From the NCBI GenBank assembly GCA_013204985.1, contig JABMLG010000005.1, positions 62,001-126,000 of the forward strand: a stretch of DNA of 64,000 nucleotides, given 5' to 3'. The notes under the pieces are model-generated. The model saw only the letters and a list, made by a program, of their open reading frames with translations, ran no database searches and was not told the origin of the DNA. The DNA comes from Microbacteriaceae bacterium VKM Ac-2855 (GTDB lineage: Bacteria; Actinomycetota; Actinomycetes; Actinomycetales; Microbacteriaceae). Each line of letters begins with the position of its first letter. Position 1 is the first letter of the stretch. Positions 1 to 64,000 of the stretch are shown here, piece after piece. The position numbers and the translations under genes are program-made.

Positions 1-875
1 CGAGCTGGAAGGCGCACGCCCCCGCCTTCGCCGGGAAGATGGCGGTCGAGGCGGTCGACCGGGCGATGCGCGGCGAGACCAGCCCGTCGCCGATCTGGGA
101 GGGCGAGGACGGCGTGATCGCCTGGCTGCTCGACGGTCCCGACGCCGCCTACGAGGTGCCGTTGCCCGAGCCGGGCGAGGCCAAGCGGGCGATCCTCGAT
201 ACTTACACGAAGGAGCACTCGGCGGAGTATCAGGCGCAGGCTCTGATCGATCTGGCCCGCCGGCTGCACCGCGAGCATCCGCAGATCATCGACCCGGCGA
301 ACGTGGCGAGCATCGTCATCCACACCTCCCACCACACGCACAACGTCATCGGATCCGGTGCCAACGATCCGCAGAAGTACGACCCGAGCGCCTCCCGCGA
401 GACCCTCGACCACTCGATCCCCTACATCTTCACGGTCGCGTTGCAGGACGGGACCTGGCATCACGTCGACAGCTACGCCTCCAGCCGCGCCCGCCGCCGG
501 GACACCGTCGAGCTCTGGCGCAAGACGACCACGCAGGAGGACCCGGAGTGGACGCGCCGCTACCACTCGACCGACCCCGCCGAGAAGGCGTTCGGCGGTC
601 GCGTCGAGGTGACCCTCACCGACGGATCCGTGCTGGTCGATGAGATCGCGGTGGCGGATGCGCATCCGCTCGGCGCACACCCCTTCACGCGCGAGCAGTA
701 CATCGCGAAGTTCCGGATGCTCGCCGAGCCGGTGCTCGAACGGGCTGAGATCGAGCGCTTCCTCGACCTGGCGCAGCGGCTGCCGTCACTGGATGCGGCC
801 GGCGTCGCCGCCCTCACCGTCACCGCACCGCGCGCGCTGCTGCAGTCCGTCGCCACTCCGAAGGGCCTCCTCTGA
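1..875 (+). CDS. prpD: MmgE/PrpD family 2-methylcitrate dehydratase, C-terminal part
   Basis: Partial gene; the frame is open from base 3 and runs 290 residues to a TGA at 873-875. PrpD dehydrates 2-methylcitrate to 2-methyl-cis-aconitate in the cytosolic methylcitrate cycle of propionate breakdown. The visible part starts with a [21 protein letters not shown]-like stretch typical of the middle of PrpD and ends with the C-terminal domain (HPFTREQY, then a conserved [12 protein letters not shown]-type tail). The next gene, a methylisocitrate lyase, starts on the last base of the stop codon, so the two are translationally coupled. A paralogue from the wider MmgE/PrpD family (for example aconitate decarboxylase) is possible, but the prpB neighbour supports PrpD. 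Confidence 0.9.
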
Positions 876-1786
876 TGCTGTCCTCCACCATCGCGCCGCA
901 CGAGAAGCGCCGGCTGTTCCGTGAGCGACTCGCGTCGGGCGAACTGCTGCAGTTCCCGGGAGCGTTCAACCCGCTGTCGGCGCGGCTGATCGCCGAGAAG
1001 GGCTTCGATGGCGTCTACGTCTCGGGCGCGGTTCTCTCGGCCGATCTCGGGCTGCCCGACATCGGCCTGACGACGCTCACCGAGGTGGCGGGCCGTTCGC
1101 AGCAGATCGCGCGGATGACCGACCTGCCCGTGCTGGTCGACGCCGATACCGGCTTCGGCGAGTCGATGAACGTCGCCCGCACGGTGCAGACCCTCGAGGA
1201 CGCCGGGGTCGCCGCCCTGCACATCGAGGACCAGGTCAACCCCAAACGCTGCGGCCACCTCGACGGCAAGCAGGTCGTGGGAGAGTCGACGGCACTCCAG
1301 CGGATCCGCTCCGCCGCCGACGCCCGCCGCGACGCGAACCTGTTGATCATGGCCCGCACCGACATCCGGGCCATCGAGGGCTTCGACGCCGCGCTCGATC
1401 GGGCCAAGGCGCTGGTGGATGCCGGGGCCGACGCGATCTTCCCGGAGGCGATGAAGGACCTGGGCGAGTTCGAGCGGATGTCCGCCGCGCTCGACGTGCC
1501 GGTGCTGGCCAACATGACCGAGTTCGGCAAGAGCGAGCTGTTCACCAAGCAGCAGCTGGCGGATGCGGGCATCCGCATCGTCATCTACCCGGTCTCGTTG
1601 CTGCGCATCGCCATGGGCGCCGCGATGCGCGCGCTCGATACTCTGCGCGACGAGGGCTCGCTGAAGAGCGAGGTGCCGGGCATGCAGACGCGCGCCGAGT
1701 TGTACGAGCTGCTCGACTACGAGTCGTACAACCGCTTCGACTCGGGCGTCTTCAACTTCTCGCTCGAGGGTCACATCGACGGCTGA
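875..1786 (+). CDS. prpB: methylisocitrate lyase
   Basis: 303 residues. Cleaves 2-methylisocitrate to pyruvate and succinate, the last step of the methylcitrate cycle. It belongs to the isocitrate lyase/PEP mutase TIM-barrel superfamily: DADTGFGES (about residues 89-97) carries the Mg-binding Asp residues, IEDQVNPKRCGH (about 117-128) the catalytic KRCGH loop, and ARTDIRA follows. The ATG overlaps the prpD stop by one base, which fixes the start. No methylcitrate synthase follows; the next operon is ribosomal, so prpC, if present, must lie upstream of this window. Confidence 0.93.
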   Translation: MLSSTIAPHEKRRLFRERLASGELLQFPGAFNPLSARLIAEKGFDGVYVSGAVLSADLGLPDIGLTTLTEVAGRSQQIARMTDLPVLVDADTGFGESMNVARTVQTLEDAGVAALHIEDQVNPKRCGHLDGKQVVGESTALQRIRSAADARRDANLLIMARTDIRAIEGFDAALDRAKALVDAGADAIFPEAMKDLGEFERMSAALDVPVLANMTEFGKSELFTKQQLADAGIRIVIYPVSLLRIAMGAAMRALDTLRDEGSLKSEVPGMQTRAELYELLDYESYNRFDSGVFNFSLEGHIDG

Positions 1787-1816
1787 CCCGCGTGGCGGCG
1801 CACACCCGGTCGGCTC

Positions 1817-1845
1817 TTGCGGATGCGCGCCGCGGCACGTACCCT
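1817..1845 (+). promoter_or_regulatory. predicted promoter of the rpmB-rpmG-rpsN operon
   Basis: -35 TTGCGG (1817-1822), 17-bp spacer, -10 TACCCT (1840-1845). The expected transcription start near 1852 leaves a leader of about 158 bases before rpmB. Inference from spacing and hexamers. Confidence 0.5.
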
Positions 1846-1854
1846 AGGGAAGTT

Positions 1855-1870
1855 GCGTGCATCTGCACGC
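1855..1870. promoter_or_regulatory. perfect 16-bp palindrome at the predicted rpmB transcription start
   Basis: GCGTGCA-TC-TGCACGC is a perfect inverted repeat with 7-bp arms, just downstream of the predicted -10. It could be a repressor operator or a hairpin at the very 5' end of the leader. It does not resemble a Zur box. Confidence 0.4.
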
Positions 1871-2009
1871 GCTTGCGTGCTGCCCTCCTGGGCGACCAGG
1901 TAACCAGTACGCCGACAAGTGACCTTGGGTGGATCGACGCGGTGCCCCGTGCTTCTCCGGAAGAGCGGTGCGGATGCGCGGTCCACGGTATCCACATATG
2001 GAGGAAACC

Positions 2010-2246
2010 ATGGCAGCAGTCTGCCAGGTGACCGGAGCCGTTCCCGGTTTCGGACACGCGATTTCGCACTCGCACCGTCGTACGAAGCGCCGCTTCGACC
2101 CGAACGTGCAGAAGAAGACCTACTACGTCCCGTCGCTTCGCCGTAACGTCACCCTGACGCTGTCGGCCAAGGGCATCAAGGTGATCGACGCTCGTGGCAT
2201 CGAGTCCGTCGTCAAGGACATTCTCGCTCGTGGGGTGAAGATCTAA
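2010..2246 (+). CDS. rpmB: 50S ribosomal protein L28, zinc-independent form
   Basis: 78 residues, the normal length. It begins [20 protein letters not shown] and keeps [11 protein letters not shown] and the C-terminal [14 protein letters not shown] pattern. Only one cysteine remains of the zinc-binding CxxC pairs, which marks the C-minus form. GGAGG lies 6 bases before the ATG (2000-2004). It heads a three-gene operon whose members are all zinc-free paralogues; in mycobacteria and streptomycetes such sets are usually Zur-controlled back-ups, but I see no Zur box here, so these may be the main copies. Confidence 0.96.
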
Positions 2247-2413
2247 TGGCAAAGCAGCAGGACGTCCGTCCCATCATCAAGCTCCGTTCGACGGCTGGTA
2301 CCGGTTACACCTACGTGACCAAGAAGAACCGTCGTAACGACCCCGATCGTCTCGTGCTGAAGAAGTACGACCCCGTAGTGCGCAAGCACGTCGACTTCCG
2401 CGAGGAGCGCTAA
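2246..2413 (+). CDS. rpmG: 50S ribosomal protein L33, zinc-independent form
   Basis: 55 residues, standard length, found directly from the sequence. It starts [18 protein letters not shown], contains [17 protein letters not shown] and ends KHVDFREER. It has no cysteines at all, so the zinc ribbon is absent. The ATG shares its first base with the last base of the rpmB stop (TAATG), indicating tight coupling inside the rpmB-rpmG-rpsN operon. Structural component of the large subunit near the E site. Confidence 0.96.
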
Positions 2414-2415
2414 GA

Positions 2416-2721
2416 ATGGCTAAGAAGAGCAAGATCGCCCGCAACGAGCAGCGCAAGGTGATCGTCGATCGCTACGCCGCCAAGCGTCTCGAGATCAAGA
2501 AGGCCCTGGTCGACCCGGCCGGCACCGACGAGTCCCGCGAGGCCGCTCGCGTCGCGTTGCAGAAGCTGCCGCGCAACGCGTCGCCCATCCGCGTCCGCTC
2601 GCGCGACGCCGTCGACGGCCGCCCCCGCGGTGTCCTCACGAAGTTCGGCGTCTCGCGCGTCCGCTTCCGTGACATGGCTCACCGCGGCGAGCTGCCCGGC
2701 ATCACCAAGTCGTCCTGGTAA
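2416..2721 (+). CDS. rpsN: 30S ribosomal protein S14, long zinc-independent form
   Basis: 101 residues, the long C-minus S14; the short zinc type has 61 residues and two CxxC pairs. [20 protein letters not shown] at the N-terminus and the C-terminal [22 protein letters not shown] are diagnostic. It starts 2 bases after rpmG and is followed by a strong terminator, so it closes the operon. S14 binds 16S rRNA in the head of the small subunit. Confidence 0.96.
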
Positions 2722-2753
2722 TCCAGACCTCCTGGTAGCCACCGGCTGACCAC

Positions 2754-2791
2754 CCGAAGGGGCGGGGATCTTCGGATCCCCGCCCCTTCGG
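2754..2791 (+). terminator. terminator of the rpmB operon
   Basis: A 17-bp perfect GC-rich stem starting CCGAAGGGGCGG (2754-2770) with a TTCG tetraloop (2771-2774) and its complement (2775-2791). There is no U-tract, as is common in actinobacteria. Confidence 0.85.
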
Positions 2792-2812
2792 CGTCCCCCC
2801 GCCCACCCCCTT

Positions 2813-2887
2813 CTGCGAGGGACCCGCGCTCGGTTCGAGGGCGCCTCCGAGAGGGGCGCCCTCGAACCGAGGCGGGGTCCCTCGCAG
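2813..2887. repeat. family A nested palindrome, copy A1
   Basis: The outer arms CTGCGAGGGACCC and GGGTCCCTCGCAG enclose inner arms CGGTTCGAGGGCGCC and GGCGCCCTCGAACCG. Related copies lie at 7765, 8046, 20539, 33317 and 41411. Its right end abuts the promoter of the next gene (TAGGCT at 2903-2908). Confidence 0.85.
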
Positions 2888-2938
2888 GAGGGAGGCCGGG
2901 CCTAGGCTGGTGGGACCGCCGTCGACAGGGAGACCTCC

Positions 2939-3859
2939 GTGAAAGTCCTCGTCCCGAACACGATCCGACTCGAGCTGCCGGGAGTCGACGCCGTCGATTA
3001 CGACCCCACCGGGCCCATCCCGGAGGAGCACCTGGATGCCGAGGTGCTCATCGTCTGGCGCAGCACGAGCGCGAGCGTGCAGGATGCGGCCGCGCGGATG
3101 CCGGCCCTGCGGCTGGTGCAGACGCTCGCCGCCGGACCCGACCAGATCCAGAGCGCGGGTTTCGCGCCCGAGGTGCTCCTCGCCTCCGGCCGTTCGCTGC
3201 ACGACGAGACCGTCACCGAGCACACCCTCGCCCTCGTACTCGCCGCCATCCGACGCCTCGACCGGATGCGCGATGCCCAGCAGCAGGCGCACTGGGCGGA
3301 GGAGTTCAACGTCGCCCAGCGTGATCCCGAGACCGAGCAGCAGTACACGCTCGCCGGTGCGCGCGTCGCGATCTGGGGCTTCGGCTCGATCGCGAGCCAC
3401 CTCGCTCCGCTCCTGAAGACCCTCGGCGCCGATGTCTTCGGCATCGCCTCCACCGCGGGCGAACGCTACGGGTTCCCCGTCGTCGCCGACATCGCCGAGC
3501 ACCTCGGCGATGTCGACGTGCTGATCTCGCTGCTGCCCGCGACCGAGGCGACCGAGAAGGCGTTCGACGCCGCCCTGATCGCGCGGATGAAGCCGGGGGC
3601 GATCTTCGTCAACGTGGGTCGCGGCGCCACCGTCGACGAGGACGCGCTGCTCGCCGCGCTGGGCGACGGACGTCTGCGGGTCGCGGCGCTCGACGTGATG
3701 CGCGAGGAGCCGCTGCCCGCGGATTCACCGCTCTGGGCGGCGCCGAACGTGATCCTCACGCCCCACGCGGCGGGCAACCGACCGCGTGGCGCATCCGAAC
3801 TGGTGCGTCGCAACCTTGCGGCTTTGGATGAGGGTGGCGAGATCACCAACCGCGTCTGA
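2939..3859 (+). CDS. D-isomer-specific 2-hydroxyacid dehydrogenase
   Basis: 306 residues. NAD(P)-dependent oxidoreductase acting on 2-oxo/2-hydroxy acids. The nucleotide-binding Rossmann motif is at VAIWGFGSIA (about residue 143). The substrate-binding Arg lies in VNVGRGATVDEDAL, the catalytic Glu in DVMREEPLP and the catalytic His in LTPHAAGN. The N-terminal substrate domain is short, as in the phosphoglycerate dehydrogenase-like actinobacterial group. GTG start with AGGGA about 8 bases upstream; a TAGGCT -10 at 2903-2908 would give a short leader. It stands alone, so the substrate is not identifiable. Confidence 0.88.
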   Translation: MKVLVPNTIRLELPGVDAVDYDPTGPIPEEHLDAEVLIVWRSTSASVQDAAARMPALRLVQTLAAGPDQIQSAGFAPEVLLASGRSLHDETVTEHTLALVLAAIRRLDRMRDAQQQAHWAEEFNVAQRDPETEQQYTLAGARVAIWGFGSIASHLAPLLKTLGADVFGIASTAGERYGFPVVADIAEHLGDVDVLISLLPATEATEKAFDAALIARMKPGAIFVNVGRGATVDEDALLAALGDGRLRVAALDVMREEPLPADSPLWAAPNVILTPHAAGNRPRGASELVRRNLAALDEGGEITNRV

Positions 3860-3926
3860 CGCCCGGCGTCTGTCCGTCGGACGGGGTTGTCGCTGCGTCC
3901 CGCAGCATTCGGCCGGAGGTGACTTC

Positions 3927-4034
3927 GTGTGAAACGAAGGACCGGCCCCGACGCCACCCGATTTCGACGACCGAGATCCGCGTGTTTCCGGGGCCGGGAT
4001 CGGGTGGCGTTTCGCCCCATCCTTCGTTTCACAC
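3927..4034. repeat. family D long inverted repeat
   Basis: Outer arms of 15 bp: GTGTGAAACGAAGGA (3927-3941) and TCCTTCGTTTCACAC (4020-4034). Two more complementary pairs lie inside: CGCCACCCGAT at 3952-3962 with ATCGGGTGGCG at 3999-4009, and CGGCCCCG at 3943-3950 with CGGGGCCG at 3989-3996. Their order does not allow all three to pair at once. It fills most of the gap between two co-directional genes. Confidence 0.75.
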
Positions 4035-4123
4035 AGGGATGCCCCGGCTGTACGAGAAGAGCGGATGCGGAGCCCCGAGCCGACCGCCCGGCCCCGTCCG
4101 AGAGCGGCGCGCCGGCTCCGGCG

Positions 4124-4135
4124 TAGGCTGGACGG
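4124..4135 (+). promoter_or_regulatory. leaderless promoter element of deoC
   Basis: TAGGCT (4124-4129) followed by six bases and then the ATG at 4136. A -10 box at this distance puts the transcription start on the start codon. No Shine-Dalgarno is present. Confidence 0.55.
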
Positions 4136-4864
4136 ATGACCGACGCATCCGCTCTGCCCTCCGTCAGCACCATCGCCGCGCTGATCGATCACGCGATCCT
4201 GAAGCCCGAGTTCACCCGCGCCGAGGTGGACGCGCAGCTCGACGAGGCCGCGGAGTACGGCGTCTTCAGCGTCTGCGTGCGCCCCTCCGACATCGCCCAC
4301 GCGGTCGAGCGCCTCGACGGCACCGACGTGCTCGTGGGCACCGTGATCGGCTTCCCGCACGGCACCACCTCGACCGCGGCCAAGGTCGCCGAGGTGACCC
4401 AGGCCCTGGTCGATGGCGCCTCTGAACTCGACATGGTGGTCAACATCGGCTGGTTGCGCAGCGGGATGCTCGACGCGGTCGAGCGCGACATCGCTGCGGT
4501 CGTCGAGGCGGCCGGCGACCACATCGTCAAGGTGATCCTCGAGACGAACTACCTCGACGACGCCCAGATCATCGCGGGGAGCGAGGCGTCGGAGCGCGCG
4601 GGCGCCGACTTCGTCAAGACCGCGACCGGCTTCGGCGGCGGCGGCGCCAACGCACACGACTTGGCGCTGATGCGCGGCGCCGTGAGCGACGCCGTGCAGG
4701 TGAAGGCCTCGGGCGGCGTTCGCGACCTCGACACCCTGCTCGCCTTCCGCGAACTGGGCGTCACGCGTTTCGGCACCAGCGGATCGGCCACGATCCTGGC
4801 CGACCTCGCCGCGCGCCTCGCGGGCGACACCGCGTCGGCCCGGGTGGACGCCACGTCGTACTGA
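4136..4864 (+). CDS. deoC: deoxyribose-phosphate aldolase
   Basis: 242 residues, a normal single-domain class I aldolase. It reversibly splits 2-deoxyribose-5-phosphate to glyceraldehyde-3-phosphate and acetaldehyde in deoxynucleoside salvage. The TIM-barrel active site is complete: Asp in SELDMVVNIG (about residue 99), Schiff-base Lys in FVKTATGF (Lys161), and the second Lys in VQVKASGGVRD (Lys190). The start is set by the leaderless promoter six bases upstream. It is not in an operon; the neighbours are a dehydrogenase on the same strand and a convergent esterase. Confidence 0.95.
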   Translation: MTDASALPSVSTIAALIDHAILKPEFTRAEVDAQLDEAAEYGVFSVCVRPSDIAHAVERLDGTDVLVGTVIGFPHGTTSTAAKVAEVTQALVDGASELDMVVNIGWLRSGMLDAVERDIAAVVEAAGDHIVKVILETNYLDDAQIIAGSEASERAGADFVKTATGFGGGGANAHDLALMRGAVSDAVQVKASGGVRDLDTLLAFRELGVTRFGTSGSATILADLAARLAGDTASARVDATSY

Positions 4865-4894
4865 CGCCCGGCCCCGCCCTAACGCCCGGCCCCG

Positions 4895-4961
4895 CCCCGC
4901 GAGATGCCTCTTATGCACGCTTTTCGCGGCGTGTCGCGTGCATAAGAGGCATCTCGCGGGG
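4895..4961. repeat. family B palindrome, copy B1
   Basis: Perfect 26-bp arms (4895-4920 and 4936-4961) with core GAGATGCCTCTTATGCAC and a 15-base loop. It lies between convergent deoC and the esterase gene. Other copies are at 12824 and 43948. It may serve as a bidirectional terminator. Confidence 0.85.
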
Positions 4962-4978
4962 TGAGCGAGGAGCGCGTT

Positions 4979-5992
4979 TCAGCGGGCGAGCGCGTCTTCC
5001 AGGAACACGAGGGTCCGCTCCAGTGCCGCGTGCGCATCCGCGAGATACCAGTGGAACTGGTACTCGTGCGGCAGTTCGTCGCCGTGGTCGGCGGGGTAGA
5101 ACAGCGGCGTCACCGGCACACCGAGGGCGGCGAGGTGCGCCGCGAACGGTCGCGACTGTGCGTCGGTCAGCGGATCCGCGTTGCCGCCGCTGATGAAGGT
5201 GGGCGGGAACCGCGGAGTCACGTGATCGATCGTCGACATGTGATCGCCGGCGATCGTCTTCGACCAGTTCTTCCGACCGGTGTAGGCCCAGAGGGCGATC
5301 TGGAAACCCCAGCCGCCCAGACCGGAGGTCTTCGCCATTGCGCGCAGGTCGTAGATGCCGCAGTGCAGCACAACCGCACGGATCGCATCCGTCGGCAGCT
5401 TCGTGAGCAGGCCGCTGGCACGGGCGTACGACGGATTCGTCACCACGGTCGCGAGCTGGCTCGCCAACTGCGCGCCCGCCGAGTCGCCCGCCAGGGCGAG
5501 ACGATCGCGCGCGACTCCCAGCCGTCCGGCGTTCTTGCGCACGTGCTCCAGCGCGAGCAGCAGCTGCTTCGGAGCCGTCGGGTACACCGCCTCCGGCCCG
5601 AGCCCGTAGTCGAGGCCGACCACCGTGTAGCCGCGGGCCGCGATCATCCGCAGATATGGCTCGACGTCTCCGCGCCCACCCGAGATCCACGCGCCGCCGT
5701 GGATCCACACCACCGTCGGCAGCGGGCCGTCGAAGCCGACCGGTCGGTAGACGTCGGCGATGGTGTCGGGCGCGCCGCGGTGCCCACGGATCCCTTCACG
5801 GATGCGGACGACATCGGTCGGCGCATCGGGCCACATGGTGGCCGCCGTCGACTTCGCCCCCTCCTCGAACATCGAGCGGATCAGGAGGGCCGACGGCTTC
5901 GGATTGAAGCGCAGCAACGCAGCGGCGCCGAGCGCGGTCGTCACCGAACCGGCGATGATCCCCGTCGTCGTTCTGCTGAGCCCCCTGCGCAC
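4979..5992 (-). CDS. alpha/beta hydrolase, HSL-type esterase/lipase
   Basis: 337 residues. Hydrolase of the hormone-sensitive-lipase (family IV) type. The oxyanion motif HGGAW is at VWIHGGAWISGG, the nucleophile Ser in LAGDSAGAQL, the acid Asp in GNADPLTD, and the His in DHGDELPHEY. The N-terminus has one hydrophobic stretch (about residues 9-28) that could be a membrane anchor or an uncleaved signal. GTG start; TAGGGT lies six bases upstream on the minus strand, so it is probably leaderless. Natural substrate unknown. Confidence 0.85.
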   Translation of the reverse strand: MRRGLSRTTTGIIAGSVTTALGAAALLRFNPKPSALLIRSMFEEGAKSTAATMWPDAPTDVVRIREGIRGHRGAPDTIADVYRPVGFDGPLPTVVWIHGGAWISGGRGDVEPYLRMIAARGYTVVGLDYGLGPEAVYPTAPKQLLLALEHVRKNAGRLGVARDRLALAGDSAGAQLASQLATVVTNPSYARASGLLTKLPTDAIRAVVLHCGIYDLRAMAKTSGLGGWGFQIALWAYTGRKNWSKTIAGDHMSTIDHVTPRFPPTFISGGNADPLTDAQSRPFAAHLAALGVPVTPLFYPADHGDELPHEYQFHWYLADAHAALERTLVFLEDALAR

Positions 5993-6052
5993 CGGATCAC
6001 CCTACGCGCCGGATGTTTCGGGGAAGCGAACAATCTCGAGCGCGATCAGCGG

Positions 6053-6328
6053 CTACGGCATGGGATGCAGATGGCCGTGCGGATGCGTGACCGGGTCTGC
6101 ATCGACGAGCCGCCGCAGCGCCTCGTGCAACGACTCGACCGGCGTGCGCCGCCTCGGGTCGAGCATGGAGGTGATTTCGAAGAGGCCTTCGACGCGCTCG
6201 ATGACACCGATGACGCTGCGACTGTCGTGTTCGGGGTAGCGGATGTCGCTGATCCTCCAGGCGCCGTCGCCGATGGAGGTGAGGTGGAGGAAAGGGAACT
6301 CCGCCTCGTTGATCTGGGGAACGTGCAT
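6053..6328 (-). CDS. small conserved hypothetical protein
   Basis: 91 residues, with no domain I can name. It reads MHVPQINEAEFPFLHLTSIG at the start and has a GDGAWRISDIRYPEHDSRSV stretch with balanced charge, ending in a His-rich THPHGHLHPMP tail. It looks like a soluble cytoplasmic protein of the short single-copy unknowns common in Microbacteriaceae. It sits directly upstream of the esterase on the same strand, separated by 60 bases. The ATG is chosen because the sequence character changes sharply upstream. Function unknown. Confidence 0.6.
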   Translation of the reverse strand: MHVPQINEAEFPFLHLTSIGDGAWRISDIRYPEHDSRSVIGVIERVEGLFEITSMLDPRRRTPVESLHEALRRLVDADPVTHPHGHLHPMP

Positions 6329-6742
6329 ACCGTTATGCAATCCCTGCGGTGACGGCGCGCCAAGTGGTTGACAGTCGCGGCGCTGCGCGATCGAGGGGAA
6401 TTCCGAAGCGCCGTGTTCAACGTCTCCTGCGAGGGGCGGCGACGCTCCGGAATCCTGGAAACGAGTCTGAGCCGGGTACTCCGCGCCGTTCCCTTTCGGG
6501 TGGATGCTCCCGGGTGTCGCGCCGCTAGGTCGGTGCTTCGGTGGTGTACCTCTCGGGGAATCCGTGGTAATAGTGCCCCACAGCGGGGGGTCAGTGTCAC
6601 CCCTGGTTCGGGGGTCCGGAGGGTCGGGCTGACGAGCCTGAATGTTTCGTCCGAGCGCGCCGAGGGTCGGACGCGAGAATTCCGCATCCGAGGTCGACGT
6701 AATATTCGATCCTGCCGAGCGGATGTGGGCGAAGCTGGAGGC
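6329..6742. other. intergenic region between divergent genes
   Basis: 414 bases without a convincing gene, although the dioxygenase frame stays open through it. A TTGACA hexamer at 6368-6373 has no -10 partner at 16-18 bp. A TAATAT sequence near 6700 lies about 40 bases before the dioxygenase ATG and is its best -10 candidate, with a poor -35. Nothing else recognised. Confidence 0.5.
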
Positions 6743-7741
6743 ATGACTGCCACGCTGCCCATTCTCGACTTGTCCCGCCTCGATTCGGATGCCGAGGCGT
6801 TCCGTCGAGATCTGCGCGAGACGACCCACGAGGTGGGCTTCTTCTACCTGGTCGGCCACGGCGTGCCCCAGGAGCTGATCGACGAGGTCCTCGACGTCTC
6901 TCGTCGCTTCTTCGACCTGCCGGAGGCGGACAAGCTCGCGATCGAGAACACATTGAGCCCGCAGTTCCGCGGCTACACCCGGTTCGGCCACGAACTCACG
7001 AACGGCGCGACCGACTGGCGCGAGCAGGTCGACATCGGCGCCGAACGCGACACGATCGATCCCGGCCCCGGCGTGCCCGACTACGCGCGCCTCGAGGGGC
7101 CTAACCTGTGGCCGGCGGCGTTGCCGGAATTCCGGATCGTGTTCGAGAAGTGGCGGGCGGCGCTGGAGGAGGTCTCCATCCGTCTGCTGCGCAGCTGGGC
7201 CGTCGCCCTGGGTGCGCCCGCGGATGTGTTCGATGAGGCCTTCGCCGCTGCGCCGTTCTCGCTGATCAAGGTGGTGCGCTATCCGGGCACCTCCGATCCT
7301 GAGCCGAAGCAGGGCGTCGGGGCCCACCGCGACGGCGGAGTGCTCACGTTGCTCCTGGTCGAGCCGGGCAAGGGTGGTCTGCAGGTCGAGTACCAGGGCG
7401 AGTGGATCGAGGCACCAGCGCTGCCCGGTGCCTTCGTGGTGAACATCGGCGAGATGTTCGAGTTGGCCACCAACGGCTACCTCAAGGCGACTCTGCACCG
7501 GGTGATCTCGCCGCTCATCGGCTCGGATCGGATCTCGATCCCGTTCTTCTTCAATCCTGCGCTGGACGCCACGATGCCGCAGCTCGAGCTGGCGCCCGAG
7601 CTGGCCGCGGAGGCGGACGGCGTCACCGTCGACCCGTCGGATGCGCCCATCCTCGAGCAGTACGGCGCGAACGTGCTGCGCTACCGGCTGCGCGCGCACC
7701 CGAACGTCGCCGAGATCCACCACCCCGACCTTCTGCGCTGA
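6743..7741 (+). CDS. isopenicillin-N-synthase-family 2-oxoglutarate/Fe(II) dioxygenase
   Basis: 332 residues. The N-terminal DIOX_N region (about 4-115) is followed by the double-stranded beta-helix oxygenase domain. The Fe(II) triad is visible: His195 and Asp197 in GAHRDGG and His252 in TLHRVISP; the 2-oxoglutarate-binding Arg-x-Ser is RIS (Arg263, Ser265). The start is the ATG at 6743 with GGAGG immediately upstream (6736-6740), although the frame is open further upstream. Members of this family hydroxylate or desaturate small molecules; the substrate cannot be told from context, since the gene stands alone. Cytoplasmic. Confidence 0.9.
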   Translation: MTATLPILDLSRLDSDAEAFRRDLRETTHEVGFFYLVGHGVPQELIDEVLDVSRRFFDLPEADKLAIENTLSPQFRGYTRFGHELTNGATDWREQVDIGAERDTIDPGPGVPDYARLEGPNLWPAALPEFRIVFEKWRAALEEVSIRLLRSWAVALGAPADVFDEAFAAAPFSLIKVVRYPGTSDPEPKQGVGAHRDGGVLTLLLVEPGKGGLQVEYQGEWIEAPALPGAFVVNIGEMFELATNGYLKATLHRVISPLIGSDRISIPFFFNPALDATMPQLELAPELAAEADGVTVDPSDAPILEQYGANVLRYRLRAHPNVAEIHHPDLLR

Positions 7742-7764
7742 CCCGCCCCGCCCCCAGGCCGTCT

Positions 7765-7837
7765 TGCGAGGGACCCCTCCTGTGCGCCGGGGACCCGCCC
7801 AGCGGGGGTCCGACGCGCACAGGGCGGGTCCCTCGCA
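7765..7837. repeat. family A nested palindrome, copy A2
   Basis: TGCGAGGGACCC at 7765-7776 and GGGTCCCTCGCA at 7826-7837. The inner part carries TGTGCG and CGCACA with GGGGACCC and GGGGTCC. Nearly identical to A3, 280 bases away. Confidence 0.85.
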
Positions 7838-7894
7838 GGATGACCGCGGGAGCTGTGTCGGCCGCCGGCTCGCGCGGCGGTGTCGAGGCGTGGT

Positions 7895-7970
7895 GCGACG
7901 CAACCTCGGCTGAGAGCGTGCGTCGGCCCTGATCGGCGCTGGGCACCGCTCTCAGCCGAGGTTGCGTCGC
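7895..7970. repeat. family F palindrome
   Basis: Perfect 24-bp arms at 7895-7918 and 7947-7970, core CAACCTCGGCTGAGAGCG, 28-base loop. Flanked by the two family A copies in the same gap between convergent genes. Confidence 0.8.
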
Positions 7971-8045
7971 CCTCTCTCCCCTGAGTCGAGCGCCCGCAGC
8001 CGTCGCCAGAACCGCAACCGTCGCCTCGACCTCCCCACGCCGTCT

Positions 8046-8118
8046 TGCGAGGGACCCCTCCTGTGCGTCGGGGACCCGCCCAGCGGGGGTCCGACGCGCA
8101 CAGGGCGGGTCCCTCGCA
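8046..8118. repeat. family A nested palindrome, copy A3
   Basis: Same arms as A2 (TGCGAGGGACCC and GGGTCCCTCGCA). It ends 8 bases before the stop codon of copA. Confidence 0.85.
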
Positions 8119-8126
8119 GGATGGGG

Positions 8127-10364
8127 TCAGCGGTCGAAGGCGCGGAGCCGGAGCGAGTTGGTCACGACGAAGACGCTCGACAGCGCCATGGCGGCGCCCG
8201 CGATCATGGGGTTGAGCAGCCCGAGCGCGGCGAGCGGGATCGCCGCCACGTTGTAGCCGAAGGCCCAGAACAGGTTCGTCGTGATGGTGCGCAGCGTGCG
8301 CCGCGACAAGCGGATGGCCTGCGCCGCCGAGCGCAGATCGCCACGCACGAGCGTGAGATCGGCCGCCTCGATCGCCACATCCGTGCCGGTACCGAGCGCG
8401 ATCCCCAGATCGGCTCGAGCAAGTGCGGCCGCATCGTTGACGCCGTCGCCCACCATCGCGACCACGCGGCCCTCGGCCTGCAGGCGCTCGATCAGCGCCA
8501 GCTTCTCGGCCGGCAGCACCTCGGCGTGCACCTCCTCGATCCCCACCTCCGCGGCGACCCGCGCCGCGACCGCGGCGTTGTCGCCCGTCAGCAGCACCGG
8601 ATGCAGGCCCAGTGCGCGCAACTCGGCGACCGCGGCCGCGCTCGTCGGCTTCACGGCATCCGCCACCACGAGCACACCGCGCACGGCACCGTCCCAACCG
8701 ACCAGCACCGCGGTGCGGCCCGCGTGCTGGGCGGACTCGATCGCGGACGCGAGCCGCGCATCCGGCAGCATCGCCCACTCGGCCAGCAGCGCGGGGCGTC
8801 CGATCACCGCGAGGTGGCCGTCGACGACGCCCTGCACGCCGCTTCCGGCCAGGTTGGCGAAGGCCTCGACGGGCACCAGTGCACCGCGCTCGCGGGCGGC
8901 GCCGGCGATGGCGCGCGCGATCGGATGCTCGGAGGCGTTCTCCAGGGCGCCGGCGACGCGCAGCAGCTCGGCCTCGCTCATGCCGTCAGCGGTGTGCGAC
9001 TCGACCAGGGTCATCGTGCCGGTGGTCACGGTGCCGGTCTTGTCGAGCACGATCGTGTCGACCTGGCGGGTGGACTCGAGCACCTCGGGGCCGTGGATCA
9101 GGATGCCCAATTGCGCACCGCGTCCGGTGCCGACCAGCAGCGCGGTGGGCGTGGCGAGCCCGAGCGCGCAGGGGCAGGCGATGATCAGCACGGCGACGGT
9201 CGCGGTGAATGCGGCTTCGACCGGGAATCCGAGCAGGAGCCAGGCGGCGAGGGTCGCGAGAGCGATCACGATCACTACAGGGACGAAGATCCCGGCGACC
9301 CGATCGGCGAGCCGCTGCACCTCCGCCTTGCCCGATTGGGCGTCCTCGACGAGCCGGGCCATCTTCGCCAGCTGGGTGTCGGTGCCGATGCGCGTCGCCC
9401 GCACCACGAGACGTCCGCCCGCGTTCACGGTCGCGCCGACGACGGCGTCGCCCACGGCGACCTCGACCGGCACCGACTCGCCGGTCAGCATCGACGCATC
9501 GACGGCGGAGGCGCCCTCGGTGATGACGCCGTCCGTCGCGATGGTCTCGCCGGGGCGCACGACGAAGTGGTCACCGACCGCGAGGCTGCTGATGGGGATG
9601 CGCGTCTCGGCGCCACCCCGCAGCACCGCGACGTCCTTTGCGCCGAGTTCGAGCAAAGCCCGCAGCGCGGCTCCCGCCTGCCGCTTCGAGCGCTTCTCGG
9701 CGTAGCGCCCGATCAGCACGAACATCGTCACGCCGGCTGCGACTTCGAGGTACAGGTTCCCGCCGCCGCCCGTGGGCGAGACGGTGAACTCGAAACCGTG
9801 CCGCATGCCCGGCATCCCGGCCGTGCCGAGGAAGAGCGCGTACAGCGACCAGCCTAAGGCCGCCAGGGTGCCGACGGAGACGAGGGTGTCCATCGTCGTC
9901 GCTCCGTGCCGCAGGTTCGTCCAGGCGGCGACGTGGAACGGCCAGGCCGCCCACAGGACGACGGGTGCTGCCAGTGCCAGCGACGCCCACTGCCAGTACG
10001 TGAACTGCAGGGCGGGGATCATCGCCAGCAGGATGACCGGCACCGACAGGGCGATGCTGCCGATCAGGCGCTGGCGGAGGCTGCGCAGCTCGTCACCCGA
10101 TCCGCTCGCCTGCGCGGATGTCGGAGTCGGCTCGGGTGCCGGCGGGGTCGGCACGACGGCCGTGTAGCCGGCCTTCTCGACCTCGGCGATGAGGGTCGTG
10201 GGATCCGTGCCCTGAGGGGCCGAGACCCGCGCCTTCTCGGTGGCGTAGTTCACTGACGCCTCGACGCCGTCGAGCTTGTTCAGCTTGCGCTCGATCCGCA
10301 TCGCGCAGGAGGCACAGGTCATCCCGCCGATCTCGAGCTCGATGCTGTTCGCCACGTCTCTCAT
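8127..10364 (-). CDS. copA: copper-translocating P1B-type ATPase
   Basis: 745 residues. Exports Cu(I) across the cytoplasmic membrane at the cost of ATP. One N-terminal heavy-metal-associated domain with GMTCASC (Cys17, Cys20); eight predicted membrane helices; the intramembrane CPC site in [13 protein letters not shown] (about residue 398); phosphorylation site DKTGT (about 441); SEHPIA and [10 protein letters not shown] in the ATP-binding domain; and the CopA-type [16 protein letters not shown] in the last helix. The ATG has no Shine-Dalgarno of its own and overlaps the stop of an 18-codon upstream ORF (ATGA). A CsoR-like operator lies about 100 bases upstream, but no csoR gene is in the window. 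Confidence 0.94.
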
Positions 10365-10417
10365 GCTGTCACCGCCGCGCGTTCGCCGCTCATCCGGCGC
10401 CCGATGTCGCTTCTCAT
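10361..10417 (-). CDS. 18-residue leader ORF coupled to copA
   Basis: ATG at 10415-10417 preceded by a strong Shine-Dalgarno (CGAGGAGGAACGC just before the ATG). It encodes [18 protein letters not shown] and its TGA overlaps the copA ATG in an ATGA. This is the only good ribosome-binding site in front of copA, so translation of copA is probably coupled to it. The peptide has no cysteine or histidine and is unlikely to bind copper. It is open whether the peptide itself has any role. Confidence 0.55.
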
Positions 10418-10463
10418 GCGTTCCTCCTCGCGGCCCCTGTGAGTCCGTGCTACCGACAACCGT

Positions 10464-10480
10464 ATACCCCCTAGGGGTAT
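10464..10480. promoter_or_regulatory. CsoR-type copper-responsive operator
   Basis: ATACCCCCTAGGGGTAT, a pseudo-palindrome with a central C/G tract and flanking ATAC/GTAT, fits known CsoR sites. It lies 47 bases upstream of the leader ORF of copA, inside the gap shared with the divergent SOS operon, so derepression by Cu(I) is expected. Confidence 0.75.
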
Positions 10481-10540
10481 TCCCGAAAGGGATCGGTCCA
10501 GACTTCGGCGCCCTGGGTCTTCGATGTCGGAGGCGTCGCC

Positions 10541-10570
10541 TACACTCGAACGAGTCGAACTTCTGTTCGA
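10541..10570 (+). promoter_or_regulatory. LexA/SOS box and -10 of the DUF6504-DnaE-like operon
   Basis: TCGAACTTCTGTTCGA (10555-10570) matches the actinobacterial SOS box TCGAAC-N4-GTTCGA exactly. A TACACT -10 candidate lies at 10541-10546, so a bound LexA would cover the transcription start. A further TCGAAC half-site is at 10546-10551. Confidence 0.85.
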
Positions 10571-10605
10571 TGCAGACGCGGTGGTTTCGACGTGAGAGGT
10601 GGATG

Positions 10606-10899
10606 ATGCGAACGATGGATGCGCCGGCACGAGGGCAGGGGATCACGCGTGGAGTGCTGCGCCAGCAGGTCACCGTGTGGACGAATCCCGAGGGGGTGCC
10701 CGAGCGTTTCGTGTACCGGGCCAGACGATTCCGCATCACCCGAGCGCCGCTGCGCTGGCTCTCCCGCGACTCCGCCCGGCCCGAGCAGTCGATGTGGCAG
10801 GTGGTCGCGCAGTCGGCCGAGGGCGAGGTGCTCGTGCTCGACCTGTACGCCGATTCCGAGCAGCCCACTCGGTGGTGGGCCGTCGACGTTCGGAGCTGA
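10606..10899 (+). CDS. DUF6504 family protein
   Basis: 97 residues. I recognise the layout: an [17 protein letters not shown] start, [14 protein letters not shown], and a C-terminal half with [18 protein letters not shown] that looks like a small beta-rich fold. In related actinobacteria this family sits between an ImuB-like Y-family polymerase and DnaE2 in the SOS mutasome cassette. Here it is first in the operon, behind a perfect SOS box, and is followed 2 bases later by the DnaE-like gene. GAGAGG six bases upstream supports the ATG at 10606; in-frame ATGs at 10603 and 10570 are possible. Its biochemical role is unknown. Confidence 0.75.
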
Positions 10900-10901
10900 C
10901 G

Positions 10902-12761
10902 GTGCCGGTGCGACTGCATGCGCCGACCCCGGCGTACACGGGAGTCGGTGAGCTCGACGCCGTGCCGGCGTTGTTGCGTGCAGGCGGTCCGGTACTGCTC
11001 GGTCTCGAGATCGAGGCGGGCACGACGCTGCTCGCTCACGGCGGCGGGCCAGGCGGATGGGCGGCCCTGGTGCGCGGGGTGGGCTCGCGCGGCCGTCGCC
11101 GTGCGGCCGAGACCACGGGCGCCGGTGCTCTTGCGCGGCAGTTGGGCGACACCGCGCGTGAGGTGACGGTGCTGCTGGGTGCGGAGTCGTCGGTGGCGCG
11201 AGCGACGAGCCGCGCATCCGCTCGAGCCGCCGCCGCCGAGTGGCGCGACCTCGATCTCGCCGTGGCGATCGCGGGCGAGCACGCGGTGCGGATGCTCGCA
11301 CTCGCCCGCGATCTCGAGCTGCCGGCCGTGCTCGTCGAGGAGCAACCCGCCGTCGTTCCGGTCGGCGACGACCCGGTCGACGATCACGGGCTCCTGGCCG
11401 AGGAGCAGGCGCTCGACGCGGCCGTGCCGCCGTTCGCGGTGCGGATGTGGGCACGCGCCGCGACCGCACGCGCGGGCATCGCGCTGCCCGAACTGCTCGC
11501 TGCGACCGAGCACCTCGTCGCCCGCTGTCGCATCGACACGATCGCCGACCTGGGCTGGGGAGCCGAGCCTGCGGCCGTCGTCGTCGCCACCGAGGCGTTG
11601 GCGGCCGCCGGCCTCACGTTCTCCGTTGCGGGCTCCGCCGTTGCGGGCTCCGCCGTGTTGGGCTCCGCCGTGGAGGGCTCCGCCGTGCTCGGCCCCTCCG
11701 TGCTCGTCGAGCAGGAGCGGGTGACGGAGGCTCTGACCCTGCTCGCGGCCGAGCATCCCGGCTGCGCGCTACTCCCCGATGGCGGCATCGTGCTCGACGG
11801 ATCCGCGGTGCCGCGCCGCGGACGCCGGCACGGTCATCCGCTCGCCGCCTTCGACCGCCTCGACTGCACGGAACTCGGCCTGGCCACCATCGGGGTGCAC
11901 CCCGACCGCGCCCTCTCGGCGCTCGCGCACGCGCGTGTCGAGGCCGGCGACGGCGCGCTGAGCGCCGACGACCTCGTCGCCACGCACCCGCTCGCCGCGG
12001 CCTGCGGAGCGCTCGAGTTCGGGCTCGAGACGCCCGCCGTGTCGGTCCTGCCCGTCTCGGTCACCGCATCCGCTCGCCGCTACCGTATCGAGGGCGACGC
12101 GATTCGACCGCCGCTGCGGCTCGCCGGCCTGACCGATGCCGAGATCGAGCGGATCCTCGGCACCCGCCCGTTCCGCTCCCTCGACGACTTCGCCGCACGA
12201 GCCGCGCCGGCGCGGGCCCGCATGCTGCGGCTGGCCGCGGAGGGGGCTCTCGACCCGCTTCTGCCCGGCGTCGAGCGGGCAGCGGTGCTCGCCCGCGTGC
12301 GCGCGCTCGGCTCCGAGCCCGCTCCGGGCGACGATGCCGCTCCCGCGCTCTTCGCGGGCCTCGATATCCCGCTGCCGCCGCCACCCCCGCCGCCGCACGC
12401 GATCGAAAGCTACCGCCCGATGCTCGACGAACTCGAAGTGCTCTCGGCCGGCAGCCTCGTCGACGCGCGCCCTGGCGCGGAGGTACTGGTGGCGGGTCTG
12501 CGCATCGCCGGTGATCGCGCGCCCCGCGGGTCCACCGGGCTGTCCGTGCGGCTGGAGGACGGCAGCGGCGTCGCCGACTGCGCCTTCCCGGCGGATGCGC
12601 AGCGCGCGGTCGGCGCGCTGCTCTCGAGCACCCGTCTGATGCTGGTGCAGGGTCGCACCCGCGAGGGCGACGACGACCACGTGCGCATCGAGGCCGAGAA
12701 CGCCTGGGACCTCAAGCGGATGTGGGCCGACTGGTCGGCGCAACGCCGCCGCTCAGCCTGA
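10902..12761 (+). CDS. reduced DnaE2-like protein lacking the polymerase core
   Basis: 619 residues against about 1050-1150 for DnaE2. The C-terminal half follows the DnaE layout: [16 protein letters not shown] resembles the DnaE2 KDDCAAxGLxKFDxLGLG region, [20 protein letters not shown] with SLDDFAARA is the helix-hairpin-helix part, and [13 protein letters not shown] followed by [16 protein letters not shown] is the OB fold. The N-terminal third is only faintly PHP-like. I cannot find the PDxDxDF catalytic aspartates, so it should not polymerise DNA. The frame is uninterrupted. GTG start 2 bases after the DUF6504 stop; SOS-controlled. It may be a non-catalytic partner or a decaying gene. 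A five-copy GSAV repeat lies at residues 242-266. Confidence 0.6.
11625..11699 (+). repeat. in-frame 15-bp tandem repeat inside the DnaE-like gene
   Basis: Five consecutive 15-bp units built on GTTGCGGGCTCCGCC, encoding repeats of the type (V/L)xGSAV. The last unit is degenerate. Codon-length repetition keeps the frame; likely slippage-generated and polymorphic. Confidence 0.85.
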
Positions 12762-12823
12762 CCACGCCCCCTGCCGCCCGCCCCCGCCCCGCCAGCCCCT
12801 CGCCTCCCGCCCCTCCCGCCCCC

Positions 12824-12880
12824 CGAGATGCCTCTTATGCACACCTTCTACGGCGTGTCGCGTGCATAAGAGGCATCTCG
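12824..12880. repeat. family B palindrome, copy B2
   Basis: Arms CGAGATGCCTCTTATGCAC (12824-12842) and its complement (12862-12880), 19-base loop. It lies between the convergent DnaE-like gene and ligD. Confidence 0.85.
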
Positions 12881-12928
12881 CGGGAGGGCGGAAGGGCGGG
12901 AGGGCGGTAGGGGGAGGGGGCGCCGGGC

Positions 12929-15496
12929 CTACTCCGCGCGCACCTCGTCCGGCGACTTGTCGGGGCGCCAGCCGCGCCAAACCGCGTGTCGGAGGGTGCC
13001 GGATGCGGTGCGTTCGGCGAAGCGCACCTCGCCGACGAGACGCGGCTCGATCCAGTGCATCCCGCGCGACTCCGGCCCCGGCACCTCGGCAGCGGCCTCG
13101 GGCGCCGCCATCGCCGCGAAGCGCGTCATCAGCGCCGCCCGCTCCTTGTCACTCAGCCCCGAGCCGACGCGACCGACGTAGCGCAGCACACCCTCCGCAT
13201 CCGGTAAGGCCATCGCCAACGAGCCCACGGATCCGGTCAACGAGCCGGTGCCCGGACGCCAGCCGATGATCACCACCTCCTGCGCTCGCTGGTGCTTGAT
13301 CTTGATCCATGCCCGGCTGCGCCGCCCGACGGCGTAGCTGCTGCCGGGCTGCTTCGCGACGACGCCCTCGAGCCCGAGCCGTGCGCTCGTCGCCATCGCC
13401 TCCGCCACATCGCCCTCGAATGCTGCGGGCAGGTGGATCCGCTCGTTCTCGAGCACGGCCTCGGTCAGACGTTCACGACGCTCGTGATACGGCAGGTCCA
13501 CGAGCGAGACGCCGTCGAGTTCGAGCACGTCGAAGAGCATCACGAACACGGGGGTGCCGAGCGCGCGCTGCACGTCGCGCGGGTCGCTGAGCTGCGCGCG
13601 GCCCTGCAGGGTGCCGAAATCGGGCCGGCCCCGTGCATCCAGTGCCACGATCTCGCCGTCGAAGACTCCGTTGCGCCCCTGCACCGCAGCGCGCATCGCG
13701 TCGAGGAGGTCGGGGAACGTCGAGGTCTGGTCGTTGCCGTTTCGGCTGGTGAGACCGACGTGATCCGCGGTCACGGAGGCGAGGGTGCGGTAGCCGTCCC
13801 ACTTCATCTCGATCGCCCAGTCGTCATCGACATCGGCGGCGCTGCCGGCCGTTGCGAGCATCGGCCGCAACGACGCGGGGTTCAGCGGTGTCGCCGCGGA
13901 GCTCTTCGCAGTCGATGCGGGTGCGGGTGTCGTCGCCCCCGGCTCACGGCCGTGCGCGCGGGCGCGTTCGGCGGCGCCTTCCTCCTCCTGCGCGGCCCCC
14001 GACTTCCAGCGCGGATGACCTTTTTTCGGTGCATCCGGATCCATCAGGTGCAGCAACCAGTTGTTCTCGCCCCCGCTCTCGCCGCGGCGCCCGCCGGTGT
14101 GCAGCAGCGCGTACTTGCGGGGCTCGCCCCCGAGCCCGCCGTCGGGGCGGCCGGTGAGCACCGCGATGATCTCCGAACCCTCGCGCCATTTCTCGAGCTC
14201 GTACTCGCCCGCATCCCAGATGCTGACCTCGCCGCCGCCGTACTCGCCTTTCGGGATCGTGCCCTCGAACGTGCCGTACTCGAGCGGATGATCCTCCGTC
14301 TGCACCGCGAGATGGTTGCCGTCCCCGGGAAGCGGCGGCCCTTTCGGCACCGCCCAGCTGACGAGGACCCCGTCGTGCTCGAGTCGGAAGTCGTAGTGCA
14401 GCCGGCGCGCGTGGTGCTCCTGGATCACGAAAGACGTGCCGTCGCTGCTCGGAGCCGCTTGGTCCGGCACCGGTTCGGGGGTCTTCGTTCCGTCGCGCAT
14501 GCTGCGGTACGTCGCCAGCCGGTCGGCGGATGCGGCGGTCGGCTCGAAACGGTCGAGGTGCTCCGGCGTGGGTTCGAGGCTTGCGTCGCGCACCGCGAGC
14601 AGCGGCGCGAGCAGGTCGCCCCGGCGGGCGATCCGCTCGGCCATCTCGTCGAACCGGAGGTGGCGGAGTTTCGGCGAGGCGATCTCCTTCCACGTGCGCG
14701 GCGCGGCGACCGTCGGTTCGAACCTCCCGCGCAACGAGTAGGGCGCGATCGTGGTCTTGTTGCCGTTGTTCTGGCTCCAGTCGATCAGCACCTTGCCGCC
14801 GCGGAGCGCCTTCTTCATGTCCGAGACGATGAGATCGGGGTGATCGGCCTCCAGCGCACGGGCGAGTTCGTGGGCGACGGCCGAGACCTGGTCGAAGCCG
14901 AGCGTGCCGTCGAGGGGCGCGTACAGGTGGATACCCTTGCTGCCGCTCGTCACGGGCACCGTGGCCAGCCCCATCCCGTCGAGGATTTCCTTCGCGTAGC
15001 CGGCCACCTCGGCGCAGTCGCGGAGTCCAGCGCCCTCGCCGGGGTCGAGGTCGAGCACGAGCCGGTCGGGGTTGCGGCGATCGCCGGCCCTGCCGAATCG
15101 CCACTGCGGCACGTGGATCTCGAGCGCTGCGGACTGCGCGAGCCACGTCAGGGTCGCCAGGTCGTTGACCAGCGGATACTGCACGGTGCGACTCGAGTGC
15201 TCGATCCCGCGCCGCTGCACCCACTCAGGAGTGCCGTTCGGCAGGTTCTTCTCGAAGAACACCTCACCCGGATGCTCGGCGTCACCGACCCCGTCGACCC
15301 AGCGCTTGCGTGTCGCGGGGCGGTTGGTCGTGTGCGGAACCATCACCTCGGCTACGGCGGCGTAGTACGCGAGGACCTCGCCCTTGGTGGTGCCCTCGGG
15401 GTTCGCCTCGGAGGGCGGGTAGGCGAACTTGTCGAGGTTGGTCAGGCGCAGCCGGTGGCCGTCGACGGTGACGAGCTGTCCGGATGCGGTGGCCAT
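12929..15496 (-). CDS. ligD: multidomain ATP-dependent DNA ligase D (NHEJ)
   Basis: 855 residues in the order polymerase, 3'-phosphoesterase, ligase, as in mycobacterial LigD. The polymerase domain (about 8-300) has the catalytic DLD at 149-151 in LVLDLDPGE, and SGSKGIHLYAPL. The phosphoesterase (about 350-490) shows HHARRLHYDFRLEHDG and TFEGTIPKGEYGGG. The ligase (from about 560) has the nucleotidyl Lys in EMKWDGYR, DGEIVALD and WIKIKH. It joins double-strand breaks together with Ku; no ku gene is in this window. ATG start with AGGA about 7 bases upstream. The upstream gap is filled by a three-copy tandem array. Confidence 0.95.
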   Translation of the reverse strand: MATASGQLVTVDGHRLRLTNLDKFAYPPSEANPEGTTKGEVLAYYAAVAEVMVPHTTNRPATRKRWVDGVGDAEHPGEVFFEKNLPNGTPEWVQRRGIEHSSRTVQYPLVNDLATLTWLAQSAALEIHVPQWRFGRAGDRRNPDRLVLDLDPGEGAGLRDCAEVAGYAKEILDGMGLATVPVTSGSKGIHLYAPLDGTLGFDQVSAVAHELARALEADHPDLIVSDMKKALRGGKVLIDWSQNNGNKTTIAPYSLRGRFEPTVAAPRTWKEIASPKLRHLRFDEMAERIARRGDLLAPLLAVRDASLEPTPEHLDRFEPTAASADRLATYRSMRDGTKTPEPVPDQAAPSSDGTSFVIQEHHARRLHYDFRLEHDGVLVSWAVPKGPPLPGDGNHLAVQTEDHPLEYGTFEGTIPKGEYGGGEVSIWDAGEYELEKWREGSEIIAVLTGRPDGGLGGEPRKYALLHTGGRRGESGGENNWLLHLMDPDAPKKGHPRWKSGAAQEEEGAAERARAHGREPGATTPAPASTAKSSAATPLNPASLRPMLATAGSAADVDDDWAIEMKWDGYRTLASVTADHVGLTSRNGNDQTSTFPDLLDAMRAAVQGRNGVFDGEIVALDARGRPDFGTLQGRAQLSDPRDVQRALGTPVFVMLFDVLELDGVSLVDLPYHERRERLTEAVLENERIHLPAAFEGDVAEAMATSARLGLEGVVAKQPGSSYAVGRRSRAWIKIKHQRAQEVVIIGWRPGTGSLTGSVGSLAMALPDAEGVLRYVGRVGSGLSDKERAALMTRFAAMAAPEAAAEVPGPESRGMHWIEPRLVGEVRFAERTASGTLRHAVWRGWRPDKSPDEVRAE

Positions 15497-15536
15497 GCTT
15501 CATCCTGGCCGGTCGCGAGCCTCGCGGTCGAGGGGC

Positions 15537-15815
15537 GTGGCCCGGGTGGTCACGTTTCGTCCTTGAACGTTGCGGAGGCGGGTGGTTTGCGCCAACCCGG
15601 GCTTGGGTGGGTGGCCGGGCCCGCGGGGGTGGCCCGGGTGGTCGCGTTTCGTCCCGGAGCGTTGCGGAGGCGGGTGGTTTGCGCCAACCCGGGCTTGGGT
15701 GGGTGGCCGGGGGTGGCCCGGGGTGGCCCGGGGTGGCCCGGGTGGTCACGTTTCGTCCCAAAACGTCGCGGAGGCGGGCGGTTTGCGACAACCCGGGCCC
15801 ACCCACCCGGGCGGC
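15537..15815. repeat. three-copy tandem array upstream of ligD
   Basis: Three direct copies starting at 15537, 15629 and 15733 (offsets 92 and 104). Each contains GTGGCCCGGGTGGTCACG, TTTCGTCC, GTTGCGGAGGCGGG and GGTTTGCGCCAACCCGGGC, with a few substitutions; two extra GGGGTGGCCC units precede copy 3. It occupies almost all of the 349-base gap between ligD and the hydrolase gene, including the region where the ligD promoter must lie. Confidence 0.85.
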
Positions 15816-15845
15816 GGCGGCCACGGCACTGCCGAACGCCGCACC

Positions 15846-16586
15846 TCAGCGCACCGAGCGCAGGAAGTCCTGCAGCACCTGCGTCACGAACGCCGCCTTC
15901 TGGTCGAGGAGCCCGTGTGTGGCGCCGGGCACGATGCAGAGCCGTGCATCCGGGATCGACTCCGAGATCAGCAGCGTGTGCGCCGTCGCGATCGAGTCGC
16001 GGTCAGCGGCCACGATCAGCGTCGGTGCGGTGATCCGCGCCAGGTCGGCGGCCGGGATGTGCGGCTCCTCGGTCCAGAGCCGGTAGAGCTTCGCCAGCAC
16101 AGCGGATGCGTGCTCCGGCCCGTCCGGCGACAGCCGCGCGTACCACTCGCCCTCCGTGTCGGGCCCGGGTGGGCCGCCGCCTTCGGTGCGGAACCCGGAG
16201 GGGTCGAGGTTGGCGCTGATCGAGACGAGTGAGCGCACCCGCTCCGGGTGCCGCATCGCCAGCAGCAGGCCGAGGATCGCACCATCGCTGAAGCCGACGA
16301 CGTGCACCGCGTCCAGGCCCACCGCATCGAGGTATTCGACCGTGAGGGCGAGCATCCGCTCGAAAGTGAAGTCGCCGGGTTCATCCGGGGTGCGGCCGTG
16401 GCCGGGCCGCTCGAAGGCGTGCACCGCGTACTCGCCCGAGCCCGAGCGCGAGAGCGCCTCGAACTGCGGCCGCATCGGCTCGAGCGAGTTGAAGCCCCCG
16501 TGCAGGAACAGCACGGGCACGCCGTCGCCCGCGGCCTCGCCGTACACCCCGCCGGGCAGGGACGGGAGCCCGCGGACGAAGGGCAC
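15846..16586 (-). CDS. alpha/beta hydrolase coupled to the siderophore-binding-protein gene
   Basis: 246 residues. Alpha/beta hydrolase fold: oxyanion HGG in LFLHGGFNS, nucleophile Ser in VVGFSDGAILG, acid Asp in VAADRDSIA, and catalytic His in GATHGLLDQ. The GTG start shares one base with the TAG stop of the binding-protein gene, so it belongs to the iron uptake operon. Members of this superfamily can hydrolyse ester bonds in siderophores to release iron; that role here is an inference from position only. No signal peptide, so cytoplasmic. Confidence 0.8.
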   Translation of the reverse strand: MPFVRGLPSLPGGVYGEAAGDGVPVLFLHGGFNSLEPMRPQFEALSRSGSGEYAVHAFERPGHGRTPDEPGDFTFERMLALTVEYLDAVGLDAVHVVGFSDGAILGLLLAMRHPERVRSLVSISANLDPSGFRTEGGGPPGPDTEGEWYARLSPDGPEHASAVLAKLYRLWTEEPHIPAADLARITAPTLIVAADRDSIATAHTLLISESIPDARLCIVPGATHGLLDQKAAFVTQVLQDFLRSVR

Positions 16587-17584
16587 TACGAAACCTTCGA
16601 GGACGCGCGCAGGATCTCGGCGAGCTCGGTCATGTGCGCGGCCTGCGAGGCGTAGTCGAGGGCGGCGCCGCTCCAGGTGTAGACCTGGCCGGCCTGCAGT
16701 GCTGGGCTCGAGACGAAGGTCGGCTGGGCCAGCAGGTCGTCCTTCTGGAACCCTTCGTTGTTCACCAGCAGCACGTCGCCCGTCATCATCTGGGCCGCGT
16801 TCTCCCAGCTGTAGATGTCCCAGTAGTAGTAGCCGTCGGGGTTGAGGTCGGTGTAGGTGACGCCGAGGCTGCGGTAGAGCTCCGTCTCGGGCTCGTCGGC
16901 CGGCTTGGTCACGTAGACGCCGTCGGCGTCCGCGTACATCGCGGTGACCTCGAGACCGGTCTCGGTGGCCGCCGCTGTCAGGTCGGCGGCGGCCGCGTCG
17001 TACTCGCTCTTCGCGGCGGCGATGGTGTCGGGGTCGGCGCCCAGCGCCTCGGCCAGGGTGTTCATGCTCTCGATGACGTCCAGGCCTGATCCGCCGACCT
17101 CGATGGCCACGACGGGCGCGATCTTCTCGAGCTGCTCCTGCTGCTCCACGTCGGCGAAGCCGTAGTACGCGCCCTCGAGGTCGAGGGTGCCCTCCCGATC
17201 GGTCGGGTAGATGCCGGTCACGATCAGGTCGGGCGCGGCCTCGGCCAGGGCCTCGAGGTCGATCTCGCCGTAGCTGTTGCCCACGATGGCCGTGTCGGCG
17301 ATGTCGTAGGGGTCGAATCGTTCGTCCGTCGCGACGTCGAAGCGTCCGAAGATCGCGACCGGGTCGACGCCGGTGCTGAGCAGGCCCAGAGCGTAGTCGG
17401 CGTAGCTGGCGACGCGCTCCGGCTGGTGGTCGAGGGTGACGGTGGTGCCGGTGTCGTCGGTGAAGCTCCACTCGGCGGTGGATGCATCCGCTGACGTGTC
17501 GGACGCATCCGACGAGCAGCCGGTGAGCATCGCGAGAGCGACGGCGGGGACGAGCAGGAGGGCGGAGTACCGGGGAATCTTCAC
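16586..17584 (-). CDS. iron-siderophore ABC transporter substrate-binding lipoprotein
   Basis: 332 residues. Signal peptide with lipobox LTGC (Cys about residue 22), then a linker rich in Ser, Asp and Ala and a periplasmic-binding-protein class III (FepB/FhuD) fold: LDHQPERVASYADYALGLL, DLIVTGIYPTD, EKIAPVVAIEV, and a C-terminal GQVYTWSG helix. It captures ferric siderophore outside the membrane and delivers it to the permeases encoded upstream. The GTG start is chosen because the DtxR box ends 5 bases upstream and TACCCT lies 7 bases upstream, implying a leaderless transcript of its own besides read-through from the ATPase gene. Confidence 0.9.
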   Translation of the reverse strand: MKIPRYSALLLVPAVALAMLTGCSSDASDTSADASTAEWSFTDDTGTTVTLDHQPERVASYADYALGLLSTGVDPVAIFGRFDVATDERFDPYDIADTAIVGNSYGEIDLEALAEAAPDLIVTGIYPTDREGTLDLEGAYYGFADVEQQEQLEKIAPVVAIEVGGSGLDVIESMNTLAEALGADPDTIAAAKSEYDAAAADLTAAATETGLEVTAMYADADGVYVTKPADEPETELYRSLGVTYTDLNPDGYYYWDIYSWENAAQMMTGDVLLVNNEGFQKDDLLAQPTFVSSPALQAGQVYTWSGAALDYASQAAHMTELAEILRASSKVS

Positions 17585-17589
17585 AGAAG

Positions 17590-17608
17590 TTAGGGTAGCC
17601 GATCCTAA
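17590..17608. promoter_or_regulatory. DtxR/IdeR-type iron box over a leaderless promoter
   Basis: TTAGGGTAGCCGATCCTAA resembles the 19-bp consensus TTAGGTTAGGCTAACCTAA. On the minus strand it contains a TACCCT -10, 7 bases before the GTG of the binding protein. Iron-loaded DtxR/IdeR would block this promoter. Confidence 0.8.
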
Positions 17609-17609
17609 G

Positions 17610-18419
17610 TTACGAAGCGACACCAACGGGTTCGACCGGCACGATCAGCGGGGTACCGCTGCTCGGATCCGGGATCACCATCGCGTCCAGGTCGAAGGCG
17701 GCCCGGAGCGTCTCGGGCGTCAGCACCTGCCACGGCGTCCCGTCGGCGAGCACACGCCCCTCACCCACCACGATCAGCCGGTCGGAGAAGCGACCCGCGA
17801 GACTGAGATCGTGCAGCACCATCACCACGGTCGCGCCGCGCTCTCGATTGATCGAGCGGACGAGGCGCAGCACGTCGAGCTGGTGACTGAGGTCGAGGAA
17901 CGTGGTCGGCTCGTCGAGCAGGATCGTCGGCGCCTCCTGCGCCAGCACCAGCGCGATCCAGGCGCGCTGCAACTGGCCGCCCGAGAGCGAGCCCGAATCC
18001 CGATCCGCCAGCTCCAGCAAGCCGGTCGCCGCGAGCGCCGTGTCGACGACGATGCTGTCGTTCGGCGTCCACGGCCGCAGCAGGCTCTGGTGCGGATGCC
18101 GTCCGCGCGAGACGAGATCGCGCACGCTGGTCGCGGAGGGCGTGAGCGGCTTCTGCGGCAGGATCGCCAGGCGCCGCGCCACCTCGCGGGTGGCCAGCGA
18201 GCGGATGGGCCGCCCATCCATCTCGATACTGCCGCCGCTCGGTGCCAGCAGCCGGCCGAACGCCTTGAGCAGGGTCGACTTGCCGCTGCCGTTCGCGCCG
18301 ATCAGCGTGGTCACCTCGCCCCGCTCGATCCGCAGATCGAGGCCTTCGAAGATCGCGGCGCGATCGTACGACAAGGTGGCGCCGCGCGCCTCCAAGGCCG
18401 CGATGGTGTCAGTGCTCAT
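17610..18419 (-). CDS. iron-siderophore ABC transporter ATPase
   Basis: 269 residues, FepC/FecE type. Walker A GANGSGKST, Q-loop in ILPQKPLTPS, signature LSGGQLQRAW, Walker B TILLDEPT, and H-switch VLHDLSLAG are all present. The ATG overlaps the stop of the preceding permease gene (ATGA). It powers import of ferric siderophore through the two permeases. Ends 25 bases before the binding-protein gene. Confidence 0.95.
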   Translation of the reverse strand: MSTDTIAALEARGATLSYDRAAIFEGLDLRIERGEVTTLIGANGSGKSTLLKAFGRLLAPSGGSIEMDGRPIRSLATREVARRLAILPQKPLTPSATSVRDLVSRGRHPHQSLLRPWTPNDSIVVDTALAATGLLELADRDSGSLSGGQLQRAWIALVLAQEAPTILLDEPTTFLDLSHQLDVLRLVRSINRERGATVVMVLHDLSLAGRFSDRLIVVGEGRVLADGTPWQVLTPETLRAAFDLDAMVIPDPSSGTPLIVPVEPVGVAS

Positions 18420-19477
18420 GCGAGGCTCTCCCGTTCCTTGCGCCGAGTCAGCAGCCAGATCAGGTACGGCGCGCCGACGATCGCCGTGATGATGCCCACC
18501 GGGACCTCCCCGGGCAGCACGCCGCGCGACAACGCGTCGCCGGCGGTCACGATGAAGGCCCCCATCAGCGCCGAGGCGAGCAACGGAGGCCGCCCGGTCT
18601 TGGCGAGGCGGCGGGCGATCTGCGGAGCGACGAAGGCGACGAACTCGATCGGCCCGCTCGCCGAGACCGCCGCTGCGGTGAGCAGGACGGCGCAGACCAC
18701 AACGATCACGCGGTGCCGCTGCACGGCGACCCCGAGGCCGGTCGACAACTCGTCGCCGAGCTGGCTGATGTCGAGGCTGCTCGACTGCAGCACAGCGATC
18801 GGTGTGATGACGACCAGCGCCACCAGCACCGGCCAGACACTCGCCCACGAGATTCCGGAGAGGCTGCCCACCAGCCACTGCGCAGCGGCGGTGGCCTCGG
18901 TGATCTTCGCCCGTGCGATCAGGTAGCTGGTGACGCCCGTGAGCGCGGCGGTGGCGCCGATGCCGATCAGGATCATCCGGTAGCTGTCCACACCGCCGCG
19001 CCACGACAGCGCGTAGAGCGCTGTCGCGGTGATCAGCGCGCCGAGGGCCGCCACCGCGGGCAGGCCGAGCGTGAGGGCGCCGGCGCCGATCGCGTAGCTG
19101 CCGCCGAAGAGAACGATCGCCGAGACGGCGCCGAGACTGGCGCCCGAGGTGACGCCGAGGATGTCGGGCGTGGCCAGCGGATTGCGGGCGAAGGTCTGCG
19201 TGAGTGCGCCGGCGAGCCCGAGGGCGGCGCCCACGGCGATACCGCCCGCGACCCGGGGCAGGCGCAGGTCGAAGACGATGAGCTCCTGCGCCGCGGTTCC
19301 GCCGCCGAGCAGCGTGCGCACCACATCCGGCACGGTGAGCGACGAGGAGCCGGCGACGATTCCGAGCACGGCGACCGCGATCACCGCGATCAGGCAGGCG
19401 ACGGTGGCGGTGACGACGCGACCCCGCCACAGCCTGCCGAACAGCCGGTGACCGTCGGGCCGCACGACCGCGGTCAC
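18416..19477 (-). CDS. iron-siderophore ABC transporter permease (second subunit)
   Basis: 353 residues, FecCD family, with nine to ten predicted membrane helices. RNPLATPDILGVTSGASLGA and the cytoplasmic GPIEFVAFVAPQIAR loop are typical of this family and contact the ATPase. The GTG start overlaps the TGA of the first permease (GTGA). The hydrophilic N-terminal extension of about 20 residues is usual for FepG-like subunits. Confidence 0.93.
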   Translation of the reverse strand: MTAVVRPDGHRLFGRLWRGRVVTATVACLIAVIAVAVLGIVAGSSSLTVPDVVRTLLGGGTAAQELIVFDLRLPRVAGGIAVGAALGLAGALTQTFARNPLATPDILGVTSGASLGAVSAIVLFGGSYAIGAGALTLGLPAVAALGALITATALYALSWRGGVDSYRMILIGIGATAALTGVTSYLIARAKITEATAAAQWLVGSLSGISWASVWPVLVALVVITPIAVLQSSSLDISQLGDELSTGLGVAVQRHRVIVVVCAVLLTAAAVSASGPIEFVAFVAPQIARRLAKTGRPPLLASALMGAFIVTAGDALSRGVLPGEVPVGIITAIVGAPYLIWLLTRRKERESLA

Positions 19478-20475
19478 AGCGTGGCCAGCTTCCCGCGGCG
19501 CACGATGGCGATGAAGGCGATGCCGCCGAGCACGGTGAGCACCACGCCCACCGACACCTCGGCGTTACCGCCGATCATCCGCCCGACCGTGTCGCAGACG
19601 AGCAGAACGACCGCGCCCACCAGGCCGGATGCGGGAAGCAGCCAGTAGTGGTCGCCGCCGATCACCGAGCGGGCGACGTGCGGGGCGGTCAGGCCGACGA
19701 ATCCGATCGGCCCGGTGATCGCGACGGCGCTCGCCGTGAGGAGGGTGATCGCGGCCAGGCCCACCAGGCGCGCGCGGAGGAGGCTCTCGCCCAGCCCATG
19801 GGCGAGCTCGCTGCCCAGCTGCAGAGTGTTGAGCGAGCGGATGTTCGCTGCGGCGAAGACCATCCCGACACCGGCGAAGAGCAGGGCGGCATCGACGCCG
19901 GTCAGGGTGCGGCCCGAGAGCGAGCCGACGACCCAGATCCGGTAGGCCGCGAGGGTCGTCTGGTCCGAGAGCACGAGGAAGGAGGTGAGTGCCACGAGCA
20001 GCGCGGAGACGGCGGTTCCGGCGATCGCGAGGGGGACGGGGCTGGAGAGTCCGCGACCGAGGGCGGCGACCGAGAAGACCACGACGCTCGCGACGGTGGC
20101 GCCCGCGAGCGCGAGCCACAGGGTGGTGAGGATGGAGCTGGTGCCGAGCACGTAGACGCCGATCACGACGGCGAGGCTCGCGCCGGCCGAGACCCCGAAG
20201 ATGCCCGGATCGGCGAGCGGATTGCGGGTCTGTCCCTGCATCACAGCGCCGGCGACGCCGAGGCAGAACCCGACGAGGAGGCCGAGTACCGTGCGCGGCA
20301 CGCGTGAGCCCCAGACGACCGCGCCGGTGTCGCGCGTCGGGTCGAACAGGCCGGTGAACACCGCGGTCGGGCTGATCAGGTTGCTGCCGAGCATCAGGCT
20401 GACGAACGCGACGGCCAGGACCGCGCCCGCCAGTGCGAGCAGCACGAGCGGTCGGCGAGCGGATGATCGAAGCAC
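19474..20475 (-). CDS. iron-siderophore ABC transporter permease (first subunit)
   Basis: 333 residues, FecCD family with multiple membrane helices; TRNPLADPGIFGVSAGASLA and GPIGFVGLTAPHVAR are the family signatures. First gene of the operon. The GTG start lies six bases after a TACGCT -10, itself inside a DtxR-type box, so the mRNA is probably leaderless. Forms the heterodimeric pore with the next gene product. Confidence 0.93.
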   Translation of the reverse strand: MLRSSARRPLVLLALAGAVLAVAFVSLMLGSNLISPTAVFTGLFDPTRDTGAVVWGSRVPRTVLGLLVGFCLGVAGAVMQGQTRNPLADPGIFGVSAGASLAVVIGVYVLGTSSILTTLWLALAGATVASVVVFSVAALGRGLSSPVPLAIAGTAVSALLVALTSFLVLSDQTTLAAYRIWVVGSLSGRTLTGVDAALLFAGVGMVFAAANIRSLNTLQLGSELAHGLGESLLRARLVGLAAITLLTASAVAITGPIGFVGLTAPHVARSVIGGDHYWLLPASGLVGAVVLLVCDTVGRMIGGNAEVSVGVVLTVLGGIAFIAIVRRGKLATL

Positions 20476-20479
20476 CGTG

Positions 20480-20498
20480 TAAGCGTAGCCTCACCTAA
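20480..20498. promoter_or_regulatory. DtxR/IdeR-type iron box at the siderophore operon start
   Basis: TAAGCGTAGCCTCACCTAA; on the minus strand it begins TTAGGTGAGGCTA, and 15 of 19 positions match the consensus. It overlaps the -10 of the permease gene and also the stop codon of the upstream glycosyltransferase gene (20495-20497). Confidence 0.78.
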
Positions 20499-21679
20499 CG
20501 CGCCTCCGCGCCCGCGGCGGCGCCGAGCCCCACGTCCTCCTGCGAGGGACCCCTCCTCGGTTCGAGGGCGCCCCCGAGCGGGGCGCCCTCGAACCGGGAA
20601 GGGGTCCCTCGCAGGGAAGCGTCGGCGGGCGGGGCGGTGGGGTGCTGCCGGGCGGCGGGGTGCCGCGCGGCGGATGCGGGGAGCCGGCGGGCGAAGACGA
20701 ACGCGCGTTGCGCGGCGAAGCCCAGCACGTACAGCCCCACCTCGGTGACGAGTTTGGCGGCGAGCAGCGGCACCCCCGCGCCGGTGAGCGCGAGCAGGGC
20801 GACGTAGTTCGCGGCGAGCAGGCCCAGCGCGAGGGCGGCGTACCGCAGTGCATCCGTGCGCATCCGCCCGCCGGCACCGAAGACCAGACGCCGGTTCACC
20901 ACGAAGTTAGCGCTCGCGCTCACCAGCCGCGCGCCGATCACGCCGGCCAGCAGCGAGCCGGTCACCGCCGAGATCAGCTGGAGCAGCGCGAGGTCGAGGA
21001 GGAACGAGCCGAACGACGCCGCGACGTACCGCAGCAGCGGCCGCAGCACACGAACCGAGTCGACGAGCGGCCGGAAGTGCGAGGACGCATTGTGCTCCAG
21101 GTACACCGTTTCGACGGTGATCTCGGAGATGCGATCGGGCGCCGCCAGCAGCATCGCCAGCTCGTAGTCGAAGCGCTCGCCGCCGATCCGCAGCAGTTCC
21201 GGCATCATCCGCTGCGGGAAACCGCGCAGACCCGTCTGGGTGTCGTGCACGCTCACCCCCGTCGCCAGGCGGAAGGCGGCGCGCGCGACGGTGTTGCCGA
21301 CGCGACTGCGCAGCGGCACGTCGCCCGAGAAGCGGCGCCCGCCGAGCACCATCGCGTCACCTCCGCGCACGCGTTCGGCGACCCGGAGTATGTCGGCCAC
21401 CCGATGCTGCCCGTCGCTGTCCGCCGTCACCACGTCGTCTCCGCCGAGTGCGATCGCGCGGGCGAAGCCGGTTTTGAGGGCGTGCCCCTTGCCCTGGTTG
21501 TGCGGGTAGCCGATCACCTCGGCACCCGCCGCGAGCGCCGCGGCGAACACGCCGGAGTAGGCGGATCCGCTGCCGTCGTCGACGACGAGGACGTACAGCG
21601 ACGGATCCGCCCGCAGCGCCTCGCGGACAAGAGCGGGCAGGGCCGCATCGGGCTCGTAGGCGGGGATCAGCAGGATCAC
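20495..21679 (-). CDS. family 2 glycosyltransferase fused to a GtrA-like membrane domain
   Basis: 394 residues. The N-terminal domain (about 1-215) is a GT2 enzyme of the dolichyl-phosphate-mannose-synthase type: LIPAYEPDAAL, VVDDGSGS, HNQGKGHALKTG, TADSDGQH. The C-terminal part (about 225-345) has four membrane helices with ARLVSASANFVVNRRLVF, the GtrA signature. It probably transfers a sugar from a nucleotide donor to a lipid carrier and flips or anchors it. The last 50 residues are low-complexity, and about 26 of them (SLRGTPSRFEGAPLGGALEP and onwards) are encoded by palindrome A4. It starts 2 bases after the phosphodiester glycosidase stop, so the two form an operon. Confidence 0.88.
   Translation of the reverse strand: MILLIPAYEPDAALPALVREALRADPSLYVLVVDDGSGSAYSGVFAAALAAGAEVIGYPHNQGKGHALKTGFARAIALGGDDVVTADSDGQHRVADILRVAERVRGGDAMVLGGRRFSGDVPLRSRVGNTVARAAFRLATGVSVHDTQTGLRGFPQRMMPELLRIGGERFDYELAMLLAAPDRISEITVETVYLEHNASSHFRPLVDSVRVLRPLLRYVAASFGSFLLDLALLQLISAVTGSLLAGVIGARLVSASANFVVNRRLVFGAGGRMRTDALRYAALALGLLAANYVALLALTGAGVPLLAAKLVTEVGLYVLGFAAQRAFVFARRLPASAARHPAARQHPTAPPADASLRGTPSRFEGAPLGGALEPRRGPSQEDVGLGAAAGAEAR
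20539..20615. repeat. family A nested palindrome, copy A4, inside a coding sequence
   Basis: Outer CCTGCGAGGGACCCC and GGGGTCCCTCGCAGG with inner CGGTTCGAGGGCGCC and GGCGCCCTCGAACCG, the same inner type as A1. Translated as part of the glycosyltransferase C-terminus. Confidence 0.85.
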
Positions 21680-21681
21680 GA

Positions 21682-22623
21682 TCAGCCGCCGATGAACAGG
21701 ATGTCGGAGGTGCCGCGTTCCTGACCCGTGCCCAGCGGCTTGTTCACCAGCGCGCCGTTGAAGTACATCGTCGACGAGCCGCCGCCATCGAGGTTGTAGG
21801 CGGTGGTCGCACCGAGTTGCACGAAGATCGCCGCCAGGCCGGGCAGGGTGACGCCCTTGCTGTACCCGGCGCTGCGGCCGTCGACCACGACGAAGACCAG
21901 GTGATTGTCGCCGATCACCCCGATTCCGGTGCGGGGCTGCTCACCTTGGATCGAGTGGTTGCCGAAGTTGGTGTCGACCTCGACGGACTCGATCCCCGCG
22001 ACGATCGCACCGTTCTCGACGACGGCGGGCCCGAACGAGAGCGTGTTCCAGACGCCGGCGGCGAGCAGCGTCGCCGCATCCGTCGCCGTCTCGTCGTAGA
22101 CCTCGACGCGACCGTCGAGGGAGAACGCGAGGCCCTGCCGGACGCCGGAGTCGCGGTAGCTCACGCCGTTGCGGATCACGATGCCGGTGTCGCGGAAGCC
22201 GTAATAGTCGCCGTTGATCGCGAAGATCGCAGCGTTGTCCTGCGCGATGGCGGAGGTCGTCTCGATGATGTTCTCGCCGAACCGGTTGTCGGCGAAGGCC
22301 GATTGCAGCACGGTCGCATCCGACACGGTCACGTCGGCGACGTAGTACGTGACGGTATCGGATCCGCTGCCGGTGACGACGGTCGAGATCCGGATGCCGG
22401 CATCGTCCGAGCTGTAGCTGGTCGCGGTGGTGACGGCGTTCGAGGTGTCGACGGTCGTCGCGTCGGTCGTGGCGTTCTCGGCCTGGTACGCGTCGACGTC
22501 GGCGACCTCGACGTGCTCGATGACGAAACGGTCGAGCGCCCAGGCCGCGCCGCCGCCGACGACGGCGGTGAGGGCCGCGGCCCCGCCGATGATGAACCGC
22601 CTGCGCGGGATGTTCGTACTCAT
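21682..22623 (-). CDS. exported phosphodiester glycosidase family protein
   Basis: 313 residues. The N-terminus has RRRFIIGGAAALTAVVGGGA, a twin-arginine-like signal or anchor, then a short Thr/Asp-rich spacer. The NAGPA/DUF2233-type catalytic domain follows: AIFAINGDYYGFRDTGIVIR, FVVVDGRSAGYSKG and NLDGGGSSTMYFNG with the conserved Asp and Gly-rich loop. Such proteins cleave sugar-1-phosphodiester bonds in envelope polysaccharides. It precedes the glycosyltransferase by 2 bases, suggesting joint work on a cell-surface glycan. ATG start with GGAG upstream. Confidence 0.88.
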   Translation of the reverse strand: MSTNIPRRRFIIGGAAALTAVVGGGAAWALDRFVIEHVEVADVDAYQAENATTDATTVDTSNAVTTATSYSSDDAGIRISTVVTGSGSDTVTYYVADVTVSDATVLQSAFADNRFGENIIETTSAIAQDNAAIFAINGDYYGFRDTGIVIRNGVSYRDSGVRQGLAFSLDGRVEVYDETATDAATLLAAGVWNTLSFGPAVVENGAIVAGIESVEVDTNFGNHSIQGEQPRTGIGVIGDNHLVFVVVDGRSAGYSKGVTLPGLAAIFVQLGATTAYNLDGGGSSTMYFNGALVNKPLGTGQERGTSDILFIGG

Positions 22624-22926
22624 GTCTCCGACGATGCGCGCCGCGGCTACGCGAACGGCATGCGGCGGGCGCGACCGCGCGGGGAGAACCCTATGAGCCG
22701 TCGGAGGGGGACGAGTCGTCGGAGCGAGTCGAGTCGTCGGAGCGAGTCGAGTCGTCGGAGCGAGTCGGGCCTTGTCAGGGAATGCAGTCGATCCGCCGCC
22801 GCGAGCCCGATCGAGCGCCGAAGAAGTGCATCCAGCTTCAGATCCTGACACCCCACCCGGCGTGGGGCTCCGCTACGGTGGCGGCAGGGGCGGGTCCGCA
22901 CCACCTCGCCCGAGAAAGGCCTCGCC
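22624..22926. other. intergenic region between divergent genes
   Basis: 303 bases. Contains the 18-bp triplicate at 22713-22766, a small hairpin CCCCAC-CCGGC-GTGGGG just before the next gene, and a TACGGT -10 candidate (22874-22879) for the Pr6Pr gene. No coding region recognised. Confidence 0.5.
22713..22766. repeat. three perfect tandem copies of an 18-bp unit
   Basis: GAGTCGTCGGAGCGAGTC repeated three times without a mismatch, in the gap between divergent genes. Confidence 0.9.
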
Positions 22927-23601
22927 ATGCGCATCCTCTTCGTTGTGACGCGGGCGGCGATCGCCCTCGCCATCCTGGCCGCCATCGTCGGTCAGCTGAT
23001 CGTGAGCCTCGACTTCTGGCGCTCCCGCGGAGTCGAGAACATCGCCTCGAACGTCACGAATTTCTTCAGTTTCTTCACGATCGAGGCGAACATCCTCTCG
23101 ATGGTGGCGCTCCTGATCGGGGCGGGATTCCTGCTCGCGAACCGCGGGGATCCGCTCTGGTTCCAGGTGACCCGGGCGAGTGTTGTCACGTACATGGTGA
23201 CCACCGGCGTCGTCTACAATCTGCTGCTGCGCGGCATCGAGCTTCCGCAGGGGTCCACGGTGGGCTGGTCGAACGAGATCCTGCACGTGGTCGCGCCGCT
23301 GTATCTCTTGCTCGACTGGCTCTTCGCGCCGGGGCGCAAGCCGCTCTCGTTCCGAACGGTCTGGATCGTGATCGTCTTCCCGATCGTCTGGGCCGTCTAC
23401 ACGCTCGTGCGCGGGCCGCTCGTCGACGACCAGGTGTACGGCAACGACTACTGGTACCCGTATCCGTTCCTCAACCCGAATATCGCCCCGACCGGGTATT
23501 TCTCGGTCGCGTTCTACATCGTGCTGATCAGCGCGATCATCTCGCTCGCCGGGCTCGGGGTGGTCTGGGTCTCGCGCCGCCGAGCCGTAGCGAAGGCGTG
23601 A
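22927..23601 (+). CDS. Pr6Pr family membrane protein
   Basis: 224 residues with six predicted membrane helices. FFSFFTIEANILSMVALLIG and DWLFAPGRKPLSFRTVWIVI, followed by YWYPYPFLNPN, match the Pr6Pr/FAR-17a/AIG1-like family, whose eukaryotic members act on fatty acid esters. A conserved His in NEILHVVAPLYLLLDW fits the proposed catalytic position. Start ATG with GAGAAAGGCC upstream. No operon partner; the bacterial function is not established. Confidence 0.8.
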   Translation: MRILFVVTRAAIALAILAAIVGQLIVSLDFWRSRGVENIASNVTNFFSFFTIEANILSMVALLIGAGFLLANRGDPLWFQVTRASVVTYMVTTGVVYNLLLRGIELPQGSTVGWSNEILHVVAPLYLLLDWLFAPGRKPLSFRTVWIVIVFPIVWAVYTLVRGPLVDDQVYGNDYWYPYPFLNPNIAPTGYFSVAFYIVLISAIISLAGLGVVWVSRRRAVAKA

Positions 23602-23707
23602 CGGCCAGCACTCTGCCACCGGATTCGGAGCGGATGGCCACCTGCGGCTGATCGACTGAAGGTCAGGGCTCAACGGTGTGCCGCCCGCCGCCGAGAGGAG
23701 CCCGCCC

Positions 23708-24811
23708 GTGAGCCCCACCCGCACGAGCACCACCACGACCACGACATCGACGTCGTCCGCCCACGGGCCGCACCTCTCGGGGCTCGGTCTGCCCCTGATC
23801 CTGCTGATCGTCGCCACTCCGCTGGCCTGGTTCCTGCTCTCACCCGCCGCCGCGTTCGCCCTGATCGCGCTCACCGTACTCGAGCTGGCGATGGCCGCCG
23901 ACTCCTCCGTTCCGATGGCCGGCATCGCCGGTCGCTTGCACTCGCCGGCCCGCCGCCTGTTTCTTTCCATCGGTCTGGTCGCGGGTGTGCTGGCGATGCG
24001 CATCCTGCTGCCGCCCGCCGCCGTCGCGGTCGCCACCGACGAGTCGCCGCGCGATGCAGCGGCCGAGGCCGTGCTGCAACCTGCTCTCTTCGCCGAGCAC
24101 CTCGCCTCAGCACGACCGGGCCTGGCGGCGTTCGGCGCCGTCTTCATCGGGCTCGTCTTCGCCGAATACCTCTTCAATGTCGATCGTCTGCAGCGTCGCC
24201 CGTGGCTCGGCCGCGTGGAGGCGGTGCTCGCGAGTACGCGTCGCCCACGAGCGGCCGGACTCACCCTCGCCGTCGTCGCTTCGACCGTGATGACGGTGCT
24301 CGCGGATGCCTCCATCCGTGTCGAGGTCGCGATCGCCGCGTCGATCGGGATCGTGTTCTACCTCGCGGTGAAGGCACTGGCCGCCTGGGCCAAGCGCGAT
24401 CCCGACTCCGGGATGCGCCTGCACGTGTACGCCGCGACCGTGGTGTTCGAGCGCGGCCTCACCGTTTTTATGCTGTTCGAGATCCTCGACGGCGTGTACA
24501 CGCTCTCGAGCACCGACACCGGCTTGGGCTACCTCGAGCAGGCCGCCGTCGCCGCCGTGGGCGTGGGCATCGGCGCCGTCTTCCTCGCCCGTCTCACGGC
24601 GCGGGTCGACGCCGCGAAGGGCCTCACCCGCCTCCGCTACCTCAAGGCGGGCGCAGCCTATGTGCTCGGCGTGCTGTCGCTGCTGCTGTGGGCGAGCCTC
24701 GTCGTGACGATCCCGGGCGCCGTGGCCGGCTGGTTCGGCACCGTCATCATCGTCGCGGCGCTGCTGAGCTCGCTGCCGCGGTGGCGGCGGATGCGGCGGG
24801 CGCGGGTGTGA
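23708..24811 (+). CDS. DUF475/TerC-like integral membrane protein
   Basis: 367 residues; a disordered Thr/Ser-rich N-terminus, then about nine membrane helices. LTVLELAMAADSSVPMAGIA and LFEILDGVYTLSSTDTGLGY carry acidic residues inside helices, as in the DUF475/TerC superfamily, which is linked to metal-ion export or metalation of exported proteins. The family's usual EISLSFDN motif is altered to ELAMAADSS, so this is a divergent member. The GTG at 23708 is preceded by GAGAGGAG (9 bases), which decides the start over an upstream in-frame ATG. Confidence 0.65.
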   Translation: MSPTRTSTTTTTTSTSSAHGPHLSGLGLPLILLIVATPLAWFLLSPAAAFALIALTVLELAMAADSSVPMAGIAGRLHSPARRLFLSIGLVAGVLAMRILLPPAAVAVATDESPRDAAAEAVLQPALFAEHLASARPGLAAFGAVFIGLVFAEYLFNVDRLQRRPWLGRVEAVLASTRRPRAAGLTLAVVASTVMTVLADASIRVEVAIAASIGIVFYLAVKALAAWAKRDPDSGMRLHVYAATVVFERGLTVFMLFEILDGVYTLSSTDTGLGYLEQAAVAAVGVGIGAVFLARLTARVDAAKGLTRLRYLKAGAAYVLGVLSLLLWASLVVTIPGAVAGWFGTVIIVAALLSSLPRWRRMRRARV

Positions 24812-24958
24812 GGCGTCGGATGTGAGACGTCGGGCCCGGATGGTCGGGCCTCACGCGTCGGCCCGGACCGTCGGGCCTCGAGCGTCGGGCCCGAGACACC
24901 GGCGCCGATCTGCCGTCAACGACTGCCACGCGAGCCGCAGACCCGGCACACTGCTGGG

Positions 24959-25558
24959 ATGCAGCTGTATTCCGCGTCGCCCGTCGCTCGTGCCCGTCAG
25001 CTGAGCGCCGATGTGCTCGCGCTCGCCTCGATCGTCGGATTCGGGGCTCTCGGCAGCACGGTCGGTGCGCTGATCGGCAGCACCGCCGCGTTGGGGCGCG
25101 GGCTCGCGGATGCTGGCGAGGGCTTCGAGGGCACGATGACGGATGCGTCCAGCGCGCTGGCGGGCATCCCTCTGCTCGGGTCGGCGGCCTCGACTCCCTT
25201 CAGCCAGGCGGGCGCGGCCGGTGCGACGCTGGCCCAGGCCGGCCGCGATCAGCAATCACTGATCGAGACGGTCGCCTGGATCATCGGCCTGCTGATCGCG
25301 CTCGTCCCGATCGCGGTCGTCCTGCTGGTCTGGTTGCGCCGCCGGATCGGGTTCGCGCGGCGCGCCGCATCCGCTCGTCGTCTCGCTGCCGCGCCCGGCG
25401 GTCGCGATCTGCTGGCGCTGCGCGCGCTGAGCAGCGTCGAGCCGCGCATCCTGCTCGCTCTCGATACGGACGTCGCCGCGCGCTGGCGGGATGCGGATCC
25501 GCAGACGGTCGACGCGCTGGCCGCTCTCGCGCTGCGCGAGGCGGGCGTGACGCGCTGA
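24959..25558 (+). CDS. hypothetical two-helix membrane protein
   Basis: 199 residues. Predicted helices at about 18-40 and 104-126 enclose a Gly/Ala-rich external loop (DAGEGFEGTMTDASSALAG); the C-terminal 70 residues are cytoplasmic and Arg/Ala-rich. I recognise no domain. CACACT lies six bases before the ATG, so the gene is probably leaderless. The preceding gap (24812-24958) is filled with short CGTCGGGCC repetitions. Similar proteins are frequent orphans in Microbacteriaceae; function unknown. Confidence 0.7.
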   Translation: MQLYSASPVARARQLSADVLALASIVGFGALGSTVGALIGSTAALGRGLADAGEGFEGTMTDASSALAGIPLLGSAASTPFSQAGAAGATLAQAGRDQQSLIETVAWIIGLLIALVPIAVVLLVWLRRRIGFARRAASARRLAAAPGGRDLLALRALSSVEPRILLALDTDVAARWRDADPQTVDALAALALREAGVTR

Positions 25559-25628
25559 GGGCGCTCACGCACTCCGGCGCCGGATGCAATCCCTGCTGCG
25601 CGGCGGCGGGTACTGCTTATCTGGGAGC

Positions 25629-25964
25629 ATGCGACGCATCATCTACGACGGCAATGCCCTGGTCACCAGTGTCTCGGTGGCCGACGCCGTCATCGCCTAT
25701 GCGGCGGAGGTGATCCGCCTGGGTACGAGTTCGACCGTCGATATCCCGGTGCTCGAGTCGAACGGCACGATCCTGCAGCACACCATCCTCATCGGTCCGG
25801 CGACCCAGCTCGAAGTCGTCGACATCGACGGCGAATCCGCTGCCGTGTCGGAGGACGACTTCGAGATGCCGGCCTTTGCGCCGCTGCTCTCGGTCGGGGC
25901 TCCCGTGCACTCCGCCGCGCACGACGACCTCGCTCCCGGTATGGGCGACGATCTGCACGATTAG
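25629..25964 (+). CDS. small conserved hypothetical protein
   Basis: 111 residues, soluble and acidic (about pI 4 by composition). It starts MRRIIYDGNALVTSVSVADA and has LESNGTILQHTILIGPATQL, which looks like a small beta-rich fold. TTATCT lies six bases before the ATG with GGGAG between, so either leaderless or a very short leader. Its stop codon overlaps the stop of the convergent next gene by 4 bases. Function unknown. Confidence 0.65.
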   Translation: MRRIIYDGNALVTSVSVADAVIAYAAEVIRLGTSSTVDIPVLESNGTILQHTILIGPATQLEVVDIDGESAAVSEDDFEMPAFAPLLSVGAPVHSAAHDDLAPGMGDDLHD

Positions 25965-26266
25965 GGTTCGGTCGGCTCCGGCATCATCGTCAGCTCGCCG
26001 TGCAGGCTCGCGGCCTCGAGCATCTGCTCGACCCAGGCGCGATTCAGTCTCTGACGCGACCGCTCGCGGAAGCGGAACTGCATCGCGATCGCCGGATGCA
26101 CCCAGATCGAACTGCGGCCGTGACCGTGGCGCTCAGGCTCGGTCCATGCCAGTGAGAACGACTCGGAGCGGCGCAGCTTCGCCAGAACGGCGACCTTGAG
26201 ATGCGCGAGCTCGCGTTCTCCGAACTCGACCTCCAGTCGTTGCGGGCCGTAGATCAGAGTCGCCAT
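25961..26266 (-). CDS. DUF7882-like small protein
   Basis: 101 residues. MATLIYGPQRLEVEFGEREL then AHLKVAVLAKLRRSESFSLA, and RSSIWVHPAIAMQFRFRE, fit a short actinobacterial family once mis-annotated as ATP-dependent DNA ligase; there is no ligase motif (no KxDG). AAAGGA upstream of the ATG is a good ribosome site. The stop overlaps that of the convergent upstream gene. Cytoplasmic; function unknown. Confidence 0.7.
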   Translation of the reverse strand: MATLIYGPQRLEVEFGERELAHLKVAVLAKLRRSESFSLAWTEPERHGHGRSSIWVHPAIAMQFRFRERSRQRLNRAWVEQMLEAASLHGELTMMPEPTEP

Positions 26267-26373
26267 CGGCGTCCTTTCGCGTCGAACCGCGCGAACTCTT
26301 CGGCAGCGGTTTCGTCACCGTATCGACGCAGGCGTCGCGAGCCGAAATCCGCGGAGGGGCGGTTGACAGCGGC

Positions 26374-27174
26374 CTATTCCTTCGGTGCGTCCCAGCCCTG
26401 TTGGGGTGTCGCACAGGTGCCGCGGAAGACGTACTGCGAGGGCAGCTTACGCTGGTGCGAGGACCAGTCGATGGCGGGTCGGCGTTGTTCCTTCGGCAGG
26501 TAACCGAGCCGGTAGACGGCCATCAACTCGAGTTCGTCGGGCACGCCGAGCAGCTCGACGATCTTCTGCCAGCCGCCCGGCACCTCCATCGGGAACGAGA
26601 TGAACTGGATCCCCATCCCGATCTCGCCGGTGGTGAGCCAGATGTTCTCCATGGCCGCACCCATGCTGAAGACGGAGTAGAAGGAGGAGAGCTCGCCCGG
26701 GCGGTATTCGGCGCGGTCGAGCATCACCCCCAGCAGCAGGGGCGAGCCGGCGACCAGTTTGCGGTTCTCCTCGCCGAGGGTGTGCGGTACGCGTAGCGAG
26801 TTCATCAGGAACTGGCCGCGCTTGGTGAAGACCTGCTTGGTGAACGGACGAAGCGGAGCGGGCAACTTGTCGAACAGCATCCCGTCACGGCGCTGCTCCA
26901 TCTCGTCGGCGCTGAAGCGGAAGTAGGGCTTGTAGCGCTCGAAGAAGGTGCCGTTGCTCATCGCGGTGGTCATGCTCGAGCCGCTGATGGTCGCGATCGC
27001 GTCGATCGTCGCGCGTTCCTCGACGATCACGAACCGCCACGGCTGGCTGTTCAGCTGCGACGGTGCGCGTCCGGCGACCTCCATCAGGAGGCGCTGGTGC
27101 TCCTCCGAGACGGGTTCGGGCAGAAAAGGTCCGTTGGTGGTCTTGCGGCGTCGCAGCACATCGAGGAACTCCAT
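26374..27174 (-). CDS. nitroreductase family protein
   Basis: 266 residues. FMN-dependent reductase fold: [15 protein letters not shown] at the N-terminus for flavin phosphate, [17 protein letters not shown] (about 34-50), [20 protein letters not shown], then [10 protein letters not shown] and [14 protein letters not shown]. Such enzymes reduce nitro compounds, quinones or flavins with NAD(P)H. A charged insert of about 60 residues ([20 protein letters not shown]) makes it longer than classical NfsB. GAGAAT lies seven bases upstream of the ATG. Its promoter side faces the family C repeat cluster. Confidence 0.88.
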
Positions 27175-27217
27175 ACCCGCGATTCTCCCCGACCCCCGGC
27201 ACTTCGTGCCGCCGCCC

Positions 27218-27614
27218 GTCAAAGAAACGGCAACCCAGCTGTGTGCGGATGGGCGTCGACAGAACGGCGACCCCGCTTCATGGGTTGCCGTTTCTTTGAC
27301 GGCGGCCCGTTGGTTGCGGAGCGCCCTTCCCTCGGTTCGTGGGACGCAGTGACAACCCGCTACATCGGCGCACGAGACGCCGCGCGCGAGAGGGAGGGGG
27401 GTTGTCACTTCGTGCCGCGCCCGTCAAAGAAACGGCAACCCGGCTGTGTGCGGGTGGGCGTCGAGAGAACGGCGACCCCGCTTCATGGGTTGCCGTTTCT
27501 TTGACGGCGGCCCGTTGGTTGCGGAGCGTCCTTCCCGCTCGTGCGTCAAAGAAACGGCAACCCGATGGGCGGGGTTCACCCCCTCCCGCTCGTGCGTCAA
27601 AGAAACGGCAACCC
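27218..27614. repeat. family C repeat cluster 1
   Basis: The 19-bp word GTCAAAGAAACGGCAACCC occurs at 27218, 27423, 27545 and 27596, and inverted at 27282 and 27487. The first two direct/inverted pairs form two palindromes whose 45-base loops and right flank (GGCGGCCCGTTGGTTGCGGA) are nearly identical, so a unit of about 105 bp is duplicated. Between them lies another palindrome with arms AGTGACAACCC and GGGTTGTCACT. This is the only content of the 473-base gap 27175-27647. Confidence 0.9.
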
Positions 27615-27647
27615 GATGGGGGGGGTCGCGTTCTGTGACGGTGCCCG

Positions 27648-27980
27648 TCAGTCGCGGTGGGCGAGGATGAGGGCGGCGGCGATGAACGGGGCCGCGGCCA
27701 GAGCGATGGTCGGATGCCGGCGGCCGCGCGTTCCGGCGAACGGGATGATCGCCAGCGGCACCGCCGCGGGGAGCAGCGCACGACCCGCCGGGCGGCGCTC
27801 GGCCAGCAGCACGGTCGCGGCGGCCGCCGACAGCGTGGCCGTGCAGATGTAGAGGGCGTGGTGGGTCCAGTGCCACCGCCCGGTGTGCACGAGCCCGGTG
27901 CCGACCGCAGTGCCCAGCGCGCAGTTCGCCGTGTAGCTCACGGCGGCCGCCGTCATGAGTGCCGTGCCTGCGCGCGTCAT
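27648..27980 (-). CDS. small membrane protein of the type III PKS operon
   Basis: 110 residues with four predicted helices and little soluble sequence; GRWHWTHHALYICTATLSA carries a His cluster. No named family recognised; length and topology recall small putative cyclase or carrier proteins. The ATG overlaps the methyltransferase stop (ATGA), so it is the third gene of the PKS operon. A start 9 bases upstream (MRRMTRAG) is possible. Confidence 0.7.
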   Translation of the reverse strand: MTRAGTALMTAAAVSYTANCALGTAVGTGLVHTGRWHWTHHALYICTATLSAAAATVLLAERRPAGRALLPAAVPLAIIPFAGTRGRRHPTIALAAAPFIAAALILAHRD

Positions 27981-28660
27981 GCGGCGCACTCGTGGGTGAG
28001 GAGGAGGCGGTACGGACGCACACGCTCGACCCGCCAGCCGCTCGGCGCGACGGCGCGCAGCTCGCCCGCGGTGTAGCTGCGCCGGATCGAGAGCAGCCCG
28101 TCCTCATGGATCAACGATCCGCCGTGCGCCGGCCGCGTCGCCACCGCGTACACGCCGTAGGCCAGCCTGGAGCGGTGCAGATCGTTGTGCACGCTGTAGC
28201 GGCCGAGCCGTTCGCTGTCGGCGAGGAGGGCCGCGAGTTCCGGCGCCGCGAGGTGGTGCAGCACGTGGTTGGAGGTCACGATGTCGAAGCTACCCTCCAC
28301 CTCCGAACTCAGCACCGGGCGGAACTCGACGCCGAGCGTGGCCGGCTGCGCAGCGACGAAGGCCTGCGCGCGCGGATCCGGGTCGATCGCGGTGATCCGA
28401 AGCGCGAATCCGTCGCGTCGTGCCCACCCGGCCAGCGCTCGCGGAACGTCGCCACCGCCGAAGCCGATGTCGAGCAGGGTGTTCTCGCGACCGCGTTCGA
28501 GGCGCGGGCGGATGCGCGTGCGGTAGATCGCGCGCCAGCGCGAGACGAGCGCGTTGACCAGGCGGAACTGCTCGTAGGTGCGGGTGAGCCGGCGCAGGTC
28601 GCAGTCCGGATCGTCCATCGCCTCCAGCTCCACCGTCTCGCGGGTACCGAAGTCGATCAC
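27977..28660 (-). CDS. class I SAM-dependent methyltransferase
   Basis: 227 residues. SAM-binding motif I is LLDIGFGGGDVPRAL (about residue 63), followed by the acidic ITAIDPDPRA loop and the HVLHHLAAPELAALL region. A Tyr/Arg-rich C-terminus lies over the substrate pocket. Overlaps the PKS stop by ATGA. Such enzymes next to type III polyketide synthases methylate the alkylresorcinol, alkylpyrone or quinone product; that substrate is inferred from context. Confidence 0.88.
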   Translation of the reverse strand: MIDFGTRETVELEAMDDPDCDLRRLTRTYEQFRLVNALVSRWRAIYRTRIRPRLERGRENTLLDIGFGGGDVPRALAGWARRDGFALRITAIDPDPRAQAFVAAQPATLGVEFRPVLSSEVEGSFDIVTSNHVLHHLAAPELAALLADSERLGRYSVHNDLHRSRLAYGVYAVATRPAHGGSLIHEDGLLSIRRSYTAGELRAVAPSGWRVERVRPYRLLLTHECAA

Positions 28661-29760
28661 TCCGCCCGCCGAGGCGAGAGCCGGCGCGTGAACAACCCGG
28701 TCTCGACCGTGAGCCCCGGCCCGAACGCCATCGCGACGACGCGCTCGTCGGTCGCGCCGGCAGCCGCGAGCAGGTCGCGCAGGATGAACAGCACGGTCGC
28801 GCTCGACATGTTGCCGTAGCGGCGCAGCACCTCCCGTGAGGGCGCGAGCTGCGCCTCCGTGAGTTCAAGTGCCGCCTCGACCTTGTCGAGGATGCTGCGG
28901 CCGCCCGGATGCACGGCCCAGAGCGGCACATCGGCGGGCGTCTCGGCTCCGAGCAGCGGTTCCAGGGCACCGGTGATGAAACGGCCGATGATGCTCGGCA
29001 CGTAGCTCGACAGTCGCATCTCGAAGCCGTGGTCGCCGATGGTCCACGCCATCTCCTGCTCACCCTCGGGCGTCAGCACGCTCTCGAGCGCGTCCAGTTC
29101 GAGCACGGGCACTCCTTCAGGTGCCGGGCGGGCCGTGACGATCGCGGCCGCCGCGCCGTCGGCGAAGACGGAGGTGGCCACGATCTGCTCGGGATCGTTC
29201 GAGGTGCTGAGGTGGATGGTGCACAGCTCGACGCACGCGATCAGCACCACGGCGCCCGCATCCGCTTCGCAGAACGCCTTCGCCGCCCGCAGCGCCGGGA
29301 ACGCGCCGTAGCAGCCCATGAATCCGAGGTGGAAGCGCTGCGTCGACGGCCGCAGGCCGAGCCGGCGGACGACGTCGTAGTCGGGCCCCGGTGCGTAGAA
29401 GCCGGTGCACGAGACGGTGATCACGTGCGTCACGTCGTCGGGTTCGAATCCGGATGCGGTGAGGGCGGCACGCGCGGCGGGCACGAACAGCTCGGGAGCC
29501 CGGGCGGTGTAGAGGCCGTTGCGCACGGCCGTGCTCGGGTCGAGCACGAGGCCGTCCGCGAGCAGCGGGCCGGATCCGCCGAGCAGTTCGTCGACGACGG
29601 TGTGCCGTTCGTCGATCGCGGAGGCGTCGAACGCGGCCGTGATCAGCCGCGACCCGAGCCGGCTGACGCCCGGTTGGCCGGCGAACACGTCGCAGGCACG
29701 CGTCTGCAGCAGCACGGCCTCGGGCACCGCGGTCTCGATCGTTCGGATGTGCACAGTCAC
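28657..29760 (-). CDS. type III polyketide synthase
   Basis: 367 residues, chalcone/stilbene synthase superfamily homodimeric ketosynthase. The catalytic triad is visible: Cys150 in FMGCYGAFPALRAAK, His284 in WAVHPGGRSILD, Asn317 in RYGNMSSATV. Also VSCTGFYAPGPDYDVVRRLG near residue 117 and the C-terminal GFGPG-like loop AMAFGPGLTVE. It condenses an acyl-CoA starter with malonyl-CoA and cyclises the chain to a resorcinol or pyrone. GTG start; TACGCT lies seven bases upstream, so probably leaderless. Heads a three-gene operon with the methyltransferase and membrane protein. Confidence 0.93.
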   Translation of the reverse strand: MTVHIRTIETAVPEAVLLQTRACDVFAGQPGVSRLGSRLITAAFDASAIDERHTVVDELLGGSGPLLADGLVLDPSTAVRNGLYTARAPELFVPAARAALTASGFEPDDVTHVITVSCTGFYAPGPDYDVVRRLGLRPSTQRFHLGFMGCYGAFPALRAAKAFCEADAGAVVLIACVELCTIHLSTSNDPEQIVATSVFADGAAAAIVTARPAPEGVPVLELDALESVLTPEGEQEMAWTIGDHGFEMRLSSYVPSIIGRFITGALEPLLGAETPADVPLWAVHPGGRSILDKVEAALELTEAQLAPSREVLRRYGNMSSATVLFILRDLLAAAGATDERVVAMAFGPGLTVETGLFTRRLSPRRAE

Positions 29761-29870
29761 TGCCGCGAGCGTACCTCTCGATGCGGCCGGATCGGAGCCG
29801 CACCGAGCATCCTCGGAGCGGGCGGGCGGGCGCGCGAGCGGGCTCGGCGCGAGCGGGCTCCTCGCGAGCG

Positions 29871-31139
29871 CTACCGCGCGACGCGCTCCGCGATGTCGGT
29901 GCGGTACTGCCCGCCGTCGAGCTGGATGAGGTCGAGGGCCTGGTAGGCGCGGGCGCGGGCCTCGGTGAAGTCGGCCCCGACCGCGACGACGTTGAGCACG
30001 CGTCCGCCGGTGGCGATGTAGGTCTGGTCGTCGAGCTGGGTCGCCGCGTGCGCGATCGTCACCCCGGGCACCGCCGCGGCGGCATCGAGGCCGGTGATGA
30101 CGCGTCCCGTGATCGCGTTCTCGGGGTAGCCCGCGCTCGCGAGCACCACGGTGACGGCGACCTGGTCCGAGAACTGTGGCCACGGCACCGACTCGAGCTC
30201 GCCCGTCGCGGCCGCGAAGAGCAGCTTCGACAGCGGCGAGACGAGTCGCGGCAGCACCACCTGCGTCTCGGGGTCGCCGAAGCGCGCGTTGAACTCGATC
30301 ACGCGGATGCCCGCATCCGTCACGATCAGGCCGCAGTAGAGCAGCCCGATGAACGGCGTCTGCTCGCGGGCGAGCTGGCGCACGGTGGGGATCGCGATGG
30401 TGTCGATGACCTCGTCGACGAAGGCCTTCTCGCTGCCCCAACGGTCGGCGAGCCACGGCAACGGCGAATACGCGCCCATGCCGCCGGTGTTCGGACCCTC
30501 GTCGCCGTCGCTGAGGCGCTTGTAGTCCTGGGCCGGGCTGAGCGGCACCACGTTGTGGCCGTCGGAGAGCAGGAAGAGCGAGACCTCTTGGCCGGCGAGG
30601 AACTCCTCGATCAGGACGTCGCCGTACTGCAGCCAGAACTCGGCGTGCGCGATCGCGGCCGAACGCGACTCCGTGACCAGCACGCCCTTGCCGGCGGCGA
30701 GGCCGTCAGCCTTCACGACGTACGGGGCGCCGAATTCGTCGATCGCGGTGGTGGCATCGACGAGGGTCGACGTGCGGGTCGCGCGGCCGGTGGGAACGCG
30801 GGCCATGTCCATCACCCGCTTGGCGAACGTCTTCGAGCCCTCCAGCGCGGCCGCGGCCTTGCCGGGGCCGAAGGTGGCGATTCCGCGGGTGCGCAGCGCA
30901 TCCGCCACGCCCGCGACCAGTGGCGCCTCGGGGCCGATGACGACGAGTTCGATTCCCGACTCGAGTGCGAAGTCGGTGACGAGCTTGGGCGAGTTGGTGT
31001 CGAAGTGGATCACCTCGACGTCGTGGGCGATCCCGGCGTTGCCGGGGGCCGCGATGATCTCGTGGCGCTCCTCCTCTGCGAGGAGCGCGGTGATGATGGC
31101 GTGCTCGCGGGCACCCGAGCCGAGGACGAGGATCTTCAC
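29871..31139 (-). CDS. purD: phosphoribosylamine-glycine ligase
   Basis: 422 residues. Second step of de novo purine synthesis: ATP-dependent coupling of glycine to phosphoribosylamine. Four parts: N-domain MKILVLGSGAREHAI, ATP-grasp A/B domains with VVKADGLAAGKGV and EEFLAGQEVSLF, PNTGGMGAYSP, and the metal-binding EFNARFGDPETQ; the C-domain follows. GTG start six bases after a TACTCT -10 (31146-31151 on the minus strand), so leaderless. Other purine genes here (purF, purM) are 13 kb away. Confidence 0.96.
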   Translation of the reverse strand: MKILVLGSGAREHAIITALLAEEERHEIIAAPGNAGIAHDVEVIHFDTNSPKLVTDFALESGIELVVIGPEAPLVAGVADALRTRGIATFGPGKAAAALEGSKTFAKRVMDMARVPTGRATRTSTLVDATTAIDEFGAPYVVKADGLAAGKGVLVTESRSAAIAHAEFWLQYGDVLIEEFLAGQEVSLFLLSDGHNVVPLSPAQDYKRLSDGDEGPNTGGMGAYSPLPWLADRWGSEKAFVDEVIDTIAIPTVRQLAREQTPFIGLLYCGLIVTDAGIRVIEFNARFGDPETQVVLPRLVSPLSKLLFAAATGELESVPWPQFSDQVAVTVVLASAGYPENAITGRVITGLDAAAAVPGVTIAHAATQLDDQTYIATGGRVLNVVAVGADFTEARARAYQALDLIQLDGGQYRTDIAERVAR

Positions 31140-31270
31140 CTGAACAGAGTACGGGACCACGGGCTCCGCGGCGGTGCCGCGTCCGGGCGGCGGCTCCGTC
31201 CCGCGGGGGAGTCGTCGCGCGCAGCTCGGATGAGACAATGGGTCCAGCAGGATGCACGCAAGGGGGACGC

Positions 31271-31744
31271 ATGACCATCTTTCTCGTCGTCGGCGGTATC
31301 GGCGTCGTCCTGCTGCTCGCATCCGTCGTGATCGGCGACCACATCGAGTCGATCGGCGACGGCGCGCTCTCTGGCACCGCTCTCGGCATCGCGGCCGTGC
31401 TCTTCGGCGGCGCGGGCGTCGTCACCTCCGCTGCCGAATGGTCGCCCGTCGCGGCCTACGGGCTGGCCGGGCTCGCGGCCGTGGGTTCCTACTTCGGGGT
31501 GCGCGGTATCACGCGCGGGCTCGTCGGCTCCTCCGACGGCGGCCCCGTCGACGTGGTGGGCCTGCGGGGCATCGCCACCGCGACCATCACGGTCGAGGGC
31601 GGCGAGGTCAGCCTCGACGGCCCGCGCGAGGTCGAGCGACGCCTCGCCTACTCCGAGGAGCCGATCCCGCCCGGCACCCGCATCCGCGTGATCGAGATGG
31701 CGGGCACCCGCGTCAAGGTCGAACGCGAGTCCTTCGGCGTCTGA
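31271..31744 (+). CDS. NfeD-like membrane protein
   Basis: 157 residues. Three predicted helices (about 1-20, 35-52 and 58-76), then a C-terminal OB fold: VDVVGLRGIATATITVEGGE to TRIRVIEMAGTRVKVE. This is the NfeD architecture, whose genes are usually paired with SPFH proteins; a flotillin gene follows 90 bases later. The pair organises membrane microdomains. ATG with AAGGGGG 5-6 bases upstream; GACAAT at about 31234 is a -10 candidate for a short leader. Confidence 0.85.
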   Translation: MTIFLVVGGIGVVLLLASVVIGDHIESIGDGALSGTALGIAAVLFGGAGVVTSAAEWSPVAAYGLAGLAAVGSYFGVRGITRGLVGSSDGGPVDVVGLRGIATATITVEGGEVSLDGPREVERRLAYSEEPIPPGTRIRVIEMAGTRVKVERESFGV

Positions 31745-31834
31745 CGCCAACCGCCACACGCCAACCGCCATCGCCACCCGCACCCGCCACCTCCGCTATC
31801 CGCCCATCCGCACTCGACCCCACAGGAAGAACCC

Positions 31835-33289
31835 ATGAACTCCGAGCTCGTCCCGGTCATCGTCGGCGCCGCGATCGTCATCGTCCTCATCGCGCTGCTG
31901 AGCTTCGTCGCCAGCCGCATCCGTCGGGTGCCGCCGAACGAGGCCCTCGTGATCGTCGGGCGCGGAGCGGGCAAGGCCGCGGTCGGCTCGGAAGACACGG
32001 GGCAGCGCGTCGTCATCGGCGGCCGCACGTTCATCTGGCCGGTGCTGCAGCAGGGCTTCGCGCTCTCGCTCGAGCAGCGTCAGATCGCGATCACCGTCGA
32101 GGGTGTCGATAAGAACCGCATCAAGATCGCCATCAAGGCGTCGATCAACTTCAAGGTCAACGGCACCGAGGAGGGGGTGCGCCGCGCGGCGCAGCGCTTC
32201 CTGGCGCAGCAGGCGACGCTGACCGAGACGATCAAGGAGTCGCTGGAGGGTTCGTTGCGCTCGATCGTGGGTGACTTGCCGATCGAGCAGATCATCTCCG
32301 ACCGCAAGTCGCTGTCGGACCGCGTCGTTTCGGAGACCAAGGCCGACCTCGCCGAGCAGGGCCTGCAGGTCGACCTGCTGAACATCTCCGACATCTCGAC
32401 CCCCGGCTCCGACTACCTCGCGAACCTCGGTCGCGCGGAGGCCGCCCGTGCCCGCCAGGTCGCCGAGGTCAGCGAGGCCGAGGCCGCCCGTGCCGCGGAA
32501 TTCGCCCGCATCGAGGCCGCCGAGCAGATCGTCGAGCGCGAGAAGGCGTTCAGCCTGCGGAAGGCCTCGATCAAGGCTGAGACCGACAAGGCGAACGCCG
32601 AGGCGGATGCGGCGGGCAAGCTGGCCCAGGCCGAGCAGGAGAAGCTGATCGCCGTGCTCGAGCGCGACGCGCTCACCGAGCAGGCGCTCGTGACCGAGGA
32701 GCGCCTCGACATCGAGGTGAAGAAGCCCGCCGAGGCCAAGGCCTACGCCGAGGTGCAGCAGGCGAACGCGAATCGCGACTCCGCGAAGGCGGCTACCGAG
32801 GCGGATGCGTTCAAGCGCACCAAGATCGCCGAGGCGAACAAGATCGCGTCGCTGCAGGATGCGGAGGCCTCGGCAGCCGCCGTGCGCCTCGCCGGTGACG
32901 CGGACCGCGACCGTCAGGTGGCGCTCGCCGCGGGTATCACGGCTCAGGGTGAGGCGAAGGCGTCGGCGATCAAGGCCGAGGGTCTGGCCGAGGCCACGGC
33001 GACGGATGCGAAGGCGGAGGCGCTGAAGAAGTACGGCGACGCCGCTCTCGCGCAGGAGATCATCTCGCGCCTGCCGGAGATCGTGCGGGCCGCGGCCGAG
33101 CCGATCTCGAACATCAAGCAGCTCACCGTCGTCTCGACGGATGGCGCCAGCGCCGTCACGAAGAGCGTCGGCCAGGTGCTCGGCGAGGGCACCGAGGTCG
33201 TGCGCACCCTGACGGGCCTCGACCTGCCCACGCTGCTGTCGAGCTTCGCCGGCTCGTCCCTCGCGAAGGACACGACTCCGGCGCCCTGA
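31835..33289 (+). CDS. flotillin-like SPFH domain protein
   Basis: 484 residues. N-terminal membrane helix (about 6-28), SPFH domain (about 35-220: RRVPPNEALVIVGRGAGK, QRQIAITVEGVDKNRI), then a long Ala/Glu/Lys-rich coiled coil (about 200-400) with repeated EA-rich segments as in FloT/YuaG, and a short C-terminus. It forms large oligomers at the inner face of the membrane with the NfeD partner. AGGAA lies about 9 bases before the ATG. Family A palindrome A5 follows the gene. Confidence 0.93.
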   Translation: MNSELVPVIVGAAIVIVLIALLSFVASRIRRVPPNEALVIVGRGAGKAAVGSEDTGQRVVIGGRTFIWPVLQQGFALSLEQRQIAITVEGVDKNRIKIAIKASINFKVNGTEEGVRRAAQRFLAQQATLTETIKESLEGSLRSIVGDLPIEQIISDRKSLSDRVVSETKADLAEQGLQVDLLNISDISTPGSDYLANLGRAEAARARQVAEVSEAEAARAAEFARIEAAEQIVEREKAFSLRKASIKAETDKANAEADAAGKLAQAEQEKLIAVLERDALTEQALVTEERLDIEVKKPAEAKAYAEVQQANANRDSAKAATEADAFKRTKIAEANKIASLQDAEASAAAVRLAGDADRDRQVALAAGITAQGEAKASAIKAEGLAEATATDAKAEALKKYGDAALAQEIISRLPEIVRAAAEPISNIKQLTVVSTDGASAVTKSVGQVLGEGTEVVRTLTGLDLPTLLSSFAGSSLAKDTTPAP

Positions 33290-33316
33290 CGCCCGGCTCC
33301 GCAGCCCGCGCCTTCT

Positions 33317-33390
33317 TGCGAGGGACCCCTCCTGTGCGCGTCGGACCCGCCCAGGGCGGGTCCCTCGCGCACAGGGCGGGTCCCTCGGAG
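33317..33390. repeat. family A nested palindrome, copy A5
   Basis: TGCGAGGGACCC at the left, inner GTGCGCG and CGCGCAC plus GACCCGCCC and GGGCGGGTC; the right outer arm is degenerate (GGGTCCCTCGGAG). Lies between the flotillin gene and the next gene on the same strand. Confidence 0.8.
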
Positions 33391-33415
33391 CAGGGCGGTG
33401 CGGGAGGATGGGAGC

Positions 33416-33778
33416 ATGGCGAAAGGGAAGATCGACGAAGCTGCGGGGCTCGCGGCGGTGCACGCGGCGCTCGGGGGCGCATCCGACCGCAACACGCTCG
33501 CGACGGCCGTGCGCTACCTGCTGCAGATCCTCGAGGCGCGCTTCCCGGGCAAGAGCGTCGAGGTCCGTGTGCCTCCGTTCGGGGCGGCGCAGTGCCTCGA
33601 GGGCCCAGGCCACACCCGCGGCACCCCGCCGAACGTCATCGAGACGGATGCGCAGACCTGGCTCGCTCTGGCGACCGGCGCGCTCGCGTGGAGCGAGGGC
33701 GTCTCATCCGGTCGTGTCCATGCCTCGGGGACACGGGCGGACCTCTCCGATTACGTCCCGCTCCTGCGTGTCACCTGA
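33416..33778 (+). CDS. sterol-carrier-like protein
   Basis: 120 residues. Actinobacterial SCP-like orphan: AVRYLLQILEARFPGKSVEV, PPFGAAQCLEGPGHTRGTPP, then ETDAQTWLALATGALAW and a C-terminal RADLSDYVPLLRV. Proteins of this type are usually encoded near purF/purM in actinobacteria, so their link to purine genes may be old; here it is separate. Probably a soluble lipid- or nucleotide-binding protein; no catalytic residues seen. ATG at 33416 with GGAG close upstream. Confidence 0.75.
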   Translation: MAKGKIDEAAGLAAVHAALGGASDRNTLATAVRYLLQILEARFPGKSVEVRVPPFGAAQCLEGPGHTRGTPPNVIETDAQTWLALATGALAWSEGVSSGRVHASGTRADLSDYVPLLRVT

Positions 33779-33788
33779 ACGGTGTCGC

Positions 33789-33859
33789 GTTAACTTCTCG
33801 TAAACGGACGCTGTAACCCCTCGTTCGAGGTTGACCTCGGAGTGCGGTTCGGGTTGGCT
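33789..33859 (+). promoter_or_regulatory. promoter and possible PHO-type box of the 5'-nucleotidase
   Basis: -35 TTGACC (33831-33836), 17-bp spacer, -10 TTGGCT (33854-33859). Just upstream, GTTAAC (33789), GTAAAC (33800) and TGTAAC (33812) recur at 11-12 bp, like the direct repeats bound by PhoP/PhoB-type regulators. Suggestive only. Confidence 0.4.
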
Positions 33860-33924
33860 GACAAAGTTCCCCGAATGCGGCAGGGGTTTGCTCTGCCCCC
33901 ATCCTCATTGGAGACAGCGCCTCT

Positions 33925-36114
33925 ATGCACGAGAAATCCTCCCGCCAGCGCGGGTTCGCCCGGCTCCTGTCGGTGGCCGGGATCGGAGCCGTCGCCGGCG
34001 CCGCATTCTTCGGCGCCGCCCCGGCCATGGCGGCCGACGTCGCGAACATCGACGTGTACACGATGAACGACTTCCACGGCCGCATCGAAGCGACCGCCGG
34101 TACGAGCGTCTCGGGCAGCACCGCCGGAGCTGCATCGATCGCCTCCGCCTACTCGACGCTGCACGCGGAGAACCCCCTCTCGACGCTGGTCGCGGCCGGT
34201 GACAACGTGGGCGCCTCGACGTTCACGTCGCTGATCCAGGACGACAACCCTACGATCGACGCTCTCAACGAAATCGGCGTCAGCGCGAGCGCCGTGGGCA
34301 ACCACGAGTTCGACCAGGGCCGCGATGACCTCGACGACCGCATCATCCCGCGCGCCGACTTCGAGTACATCACCTCGAACATCTTCGAGAAGGGCACGGA
34401 CGAGCACGCCTACGCCCCCTACGACATCCAGGACTTCGACGGCGTGAAGATCGGCTTCATCGGCGCCACCACCGAGGACCTCCCGTACCTGGTCAGCCCG
34501 GCCGGCATCGCGACCCTCGACATCCGCTCGATCGTCGACTCCGTCAACGCGGTGGCCACTCAGCTCACCGACGGCGACGAGAGCAACGACGAGGCCGACG
34601 TTCTCATGGTCGTGATGCACGAGGGTGCGGAGTCGCCGACGGCGGACTTCACCGCGACCGACACCGTCTTCGGCAAGATCGTCAACGGAGTCGGCGGTAA
34701 TGTCGACGCGATCATCTCGGGCCACACGCACCAGGCGTACGCCCAGTCGGTCACCGTCGGCGGACACACCATCCCGGTTCTGCAGACCGGCAGCTACGGC
34801 ACCTACCTCGGCCACATCAACGTGCAGGTCGATAAGGACACCAAGGAGATCGTCTCCAGCGCGGGTGAGCTGAAGGACCTGCTCACGCCGGTCACGACCA
34901 CCACCAACGGCGTCACCACGACCTCGTACGTGCCGATCTACGACCCCCAGTCCACCCCCGAGGGCATCGCGGTCGCGAAGATCGTCGCCGACGCGGTCGC
35001 CGTCGCGGATGTGCAGGGCAAGGTCTCGATCGGATCCATCACCTCGGACCTCAAGCGCGGCGTGCAGAGCGACGGCAGCGAGAACCGCGGCGCGGAGTCG
35101 ACCATCGGCAACCTCGTCGCCGACGCCCAGCTGTGGGCCACGCAGGACGACCTTGGGACACAGATCGCGTTCATGAACCCGGGCGGAATCCGCCAGAACA
35201 TCACCTACGCGTCCTCCGGCGCGGACGACCCCGATGGCAACGTCACCTACAAGGAGGCGGCCGTGGTTCAGCCCTTCGCCAACACCCTCGTGACGGAGAC
35301 CCTCACCGGTGCCCAGATCACGACCGTGCTGGAGCAGCAGTGGCAGCCCGGCAAGTCGCGCCCGATGCTGAAGCTCGGCGTTTCGCAGGACCTCACCTAC
35401 ACCTACGACCCCACGGCGCCGGACGGCTCGCACATCACCGAGGTGTTCTTCCAAGGTGAGCCGATCGCCGACACCGACACCTTCAAAGTCGTGACCAACT
35501 CGTTCCTCGGGGCCGGTGGCGACAACTTCACCGAGCTGGGTAACGGCACGGACAAGGCCGACTCGGGCCGCAGCGACATCGTCGCGTTCACCGACTACAT
35601 GGCGGAGTTCTCGCCGGTCTCGCCCGACACCGCCACCCGCTCGATCGGTGTGCACGAGACGTCGGTCGAGGGTGCGGACACGCTGAGCTTCGACCTCTCG
35701 TCGCTCGACGTGAACAGCGCCGACCCGACCCTGCTCGACTCCGAGGTCGAGGTGCTCGTCGACGGCGAGCTCGTCGCCACGGCGCCGATCGACCACTCGA
35801 TCGTCGACACGATGGACGAGCAGGGCCGCGCGAGCGTCTCCTTCTCGGTCGCCGGTCTCAGCGAGGGCGAGCACACCTTCGCCTTCTCGCTGCCGACTTC
35901 GGGTGTCGAGCTCAGCTACAGCTACGACGTCACCACCGGCGCCGTAACCCCGATCGACACGACCGAGCCGACCGAGACCGTCGTCTCGACCGACCCGACG
36001 CTCGCGGCGACCGGTGTCGACAGCTCGCCGATGCTGATCGCCGGCCTCTCGGCCCTGCTGCTCGGCATCGCGATGACGATGACGCGCCTGCGTCGCCGCA
36101 CCGCCACGAAGTAG
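33925..36114 (+). CDS. cell-wall-anchored 5'-nucleotidase/metallophosphatase
   Basis: 729 residues. Signal peptide (about 1-36, AAPAMA cleavage), metallophosphatase domain (about 40-320) with DFHGR, VGNHEFDQG and SGHTHQAY binding two metal ions, then the 5'-nucleotidase C-terminal domain (about 350-560: NLVADAQLWATQ, FMNPGGIRQN, VVTNSFLGAGGDNF). A beta-rich tail leads to a sorting signal: LAATG, a hydrophobic helix and RLRRR, the LAxTG motif of class E sortases. It hydrolyses extracellular nucleotides to supply phosphate and nucleosides. GGAGACAGC precedes the ATG. Confidence 0.94.
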   Translation: MHEKSSRQRGFARLLSVAGIGAVAGAAFFGAAPAMAADVANIDVYTMNDFHGRIEATAGTSVSGSTAGAASIASAYSTLHAENPLSTLVAAGDNVGASTFTSLIQDDNPTIDALNEIGVSASAVGNHEFDQGRDDLDDRIIPRADFEYITSNIFEKGTDEHAYAPYDIQDFDGVKIGFIGATTEDLPYLVSPAGIATLDIRSIVDSVNAVATQLTDGDESNDEADVLMVVMHEGAESPTADFTATDTVFGKIVNGVGGNVDAIISGHTHQAYAQSVTVGGHTIPVLQTGSYGTYLGHINVQVDKDTKEIVSSAGELKDLLTPVTTTTNGVTTTSYVPIYDPQSTPEGIAVAKIVADAVAVADVQGKVSIGSITSDLKRGVQSDGSENRGAESTIGNLVADAQLWATQDDLGTQIAFMNPGGIRQNITYASSGADDPDGNVTYKEAAVVQPFANTLVTETLTGAQITTVLEQQWQPGKSRPMLKLGVSQDLTYTYDPTAPDGSHITEVFFQGEPIADTDTFKVVTNSFLGAGGDNFTELGNGTDKADSGRSDIVAFTDYMAEFSPVSPDTATRSIGVHETSVEGADTLSFDLSSLDVNSADPTLLDSEVEVLVDGELVATAPIDHSIVDTMDEQGRASVSFSVAGLSEGEHTFAFSLPTSGVELSYSYDVTTGAVTPIDTTEPTETVVSTDPTLAATGVDSSPMLIAGLSALLLGIAMTMTRLRRRTATK

Positions 36115-36123
36115 AGCACTGAT

Positions 36124-36163
36124 ACGACGAAGGCCCCCGGTTCGCGCCGGGGGCCTTCGTCGT
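36124..36163 (+). terminator. terminator of the 5'-nucleotidase gene
   Basis: A 17-bp perfect stem starting ACGACGAAGGCCCCCGG (36124-36140), loop TTCGCG, complement to 36163, followed by TTTC. It begins 9 bases after the stop codon. Confidence 0.9.
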
Positions 36164-36208
36164 TTTCTTGCGTGCCGTGTTGCGAGGTGGCCGCGCTGTC
36201 GTCGTGCC

Positions 36209-36270
36209 GCGCTGTCGTTTTCACCGCGCGCGGGTGTTGTGCCGGGCGCGCGCGGTGAAAACGACAGCGC
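36209..36270. repeat. family E palindrome, copy E1
   Basis: Perfect 24-bp arms (36209-36232, 36247-36270), core GCGCTGTCGTTTTCACCGCG, 14-base loop. Lies between the convergent nucleotidase gene and a small minus-strand gene. The second copy is at 45589. Confidence 0.85.
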
Positions 36271-36333
36271 AACGCAGAAAGCGCCGCACCCCGGCGGGGG
36301 ATGCGGCGCCTTGCGCGGTGTAAGAGTGCTGTT

Positions 36334-36444
36334 CTAGGAGCGGGTGGGAACCTGACGGTATCCGTCGCGGCTAGCAACCAGCACCGATGCCACCGCGCCC
36401 CACGCGGCGACTGCACCGAGGACGACGACGATTGCGATGCTCAT
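36334..36444 (-). CDS. 36-residue single-helix membrane peptide
   Basis: Short gene read directly from the sequence. It begins MSIAIVVVLGAVAAWGAVAS, continues with VLVASRDGYRQVPTRS and stops. One N-terminal helix of about 22 residues followed by a basic, polar tail containing DGYRQVPTR. GAAAGG lies 7-8 bases before the ATG. A divergent LysR gene starts 139 bases away. Minus-strand hexamers TTGTGC and GATATT with a 17-bp spacer would fit a promoter. The coding pattern (third-position G/C, good ribosome site) supports a real gene; function unknown. Confidence 0.6.
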   Translation of the reverse strand: MSIAIVVVLGAVAAWGAVASVLVASRDGYRQVPTRS

Positions 36445-36546
36445 TACTTGTGCCTTTCGATCTGAGCGGGCACCTGATCCGGCCCGCTTCTGTAAGTACA
36501 ACCATCAATATCCTCCCCTTTGTTCCTAAGCACAATCGCATAGTTC

Positions 36547-36574
36547 TTGACTGTGGATGTAGCCGCGCTACATA
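36547..36574 (+). promoter_or_regulatory. promoter of the LysR-type regulator
   Basis: -35 TTGACT (36547-36552), 16-bp spacer, -10 TACATA (36569-36574), 8 bases before the ATG, so the leader is nearly absent. The region between the divergent 36-residue gene and lysR is AT-rich for this genome, as expected for an autoregulated LysR promoter. Confidence 0.6.
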
Positions 36575-36582
36575 GTTGGCGG

Positions 36583-37494
36583 ATGGACATCAAGCGTCTC
36601 GAACTGCTGCGCGAGCTCTCGATGCGCGGATCCATCACCGCCGTCGCCGAGGCCACGCACCGCACCGCATCCGCTGTCTCGCAGCAGCTCAAAGTGCTCG
36701 AACGCGAGGCCGGTACAGCCCTCACCGAGCGCTCCGGTCGCGGGATCGCGCTCACCGCCGCGGGCCGCGAACTCGCCCGCAGCGCCACCGAGATCGCGGT
36801 CGCCCTCGAACGAGCGGATGCGGTCTGGCAGAAGTACAAGAACAACCCGATCGGCGAAGTGACCATCGCCACCTTCCCCACCGCGGGGCAGATGCTGCTG
36901 CCGAAGGCGCTGGTGGCGCTCGCCTCGGTCGAGGGCCTGGTCGTCAGCTGCTCGGATGCGGATCCGGGCACCGCGGAGTTCGGAGACATGACCGCCGATT
37001 TCGACATCGTCCTGGGGCACTCGCCGCGCGGGCGCAGCGCGTGGGCGGGTCGCGGACTCACCACGGTGGAGCTCATGGTCGAGCCGCTCGACATCGCGCT
37101 GCCGGAGGGGCACCGCCTGGCCGACAAGGTCACCGTCTCGGCGACCGATCTGATCGGAGAGACGTGGATCGGTGTGCCGGGCGGGTTCCCGTTCGAGCGC
37201 ATCCTGCAGGAGATCGAGTCGGCGTCCGGTGAGCCGGTGCGGGTCGAGCAGCGCTTCGCGTCGACCCGCGTCACGGAGGCGTTCGTCGCGGCGGGGCTCG
37301 GCATCGCGGTCATCCCACGTTTCACGGCGGGGACGGAAGGCATCGTCGTGAAGCCGTTGCGCGGAGTGGAATCGGTGCGGCACATCGTGGCCTTGATGCG
37401 CCCCGACCGGGCCGAGCGGTTGTCGGTGCGCACCGTGGTGCGAGAGCTGCGGGCGCAGGCGGCACGGGTGGTGCATCCGGCGATGGGGCGGTGA
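36583..37494 (+). CDS. LysR family transcriptional regulator
   Basis: 303 residues. N-terminal winged helix-turn-helix (about 1-60): RLELLRELSMRGSITAVAEA followed by SAVSQQLKVLEREAGTALTE. The C-terminal type-2 periplasmic-binding-like effector domain starts near residue 90 (IGEVTIATFPTAGQMLLPKA). It starts at the ATG 36583, close behind its own promoter. Possible target is the divergent 36-residue peptide gene. The effector is unknown. Confidence 0.9.
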   Translation: MDIKRLELLRELSMRGSITAVAEATHRTASAVSQQLKVLEREAGTALTERSGRGIALTAAGRELARSATEIAVALERADAVWQKYKNNPIGEVTIATFPTAGQMLLPKALVALASVEGLVVSCSDADPGTAEFGDMTADFDIVLGHSPRGRSAWAGRGLTTVELMVEPLDIALPEGHRLADKVTVSATDLIGETWIGVPGGFPFERILQEIESASGEPVRVEQRFASTRVTEAFVAAGLGIAVIPRFTAGTEGIVVKPLRGVESVRHIVALMRPDRAERLSVRTVVRELRAQAARVVHPAMGR

Positions 37495-37611
37495 AGGGGT
37501 TCGGCTGAACGGGCAGGCATCACCTCCTCCACAGGAATCGAACTGGCGCCACCCGAGCGTTCGGGGCGGTATCGCCACGGCCCGTTCATCCGCTCTGGTT
37601 AGGCTCGCGGC

Positions 37612-40600
37612 GTGGGGAAAACTTGGACGGATGCGGCAGTCGACTACCTGGGAGATCGGGAGATCTGCCCGCGATGCGATGACGGGCCGATCACGGACGG
37701 CATCTGCCGAGCGTGTCGAGTCGATCTGAGCGCTGCCGGCGGAAACGAGGTGTGGCGCCTCTCGCAGGAGGCCGGTGCGCTCCTGGCGCGGCGCCAGGCG
37801 CAGGTCGATGCGCTGCCGATCGTGGAGGTCGCCGTCACGATGCCGACCGAGTACGTGCCGCCGGCGCTCCCGGCCGATTACGCGCCGCCGGCGCTCCCGG
37901 TGCCGGGCACGGAGCCGCGCGTGTTCGCGCCGCGCGCTCCCGCCTGGACCAGCGCGCCGCCGTCGCCCGCGGCCACCGGAGCGAGTTCGCGGATCAGCAT
38001 CCAGTCGGTGCTCGCCGTGGTCGGCGCCGCTCTCTTCGCGGTCGCCGCCATCGTCTTCACCTTCTTCAATCCCGACCTCACCAACTTCGCCACGCGCTCG
38101 CTCATCGTCGCCGCCATCACCGCCGTGTTCCTCGGTGGGGCCTGGCTGCTCGCGCGGCTGAAGCTGCAGTTCTCCGCCGAGGCGGTGGGAGCGCTGGGCA
38201 TGGTGTTCGTCGTGCTCGACGTCTCGGCTCTCGCCAGGGCGGTCCCGATCGGAATCGACGGCTGGGCGGCGGTGGGCATCGCGACGCTACTGTGTTCGGC
38301 GGTGATGGTGCTGATCGCAGCGCTGGCGCGCATCCGGAGTTGGCTGTGGGCAGGGCTCGTCGGCGTCGCGCTGGCCCCGGCGTTCCTCGGCTACTCCGGC
38401 GACATGCAGCCGGCGTCGTGGGCGGGTCATCTGGGCGTCGGCTTCGTCGCCGTCGCGCTGCACTCCGTGCTCGAGCGGATGCGTCGCCGCTTCGACGCAC
38501 CGCTCGCCGCCGATCGCCTCACGCTGATCGTGCTGCAGCTGCTCGCGACGACGGTCGTGACCGGGCAGCTGCTGTTCGCGGCGCTTCTCGCGATACCGGA
38601 CGCGCGATACGGCGCCGTCCCGAGCGTGCTCGCGCTCGCCGCACTCGCGCTGCTCGCCGCGGTGAGCACGCGGACAGGTTCACCACGGTTCTGGAGCTGG
38701 TTCGCCGGTGCCTACTCCCTGGCCGCGGTCAGTGCGACGATCGCGCTGCTGCCCGCCGACATCGGAGACACGTGGGTGTTCGCGCTGGCCGCAGCCGCCT
38801 CGATCGGCATCGTGGTGCTCGCTGCGCTGCCGGTCCGTGCCCCGCTCGCGCGCCTTCCGCTGCTGCTCGGAGGCTGGGTGGTGCTGCTTGTCGCGACGCT
38901 GCCGGCCCTGTCGTTCGTTCTGCTCTCCGCCCCCGGCTACGCCGGTGTGCCCGTCGCGCCCGGGCTGCTGGGACTCGTCACGTCGGCTGCCGGAGCCTGG
39001 CTCGCCGTCTCCGCCGCTCGGCGGGGCGGAGCGGATCCGCTGACCGTGCACGCGATTCGAAACGTCTCGAACCGCGTCGTCGGCGTTACCGGCGAGCCGG
39101 CGCAACTGGTCGCGACGCCCACACCGGTCTCCACCGACTACGGGCGGGGGATGCGCGCGGTCGCGCTCTGGCTTCTCACGATCGCGTCACTCGGCTTCGC
39201 GAACTGGTGGATCTTCCTGCCGCTCACCCGCATCGCGATCGGGTTGGTCATCGCCGCCGCGTTGGCGCTACTCGTGACGCGAGTGCGTGCCATCGCCGAG
39301 GCGCCGCTGATGCTGCGAGCGATACCGATCACCGCGGCGCACCTGCAGCTGATCGCCGCCGCGGCCGCAGTGACGCTGGTCTCGCCGCTTCAGCTCGCCG
39401 TCGGGGTCGGGGTGCTCGTGGTTCTCGTGGCCGTCGCGCGCACGGTTCCGATCCGGATCCGCTCGCTGCACGTCGGTATCGGCTTCGCCTACGCGCTCGT
39501 GGTGATCGCCGTGACGCTCACGGATGCGGGGCTCGACGTGATCCCGGTCCTCTGCTTGACCACCTCGATCGCGTCCGCAGCGGCCCTCGGTGCGACGCTC
39601 ATCCGCCGGGTGCAGCCGGGGCCCTGGTACGCGATCCTCATCGTCACCGCCGTTCCGTTCTTGATCGGGATCGCCTCGGTGCTCGCGGTCCGCAGCGGCT
39701 GGACCGCGCTGTCGACCGGTGTGACCTTCGCGCTGGCGCTGACGCTCGTGCTCACCCGGCGGCCCGGGCTGAACCGCCTGGTTCGTTCGGCGGCGGCCGC
39801 GATCCTGGTCCCCAGCCTCGCGGTCGTGGTGGTCTGCCTCGGCGCCCAGATCCTGCTCGACAGCGCCTCGCCGGTCACGCTGCCCGTCATCGCCGCAATC
39901 GTCGCGGTCGTGCTGCCGTTCACCTCGGCGATGGAGCGCGCTCTGGTGCGCCACGGTCTCGGTGCGGCGGATGCACGCGCTGCGCGGTCGTGGATCGAGC
40001 TGTCGTCTCTTGTCACGGCCGCGCTGGCGGTACTGCTCGCGCTCGTACGCTCCGCCGCGGGCTTCGAGACCAGCTTCCTGGTGCTCGTGATTCTCGGGCT
40101 CGGTGCGAGCGCGGCCGGTGTGATCACTCGGCGGCGCGACGCGTGGGTGCTGGCGGCGGTCGCGTGGACCGGCGCACTGTGGAGCCTCTGGGCGATGTTC
40201 GGCGTCACCGCGCTCGAGCCGTACGTGCTTCCACCGGCGCTCGCCGCAGCGATCGTGGGCGCGGTGTTCGTGCTGCGCGGGATGCCGGGCCGGGTCTTCT
40301 ACGCGGTCGGGCTGGTGATCGCGGTCGTGACGCCGCTGGGCGTGCTGGCGAGTACCGGCGATGGCAGTACCGGCGACGAGCGCTGGCGGGCGCACGCACT
40401 GCTGTCGGCCGGCGTCGCGCTGGTCGGGCTGGGTGCGTTGCTGGTGCGGCGCGGCGTGAATCCGCTCGTGTCGCCGACCCTCGGTGCGGCGGTGCTCGCC
40501 GGTTCCGCAGGGGCGATCGAGGGCGTGCGGATGGGGCTGCGGCTCGACGAGGCCGGCGTCGCGGATGCGCAACTGCTGCTGCCGGTACTCGGGTACGCCG

Positions 40601-41397
40601 CCGTGGCGACGGCTGTTGCGATCGTGGCCGCACGCATCCTGGTGCGATTCGCGGACGACGGTGCGCGGCGTCACGGAGGAGTTGCAGCCTCGGTGGTGCG
40701 CTCGCGGTGGGCCTACGCGCCGGCGGTGCTGCTCGCGGCGGTCGGGCCGATCACCGCTGTCAGGCCAGGACCGCTCGCGTTCTGGGGGCTGTGGCTCGTG
40801 ATGCTCGCGCTCTTGACGCTGCTGCTGGTGACCGTGGCGCGGTCGCGCATCCGCACCGTGACGCTGCCACCGGCGTGGTTCCTCTTCGCGGTCACCTGGT
40901 GCGTCGCGGTCGCGGGTTGGTCGACCCGCGAGTCGCGCGTCGAGTTCTACGCACTGCCCTTGGGCTTGGCTCTGCTCGCCGCCGGCGCTCTCGCGGCACG
41001 CGCCGAGGGGCGCCCGGCGAGCTTCACCTCCTGGCCGATCGGGCACACCGGCTCGTGGCGGCGGCTGACGCCGGGGCTCGTTGTGTTGTTCCTGCCGTCG
41101 ATGCTGGCGACGGGGACGGATCCGGAGACCGCGCGGGCGATCCTGGTGATCGTGCTGGCTCTGGCGGCGATCCTGATCGGCTCGCTGCGCCGACTCGGTG
41201 CGCCGTTCGTGATCGGGATCCTGGTGCTGCCGATCGAGAACGCGATCGTGTTCGCGGTGCAGCTGGGCCGATCGATCGGTGCCGCTCCGTGGTGGATCAC
41301 CCTCGCCACCGCGGGCGCGGTGCTGCTCGTGATCGCGGTGACCTCCGAACGCCGTACGCGCGGCGGCACAGCCGCCCGACTCCGCGACCTCAACTAG
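37612..41397 (+). CDS. large SCO7613-type polytopic membrane protein with N-terminal zinc ribbon
   Basis: 1261 residues. A zinc ribbon at residues 19-36 (CPRCDDGPITDGICRACRV) is followed by a Pro/Ala-rich linker (about 70-130) and then some 30 or more hydrophobic helices from about residue 130 to the end. The overall plan matches actinobacterial membrane proteins with a SCO7613 C-terminal domain. No catalytic motif seen. GTG start, six bases after TAGGCT (37600-37605), so leaderless. It ends just before palindrome A6. Function unknown; a sensor or scaffold for the envelope is possible. Confidence 0.75.
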   Translation: MGKTWTDAAVDYLGDREICPRCDDGPITDGICRACRVDLSAAGGNEVWRLSQEAGALLARRQAQVDALPIVEVAVTMPTEYVPPALPADYAPPALPVPGTEPRVFAPRAPAWTSAPPSPAATGASSRISIQSVLAVVGAALFAVAAIVFTFFNPDLTNFATRSLIVAAITAVFLGGAWLLARLKLQFSAEAVGALGMVFVVLDVSALARAVPIGIDGWAAVGIATLLCSAVMVLIAALARIRSWLWAGLVGVALAPAFLGYSGDMQPASWAGHLGVGFVAVALHSVLERMRRRFDAPLAADRLTLIVLQLLATTVVTGQLLFAALLAIPDARYGAVPSVLALAALALLAAVSTRTGSPRFWSWFAGAYSLAAVSATIALLPADIGDTWVFALAAAASIGIVVLAALPVRAPLARLPLLLGGWVVLLVATLPALSFVLLSAPGYAGVPVAPGLLGLVTSAAGAWLAVSAARRGGADPLTVHAIRNVSNRVVGVTGEPAQLVATPTPVSTDYGRGMRAVALWLLTIASLGFANWWIFLPLTRIAIGLVIAAALALLVTRVRAIAEAPLMLRAIPITAAHLQLIAAAAAVTLVSPLQLAVGVGVLVVLVAVARTVPIRIRSLHVGIGFAYALVVIAVTLTDAGLDVIPVLCLTTSIASAAALGATLIRRVQPGPWYAILIVTAVPFLIGIASVLAVRSGWTALSTGVTFALALTLVLTRRPGLNRLVRSAAAAILVPSLAVVVVCLGAQILLDSASPVTLPVIAAIVAVVLPFTSAMERALVRHGLGAADARAARSWIELSSLVTAALAVLLALVRSAAGFETSFLVLVILGLGASAAGVITRRRDAWVLAAVAWTGALWSLWAMFGVTALEPYVLPPALAAAIVGAVFVLRGMPGRVFYAVGLVIAVVTPLGVLASTGDGSTGDERWRAHALLSAGVALVGLGALLVRRGVNPLVSPTLGAAVLAGSAGAIEGVRMGLRLDEAGVADAQLLLPVLGYAAVATAVAIVAARILVRFADDGARRHGGVAASVVRSRWAYAPAVLLAAVGPITAVRPGPLAFWGLWLVMLALLTLLLVTVARSRIRTVTLPPAWFLFAVTWCVAVAGWSTRESRVEFYALPLGLALLAAGALAARAEGRPASFTSWPIGHTGSWRRLTPGLVVLFLPSMLATGTDPETARAILVIVLALAAILIGSLRRLGAPFVIGILVLPIENAIVFAVQLGRSIGAAPWWITLATAGAVLLVIAVTSERRTRGGTAARLRDLN

Positions 41398-41410
41398 CAC
41401 TCACCGCCTT

Positions 41411-41487
41411 CTTGCGAGGGACCCCTCCTGTGCGCGAGGGACCCGCCCAGCGGGGGTCCCTCGCGCACAGCGCGGGTCCCTCGCAAG
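41411..41487. repeat. family A nested palindrome, copy A6
   Basis: The clearest copy: outer CTTGCGAGGGACCC and GGGTCCCTCGCAAG, and inside GTGCGCGAGGGACCCG opposite GGGGGTCCCTCGCGCAC, so the word GCGAGGGACCC occurs twice in each arm. Confidence 0.88.
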
Positions 41488-41550
41488 ACGTCGCGCGCTA
41501 GCCCGTCGCGCGGATTCGCGGGTCCGGCGCGGGCGGGGGACAATAGCAAG

Positions 41551-42009
41551 GTGACAGACCCCGCACTGCCCTCTGACGACGCACGGCCCTCCGGCGAGGC
41601 ATCGGCTTCTGACGGTGCTCGGGTGACGCGCGAAGAGGTCGTGGTGCGGCGGTCGCCGCGGGTGTGGCGCATCCTTGCGCTCGGGGCCGGCGTCGGGGCG
41701 GTGGCCGCATTCGTCGCCACGTTCGCCCTGCCCGAGACGCCAGGATTCTCAAAGGGCCAGATCTTCGGATTCACGTTGCTGGGTTTCGTGGTGATCTTCG
41801 TCGCGCTCGCAGCGCTGCTGGTGATCGTGCTCGACCGCACCGTCGGTCGTCGCACGCGGACTCTGCAGGCCGAGCGGCTGACGGTGGGTGACGAGAGCGG
41901 CGAGAGCGCGGTGCTCGAGAACGAGACCCAGGCCGGGTCGGAGTCTGCTTCTCTGGAAGGCCCCGACGTCGAGACGTCGAGCGGCGACGACGCGCCTCCC
42001 GCACGCTGA
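41551..42009 (+). CDS. hypothetical two-helix membrane protein
   Basis: 152 residues. A disordered acidic N-terminus (1-30), helices at about 40-60 and 72-95, and a disordered acidic C-terminus rich in Glu and Ser. VRRSPRVWRILALGAGVGAV and KGQIFGFTLLGFVVIFVALA are the hydrophobic parts. No named family recognised. GTG start six bases after GACAAT (41539-41544), so leaderless. Convergent with the VOC gene; stops are 6 bases apart. Confidence 0.7.
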   Translation: MTDPALPSDDARPSGEASASDGARVTREEVVVRRSPRVWRILALGAGVGAVAAFVATFALPETPGFSKGQIFGFTLLGFVVIFVALAALLVIVLDRTVGRRTRTLQAERLTVGDESGESAVLENETQAGSESASLEGPDVETSSGDDAPPAR

Positions 42010-42015
42010 GACCCG

Positions 42016-42783
42016 CTACTGCATCTGCACGACTTTGATCGAGCCGCCGGTCGGGTCGGCGATCTTCGCGAGCCGGCCGAACGGTGAATCCTCCGGTGGG
42101 ATGAGGATCGAGCCGCCGAGGTCGAGCGCAGCGGCGACGGTCGCATCGGTGTCGGTGACGACGATGTACACCTCCCACGCAGCGGGTGCGCCCTCGGGGA
42201 GGAAATTCGTGCCGTCCATCACCCCGGCGTACGGCTGACCGTCGACCATGAGTCGCCCGTACCGGAACTCATCGCTGTCGCTCATCAGGTCGGTGCTCCA
42301 GCCGAACGCGTCGCGATAGAAGGTCATCTCGTTCGCGAAGTCGCGGGTGTGCAACTCGAACCACCCGGGTGCGCCGTCTTCGCCGAACAGCCCGTACCCC
42401 TGCATCGTCTTCGGCTGCCAGACTCCGACAGCGCCGCCGTCGGGGTCGACCGCGATGGCCATCGTGCCGAGCTCGGCCACGTCGTCGGCAGGCACCAGGA
42501 CAGTGCCGCCGGCGTCGGCGATCGCCTCGGCCGTAGCAGAGGCATCGGCCGACTTGAGATAGACGGTCCAGCCGTCGGGTGCGCCCTGACCCGGGTTGGC
42601 CATCATCCCGGCCACCTGCACACCGTTCTTCTCGAAGTTCACGTAGCCGCCGAATTCGGCCGGACCCTCGATGGCGAGCCAGCCGAACACGCCCTCGTAG
42701 AAACGCGTCGATTCGTCGATGTCGGATGTGGCCAGGTCGAACCAGACGGGCGCGCCGACAGGGATCGGGGGTGTCTCGGGCAT
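42016..42783 (-). CDS. VOC family protein with two glyoxalase-like domains
   Basis: 255 residues made of two vicinal-oxygen-chelate domains: residues 1-120 (PVWFDLATSDIDESTRFYEG) and about 128-255 (GAPGWFELHTRDFANEMTFY). Both have the paired beta-alpha-beta-beta-beta layout with acidic metal-site candidates. The family includes glyoxalases, dioxygenases and antibiotic-binding proteins; the two-domain form with PDGGAVGVWQPKTMQGYGLF is often annotated as a hydroxylase-like or bleomycin-resistance-like protein. AAGGAGGACACC precedes the ATG. Substrate unknown. Confidence 0.88.
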   Translation of the reverse strand: MPETPPIPVGAPVWFDLATSDIDESTRFYEGVFGWLAIEGPAEFGGYVNFEKNGVQVAGMMANPGQGAPDGWTVYLKSADASATAEAIADAGGTVLVPADDVAELGTMAIAVDPDGGAVGVWQPKTMQGYGLFGEDGAPGWFELHTRDFANEMTFYRDAFGWSTDLMSDSDEFRYGRLMVDGQPYAGVMDGTNFLPEGAPAAWEVYIVVTDTDATVAAALDLGGSILIPPEDSPFGRLAKIADPTGGSIKVVQMQ

Positions 42784-42857
42784 GGTGTCCTCCTTGAATG
42801 AGCGTTCGTCGAGACTCTACGCCTCGGTACCGACACCGAACGTGCTTGGCTGTCGGC

Positions 42858-43934
42858 ATGACATCACGAGCGGATGCACTGCTCGCCGGACCGCGCGGCC
42901 GGCGCCTGTGTCTTGAATTCGCACGAGCCACCGCATCCGACGACGGCGCATTGGGCCAGGCGATCTTCACCGCGGCCTACCGCGACACCGCGCCCAGTCG
43001 ATTCAGCATCCTCATCTCGTCCGGGCCCGATCCTGGCCGCTCGGAGCCGCCGCCGGCGACACCATCGGACGTCGCGCGGCTTCTTCGGGATGCTGCGCTG
43101 CGTCCGCCCACGGCGAGCGAACTGCTCGACGCGCTCCGCGCATCCGTCGACGCCGCGATGTACTGGCAAGAACCCGACGAGCAGGACGAGCTCGCCGCGC
43201 ATCCCGAGGTGCGGCACGCGCTCGTCGGGGTGGCGTCGATCGTCGTGGATTCGCCGCATGCGGAGTGGTGGAGCGATGGCTCGGACGCCACCGGGCAATG
43301 CATCGTCGCGTTCGACGGCGCACTCGCGCCCGCGGGCGACGCGAATCACATTCTGCGCGAGTGGCGTGAGGGTATCGCCGACGAGGTGGAGCGCGCCGAG
43401 ATCGAGCGGCCGTCGGACCCGTCGGCCATGTACAGCGGCGCCTGGTGGTCGACGCCGCCGCGTCGGCTGGCCAGCACGGTCCGCGCGCTCTCGAGCGGAG
43501 CGCCGGTCGGTCTCGACCTCGTGGAGGACGGGTTCGGTTGGACGGAGGCCCGCACCGAGCGCATCCGTCCTCCGGCCGCGCCGCGTATCTTCGAGATCGA
43601 CGGTCCGGAGTCGTGGGCGGAACTCTGCCGCGGCGGGGTCGCAGTGACGGCCGCCCGCCGGCACGACTGGTACCGCACCACGGGAAGAGTCGGAACGTGG
43701 CTGCTACCCGATTGGATGCGCGTCGCCGAGAGTTACGACGCCGTCCACCTCACCGTCGATGGCTACCTCACGACGGCTGGTGGTGCCATCGACGTGGACG
43801 ATGGTGCGAGCGTGCTCGCCGGCTGGAACCCCGACGAGACCTTCTGGTTGTGCGACGTCGAGCGCTCGCCCGAATCCGCGCAGGCGTGGACCCGCGACAC
43901 CCCGGGTGAACCCTGGCGAGCGCTCCCCGGGTGA
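42858..43934 (+). CDS. hypothetical protein
   Basis: 358 residues, soluble, rich in Trp (EWWSDGSDATGQCIVAFDGA, SGAWWSTPPRRLASTVRALS, WLLPDWMRVAESYDAVHLTV). It begins LLAGPRGRRLCLEFARATAS, a pattern seen in other large actinobacterial orphans, and lacks known catalytic motifs, a signal peptide or helices. TTGGCT lies six bases before the ATG. Divergent from the VOC gene. Function unknown. Confidence 0.7.
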   Translation: MTSRADALLAGPRGRRLCLEFARATASDDGALGQAIFTAAYRDTAPSRFSILISSGPDPGRSEPPPATPSDVARLLRDAALRPPTASELLDALRASVDAAMYWQEPDEQDELAAHPEVRHALVGVASIVVDSPHAEWWSDGSDATGQCIVAFDGALAPAGDANHILREWREGIADEVERAEIERPSDPSAMYSGAWWSTPPRRLASTVRALSSGAPVGLDLVEDGFGWTEARTERIRPPAAPRIFEIDGPESWAELCRGGVAVTAARRHDWYRTTGRVGTWLLPDWMRVAESYDAVHLTVDGYLTTAGGAIDVDDGASVLAGWNPDETFWLCDVERSPESAQAWTRDTPGEPWRALPG

Positions 43935-43947
43935 CCGCGACGCTCTC

Positions 43948-44014
43948 CCCCGCGAGATGCCTCTTCTGCACGCGACACGCCGCCACAAGCGTGCACAAGA
44001 GGCATCTCGCGGGG
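43948..44014. repeat. family B palindrome, copy B3
   Basis: 26-bp arms with one mismatch (43948-43973, 43989-44014), core GAGATGCCTCTTCTGCAC. Its loop is close to the reverse complement of the B1 loop, so this copy sits in the opposite orientation. Between convergent genes. Confidence 0.85.
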
Positions 44015-44024
44015 TGGCTCCAAC

Positions 44025-45482
44025 TCAGCTGAGCTGCGTGCGTTCCACCCAGTCCAGGTATTCGGGGCTGACGCTTCCCGTGATGTACTCCCCGGTGAAG
44101 CAGCTCATCTCGAGGTCGGTGACGTCGGAGCCCTCCAGGATCGCGGCCTTCATGTCGGCCACCTCCTGGTAGATCAGGTAGTCGGCGCCGATCGCCTCCG
44201 AGATCTCGGGGATCTTGCGGCCGTGGGCGACGAGCTCTTGGCGCGAGGGCATGTTGATGCCGTACACGTGCGGGTAGCGCACGGGCGGGGCGGCGGAGGC
44301 GAAGGTCACCTGGTTCGCGCCCGCGGCGCGTGCCATGTCGACGATCTCCTTCGATGTGGTGCCGCGCACGATCGAGTCGTCGACGATCAGGATGTTCTTG
44401 CCCTTGAACTCGCTCGACATCGCGTTCAGCTTCTGCCGCACCGACTTCTTGCGCTGAGCCTGGCCCGGCATGATGAACGTGCGGCCGACGTAGCGGTTCT
44501 TGTAGAAGCCCTCGCGGTATTCGAGGCCCAGCTTCTGCGCGACCTGCATCGCGGCGGGGCGCGACGAATCCGGGATCGGCATGACCACGTCGATCGCGCC
44601 GCCCGGCGTGTAGGCGGCGATCGTGTCGGCGAGACGGTCGCCCAGGCGCAGGCGCGCCTCGTAGACCGAGATGCCGCTCATCACGGAGTCGGGGCGGGCG
44701 AGGTAGACGTATTCGAACGAGCACGGCACGAGGCGTGGGTTCTTCGCGCACTGGCGCGAGTGCATCTGGCCGTCGGGGGTGATGAACACGGCCTCGCCGG
44801 GCGCGACGTCGCGCACGATCTCGAAGCCCTGCGCCTCGAGCACGAGCGACTCGGAGGCGACGATGAAATCATCCGGCCCGTTGACGTTGTACCGGCGCCC
44901 GACGATCAGCGGGCGGATGCCGAACGGGTCGCGGAAGGCGAGCAGGCCGTGACCGGCGATCAGCGCGATCGTGGCGTACGAGCCCTCGACGCGCTCGTGC
45001 ACGTTCGCGACCGCGTCGAATACCTCATCCGCTTCGAGCTGGTTGCCCGAGATCGATGCCTGCAGCTCGTTGGCCAGTACGTTCACGAGCAGCTCCGTGT
45101 CGGAGGTCGTGTTGAGGTGCCGGCGGTCGACCGTGAACAACTCCTGCGTCAGCTCGCGCGTGTTCGTGAGGTTGCCGTTGTGCACGAGGATGATGCCGTA
45201 CGGCGCGTTCACGTAGAACGGCTGGGCTTCCTCTTCGCGCTCCGCGTTGCCCTTCGTGGCGTAGCGGACGTGACCGAGGCCCATGGTGCCCAGCAGGGTG
45301 CGCATGTCGCGGGTACGGAACGCTTCACGCACCTGACCCTTGGCCTTGCTGATGTGCAGCGTGCTGCCCTCGGCCGTCGCGATGCCGGTCGAGTCCTGTC
45401 CCCGGTGTTGCAGGAGGGAGAGGCTGTCGTAGATGGACTGGTTGACGGGTTCCGAGGAGACGATTCCTACGATTCCGCACAT
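44025..45482 (-). CDS. purF: amidophosphoribosyltransferase
   Basis: 485 residues. First committed step of purine synthesis: PRPP plus glutamine to phosphoribosylamine. Starts MCGIVGIVSS with the nucleophilic Cys2 directly after Met, so there is no propeptide. The Ntn glutaminase domain (about 1-240) has HRGQDSTGIAT and HNGNLTN; the phosphoribosyltransferase domain has the PRPP loop ILIVDDSIVRGTTSKEI (about 360). GGGAG lies upstream of the ATG. Divergent from purM with a 233-base gap that holds palindrome E2. Confidence 0.97.
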   Translation of the reverse strand: MCGIVGIVSSEPVNQSIYDSLSLLQHRGQDSTGIATAEGSTLHISKAKGQVREAFRTRDMRTLLGTMGLGHVRYATKGNAEREEEAQPFYVNAPYGIILVHNGNLTNTRELTQELFTVDRRHLNTTSDTELLVNVLANELQASISGNQLEADEVFDAVANVHERVEGSYATIALIAGHGLLAFRDPFGIRPLIVGRRYNVNGPDDFIVASESLVLEAQGFEIVRDVAPGEAVFITPDGQMHSRQCAKNPRLVPCSFEYVYLARPDSVMSGISVYEARLRLGDRLADTIAAYTPGGAIDVVMPIPDSSRPAAMQVAQKLGLEYREGFYKNRYVGRTFIMPGQAQRKKSVRQKLNAMSSEFKGKNILIVDDSIVRGTTSKEIVDMARAAGANQVTFASAAPPVRYPHVYGINMPSRQELVAHGRKIPEISEAIGADYLIYQEVADMKAAILEGSDVTDLEMSCFTGEYITGSVSPEYLDWVERTQLS

Positions 45483-45588
45483 GCCTGGTGGGCTCCCAAA
45501 GGGTACAAGGGGGATTGACGCCCTATCTTTTCACGCGATCTTCACTCGACCTAACCGAAAGTCCTCGCCCCGAGCGAACACCCTCCCC

Positions 45589-45650
45589 GCGCTGTCGTTT
45601 TCACCGCGCGCGGGTGGCATGCCATGCGCGCGCGGTGAAAACGACAGCGC
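45589..45650. repeat. family E palindrome, copy E2, in the purF-purM divergent gap
   Basis: 24-bp perfect arms identical to E1 (45589-45612, 45627-45650), with an extra small palindrome GGCATGCC in the loop. It lies about 107 bases upstream of purF and 66 upstream of purM. Confidence 0.85.
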
Positions 45651-45715
45651 GGCCTGGTAGGGCAGCCCAGCAGTACTATCGCCTGGCCCGGGAGTTCTAA
45701 GGGACAATGGTCCGC

Positions 45716-46825
45716 GTGACGAACACGAGCGCGAACAGCTACGCCCAGGCCGGAGTCGATACTGCAGCGGGTGATCTCGCCGTCGAACTGATGAAGGCGG
45801 CGGTTTCTGCCACCCACAACTCCAGCGTGCTGGGCGGCGTCGGCGGCTTCGCCGGGCTGTACGACGTTTCGTTCCTCAAAGACTTCGACAAGCCCCTCCT
45901 CGCCACCAGCACGGACGGCGTGGGCACCAAGGTCGCCATCGCGCAGGCGATCGACAAGCACGACACCATCGGTCAGGACCTCGTCGGCATGGTCGTCGAC
46001 GACATCGTCGTGGTCGGCGCCCGTCCGCTGTTCATGACCGACTACATCGCCTGCGGCAAGGTCGTTCCCGCGCGCATCGCGGACATCGTGGCCGGCATCG
46101 CCAACGCCTGCGCCGCCACCGGCACCGCGCTCGTCGGCGGCGAGACCGCTGAGCACCCCGGGCTGCTGGGCCCCGACGACTACGACGTGGCGGGTGCCGC
46201 CGTCGGTGCGGTCGAAGCGGATGCGGTACTCGGCGCGGACAGGGTGCGCGACGGCGACCTCGTCATCGCGATGGCCTCCTCCGGACTGCACTCCAACGGA
46301 TTCTCGCTGGTGCGGCACATTCTCGCCCAGCGCGGCATCGGCTTCACCGACTACTCCACCGAACTCGGCGGCGTCGTAGGTGAGGTTCTTCTGGAGCCGA
46401 CCCGGCTGTACACGACGCCGCTGCTGAGCGTGCTCGGCGACGCGAGCATCGGATCCGCTGTGCACTCACTCAGTCATGTCACGGGTGGCGGCATCGCGGC
46501 GAACCTCGCGCGGGTCCTGCCGCGCGGCTCCTGGGTCGAGCTCGATCGCGCGAGCTGGAGCCCGTCCGACGTGTTCCGCGCGCTGACCGCGATGTCGGGT
46601 GCGACGCTCGAGAGCACAGAGGGCACCTGGAACCTCGGCATCGGGATGTTCGCGGTCGTCGCCCCGGAAGCGGCCCCCGCGGTGATCGACGCGCTCGCGC
46701 CCGCCGGCATCCCGGCGTGGGTCGCAGGACGGGTGTCGACGGATGCGCGCGACTTCGCCGGGTTCGAGCAGGGCGCCAAGGGAGTCGACGGCGGCGCGGT
46801 GCGACTGGTCGGCAAGTACGCGTAG
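45716..46825 (+). CDS. purM: phosphoribosylformylglycinamidine cyclo-ligase
   Basis: 369 residues. Makes aminoimidazole ribotide in purine synthesis. ATP-binding N-domain with AGVDTAAGDLAVELMK, TSTDGVGTKVAIAQ, DLVGMVVDDIVVVGARPLF and GGETAEHPGLL; C-domain with ASSGLHSNGFSLVR and HVTGGGIAANLARVLP. GTG start at 45716 with GACAAT seven bases upstream, hence probably leaderless; the ATG 9 bases upstream is less likely. Followed by family C repeats. Confidence 0.96.
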   Translation: MTNTSANSYAQAGVDTAAGDLAVELMKAAVSATHNSSVLGGVGGFAGLYDVSFLKDFDKPLLATSTDGVGTKVAIAQAIDKHDTIGQDLVGMVVDDIVVVGARPLFMTDYIACGKVVPARIADIVAGIANACAATGTALVGGETAEHPGLLGPDDYDVAGAAVGAVEADAVLGADRVRDGDLVIAMASSGLHSNGFSLVRHILAQRGIGFTDYSTELGGVVGEVLLEPTRLYTTPLLSVLGDASIGSAVHSLSHVTGGGIAANLARVLPRGSWVELDRASWSPSDVFRALTAMSGATLESTEGTWNLGIGMFAVVAPEAAPAVIDALAPAGIPAWVAGRVSTDARDFAGFEQGAKGVDGGAVRLVGKYA

Positions 46826-46833
46826 CGCGTCCC

Positions 46834-47058
46834 GTCAAAGAAAAGGCAACCCATGCAGAGGTCGCTGCCGTCTTCTTGGGACCGCAGCGAAGGTGGGCTG
46901 TAGTGCGTCAAAGAAACGGCAACCCCTCGAGGCGGCAACGCGTCAAAGAAACGGCAACCCGTCGAGGCGGCAACGCGTCAAAGAAACGGCAACCCGTGAG
47001 GCGGCAACGCGTCAAAGAAACGGCAACCCGCGCGGAGGTGGGTTGCCGTTTCTTTGAC
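46834..47058. repeat. family C repeat cluster 2
   Basis: The word GTCAAAGAAACGGCAACCC occurs at 46907, 46942, 46977 and 47011, a variant (AAAAGG) at 46834, and inverted at 47040-47058. The four perfect copies are spaced 34-35 bases and joined by TCGAGGCGGCAACGC-like linkers, so they form a tandem array with a 35-bp unit ending in a palindrome. Lies between convergent purM and a membrane protein gene. Confidence 0.9.
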
Positions 47059-47081
47059 GGCCACCGGAGGTGGGGCGCCGG

Positions 47082-47576
47082 TCAGGCGGGCTGCTGCACG
47101 AGGGTGCGGTGCGCCCGCTCCCAGCGGTGCTCGTGCCGCGTCAGCATCCACGAGCCGACGAAGCAGGCGAACAGAGCGCAGAGGGTCGACAGTGCGACAG
47201 GGGTCCAGGTCGCGCCGTCGCGGCTGACCAGCAGATTCGCGGATGCGATCAGCACGCCCAACGCCGCACCGACGCTCGAGCCCAGCACGAAACCGAGGTC
47301 GGCGCGGGAGAAGCCGCGGACGGTGATCATGCCTGCGAGTGCGCCGACCCCGCCGGCGAACCCGATGCCCGCGCCGGACGCCGTGCCCATCAGGAGGCCG
47401 AAGGCGATCAGTCCACTGCCTTCGACGAACCCACTGGCGATCACACTGGGGATGAAGATGAGCACGGCAACGGCGGCGCCGATGGCGGCACCGACCACGA
47501 CCGCGCCGAGCAAGAGGGCGAAGCTCACGTACAGGGCCCGCGCGACAGGGTGCGCGGAGATATCGGGTTCGAACAT
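47082..47576 (-). CDS. hypothetical four-helix membrane protein
   Basis: 164 residues with about five hydrophobic stretches (VARALYVSFALLLGAVVVGA, PSVIASGFVEGSGLIAFGLL, GAGIGFAGGVGALAGMITVR) and a basic His/Arg-rich C-terminus (TRHEHRWERAHRTLV). Gly-rich helices suggest tight packing. GGAG about 12 bases before the ATG. No family recognised; a convergent neighbour of purM. Confidence 0.65.
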   Translation of the reverse strand: MFEPDISAHPVARALYVSFALLLGAVVVGAAIGAAVAVLIFIPSVIASGFVEGSGLIAFGLLMGTASGAGIGFAGGVGALAGMITVRGFSRADLGFVLGSSVGAALGVLIASANLLVSRDGATWTPVALSTLCALFACFVGSWMLTRHEHRWERAHRTLVQQPA

Positions 47577-47743
47577 TGCGGGGCGGCTCCATCGACGCCG
47601 GGCGCTCGGATGTCGCGCCCGTTACGACGACGTTACAGCCGTGTTACGACACGCGGGAAGGGTCAATCCTCCGAAGCTGCTGAGACCGGCGTAAACACAG
47701 AATCAGGGCCGCCCCGAGGGGCGACCCTGCCTTCGATGAAACG

Positions 47744-47959
47744 TCAGGCCCGCTTCTGGTGCGGCTCCTGCACGTAGTCCTCGTCCGTCGTATCGAGCTC
47801 GTCATCCGTCTCGTCCGCGTACTCGGCCCACTTGGCGTACTCGTCCTCGTGAGGGTGACTGAGTTCGCGTTCGAGTGCGTTGTAATCGACCGAGGGGCTG
47901 AATGACTTCAGCTCACGTGCGATCTTGGTGTTCTTTGCCTTTTGACGGCCGCGCCCCAT
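47744..47959 (-). CDS. DUF3073 family protein
   Basis: 71 residues. MGRGRQKAKNTKIARELKSF and SPSVDYNALERELSHPHEDE are the family signature; the C-terminal half is strongly acidic. This short protein is found next to purM in many actinobacteria, as here, though on the opposite strand. Start chosen at the ATG of MGRGRQKAK, with GAGGGGGTCACCC before it. Cytoplasmic; function unknown. Confidence 0.9.
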   Translation of the reverse strand: MGRGRQKAKNTKIARELKSFSPSVDYNALERELSHPHEDEYAKWAEYADETDDELDTTDEDYVQEPHQKRA

Positions 47960-48136
47960 GGGTGACCCCCTCACGATGACAGGCCAGACGGGCAACAGCC
48001 GGCTGGGAAAAAACCAAACAGGGAACGATGAAATCTAGCCGGTAGTTTAGCAGACGGGGCAGGTACCGCCCCGAGGTATCAGAACGGTCCCGTCGGCCGC
48101 CGCAGAACCATAGCCGAACAACCCGTTGGATGGACC

Positions 48137-49216
48137 GTGCCGCCCGAATCGAGAACCGTGCCTGTGGTGGTGATCGGCGCCGGTCAGGCCGGTCTCTCCG
48201 TGGCGTTCCATCTGCGCCGACTCGGTCTCGGCGACGAGTTCGTCGTGCTTGATCGCGGGCCCGAACCCGGCGGGGCCTGGCAGTTCCGCTGGGAGGCCCT
48301 TCGGCTGGGTTCGGCGCACAAAGTGCATGATCTGCCCGGCATGGAGAGGCTCGGTCTGAGTTTCGCGACGGCGGATCGCTCCCGCCCCGCCCGCGATGTG
48401 GTGACCGACTACTACGGACGCTACGAGCGTGCCTTCGAGCTGCCGGTGCGTCGACCGGTCGCGGTGAGCCGCGTGTCGGAGGCGGGCGACGGCGCCCTCC
48501 TGGTCGAAGCCGATCCTGCCGAGCGCGCTTGGCGTGCCCGCATCGTCGTGAACGCGACCGGCACATGGGGCTCGCCGTTCGTGCCGTACATTCCGGGGCG
48601 CGAGCTGTTCCGCGGCCGGCAGCTCGACACGACGCACTACGTCGCCGCGTCGGAGTTCGTCGGCCAGCGCGTCATCGTGGTCGGCGGCGGCACCTCCGCG
48701 ATCGGGTTCCTACTCGAGCTCGAGCGGGTGGCGAGCTCGCTGGTATGGGCCACGCGACGCCCGGTGGAGTTCCGCGACGGCGACACGCTCGCCATCGAGT
48801 CGGCGACCGCGGCGGTCGCCGAACAGGATGCCGCGGCGCGGGCGGGGCGTGCTCTACCGAGCATCGTGAGCGGCACGGGGGTGCAGCGGACGCGACGCAT
48901 CGCGGCCGGCATCGAGCGCGGCGTGCTGCGCGAGCGTCCGATGTTCATCGCCATCGAGCCCGACGGCGTGCGCTGGAGCGACGGCGGCTTCAGCGCGGCG
49001 GATGCGATCATCTGGGCGACCGGTTTCCGGCCGGAACTGCGCCATCTCGCTCCGTTGCATCTGCGTGAGCGCGAGGGCGGCATCGCGGTCGCGGACGGCG
49101 CGTCGCTGAGCGATCCCCGGATCTTCTTCGCGGGCTACGGACCCACGGCCTCGACCATCGGCGCGAATCGCTCGGGTCGCCGGATCGCGCGGCAGGTGCT
49201 CGCGCGCCTCGGCTGA
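48137..49216 (+). CDS. FAD/NAD(P)-binding monooxygenase-like protein
   Basis: 359 residues, in the YUC/FMO-like group. FAD motif VVVIGAGQAGLSVAFHLRRL (about residues 10-29), GGAWQFRWEALRL, NADP motif VIVVGGGTSAIGFLLEL (about 175-191), and ATGFRPELRHL near the C-terminus; FAGYGPTASTIGANR closes it. Typical of small flavin monooxygenases and putative exporters' partners. GTG start; an alternative GTG seven codons later (PVVVIGAG) is possible. No operon partner. Confidence 0.85.
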   Translation: MPPESRTVPVVVIGAGQAGLSVAFHLRRLGLGDEFVVLDRGPEPGGAWQFRWEALRLGSAHKVHDLPGMERLGLSFATADRSRPARDVVTDYYGRYERAFELPVRRPVAVSRVSEAGDGALLVEADPAERAWRARIVVNATGTWGSPFVPYIPGRELFRGRQLDTTHYVAASEFVGQRVIVVGGGTSAIGFLLELERVASSLVWATRRPVEFRDGDTLAIESATAAVAEQDAAARAGRALPSIVSGTGVQRTRRIAAGIERGVLRERPMFIAIEPDGVRWSDGGFSAADAIIWATGFRPELRHLAPLHLREREGGIAVADGASLSDPRIFFAGYGPTASTIGANRSGRRIARQVLARLG

Positions 49217-49273
49217 ACGCGTATCCGCTGAACGTGCATCCGCTGAACGCGCCGCGCTGAACGCGCATCCGCT
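49213..49273 (+). repeat. four-copy short tandem repeat
   Basis: Units of the type GCTGAACGCGTATCC follow one another with small changes, beginning inside the stop codon of the monooxygenase gene (TGA at 49214). Confidence 0.7.
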
Positions 49274-49337
49274 CGATCGTTCGAGGGGGTGACAGGGGTC
49301 GTCCGTCGGCGCACACTGGCCGTGGAGAGGAGCCCAC

Positions 49338-49763
49338 GTGGCGAAGAATGCAGAGGCGAGCGTGCACGTGCCGGCGACGCCGGAGCAAGTGTGGCGGGCG
49401 CTGACCGATCCTGATCTCGTGAAGCAGTACTTCTTCGGCACGACGCTGAGCACCGACTGGCGGGTCGGCAGCCCGATCCGTTACAGCGGCGAGTTCGACG
49501 GCAAGACGTACGAGGACAAGGGCACGGTGCTCGAGTACTCCGAGCCCGAACGGTTGGTGACCAGCTTCTTCAGCCCGGCGAGCGGCAAGGCCGACGTGCC
49601 CGAGAACTATCAGACGGTGGTCTACGAGATCGCGGCCGAGGGCGACGGATGCACGCTGCGCATCACGCAGGACAACAACGACAGCGACGAGGCCGCCGAG
49701 CACTCCTCCGCCAACTGGCGGATGGTGCTCGACGGCCTCGTGAACGTGGCGCCCACGGCGTGA
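49338..49763 (+). CDS. SRPBCC/AHSA1 domain protein
   Basis: 141 residues. START-like ligand-binding fold: VHVPATPEQVWRALTDPDLV, YFFGTTLSTDWRVGSPIRYS, TVLEYSEPERLVTSFFSP, then the C-terminal helix EHSSANWRMVLDGLVNVA. Family members bind small hydrophobic ligands or act as Hsp90-activator homologues. GTG start with GAGAGGAG 8 bases upstream; CACACT at about 49313 is a -10 candidate. Confidence 0.88.
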   Translation: MAKNAEASVHVPATPEQVWRALTDPDLVKQYFFGTTLSTDWRVGSPIRYSGEFDGKTYEDKGTVLEYSEPERLVTSFFSPASGKADVPENYQTVVYEIAAEGDGCTLRITQDNNDSDEAAEHSSANWRMVLDGLVNVAPTA

Positions 49764-49803
49764 TCTCGCGGGAGCCGCGCGGGAGAGCCCTGGCCGCGGG
49801 ACG

Positions 49804-50085
49804 CTACTCGAGGCCGCCGCTGCGGTCGTCGGCGTCCTCGATCGGGTCGGAGTCGCCCCGGTCGAGAACGTAGGTCACGTGCACGGTCTCGCCGATCTGC
49901 TTGGCGGAGACGGCCTTGTAGCCGAGCTTCGTCTCGACGCCGTCCACGGCGGCGTAGGCGTCGATGGTGTCGTCGTAGCCGCCGTCGGTGCTCACGCGGC
50001 TCTCGGTCTGGCCGTCGAAGGGGCCGCCGCTGTAGATCACCAGGTAGGAGTCGCCGTCGGCGATGGTGCGGATGTCATCAGTCAT
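49804..50085 (-). CDS. small hypothetical protein
   Basis: 93 residues, acidic. TIADGDSYLVIYSGGPFDGQ and TESRVSTDGGYDDTIDAYAA suggest a short beta-rich soluble fold; the C-terminus DRGDSDPIEDADDRSGG is disordered. I recognise no family. Convergent with the SRPBCC gene and divergent from the next one. Confidence 0.65.
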   Translation of the reverse strand: MTDDIRTIADGDSYLVIYSGGPFDGQTESRVSTDGGYDDTIDAYAAVDGVETKLGYKAVSAKQIGETVHVTYVLDRGDSDPIEDADDRSGGLE

Positions 50086-50183
50086 GCCCCAGGTCTACCA
50101 CCTGCGGTGGAGAGGTTGCGCCGGGTTGCGTCCGCACGGCGGGGACGTCGGCGGTGCGCACCGAGGCCGATAGCCTGTCAGCC

Positions 50184-50612
50184 GTGAAGTCCTACGAAGC
50201 CGACGTCGTGATCGCAGCGCCCCTCTCCACGGTGTGGAAGGTCGTGACCGACGGCGCCGCCTACTCCGAGTGGGATTCCGGTGTGACGAAGGTCGAGGGC
50301 ACCATCACCGAGGGCGCGCGGATCAAGGTGTTCGCCGCCGTCACCCCCGATCGCGCCTTCCCGGTGCACGTCACGCTCTCTGCCGATCACCGCGTGATGA
50401 CGTGGACGGGCGGGATGCCGCTGGGGCTGTTCCGCGGTACGCGCGTCTTCACCCTCGAAGCGGCGGATGAGGGCGGCACCCACCTGCACGTGCGCGAGGA
50501 GTACACGGGCGCGCTGCTGCCCCTGATCTGGCGCTCGATGCCCGATCTGCAGCCGTCCTTCGATCAGTACACGGCCGGAGTCGCCGCCCGCGCGGAGTCC
50601 CTCGCCGGATGA
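50184..50612 (+). CDS. SRPBCC family protein
   Basis: 142 residues. START-like fold: VVIAAPLSTVWKVVTDGAAY, SEWDSGVTKVEG, VMTWTGGMPLGLFRGTRVFT and a C-terminal helix QPSFDQYTAGVAARAESL. The hydrophobic cavity residues are present; ligand unknown. GTG start with TAGCCT seven bases upstream (50171-50176), so probably leaderless. Confidence 0.85.
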   Translation: MKSYEADVVIAAPLSTVWKVVTDGAAYSEWDSGVTKVEGTITEGARIKVFAAVTPDRAFPVHVTLSADHRVMTWTGGMPLGLFRGTRVFTLEAADEGGTHLHVREEYTGALLPLIWRSMPDLQPSFDQYTAGVAARAESLAG

Positions 50613-50691
50613 GGCGTCGGCGCGGAGGCGTCGGCCGAGCGCGCCCGCATACACTGGCAGGACCGAACACGGCCGCCAGGGAGACACGAGG

Positions 50692-52155
50692 ATGACGATC
50701 GACCGCCGCCTCTTCCTCGCTGGGGCGTTCGCCGGCGCGAGCACTCTGGTGCTCTCCGCGTGCACACCCCAGAAGCCGAGCCCCGGTCCGACCAGCTCGG
50801 TGACGACGGCCCCCGTGCCGACGCCGACCGGCACGGCGGTGCCGCGCCCGAGCGCGTTCGTGCGCAACAGTTGGGGCGCCGACCCCTACGCCTACGGCTC
50901 GACCTCGTATCTGCCCGTCGGCGGCACGCCCGAGCATCGGATCGATCTCGCGCAGAACGTCGGCGATCGGGTCTTCTTCGCGGGCGAGGCGACCGATTCG
51001 ACCGCGCCGGGCACGGTCGAGGGCGCCTACGCCTCGGGCGTGCGCGCCGCCGGCGAGATCAGCGCGATCGCGGCCGAGGGCGAGAAGATCGCGGTGATCG
51101 GCGCAGGCCTCGCCGGTGCCGTCGCGGCTCGCCGCCTGGCGGATGCGGGCTACCAGGTCTTCGTCTTCGAGGCCCGCGACCGCCTCGGCGGCCGCATCGC
51201 GACCAGCACGCCCGACGACTGGCCGGTGCCGGTCGACTCGGGCGCCTTCTGGTTCGAGGACTCCGGAACGAGCACCCTCGGCACCGCGCTGCAGGACGCT
51301 CAGCTGAGCACGGACCCGATCGACCTGACCGTCGCGGCGGTCGACGCGGCGGGCGCCTCCGTCGATCTCGGCGACGCCGGAGCGCGCGCGATCGAGCGTG
51401 CCGTCGCCTGGGCGGCCGAGCAGCCCCTCGACCTCCCGCTCATCGACGCCCTCGTCGGCTCCGGGGCGGCGGATCCGACCGCTGCCGAGCCCGCCGACGG
51501 CGTGAATGACGCCGACCGCATCGCGAGCGCGCTGGCCGCCGGTCCGTCCCTCGCGCAGGGCGCCTCGGCTGCCGAGATCTCGGGCTGGTACGCGCTGGGC
51601 GACCCGGCGTCCGCTCCCACCTCGACGCCCACCCCCGCGCCGGGCGACGGCAGCCTCTACGCTCCGGACGGCCTGGGCGCTCTGGTGTCGTCGCTGCTGA
51701 CGGATGTGGAGGTGGCGCTCAAGACCGTGGTCACCTCGGTCGGCTACGACCTCGACGGGGTGAGCATCCGCTTGAGCACCGGCGAATCGTTCGCGGCGGG
51801 CCGCGTGCTGGTCACGGTGCCGCTGGGCGTGCTCAAGACCGACGCGCTGGCTTTCGATCCGCCGCTGCCGTTCGCGCACCGAACGGCGATCGGCGCGTTG
51901 GGCATGGGTGTCGTCGACACGCTGTGGCTGCGCTTCGACGAATCGTTCTGGTCGACGGATGCGGTGCGCTGGTCGCTCGTCGACGGCTCCGACGCGCTCA
52001 CGGAGTGGCTGAACCTCGAGCCGCTCACGGGCGAGCCGATCCTGGTCGCACTGATCGGTGCGGATGCGGCGCTCGCCACCGAACAGCTCGGCGACGACGA
52101 TCTGCTCACGGCCGCGATGGCCGCACTGGCTCCGTTCGCCGCCGTCGCCGACTGA
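50692..52155 (+). CDS. circularly permuted flavin amine oxidase-like lipoprotein
   Basis: 487 residues. N-terminus RRLFLAGAFAGASTLVLSAC is a TAT-like lipoprotein signal (lipobox Cys24). NSWGADPYAYGSTSYLPVGG (59-78) and DRVFFAGEATDSTAPGTVEG (92-111), which close a normal monoamine oxidase, come first. The N-terminal FAD motif VIGAGLAGAVAARRLADAGY (135-154) with DRLGGRIATS follows, then the substrate domain to LVTVPLGVLK. The protein ends after GADAALATEQLGDD without a second copy of the FAGEAT motif, so the order is permuted rather than duplicated. Probably an exported amine or polyene oxidase. GAGACACGAGG precedes the ATG. Confidence 0.8.
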   Translation: MTIDRRLFLAGAFAGASTLVLSACTPQKPSPGPTSSVTTAPVPTPTGTAVPRPSAFVRNSWGADPYAYGSTSYLPVGGTPEHRIDLAQNVGDRVFFAGEATDSTAPGTVEGAYASGVRAAGEISAIAAEGEKIAVIGAGLAGAVAARRLADAGYQVFVFEARDRLGGRIATSTPDDWPVPVDSGAFWFEDSGTSTLGTALQDAQLSTDPIDLTVAAVDAAGASVDLGDAGARAIERAVAWAAEQPLDLPLIDALVGSGAADPTAAEPADGVNDADRIASALAAGPSLAQGASAAEISGWYALGDPASAPTSTPTPAPGDGSLYAPDGLGALVSSLLTDVEVALKTVVTSVGYDLDGVSIRLSTGESFAAGRVLVTVPLGVLKTDALAFDPPLPFAHRTAIGALGMGVVDTLWLRFDESFWSTDAVRWSLVDGSDALTEWLNLEPLTGEPILVALIGADAALATEQLGDDDLLTAAMAALAPFAAVAD

Positions 52156-52164
52156 GGCGGTCGG

Positions 52165-52298
52165 GCGCCGACGGAAACGGGTCGGCGCCGACGGAAACAG
52201 GTCGCCGACGGAAACGGGCGCCGACGGAAACGGGCGCCGACGGAAACGGGCGCCGACGGAAACAGGCGCCGACGGAAACAGGGCGCCGACGGAGAGCG
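52165..52298 (+). repeat. tandem GACGGAAAC repeat after the amine oxidase gene
   Basis: Seven copies of a 16-19-bp unit with CGCCGACGGAAAC, and one degenerate copy, separated by GGG or AGG. They fill the gap before the convergent mutarotase gene. Confidence 0.85.
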
Positions 52299-52310
52299 CC
52301 GTCGCCGCGC

Positions 52311-52634
52311 TCAGTCCAGGTGGAACACCTCGGGCAGCGCGTGCCACCATTCACCGTCCGCCACCTCGGCCACCGGGCGCTGCAACGGCATGCACAGCTG
52401 CCACCACTGCTGGGTGATCGGGTCCGCCGCGACGAGGGCGAGGTCGGCCTCGAGGTCGGTACCGCGGTACTCGAAGTACGAGAAAAGCAGGGTCTCGTAG
52501 CGGTAGATCGAGTAGTTCGTGATGTGGCTGGCCGTGAGACGCGCGAGCACGGCCGGCCAGGCCGCGGCGTGGATCCGCTCGTACTCGGTGACGCCCGCCG
52601 GATCGAGCGCGATCACCTCTGCGACGCGCCTCAC
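52311..52634 (-). CDS. rhaM: L-rhamnose/L-fucose mutarotase-type protein
   Basis: 107 residues, RhaM/DUF718 fold. RVAEVIALDPAGVTEYERIH, NYSIYRYETLLFSYFEYRG, and the C-terminal EWWHALPEVFHLD with the catalytic His and paired Trp. It interconverts alpha and beta anomers of a 6-deoxy sugar. Last gene of the fucose operon; its ATG overlaps the lactonase stop (ATGA). In this context L-fucose is more likely than L-rhamnose as substrate. Confidence 0.88.
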   Translation of the reverse strand: MRRVAEVIALDPAGVTEYERIHAAAWPAVLARLTASHITNYSIYRYETLLFSYFEYRGTDLEADLALVAADPITQQWWQLCMPLQRPVAEVADGEWWHALPEVFHLD

Positions 52635-53503
52635 GACGCGACCGCCCGAGCCAGCAGCTGGGCATCGATGCGGTAGAAGCTCTCGGCCGTCCCGCCGGTG
52701 ATGGCGGTTCGTTCGGTCTCGCCCAGCCCTGCGAAGATCCCAGTGAGAGCATCCCAGACCCGGTCGTACCCGCCGGCCGTCACCGAGATCGGCCAGTCCC
52801 CGCCGTACATCAGACGTTCGGCGCCGAAGAGCCCGAGGGCGTGTTCGAAGGCGGGTCGGATGCCGTCGAGGGTCCAGGATGCGGGATCACCGACGGCCGA
52901 GTAGAGGCCGGACACCTTGGCGCAGACCAGAGGATTGCGTGCGGCGTCGGCGAGGAGGGCCGACCACGACTCCCATGAGTCGGCGCCGATCGGCGGCTTG
53001 GCGAGGTGGTCGATCACGATCCGGAGCTCGGGGTGACGCTCCGAGAGGATCGGCACGAGCTCGAGGTGCTCCGGCAGCACGGCGACCAGGTCGAAGCTCA
53101 GCGCCGCCGCGGACAGCAGGTCCAGGCTCTCGCGCTGCGCCTCGCCGAGCAGCCATCGCGGGTCCGGAAGGTCGTGGATGAGGTTGCGCACTCCGACGAT
53201 CGCGGGATCCGCGGCGAACTCTGCGGCGAGCTCGGCCGTGCGCGTCGGGTCATCGAGCGGCGCGAACGCGACGATCGCGGCGATCTGCGGATGCGCGGCC
53301 GCCGTCTCGCGCATCAGCGCGGTGTCCTCGTCGTTGTCGGCCGACTGCACGAGAATCGTGGCCTGCACCCCGGCGCGCCGGAGCGAGGGCTCGAGTTCCT
53401 CGAAGCCGATCGCCCGGTCGATCGGCGCCAGCGCGGGGCCGAGCCAGTCGTAGCGGGCCCGAGCCGGGTCCCACACGTGCTGGTGCGCGTCGATGACCGC
53501 CAT
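52631..53503 (-). CDS. amidohydrolase family L-fucono-lactonase
   Basis: 290 residues, TIM-barrel metal-dependent hydrolase of the COG3618 group. DAHQHVWDP (metal-binding His pair), SADNDEDTALMRETAAAHPQ, VIDHLAKPPI, and YGGDWPISV with the metal Asp near the C-terminus. It hydrolyses L-fucono-1,5-lactone to L-fuconate. The start codon shares one base with the dehydratase stop, so it is the third gene of the operon. Confidence 0.88.
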   Translation of the reverse strand: MAVIDAHQHVWDPARARYDWLGPALAPIDRAIGFEELEPSLRRAGVQATILVQSADNDEDTALMRETAAAHPQIAAIVAFAPLDDPTRTAELAAEFAADPAIVGVRNLIHDLPDPRWLLGEAQRESLDLLSAAALSFDLVAVLPEHLELVPILSERHPELRIVIDHLAKPPIGADSWESWSALLADAARNPLVCAKVSGLYSAVGDPASWTLDGIRPAFEHALGLFGAERLMYGGDWPISVTAGGYDRVWDALTGIFAGLGETERTAITGGTAESFYRIDAQLLARAVAS

Positions 53504-54810
53504 CAGAAGCCTCGCCCCGCCCAGTAGCTGCCGGTGGGGTATGTGTAGTGCTGGACTGATTGGGGGTGCATTTGTGCGCTGTAGCCGGGTGCGTTGGGGA
53601 TCGTGTAGGCGCCGTTCTGGACGATGCAGGGGTCGACGAAGTGTTCGTGGAGGTGGTCGACGAATTCGGTGACGCGGTCTTCGAGGGTGCCGGAGACGCA
53701 GACGTAGTCGAAGATGGAGAGGTGTTGGACGAGTTCGCAGAGTCCGACGCCGCCGGCGTGGGGGCAGACGGGGACGCCGAATTTCCAGGCCATCAGGTAG
53801 ACGCTGAGGATCTCGTTGACGCTGGCGAGGCGGGCGGAGTCGAGTTGGCAGAAGTCGATCGCTTGGGCTTGGAACATCTGTTTGAACAGCACCCGGTTCA
53901 TTCCGTGTTCACCGGTGGCGACTCCGATGGGGGCGACGGCGTGGCGGATGGCGGCGTGGCCGAGGATGTCGTCGGGGCTGGTGGGTTCTTCGATCCAGTG
54001 CGGCTGGAATTCGGCGAGGGAGTGCATCCACTCGATCGCTTCGGGGACGTCCCAGACCTGGTTCGCGTCGATCATGAGTTTGGCGTCCCAGCCGATGACC
54101 TCGCGGGCGATGCGCAGGCGGCGGATGTCGTCCTCGCGGTTGGCGCCGACTTTGAGTTTCACGTGTCGGTAGCCTTCGTCGACGGCTTCGTGGAGGAGGC
54201 GGCGTAGTTTGTCGTCGGAGTAGCCGAGCCAGCCGGCGCTGGTGGTGTAGCAGGGGTAGCCGCCGCGTGTTTCGAGTTCCGCGATGCGGGCGGCGCGGGT
54301 GGGCTGCTTCTCGCGGAGGATCGCGATCGCTTCGTCGCGGGTGAGGGCGTCGGAGAGGTAGCGCAGGTCGGCTGCGTCGACGAGCTGTTCCGGGGTCATC
54401 TCGGCGAGCAGTCGCCAGAGCGGTTTGCCGGCTCGGCGGGCGGCCAGGTCCCAGACGGCGTTCATCACCGCGGCGGTCGCGAGGTGCACGACGCCTTTCT
54501 CCGGGCCGAGCCAGCGCAGCTGCGAGTCGTTCTGCATCGTGCGGTACGTCGCTCCGAGGTCGTCGGTGATCTCCTCCACCGTGCGTCCGATGAGGGGGAG
54601 GCCGCGCTGGCGGGCGGCTTCCACGCACAGGTCGTTGCCGCGGCCGATGGTGAACGTGAACCCGTAGCCCGATACCGCCGGGTCATCGGTGTGGATCACG
54701 ACGTAGGCGGCGGAGTAGTCGCCGTCCTTGTTCATCGCATCCGAGCCGTCAGCACTCAACGACGTCGGGAAGCGCACATCGTGCGTAGTCACAGCGGTGA
54801 TAGTGGTCAT
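53503..54810 (-). CDS. L-fuconate dehydratase
   Basis: 435 residues, enolase superfamily of the mandelate-racemase type. The acid/base KLKVG (about 220), metal ligands in [18 protein letters not shown] and [10 protein letters not shown], and the His in [12 protein letters not shown] are all present. It dehydrates L-fuconate to 2-keto-3-deoxy-L-fuconate. ATG overlaps the upstream gene stop (ATGA). Codon use changes inside the gene: the first third uses AAG/GAG/CAG like its neighbours; downstream AAA, GAA, CAA and CTC prevail, which suggests a recombined, foreign 3' part. Confidence 0.92.
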
Positions 54811-55799
54811 GATGCTCCAGTGAAGGTGGTCGGCGAGTCGATCAGACCGGCGTCGCGGAGTGCGGGCCAGAGTTCGGTGGGCACGGAGGCGCCGGCGCGG
54901 CGGACGTTCTCGGTGAGCTGTTCAGCCGAGCGGGCGCCGAGAACGACCGAGACGACGGCGGGATGGCTCAGCGCGAAGGCGATGGCGGCCTCGGGCAGCG
55001 TGCAGCCGAAGCGCTCGCAGACCTCGGCGATCAGGGTGGCGCGCTCGATCAGCGCGCGCGGCGCCTCCTGGTAGTCGTAGTGCGCATCGGTGCGAGGTCG
55101 ATCGCGGCCCAGCAGCCCCGAGTTGTAGACGCCGGCGGCGACGATGCCCACGCCGCGCTCCAGCGCGAGCGGCAGCAGCTCGTCGAGACCGCTCTGGTCG
55201 AGGAGGGTGAAGCGGCCGGCGAGCATGATCAGGTCGACGTCCGCGACGCGGATCAGCTCGGCGGGCATCGCGCTCTGGTTCATCCCGGCGCCGACGGCGC
55301 GCAGTACACCCTGCTCGCGCAGCTCGATCAGTGTGTCGATGCCGGTAGTGGACGCCGAGCTCCAGTGGTCGTCGGGATCGTGCAAGTACACGATGTCGAG
55401 CCGGTCGAGACCGGTGCGCTCGAGGCTGGACTCGATCGAGCGCAGGATGCCGTCTCGTGAGAAGTCCCAGACCCGCCGGGTGTCCGCGGGAACAGCGAAA
55501 CCCTCCGAGTCGATGCCGGGATCCGGGTCCGGGTTCGCCTCGAGCAGTCGACCGGCCTTGGTGGAGATCACGAACTCGTCGCGCGGATACGCCCGCAACG
55601 CCCGCCCGAGTCGACGCTCGGAGAGTCCCAAGCCGTAGTGCGGTGCGGTGTCGAAGTAGCGGATCCCACGCTGCCAGGCGGCGGCGACCACGGCTTCGGC
55701 CTGCTGATCGTCGATCGCGCTGAACAGATTGCCCAGCTGAGCGGTGCCCAGCCCGCTCTCGGTCAGCTCGAGCCCGCCTCGTGTCGCGCGTCGTCGCAT
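54807..55799 (-). CDS. aldo/keto reductase, L-fucose (D-threo-aldose) 1-dehydrogenase type
   Basis: 330 residues. AKR barrel with catalytic Asp and Tyr in [18 protein letters not shown] (about 48-65), Lys in [11 protein letters not shown], and His in [11 protein letters not shown]. Members next to fuconate dehydratase oxidise L-fucose to its lactone, feeding the lactonase gene downstream. The ATG at 55799 is favoured because GGAAGG precedes it by six bases; an upstream in-frame ATG at 55826 has no ribosome site. First gene of the operon. Confidence 0.85.
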
Positions 55800-55828
55800 C
55801 CCTCGCCTTCCGTCGTCATCGACCATTT

Positions 55829-55868
55829 GTCTCAGACCAGGAATACATTAGATCAATCAATGCGTCAA
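55829..55868 (-). promoter_or_regulatory. promoter and operator candidate of the fucose operon
   Basis: Minus strand: -35 TTGACG (55863-55868), 17-bp spacer, -10 TATTCC (55840-55845). The perfect palindrome GTCTCAGAC (55829-55837), within TTTGTCTCAGACCA, covers the expected transcription start and fits the spacing of FadR/GntR-type operators. The regulator is not proven. Confidence 0.5.
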
Positions 55869-55983
55869 TGGCGCAGACGGCGCTGCTGCACAAAGACCTT
55901 CCGAGATTAGTCGGATGAATCGGACGACATCCGGCGGATCGCGCCGCCGGTCGGTCCACCCGCGCGAGCGTGACGTCATTGCG

Positions 55984-56026
55984 TATGATCAAACGATTGC
56001 GCACGCACCGCTCAGCGGGATACCGT
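55984..56026 (+). promoter_or_regulatory. LacI-type operator O1 and promoter of the CoA-transferase operon
   Basis: Left half TATGATCAAAC, right half GATTGCGCACG (55984-56005), centred on CG. The -35 TTGCGC (55997-56002) lies inside the right half; 18-bp spacer; -10 TACCGT (56021-56026). Eighteen of 22 bases match operator O2 at 60891. Confidence 0.7.
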
Positions 56027-56083
56027 GGGCCGACGCAACGACCGCGGCCGACACCGCGCGGTCACGGATCCGAAGGACGACTC

Positions 56084-57316
56084 ATGCCCGGACAGCCCAC
56101 CACCCCACCCGAGCCGCGCACGCCCGCCCGGGGCGCCCGGCCGCTCGACGGCATCCTCGTCCTCGATTTCTCACAGTTCCTCGCCGGCCCGGTGGCCGCG
56201 ATGCGCCTCGCCGATCTGGGCGCGCGCGTGATCAAGATCGAGCGGCCGCAGGGCGGCGACATCGGTCGGGGGCTCGCCTTCGCCGGCCGGACGGCCGACG
56301 GGGACACCGTCTCGTTCCACGCGATGAATCGCAACAAGCAGGGCATGACGGCCGATCTGAAGAACGCGGACGATCTCGCCGCGGTGCGCGATCTCGTCGC
56401 GCGAGCCGACGTCATCATCCAGAACTTCCGACCGGGGGTGATGGAACGGATCGGGCTCGACTACGAGTCGGTGCGGAAGATCAACCCCGCCATCGTCTAC
56501 GGCAGCGCCAGCGGATACGGCGACACCGGCCCGTGGGCGTCGCGCCCGGGTCAAGACCTGCTCGCGCAGTCGGTCTCGGGGCTGCCCTGGCTCAACGGCT
56601 CGGCCGAGGACGGACCGGTGCCGGTCGGGCTCTCCATCGCGGACCACCTGACCAGCTGCCACCTCGCCCAAGGAGTGACGGCACTGCTCGTGCGCCGGTT
56701 CCGCACCGGCGAGGGCGGCCTCGCCGAGACCAGCCTGCTCGAGGCGATGCTCGACCTGCAGTTCGAACTGCTCTCGACGCACCTCAACGACGACACCGTC
56801 ACCGTCCGCCGCGGCGGCGCCCATTCCGCGCACGCGTTCCTGCCCGCACCGTACGGCACGTACCCCACCAGCGACGGCTACCTCGCCCTGGCGATGAACC
56901 CGGTCCCGAAGCTCGGTGAGCTCCTCGGTGTCGCCGAACTGGTGGCGATGACCGATCCGCAGCAGTGGTGGGACCAGCAGGAGGAGATCGAGGCGCTGCT
57001 CGCGGCCCACTTCGCCACGGCGACGACGGATGCGTGGCTCGAGGTGCTCGACGCGGCGGACGTGTGGTGCGCGCCGGTGCTCACATTGGAGCAGCTCGTC
57101 GCGCACGACGGCTTCCGCGCCCTCGACATGACCCAGAGCCTGGTGCGGCCCGCCGAGGTGACCGATGACGGCACCGAGCTGACCCTGCGCACCACACGCA
57201 GCCCGATCCGCATCGACGGCGCGGTGCTCTCGAGCCCGGTCCCCGCGCCGAAACTCGGGCAGCACGACGCTCTGATCCGCGCCGAGTTCCTCTCCGACAC
57301 GTCGGTGCCCGCGTGA
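56084..57316 (+). CDS. CaiB/BaiF (class III) CoA-transferase family protein
   Basis: 410 residues. Family hallmarks: ILVLDFSQFLAGPVAAMRLA, GARVIKIERPQGGD, NRNKQGMTADLKN, NFRPGVMERIGLDY, SASGYGDTGPWASRPGQDLL. In other members the acyl-accepting Asp lies in a GQxVDVSL motif; here the aligned segment is GGLAETSLLEAML with Glu215 in place of Asp. AAGGA precedes the ATG at 56084. First gene of an operon with a solute-binding-like protein (GTGA overlap), a MaoC-like protein and a LacI regulator. It probably moves CoA to a hydroxy or oxo acid from sugar breakdown; the substrate is unknown. Confidence 0.88.
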   Translation: MPGQPTTPPEPRTPARGARPLDGILVLDFSQFLAGPVAAMRLADLGARVIKIERPQGGDIGRGLAFAGRTADGDTVSFHAMNRNKQGMTADLKNADDLAAVRDLVARADVIIQNFRPGVMERIGLDYESVRKINPAIVYGSASGYGDTGPWASRPGQDLLAQSVSGLPWLNGSAEDGPVPVGLSIADHLTSCHLAQGVTALLVRRFRTGEGGLAETSLLEAMLDLQFELLSTHLNDDTVTVRRGGAHSAHAFLPAPYGTYPTSDGYLALAMNPVPKLGELLGVAELVAMTDPQQWWDQQEEIEALLAAHFATATTDAWLEVLDAADVWCAPVLTLEQLVAHDGFRALDMTQSLVRPAEVTDDGTELTLRTTRSPIRIDGAVLSSPVPAPKLGQHDALIRAEFLSDTSVPA

Positions 57317-58437
57317 GCGTGGTGCTGAGGGGGATGACCTGGGAGCATCCGCGCGGCTACGACTGCCAGGTCGCGACCGCGGCGGCGTTCGGCGCGGCGC
57401 ATCCGCAGATCGAGGTGCGTTGGGAGAAGCGGTCGCTGCAGGCCTTCGCGGACGCGCCGCTGGACGCCCTCGCCGCCGAGTACGACCTGCTCGTGATCGA
57501 CCACCCGCACGTGCCACTGGCGGCCGAGAACGGCTGGCTCGCTCCGCTCGACGGCGCCGGGTTCGACGACGAGCTGGCCGCGCTGGCGGCGGAGTCGGTG
57601 GGTCGCTCGCACGCCAGCTACCGCCACCTCGGCCGGCAGTGGGGGCTGGCGACGGATGCGGCCGCGCACGTGGCGGCGTACCGCCCCGACCTGCTCGCCG
57701 AGCCGCCGCGCGACTGGGCGGCGGTGCTCGACCTGGCGCGTGAGGGACGCGTGCTCTGGCCGGCGAAACCGATCGACGCGTTCTCGAGCCTGGCGAGCGT
57801 CTCCGGCAGCCACGGCGCCTCACCGCATCCGCAGCCCGGTGTCTGGCTGGCCGAGAGCGACGCCCTCGCTGCACTCGACATCCTGCACGAGCTCGCGGCG
57901 CACGTGCCCACCGAGAACCTCGGGCACAATCCGATCCAGGTCGCCGAGATGCTCGCCGATGGTGATCAGTACGCGTACGCGCCGCTGCTGTTCGGCTACA
58001 CGAACTACTCCCGCCCGGGCTTCCGCCCGCATCGGTTGCGGTACATCGACATGCCGGCGGGATCGCACGGGGTGACCGGCTCGTTGCTGGCCGGCGCCGG
58101 GGTCGCGGTATCGGCCTTCAGTGCGCATCCGGATGAAGCGCGGCGCTACGCGTTCTACGCCGCGAGCGACGCGGTGCAGGCCGGCGTGTACTACGACGCG
58201 GGCGGCCAGCCCGGCTACGCCCACGCGTGGGATGACGATCGGTTGAACGCCGACGCCTGGGACTTCTTCCGCGGCACCCGGGCCTCCCTCGAGTGCGCCT
58301 GGACCCGCCCGCGGACGGCCGGCTTCATCGAGTTCCAAGACACGACCTCGCCCTGGGTCACTGCCGCGCTCCGCGGCGAGCTGACGGATGCCGACCTGGT
58401 GACGCGGATGAACGACGCAGCGTCGCGGCTGCTGTGA
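57313..58437 (+). CDS. solute-binding-protein-like protein without signal peptide
   Basis: 374 residues. [20 protein letters not shown], then [20 protein letters not shown] and [20 protein letters not shown], and a C-terminal [20 protein letters not shown] resemble family 1 sugar-binding proteins of ABC transporters. However, there is no N-terminal hydrophobic stretch or lipobox, and the first motif begins at residue 8. The GTG overlaps the CoA-transferase stop (GTGA), so an upstream signal is impossible. It is therefore probably cytoplasmic: an enzyme partner, a sensor or a scaffold rather than a transporter part. Confidence 0.8.
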
Positions 58438-58471
58438 GACCGGGTACGACCCGGCGACGAGAGGACCGAAC

Positions 58472-58921
58472 ATGCTGACCCTGGACCGCTGGTACGACGA
58501 CTACGACATCGGTGAGAGCCGAACGAGCGTCGGGCGCACGATCACGGAGGCCGACGTGGTTCTGCACGCCGGCCAGACCGGTGACTTCTTCCCGCATCAC
58601 ATGGACGCCGTGTGGGCGGCGACGCAACCGATCGGAGCGCGCATCGCCCACGGCACGTTGATCATCGCCGTCGCGGTCGGGATGACGGCCGGAGACATCA
58701 ATCCGCAGTCGATGAGTTACGGCTACGACCGGGTGCGGTTCATCCGCCCGGTCTTCATCGGCGACACGATCACCGTCACCGCCGAGATCGCCGAGAAGAG
58801 CGACCACGCGAAGCGCCCGAGCGAGGTGGGCTATCTGCACGAGCTGGTGACGGTGCGCAACCAGGACGCCGCCGTCGTCGCGGTGCTGACACACCTCTAC
58901 CTGGTCAACAAACGCGGCTGA
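58472..58921 (+). CDS. MaoC-like hot-dog fold protein
   Basis: 149 residues. Single hot-dog domain with [20 protein letters not shown], then [20 protein letters not shown], and [20 protein letters not shown]. The catalytic Asp/His of R-specific enoyl-CoA hydratases is represented by [10 protein letters not shown]. It would add or remove water from an acyl-CoA, matching the CoA-transferase two genes upstream. GAGAGGACCGAAC precedes the ATG. Confidence 0.85.
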
Positions 58922-58953
58922 GCCCGCCGCCGCGGCCGGGCTACGCTGACCAC

Positions 58954-59964
58954 ATGGCCACCCTGAGCGACGTCGCGACGCGGGCGGGCGTGTCGATCTC
59001 GGCCGCCTCCCGCGTGCTGAGCGGTGATCCGGCCGGACGCGTCAGCGCGGCCACGCGGGAGCGGATCACCGCCGCCGCGAAGGAGCTCGACTACCGCCCG
59101 AACTTCGCCGGGCGCGCCTTGAAGATGGCTCGCACCAACGTTCTCGCGCTGATCGTTCCCGATCTGACCAATGCGCTCTTCACCGAGCTCACCCGCGGGG
59201 TCGAGGATGCGGCGATCGAGTTGGACTACGTCGTGCTGCTGGGCCGAGCGGAGGACATGCAACCGGGCGGGGAGATGATCGCCAGACTCATCGGTGAAGG
59301 CCGCGTCGACGGCGTGCTGGTGCAGTTGGGTGAGACGGTCGCTGCCGAACACGTGGCGACGTTGGCGGAGGCGAAGGTGCCCGTGGTGCTGATCCAGTCC
59401 GCTCTGCCCGGACGCCTCTCCTCGGTCGAACTGGAGGACCAGCGTGGGGCGGACGCGGCGACGCAGCACCTGATCGACCTCGGCCACCGGAGGATCGCGC
59501 TGCTGAACGGGCGACCGGACGTCTCGACGGCACGACGCCGAGGTGCCGGCTTCGACGCGGCGATGACGCGGGCCGGTCTCGAGGTCGACCCCGAGCTGCG
59601 CAGCGACCTCGGTTACGAGCCGGTATCAGGGCGCGAAGCGCTGCGGGCCGTGATGGGCGTGAACCCACCGCCGACCGGCGTGGTGGTCGCCAACGTCAAC
59701 GCCGCCATCGGCGCGCTGCACGAGGCTCGCACCCTCGGACTGCGCGTTCCGGAGGACGTCTCGATCGTCGGGATCCACGACGCCTGGACCGCCGAGAACA
59801 CCTGGCCGCCGCTGACGACGGTGCGCATGCCCCTCTACGAGCTCGGTCGCGCCGCCGTCGAGCGCCTCGTCGCGCGGATGCGATCGGATGAGCGCGAGAC
59901 CGTGATGGTGACCGAGCCCGCTCCCGAACTCGTCATCCGCGAATCGACCGCGCCTCCGCGCTGA
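58954..59964 (+). CDS. LacI family transcriptional regulator
   Basis: 336 residues. N-terminal helix-turn-helix and hinge (LSDVATRAGVSISAASRVLS, YRPNFAGRALK), then the sugar-binding core from residue 62 (NVLALIVPDLTNALFTELTR). It ends a cassette whose promoter, like that of the nearby ABC transporter, carries a matching LacI-type operator, so it is the likely repressor of both. ATG six bases after TACGCT (58942-58947), so it also has its own leaderless promoter. Confidence 0.92.
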   Translation: MATLSDVATRAGVSISAASRVLSGDPAGRVSAATRERITAAAKELDYRPNFAGRALKMARTNVLALIVPDLTNALFTELTRGVEDAAIELDYVVLLGRAEDMQPGGEMIARLIGEGRVDGVLVQLGETVAAEHVATLAEAKVPVVLIQSALPGRLSSVELEDQRGADAATQHLIDLGHRRIALLNGRPDVSTARRRGAGFDAAMTRAGLEVDPELRSDLGYEPVSGREALRAVMGVNPPPTGVVVANVNAAIGALHEARTLGLRVPEDVSIVGIHDAWTAENTWPPLTTVRMPLYELGRAAVERLVARMRSDERETVMVTEPAPELVIRESTAPPR

Positions 59965-59977
59965 TCCGGTGTACCCG

Positions 59978-60679
59978 TCACTCCGGCGGGGGCGAATGCT
60001 GCTGCAGGAACGACTCGACGGCGTACAGGTGGCTCGCCATCCGGATGCGCGCGCCGTCCGCATCCCGCCGGGTCAGCGCTTCCAGAACGGCGCGATGCTC
60101 GGCGTGCGTGGTGCGCTCCGCTCCCTCCTCGGAGATCGCGCGCCAGAGGCGGTCGCGCACGGTGCGGCCGGCCAGCGCGTTGATCAGCGATTCGAGCACG
60201 GGGTTCCCGCTCGCGCGAGCGATCACTCGGTGGAAGGCGATGTCGGCGTCCATGAACTTCTCGTGCTCGGTCTCGCCGGCCGCGACCACCTCGTCGATCG
60301 CGGCGAGGACGCGCTCGGCCTCGGCGAGCTGGTCCTGGTCCATGCGGGTCGCGGCGCGGAAGGCGGCCTCCGACTCGAGCACGCGACGCACCGACTGCAG
60401 GTTCGCCCCCGTCTCCGGCGCCTGCAACTCGACCACCAGCCCCATCGGCGCCAGGAGCAGAGCCGGGTCGAGTGACGTCACATAGGTGCCGTTCCCCTGG
60501 CGGGTCTCGAGGACGCCCATGAGGGCCAACGCCCGCACACCCTCGCGGAGCGAACCGCGAGAGACGCCCAGCTCGGCCGCGAGGTCCTTCTCCACCGGCA
60601 GCCGGCCGCCGGCCGCGAGCCGACCGCTCGTGATCATGCCTTTGACTCCGGCTACCACGACGTCCGTTTGGCTCAACAT
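59978..60679 (-). CDS. FadR-subfamily GntR transcriptional regulator
   Basis: 233 residues. N-terminal winged helix (about 1-72: RLPVEKDLAAELGVSRGSLR, EGVRALALMGVLETRQGNGT), then the all-helical FCD effector domain with metal-binding Asp/His residues (KFMDADIAFHRVIARASGNP, THAEHRAVLEAL, RMASHLYAVESF). Convergent with the LacI gene and divergent from the ABC transporter, so it may control either the transporter or the fucose operon. ATG six bases after TACACT on the minus strand, so leaderless. Confidence 0.9.
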   Translation of the reverse strand: MLSQTDVVVAGVKGMITSGRLAAGGRLPVEKDLAAELGVSRGSLREGVRALALMGVLETRQGNGTYVTSLDPALLLAPMGLVVELQAPETGANLQSVRRVLESEAAFRAATRMDQDQLAEAERVLAAIDEVVAAGETEHEKFMDADIAFHRVIARASGNPVLESLINALAGRTVRDRLWRAISEEGAERTTHAEHRAVLEALTRRDADGARIRMASHLYAVESFLQQHSPPPE

Positions 60680-61017
60680 CGCACCAGTGTACGAGCGCTT
60701 CGGTCACGGCGCGCTCTCTCAACGCGTTGTCGCCGTCCGAACATCCAATCTTTGAGACTCGTGATCTGCGCAAATTGCAATGAACACACTCTTGCGCAAT
60801 GAATGATCGGATGAATACCCTGAATGCGAACTCACCACCGGTCGGCGGCATCCGAATCGCCGCCGGGGGTAACCGCCTCGGCGGGAGAAGTTTGATCAAA
60901 CGTTTGCGCAAAGCCGGGCGACTGGGTTAGCGTGACAGCACCGCGGTCTCGTTCGACCGCTGCGCGACGCACAGCGAGGTGCTCCAGGAGTGCCTCTTCC
61001 ATCACCAGGGAGTGTCA
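60680..61017. other. divergent control region gntR / sugar ABC transporter
   Basis: 338 bases. Contains the leaderless gntR promoter (minus-strand TACACT, 60686-60691), an AT-richer stretch with TTGCGCAA (60793-60800) and related words near 60770-60815, operator O2 with its promoter, and a leader of about 80 bases to the binding-protein ATG. No coding region seen. Confidence 0.6.
60891..60933 (+). promoter_or_regulatory. LacI-type operator O2 and promoter of the sugar ABC operon
   Basis: Left half TTTGATCAAAC and right half GTTTGCGCAAA (60891-60912) form a 22-bp pseudo-palindrome centred on CG. -35 TTGCGC (60904-60909) inside the right half, 18-bp spacer, -10 TAGCGT (60928-60933): the same geometry as O1. 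Confidence 0.75.
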
Positions 61018-62367
61018 ATGAAGACAACAGGTTCTCGCTCGCGAAGCGCGACCAGGAATGCCGGGATCCTCGCCACGGCGGCGGCGCTGATCGCCCTCAC
61101 GGGGTGCAGCGGAGGCGGAGGCACCTCGAGTTCCGCAGAGGAACAGACCGACTCCGGCGGAGCGATCACCGTGTGGGTGGACCCGCCTCGCGTGCCGGCC
61201 GCCGACGCGTTCGTGGCGGCCCACCCCGAGATCGACGTCACCGTGAACCAGATCGATGGCACGGTCGGCGGCAAATCGCTCCAGCAGCAGTTCGCCCAGT
61301 TCGACCAGGCGGGCAAGGGCTGGCCCGACGCGATCTTCTTCCCCTCCAACGACGACATCGCCTGGGCCACCGGCTCGCAGAGCAACTATGCGGCCGACCT
61401 CACCGAACTCCTCCCGGACGTGATCTCCGGCTACGACGAGGCGGTCATCGCTCCCTGCAACTTCGACGGTCAGATCCGTTGTCTGCGCAACGACGCCGCG
61501 CCCGACGTGTTCTGGTACAACGCGACCTTCTTCGCCGAGAACGGCTACACCCCGCCCACCACGTGGGAGGAGTACGCGGACCTCGCCGTGACGATCGCCG
61601 CCGCGCATCCCGGCAAAGTCAGTGGCTTCCTCGGCGACGCCTACGCTCCCGACCGCTACCTCTGGGCATCCGGATGCCCGACCAACGACCGCATCTCGGC
61701 CACCGAGGTGCACATCGATCTGACCGACCCGAACTGCGTGCGTGCGAAGGACCTCATCGCCACCATGGCCGACGGCGACGCCATCTCGGATCTCGGTATC
61801 TTCGACGCCGACGCGGCCACCGTCGGTGTCGACATGGTGATGAGCCCCGGTGCACTCTGGTGGGGCGACTACCTCTTCAACCAGACCTGGAAGATCCCCG
61901 CCGGGCAGATGACCGCGACCGCGCCGCTCACCTGGGACGGCGAATCGAAGCCGTCGACGGGCAACGAGGGCGGCGGCCTGTGGGGCGTCTCCAGCCACAT
62001 CACCGGCAAGCAGCTCGACAACGCGCTGACCTTCGCGACCTTCGTGGCGACGGATCCGGCCTGGCAGGTCGAACTGTCGACTGGTCTTCCCGCCTTCGGT
62101 GCGGTGCAGGACGATTGGATCACCAAGCAGAAGGCGGCGAACTACTTCGCCGACAACGACGCCACCTTCGCGGCCTTCAAGGAGGCGACGAGCCAGGTGG
62201 TCGGTGACCACTCCTACATGCTCTACAACACGGGCGGGATCTGGACGGAGTCGATGGTGCCGGCGCTGACCGGCGGCAAGAGCGTCGACGATGCGTGGGC
62301 GGACTTCTCCTCCGAGCTCACGAACCAGGCGAAGACCTTCGGCTACACGATCGTCGACTCGAAGTAA
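61018..62367 (+). CDS. sugar ABC transporter substrate-binding lipoprotein
   Basis: 449 residues. Lipoprotein signal with LTGC (Cys about residue 30), a Gly/Ser linker, then a family 1 sugar-binding protein: ITVWVDPPRVPAADAFVAAH, GWPDAIFFPSNDDIAWA, and aromatic residues (GALWWGDYLFNQTWK) likely stacking on the sugar. The start at 61018 has CAGGGAG 6-7 bases upstream. First gene of an ABC operon under operator O2; the ligand is probably an L-fucose-containing or related sugar, by context only. Confidence 0.92.
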   Translation: MKTTGSRSRSATRNAGILATAAALIALTGCSGGGGTSSSAEEQTDSGGAITVWVDPPRVPAADAFVAAHPEIDVTVNQIDGTVGGKSLQQQFAQFDQAGKGWPDAIFFPSNDDIAWATGSQSNYAADLTELLPDVISGYDEAVIAPCNFDGQIRCLRNDAAPDVFWYNATFFAENGYTPPTTWEEYADLAVTIAAAHPGKVSGFLGDAYAPDRYLWASGCPTNDRISATEVHIDLTDPNCVRAKDLIATMADGDAISDLGIFDADAATVGVDMVMSPGALWWGDYLFNQTWKIPAGQMTATAPLTWDGESKPSTGNEGGGLWGVSSHITGKQLDNALTFATFVATDPAWQVELSTGLPAFGAVQDDWITKQKAANYFADNDATFAAFKEATSQVVGDHSYMLYNTGGIWTESMVPALTGGKSVDDAWADFSSELTNQAKTFGYTIVDSK

Positions 62368-62370
62368 TCC

Positions 62371-62402
62371 TGAGGGGGCGCGGCCTCGGTCGCGCCCCCT
62401 CA
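62371..62402 (+). terminator. stem-loop between binding-protein and permease genes
   Basis: 12-bp stem TGAGGGGGCGCG (62371-62382), 8-base loop, complement to 62402. Within an operon it may act as partial terminator or RNA stabiliser, giving more binding protein than permease. Confidence 0.75.
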
Positions 62403-62436
62403 CCACCCGACCGCTCCACATCTCGAGGACGAGTAC

Positions 62437-63408
62437 ATGAGTGCAGATACGTTGACCCGGCCGGTCCCGGCCGGTGCCGAAGCTCCGCTACCCGGCGGGG
62501 CGCCGCGGCGCCGCGGCACCCTGCACCGTAAGGAGGCCCGGGGCGCGTGGATCCTGCTCGCGCCCTACACGCTGCTGCTGCTCGTCGCGGGCATCGTGCC
62601 CGTTCTCTACGCGCTGTACACAAGCCTGCAGAAGGCGCCGACGCCGGTGAATCCCGACTCCGGTTTCGGTGGCATCGACAGCTACGTGACGGTGTTCAGC
62701 GACTTCCGCTTCTGGGGCACCTTCGGCAACATCTTCGGCGTGCTGCTGGTGTGGCTGCCGATCATGATGATCGGCATCGTCGGTCTCGCGCTGCTCGTGC
62801 ACGCCAGCGCCGGCCGCTTCGGCAACGTGATGCGCTTCGTCTACTACCTGCCGGGCGCGCTCGCCGGCATCGCGAACTTCACCCTGTGGGTGTATCTGCT
62901 CAACCCCGGCCAATCGCCCATCGAGTTCTTCCTCTCGGGGCTCGGGCTGGACACGATCAAAGAGGTCACGGCCCCCGGCAACCTGCCGCTGATCCTCGCC
63001 GGGATGCTGTTCTTCCAGGGCGTCGGCACCTGGATCGTGATCGTCAACGGCGGCCTCAACGGTATCCCCGACGAAGTGTTCGAGGCGGCCAACATCGACG
63101 GCGCCAGCACCTGGCAGATGACGTGGCGGATCAAGCTGCCCCTGATCCGGCCGTGGATCGGCTACGCCGCGCTGATGAACCTCGCCTACGGCTTCCAGCT
63201 GTTCCTCGAGCCCTATCTGCTCGATCAAGTGTCATCCGGGTCCTTGCCGGACCAATGGACACCGACCCAGTTGGGCTACGCGTTCGCGTTCTCCAACTAC
63301 AACTTCCCGGCGGCGGCGGCGATGTCCATCATCTTGCTGGTGATAACGCTCGGGATCGGCCTGCTGATCGTGTTCCGCAGCGGCCTGTTCGGCGAGGAGG
63401 AGAAGTGA
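62437..63408 (+). CDS. sugar ABC transporter permease (MalF-type)
   Basis: 323 residues, six or more helices after a basic N-terminus. The EAA loop is EVFEAANIDGASTWQMTWRI (about 212-231). Pairs with the next gene product to form the channel. 69 bases after the binding-protein gene, separated by a stem-loop. ATG follows GAGGACGAGTAC. Confidence 0.93.
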   Translation: MSADTLTRPVPAGAEAPLPGGAPRRRGTLHRKEARGAWILLAPYTLLLLVAGIVPVLYALYTSLQKAPTPVNPDSGFGGIDSYVTVFSDFRFWGTFGNIFGVLLVWLPIMMIGIVGLALLVHASAGRFGNVMRFVYYLPGALAGIANFTLWVYLLNPGQSPIEFFLSGLGLDTIKEVTAPGNLPLILAGMLFFQGVGTWIVIVNGGLNGIPDEVFEAANIDGASTWQMTWRIKLPLIRPWIGYAALMNLAYGFQLFLEPYLLDQVSSGSLPDQWTPTQLGYAFAFSNYNFPAAAAMSIILLVITLGIGLLIVFRSGLFGEEEK

Positions 63409-64000
63409 TGTCGGTCGCGACCAAGGCCCCGCGCATCCGCAAGGCGACCCCGGAGTCGCACGTTCCGCACGCCGTCGGCAGTCGCGCCTGGACCACCGGG
63501 CGGGTCTCGCGCATCCTGGTGATGCTGGTGATGGCGGGGGTGTTCATCTTCCCGATCGTCGGCTTCGTCGCCATGGCGTTCCGCGACCAGGACGCGGTGG
63601 CGGCCGGTACCGACGGATTCATGGGCTTCGGCGGGCTCTCGTTCGAGAACGTCGCGTACAGCTGGAGCCAGGTGATCGGCTTCGGCGCGGGCGGCGGCGG
63701 CATCTTCCTCACCTGGATGGGCAACTCGCTGATCGTCGGAGTCGGGGGCGCTCTGATCGCCGTCATCGCGGCCATCCCGGCCGGCTACGCGATGGCTCGG
63801 CTGCGTTTCCGCTACCGGCGCACGCTGCTGTTCATCACCCTGCTGACGATGGTGATGCCGAACACCGTGCTGGTGATCCCGCTCTTCCTCGAGGTGAACG
63901 CGATCGACGCCGTCGGCCAGTTGTGGCCCGTCGCCGTGATCATGGGCTTCTTCCCCTTCGGCGTCTACCTCAGCTACATCCACTTCATGACCACCATGCC
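63408..64000 (+). CDS. sugar ABC transporter permease (MalG-type), N-terminal part
   Basis: Cut by the window end after about 197 codons. Basic N-terminus, first helix (ILVMLVMAGVFIFPIVGFVA), then a periplasmic part and the start of the membrane core (AAIPAGYAMARLRFRYRRTL). The ATG shares one base with the first permease stop (TGATG). The EAA loop lies beyond the window. Confidence 0.9.
   Translation, partial: MSVATKAPRIRKATPESHVPHAVGSRAWTTGRVSRILVMLVMAGVFIFPIVGFVAMAFRDQDAVAAGTDGFMGFGGLSFENVAYSWSQVIGFGAGGGGIFLTWMGNSLIVGVGGALIAVIAAIPAGYAMARLRFRYRRTLLFITLLTMVMPNTVLVIPLFLEVNAIDAVGQLWPVAVIMGFFPFGVYLSYIHFMTTM

Follow-up and report, generated by a model that had tools for sequence, protein, structure and literature searches.

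DnaE2B, a DnaE2 lineage that is not linked to imuB, is described in a 2026 survey (PMC12926913), in the part of its text available here, as occurring in Actinobacteria without imuA/imuB and, in some groups, beside a small standalone ImuB-C protein, the two forming DnaE2-[ImuB-C] modules with an upstream SOS box. In the modelled canonical mutasome of the same partial source, DnaE2 contacts ImuB mainly through its PHP domain, which lies on ImuB-C, and through its helix-hairpin-helix (HhH) region, which lies on the ImuB thumb. Polymerase homologues without catalytic residues or domains are also known from the available part of that survey, namely ImuB itself, a Y-family polymerase that is dead and has been kept because of the contacts it makes, and actinobacterial PolX-like proteins that lack a polymerase domain. 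As far as that text goes, the survey queried with the polymerase domain alone and dropped hits in which no reliable one was present, so that polymerase-less forms would have been missed by design. In the literature searched, DnaE2B was found in this survey alone, no paper mentioning DUF6504 was found, and a partial search yielded no non-catalytic DnaE2 in a mutasome; the portion seen of an account of domain architecture (PMC3919608) contains no DnaE without a polymerase core.

Here we analyse a locus in a 64 kb window of the genome of Microbacteriaceae bacterium VKM Ac-2855, the window being the whole stretch of DNA that was analysed. To judge from its sequence, the window holds an ancestral unit of SOS box, DUF6504 gene and DnaE2B gene minus the polymerase core. 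Like the described DnaE2-[ImuB-C] modules, it combines a DnaE2 lineage without linkage to imuB, a small partner and an upstream SOS box, but its DnaE-like protein is a shell without the core, it resides in a genome with imuB, and its partner family DUF6504 did not emerge as ImuB-C in a profile comparison (probability 0.3%; comparison with PMC12926913, seen in part). With the canonical ImuA'-ImuB-DnaE2 mutasome, a cassette that the source genome also holds, it shares a damage box and C-family ancestry, whereas the shell belongs to another lineage, lies away from imuB and lacks the catalytic core. It resembles ImuB in being a polymerase homologue without catalytic residues that is apparently retained in the SOS response; unlike ImuB, as the seen part of PMC12926913 presents it, the shell is C-family rather than Y-family, has had its core deleted rather than inactivated by point changes, and has a putative role. 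The PolX-like proteins in the same text are likewise polymerase relatives minus the polymerase domain, but they are X-family proteins with a conserved PHP domain, whereas that of the shell is eroded.

The elements of the locus are as follows.

10555..10570, unstranded (.): perfect actinobacterial-type SOS box TCGAAC-TTCT-GTTCGA, TCGAACTTCTGTTCGA (motif search, base-composition expectation, shuffles)
10603..10899, + strand: DUF6504-like small protein, 98 aa from the ATG at 10603 or 97 from 10606 (Pfam scan, phmmer, G383 homologue)
10902..12761, + strand: DnaE2-like protein of 619 aa, shrunken and polymerase-less, which may instead start at 10908 (ORF, Pfam and NCBIfam scans, profile alignment)
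10944..11350, + strand: remnant of the PHP domain, about aa 15-150, that lacks the first strand and the HxH metal motif (profile alignment, colinear from aa 15 onwards)
11478..11565, + strand: conserved segment ahead of the palm, about aa 193-221 (alignments)
11625..11700, + strand: linker insertion of GSAV-type repeats from a short tandem repeat, absent in G383 (sequence; 22-residue alignment gap in G383)
11751..11942, + strand: palm remnant around the third catalytic Asp, about aa 284-347 (alignment columns)
12039..12278, + strand: HhH region, Pfam HHH_6, aa 380-459 (Pfam, E 1.1e-9)
12396..12719, + strand: OB-fold region, about aa 499-606, better conserved than any other part (NCBIfam, family search, dN/dS)

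The SOS box, the DUF6504-like gene and the DnaE-like gene follow one another on the plus strand, the last starting 2 bases past the DUF6504-like stop. They are flanked on the minus strand by a divergent gene that shows motifs of P-type copper ATPases (8127-10364), which we take to be copA, and by a presumably LigD-type gene (12929-15496), both names being our reading of the sequence. An earlier note on this DNA had placed a perfect SOS box ahead of the pair and no imuA' or imuB beside it, and both statements hold. The box is the sole perfect TCGAAC-N4-GTTCGA in the 64 kb, against 0.0014 expected from base composition, and the window has two sites with at most one mismatch, a number reached in 0 of 100 shuffles. 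The other SOS-like site (56751-56766, 1 mismatch) lies inside an ORF (55970-57316) and is probably there by chance. Elsewhere in the source genome, a full-length DnaE2 (C1:240k) adjoins imuB and a gene there that we read as imuA', and DnaE1 is at C1:697k.

The earlier note was also right that the DnaE-like frame is intact and without polymerase residues: there is no internal stop over 619 codons, the PDxDxD aspartate columns are deleted and the third catalytic aspartate (KxD) is G, or A in the congener G383, with whose start the second GTG at 10908 aligns. Full-length relatives retain all catalytic aspartates (21 aligned rows ungapped at those columns). Retention of the HhH and OB-fold C-terminus, claimed in the same place, is upheld by a Pfam scan that returned HHH_6 only (E 1.1e-9), with PF07733 and the finger domain absent, and by an NCBIfam match to error-prone DNA polymerase confined to profile positions 788-1035 of 1047. 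The proposed comparison with DnaE2 by HMM was favourable in that aa 15-619 are colinear with 12 full-length relatives from the same family (E 5.9e-42, 37% identity), but the C-terminus is not the sole remnant, since parts of the PHP domain and palm are kept as well. Thus common ancestry with C-family polymerases extends along the protein, without the three palm aspartates. Missing altogether are the PHP HxH motif (its columns read P/R), the palm core with PDxDxD, the thumb and the fingers. The protein has a single lysine in 619 residues and 20% Ala. Among solved structures, phmmer with the window protein found no relative at E up to 1, and the window-pair profile matched only a ribosomal bL12 chain (E 0.0018), taken as a composition match.

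The C-terminus of the window protein is nearer to a separate full-length lineage than to the imuB-linked DnaE2 of its own genome. In a C-terminal tree the imuB-linked DnaE2 proteins of the source genome and of G640, from two genera, stand apart from every B or shrunken form, at a support of 100. Derivation from the genome's own imuA'-imuB-dnaE2 gene is ruled out by this split and by the presence of that dnaE2, intact, elsewhere. Sequence relationships thus place the window protein in a second, DUF6504-linked DnaE2 lineage. This lineage is probably the DnaE2B of PMC12926913 as the seen part of that survey describes it, the survey's own sequences standing outside our tree. It was detected in 108 of 398 genomes with the window protein (E <= 1e-10) and in 115 of 398 with the pair profile (E <= 1e-8), counts that take in both shrunken genes and some more distant DnaE proteins; up to three candidate places were scored per genome in the family and order searches, and place counts are lower bounds. 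When a contig collection was scanned with the window protein, a single distant locus came up, and close records may be absent from that collection.

Thirteen DnaE2B-like loci of the family were fetched (L036-L048). A DUF6504 gene is present at 12 of them, immediately upstream at five and some 4-5 kb upstream at seven. The DUF6504 profile applied to them was seeded with the window pair, so the pair's own E-values are not independent. A box with at most one mismatch lies within ~110 bp of one or other gene in 11 of the 13. In a phylum sample, DUF6504 was found in 58 of 149 genomes, and a DnaE-family gene lay within ~1.5 kb in 24 of the 30 DUF6504 loci listed; an ImuB query matched none of these 30. 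DUF6504 therefore goes with a DnaE and is not the companion of ImuB that the earlier note had assumed. The 12 of 13 loci, the 11 of 13 boxes and the 24 of 30 listed phylum loci together argue that the ancestral unit consisted of an SOS box, DUF6504 and DnaE2B. An equation of DUF6504 with ImuB-C was unsupported, column-shuffled controls scoring higher in the profile comparison.

Assignment of the window's small gene to DUF6504 is supported through its relatives. Alone, its product scores 17.1 bits against Pfam DUF6504 (PF20114; E 0.0067), under the 24.2-bit cut-off, while relatives beside full-length DnaE score 32.8, 30.7, 27.7 and 18.4 bits, and a loop that bears a WW motif in relatives is shortened. 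With this protein alone as query, phmmer matched, in each of two other genomes, the small gene that immediately precedes a full-length DnaE (E ~1e-4), and the one of these that was scanned passes the Pfam cut-off (30.7 bits). The source genome has a second DUF6504 gene (G000:C26:86482; L061:6348-6758), which likewise has a perfect SOS box (L061:6406); none of the genes called nearby is a DnaE.

Several other states of DnaE2B-like genes were observed. In G019 the gene (L056:4194-8221) is split by an IS-like transposase pair, has an altered catalytic motif and lies upstream of a LexA-like gene; G238 and G140 carry extra C-terminal fragments (L057, L058) in addition to full-length copies elsewhere in the same genomes; and the copy in G329 has a broken 3' part. 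Genomes of 1.2-1.8 Mb in genera g11, g13 and g14 retain a full-length DnaE2B-like polymerase (L042, L043 and other loci), and canonical ImuB was not found in the five genomes of this type that were checked. Further short open frames occur in fragmented assemblies (e.g. G061, G146, G169, G176, G251, G289, G562 and G584), and a short frame in G706 ends at a contig edge.

We propose that the shell has been retained as a non-catalytic accessory or competitor of the canonical mutasome in the SOS response, a tentative reading to which we give a probability of roughly 0.45. The main rival is slow decay, in which a redundant DnaE2B without its polymerase part is drifting away and the open frame and box are leftovers; we regard this as unlikely. 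The evidence within the genus bears on both. Conservation in related genomes, a check proposed in the earlier note, was found in part, the pair being kept together with its box and flanking genes in G383 but present in only two of 15 congeners (the source genome and G383). Both carriers have a frame of 615-619 aa, the box (with 1 mismatch at the same position in G383) and the partner gene at 32% DNA divergence, in a common gene order of copA, box-DUF6504-shell and ligD, the gene names again being our reading of the sequence. Protein identity between them is 61% for the DnaE-like protein, 78% for its OB part (aa 480-619) and 81% for the DUF6504-like protein. By the Nei-Gojobori method (window against G383; dS 0.55-0.82 for whole genes), dN/dS of the DnaE-like gene is 0.41 overall and, by segment, 0.31 for aa 1-120, 0.80 for the linker (120-240), 0.44 for 240-380, 0.33 for the HhH part (380-480) and 0.22 for the OB part (480-619). 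The comparison genes, two of the four having been picked as neighbours of known function, gave 0.20 (DUF6504), 0.13 (ligD), 0.15 (copA) and 0.31 (glycosyltransferase). In a neutral simulation no stop arose in 2.8% of trials at 17% divergence and in 0.1% at 33%. The plain reading of these alignments would be that the C-terminal part and the partner are under purifying selection, with selection partly relaxed elsewhere.

The patchy presence, the raised dN/dS of the whole gene and its linker, the drifted composition and the frank decay of DnaE2B elsewhere (G019, G238, G140 and G329) all suit a decaying gene. This explanation accounts less well for the frame, box and partner gene kept by two genomes so far apart, for dN/dS values of 0.20-0.22 in DUF6504 and the OB part, and for the separate, long-lived polymerase-less forms described below. 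As to a full-length DnaE2 at this locus in close relatives beside a copy under relaxed selection, which the earlier note had set against its own proposal, one congener (G263, L060:6258-9866) has a full-length divergent DnaE with its own DUF6504 and a perfect SOS box, and selection on the window copy is partly relaxed, but the G263 gene is at another locus, among small uncharacterised genes, and on another branch of the tree. Six of the 13 other congeners were fetched around ligD and had no shell, copA or box with at most one mismatch within 13-18 kb, so that the site itself does not lend itself to direct comparison.

When 396 genomes of the order were searched, short frames turned up in g207, a genus from another family. 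Among the 57 g207 genomes searched there are five polymerase-less forms of 496-524 aa (G640, G729, G781, G855 and G940) and four full-length forms (G751, G879, G925 and G933). The five shrunken forms are without PHP and PDxDxD and retain the HhH region, the OB part and a segment that follows the third Asp; an SOS-like box stands at the start of each (1 mismatch in four, 2 in one). With the G640 form as reference, the first four of these forms show 34-57% identity, and the closest pair has a dN/dS of 0.35. No DUF6504 gene was found at the four g207 shrunken loci searched (7-15 kb). Only the HhH and OB regions, plus differing palm scraps, are common to this lineage and the window type. Against solved structures the g207-lineage profile matched DnaE in the finger-end/HhH region, in T. 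aquaticus at residues 821-948 (E 1.8e-14). The C-terminal tree groups both shrunken sets (bootstrap 82, SH-like 0.989) on long branches, and separate placements of the two are not rejected (AU p 0.147 and 0.298).

Canonical ImuB was present in all seven carriers of polymerase-less forms. Full-length-type ImuB matches (E <= 4e-222) occur in 15 of 15 congeners, including both carriers, G000 and G383, in which this lineage departs from the survey's description of DnaE2B genomes as lacking imuA/imuB. ImuB-type matches were obtained in all 14 g207 genomes tested and span most of the protein in 13; that of G781 is partial, covering aa 360-521 only at a contig end. No ImuB-type match was found in two outside controls (G840, G613). 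Among 22 other family genomes sampled from full-length-lineage carriers, two of which (G019, G329) have only broken copies, ImuB was found in four, all of genus g77 (E ~1e-153 to 1e-157), and the remaining 18 gave no ImuB match or weak Y-family matches (E >= 6e-14) missing the C-terminus, in agreement with the survey's description of DnaE2B genomes. Full-length forms also coexist with ImuB (G263, four g77 and four g207 genomes), which indicates that the presence of ImuB permits the loss of the core and does not cause it.

On the accessory or competitor reading, the ancestor would have been an error-prone polymerase of the DnaE2B type that LexA controlled together with its small DUF6504 subunit. 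In genomes that already owned a complete ImuA'-ImuB-DnaE2 mutasome it would have lost its polymerase core, and the non-catalytic shell would have been kept as an SOS-induced protein. LexA would repress the pair; once damage has occurred, the shell may form a complex with the DUF6504 protein and may then join or compete within the canonical mutasome through the DnaE2 surfaces modelled to face ImuB (PHP and HhH; PMC12926913, seen in part), thereby adjusting or limiting translesion synthesis. It is the retention of the eroded PHP and HhH regions, together with a likely small partner, that leads us to propose this role. Several observations point the other way: restriction to two of 15 congeners; a dN/dS above that of all four compared genes; the drifted composition; loss of the PHP metal motif, the clamp-like motif and the DUF6504 WW loop; a g207 lineage with neither a PHP remnant nor a nearby DUF6504; and the profile comparison that gave no support for DUF6504 as ImuB-C. 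With the PHP part missing in g207, contact with ImuB-C cannot be the common function.

A narrower possibility, which we consider improbable, is that the shell is a dominant inhibitor only, occupying ImuB or the small subunit and stopping translesion synthesis late in the SOS response. Such an inhibitor would fit the retention of remnants of just those regions, PHP and HhH, through which DnaE2 contacts ImuB in the model (PMC12926913, in its available part), and the presence of ImuB in the genomes of all seven polymerase-less forms, once as a partial match, but the PHP remnant is missing in the g207 lineage and the ImuB contacts are those of a model.

The earlier note had suggested a non-catalytic clamp- or DNA-binding factor in the damage response, of which the non-catalytic damage role remains the likeliest reading and the binding activities fare worse. 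A clamp-like motif that contains Q in most full-length relatives (QLDF, QLPLF) reads PALF/PTLF here and the net charge is -20, so a simple clamp- or DNA-binding factor is disfavoured. A new DNA-damage protein unrelated to the mutasome, whose HhH and OB folds bind DNA ends or single strands, has in its favour an HhH region of net charge +4 that is conserved together with the OB part, but it too seems improbable given that all seven polymerase-less forms are acidic as whole proteins (-6 to -46 in the other six).

Returning to the shell as an accessory or competitor of the mutasome, a core-less protein that looks maintained here and has a counterpart in a second bacterial family may act on mutation-making repair without being an enzyme, either as a helper or as a brake. 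The DnaE2 surfaces needed for mutasome assembly have so far been modelled, not measured (PMC12926913, as far as its text was available), and a natural DnaE2 shell that keeps contact regions and has dropped catalysis offers a ready-made test of them. If our reading is true, cells would tune SOS mutagenesis with dead C-family polymerases.
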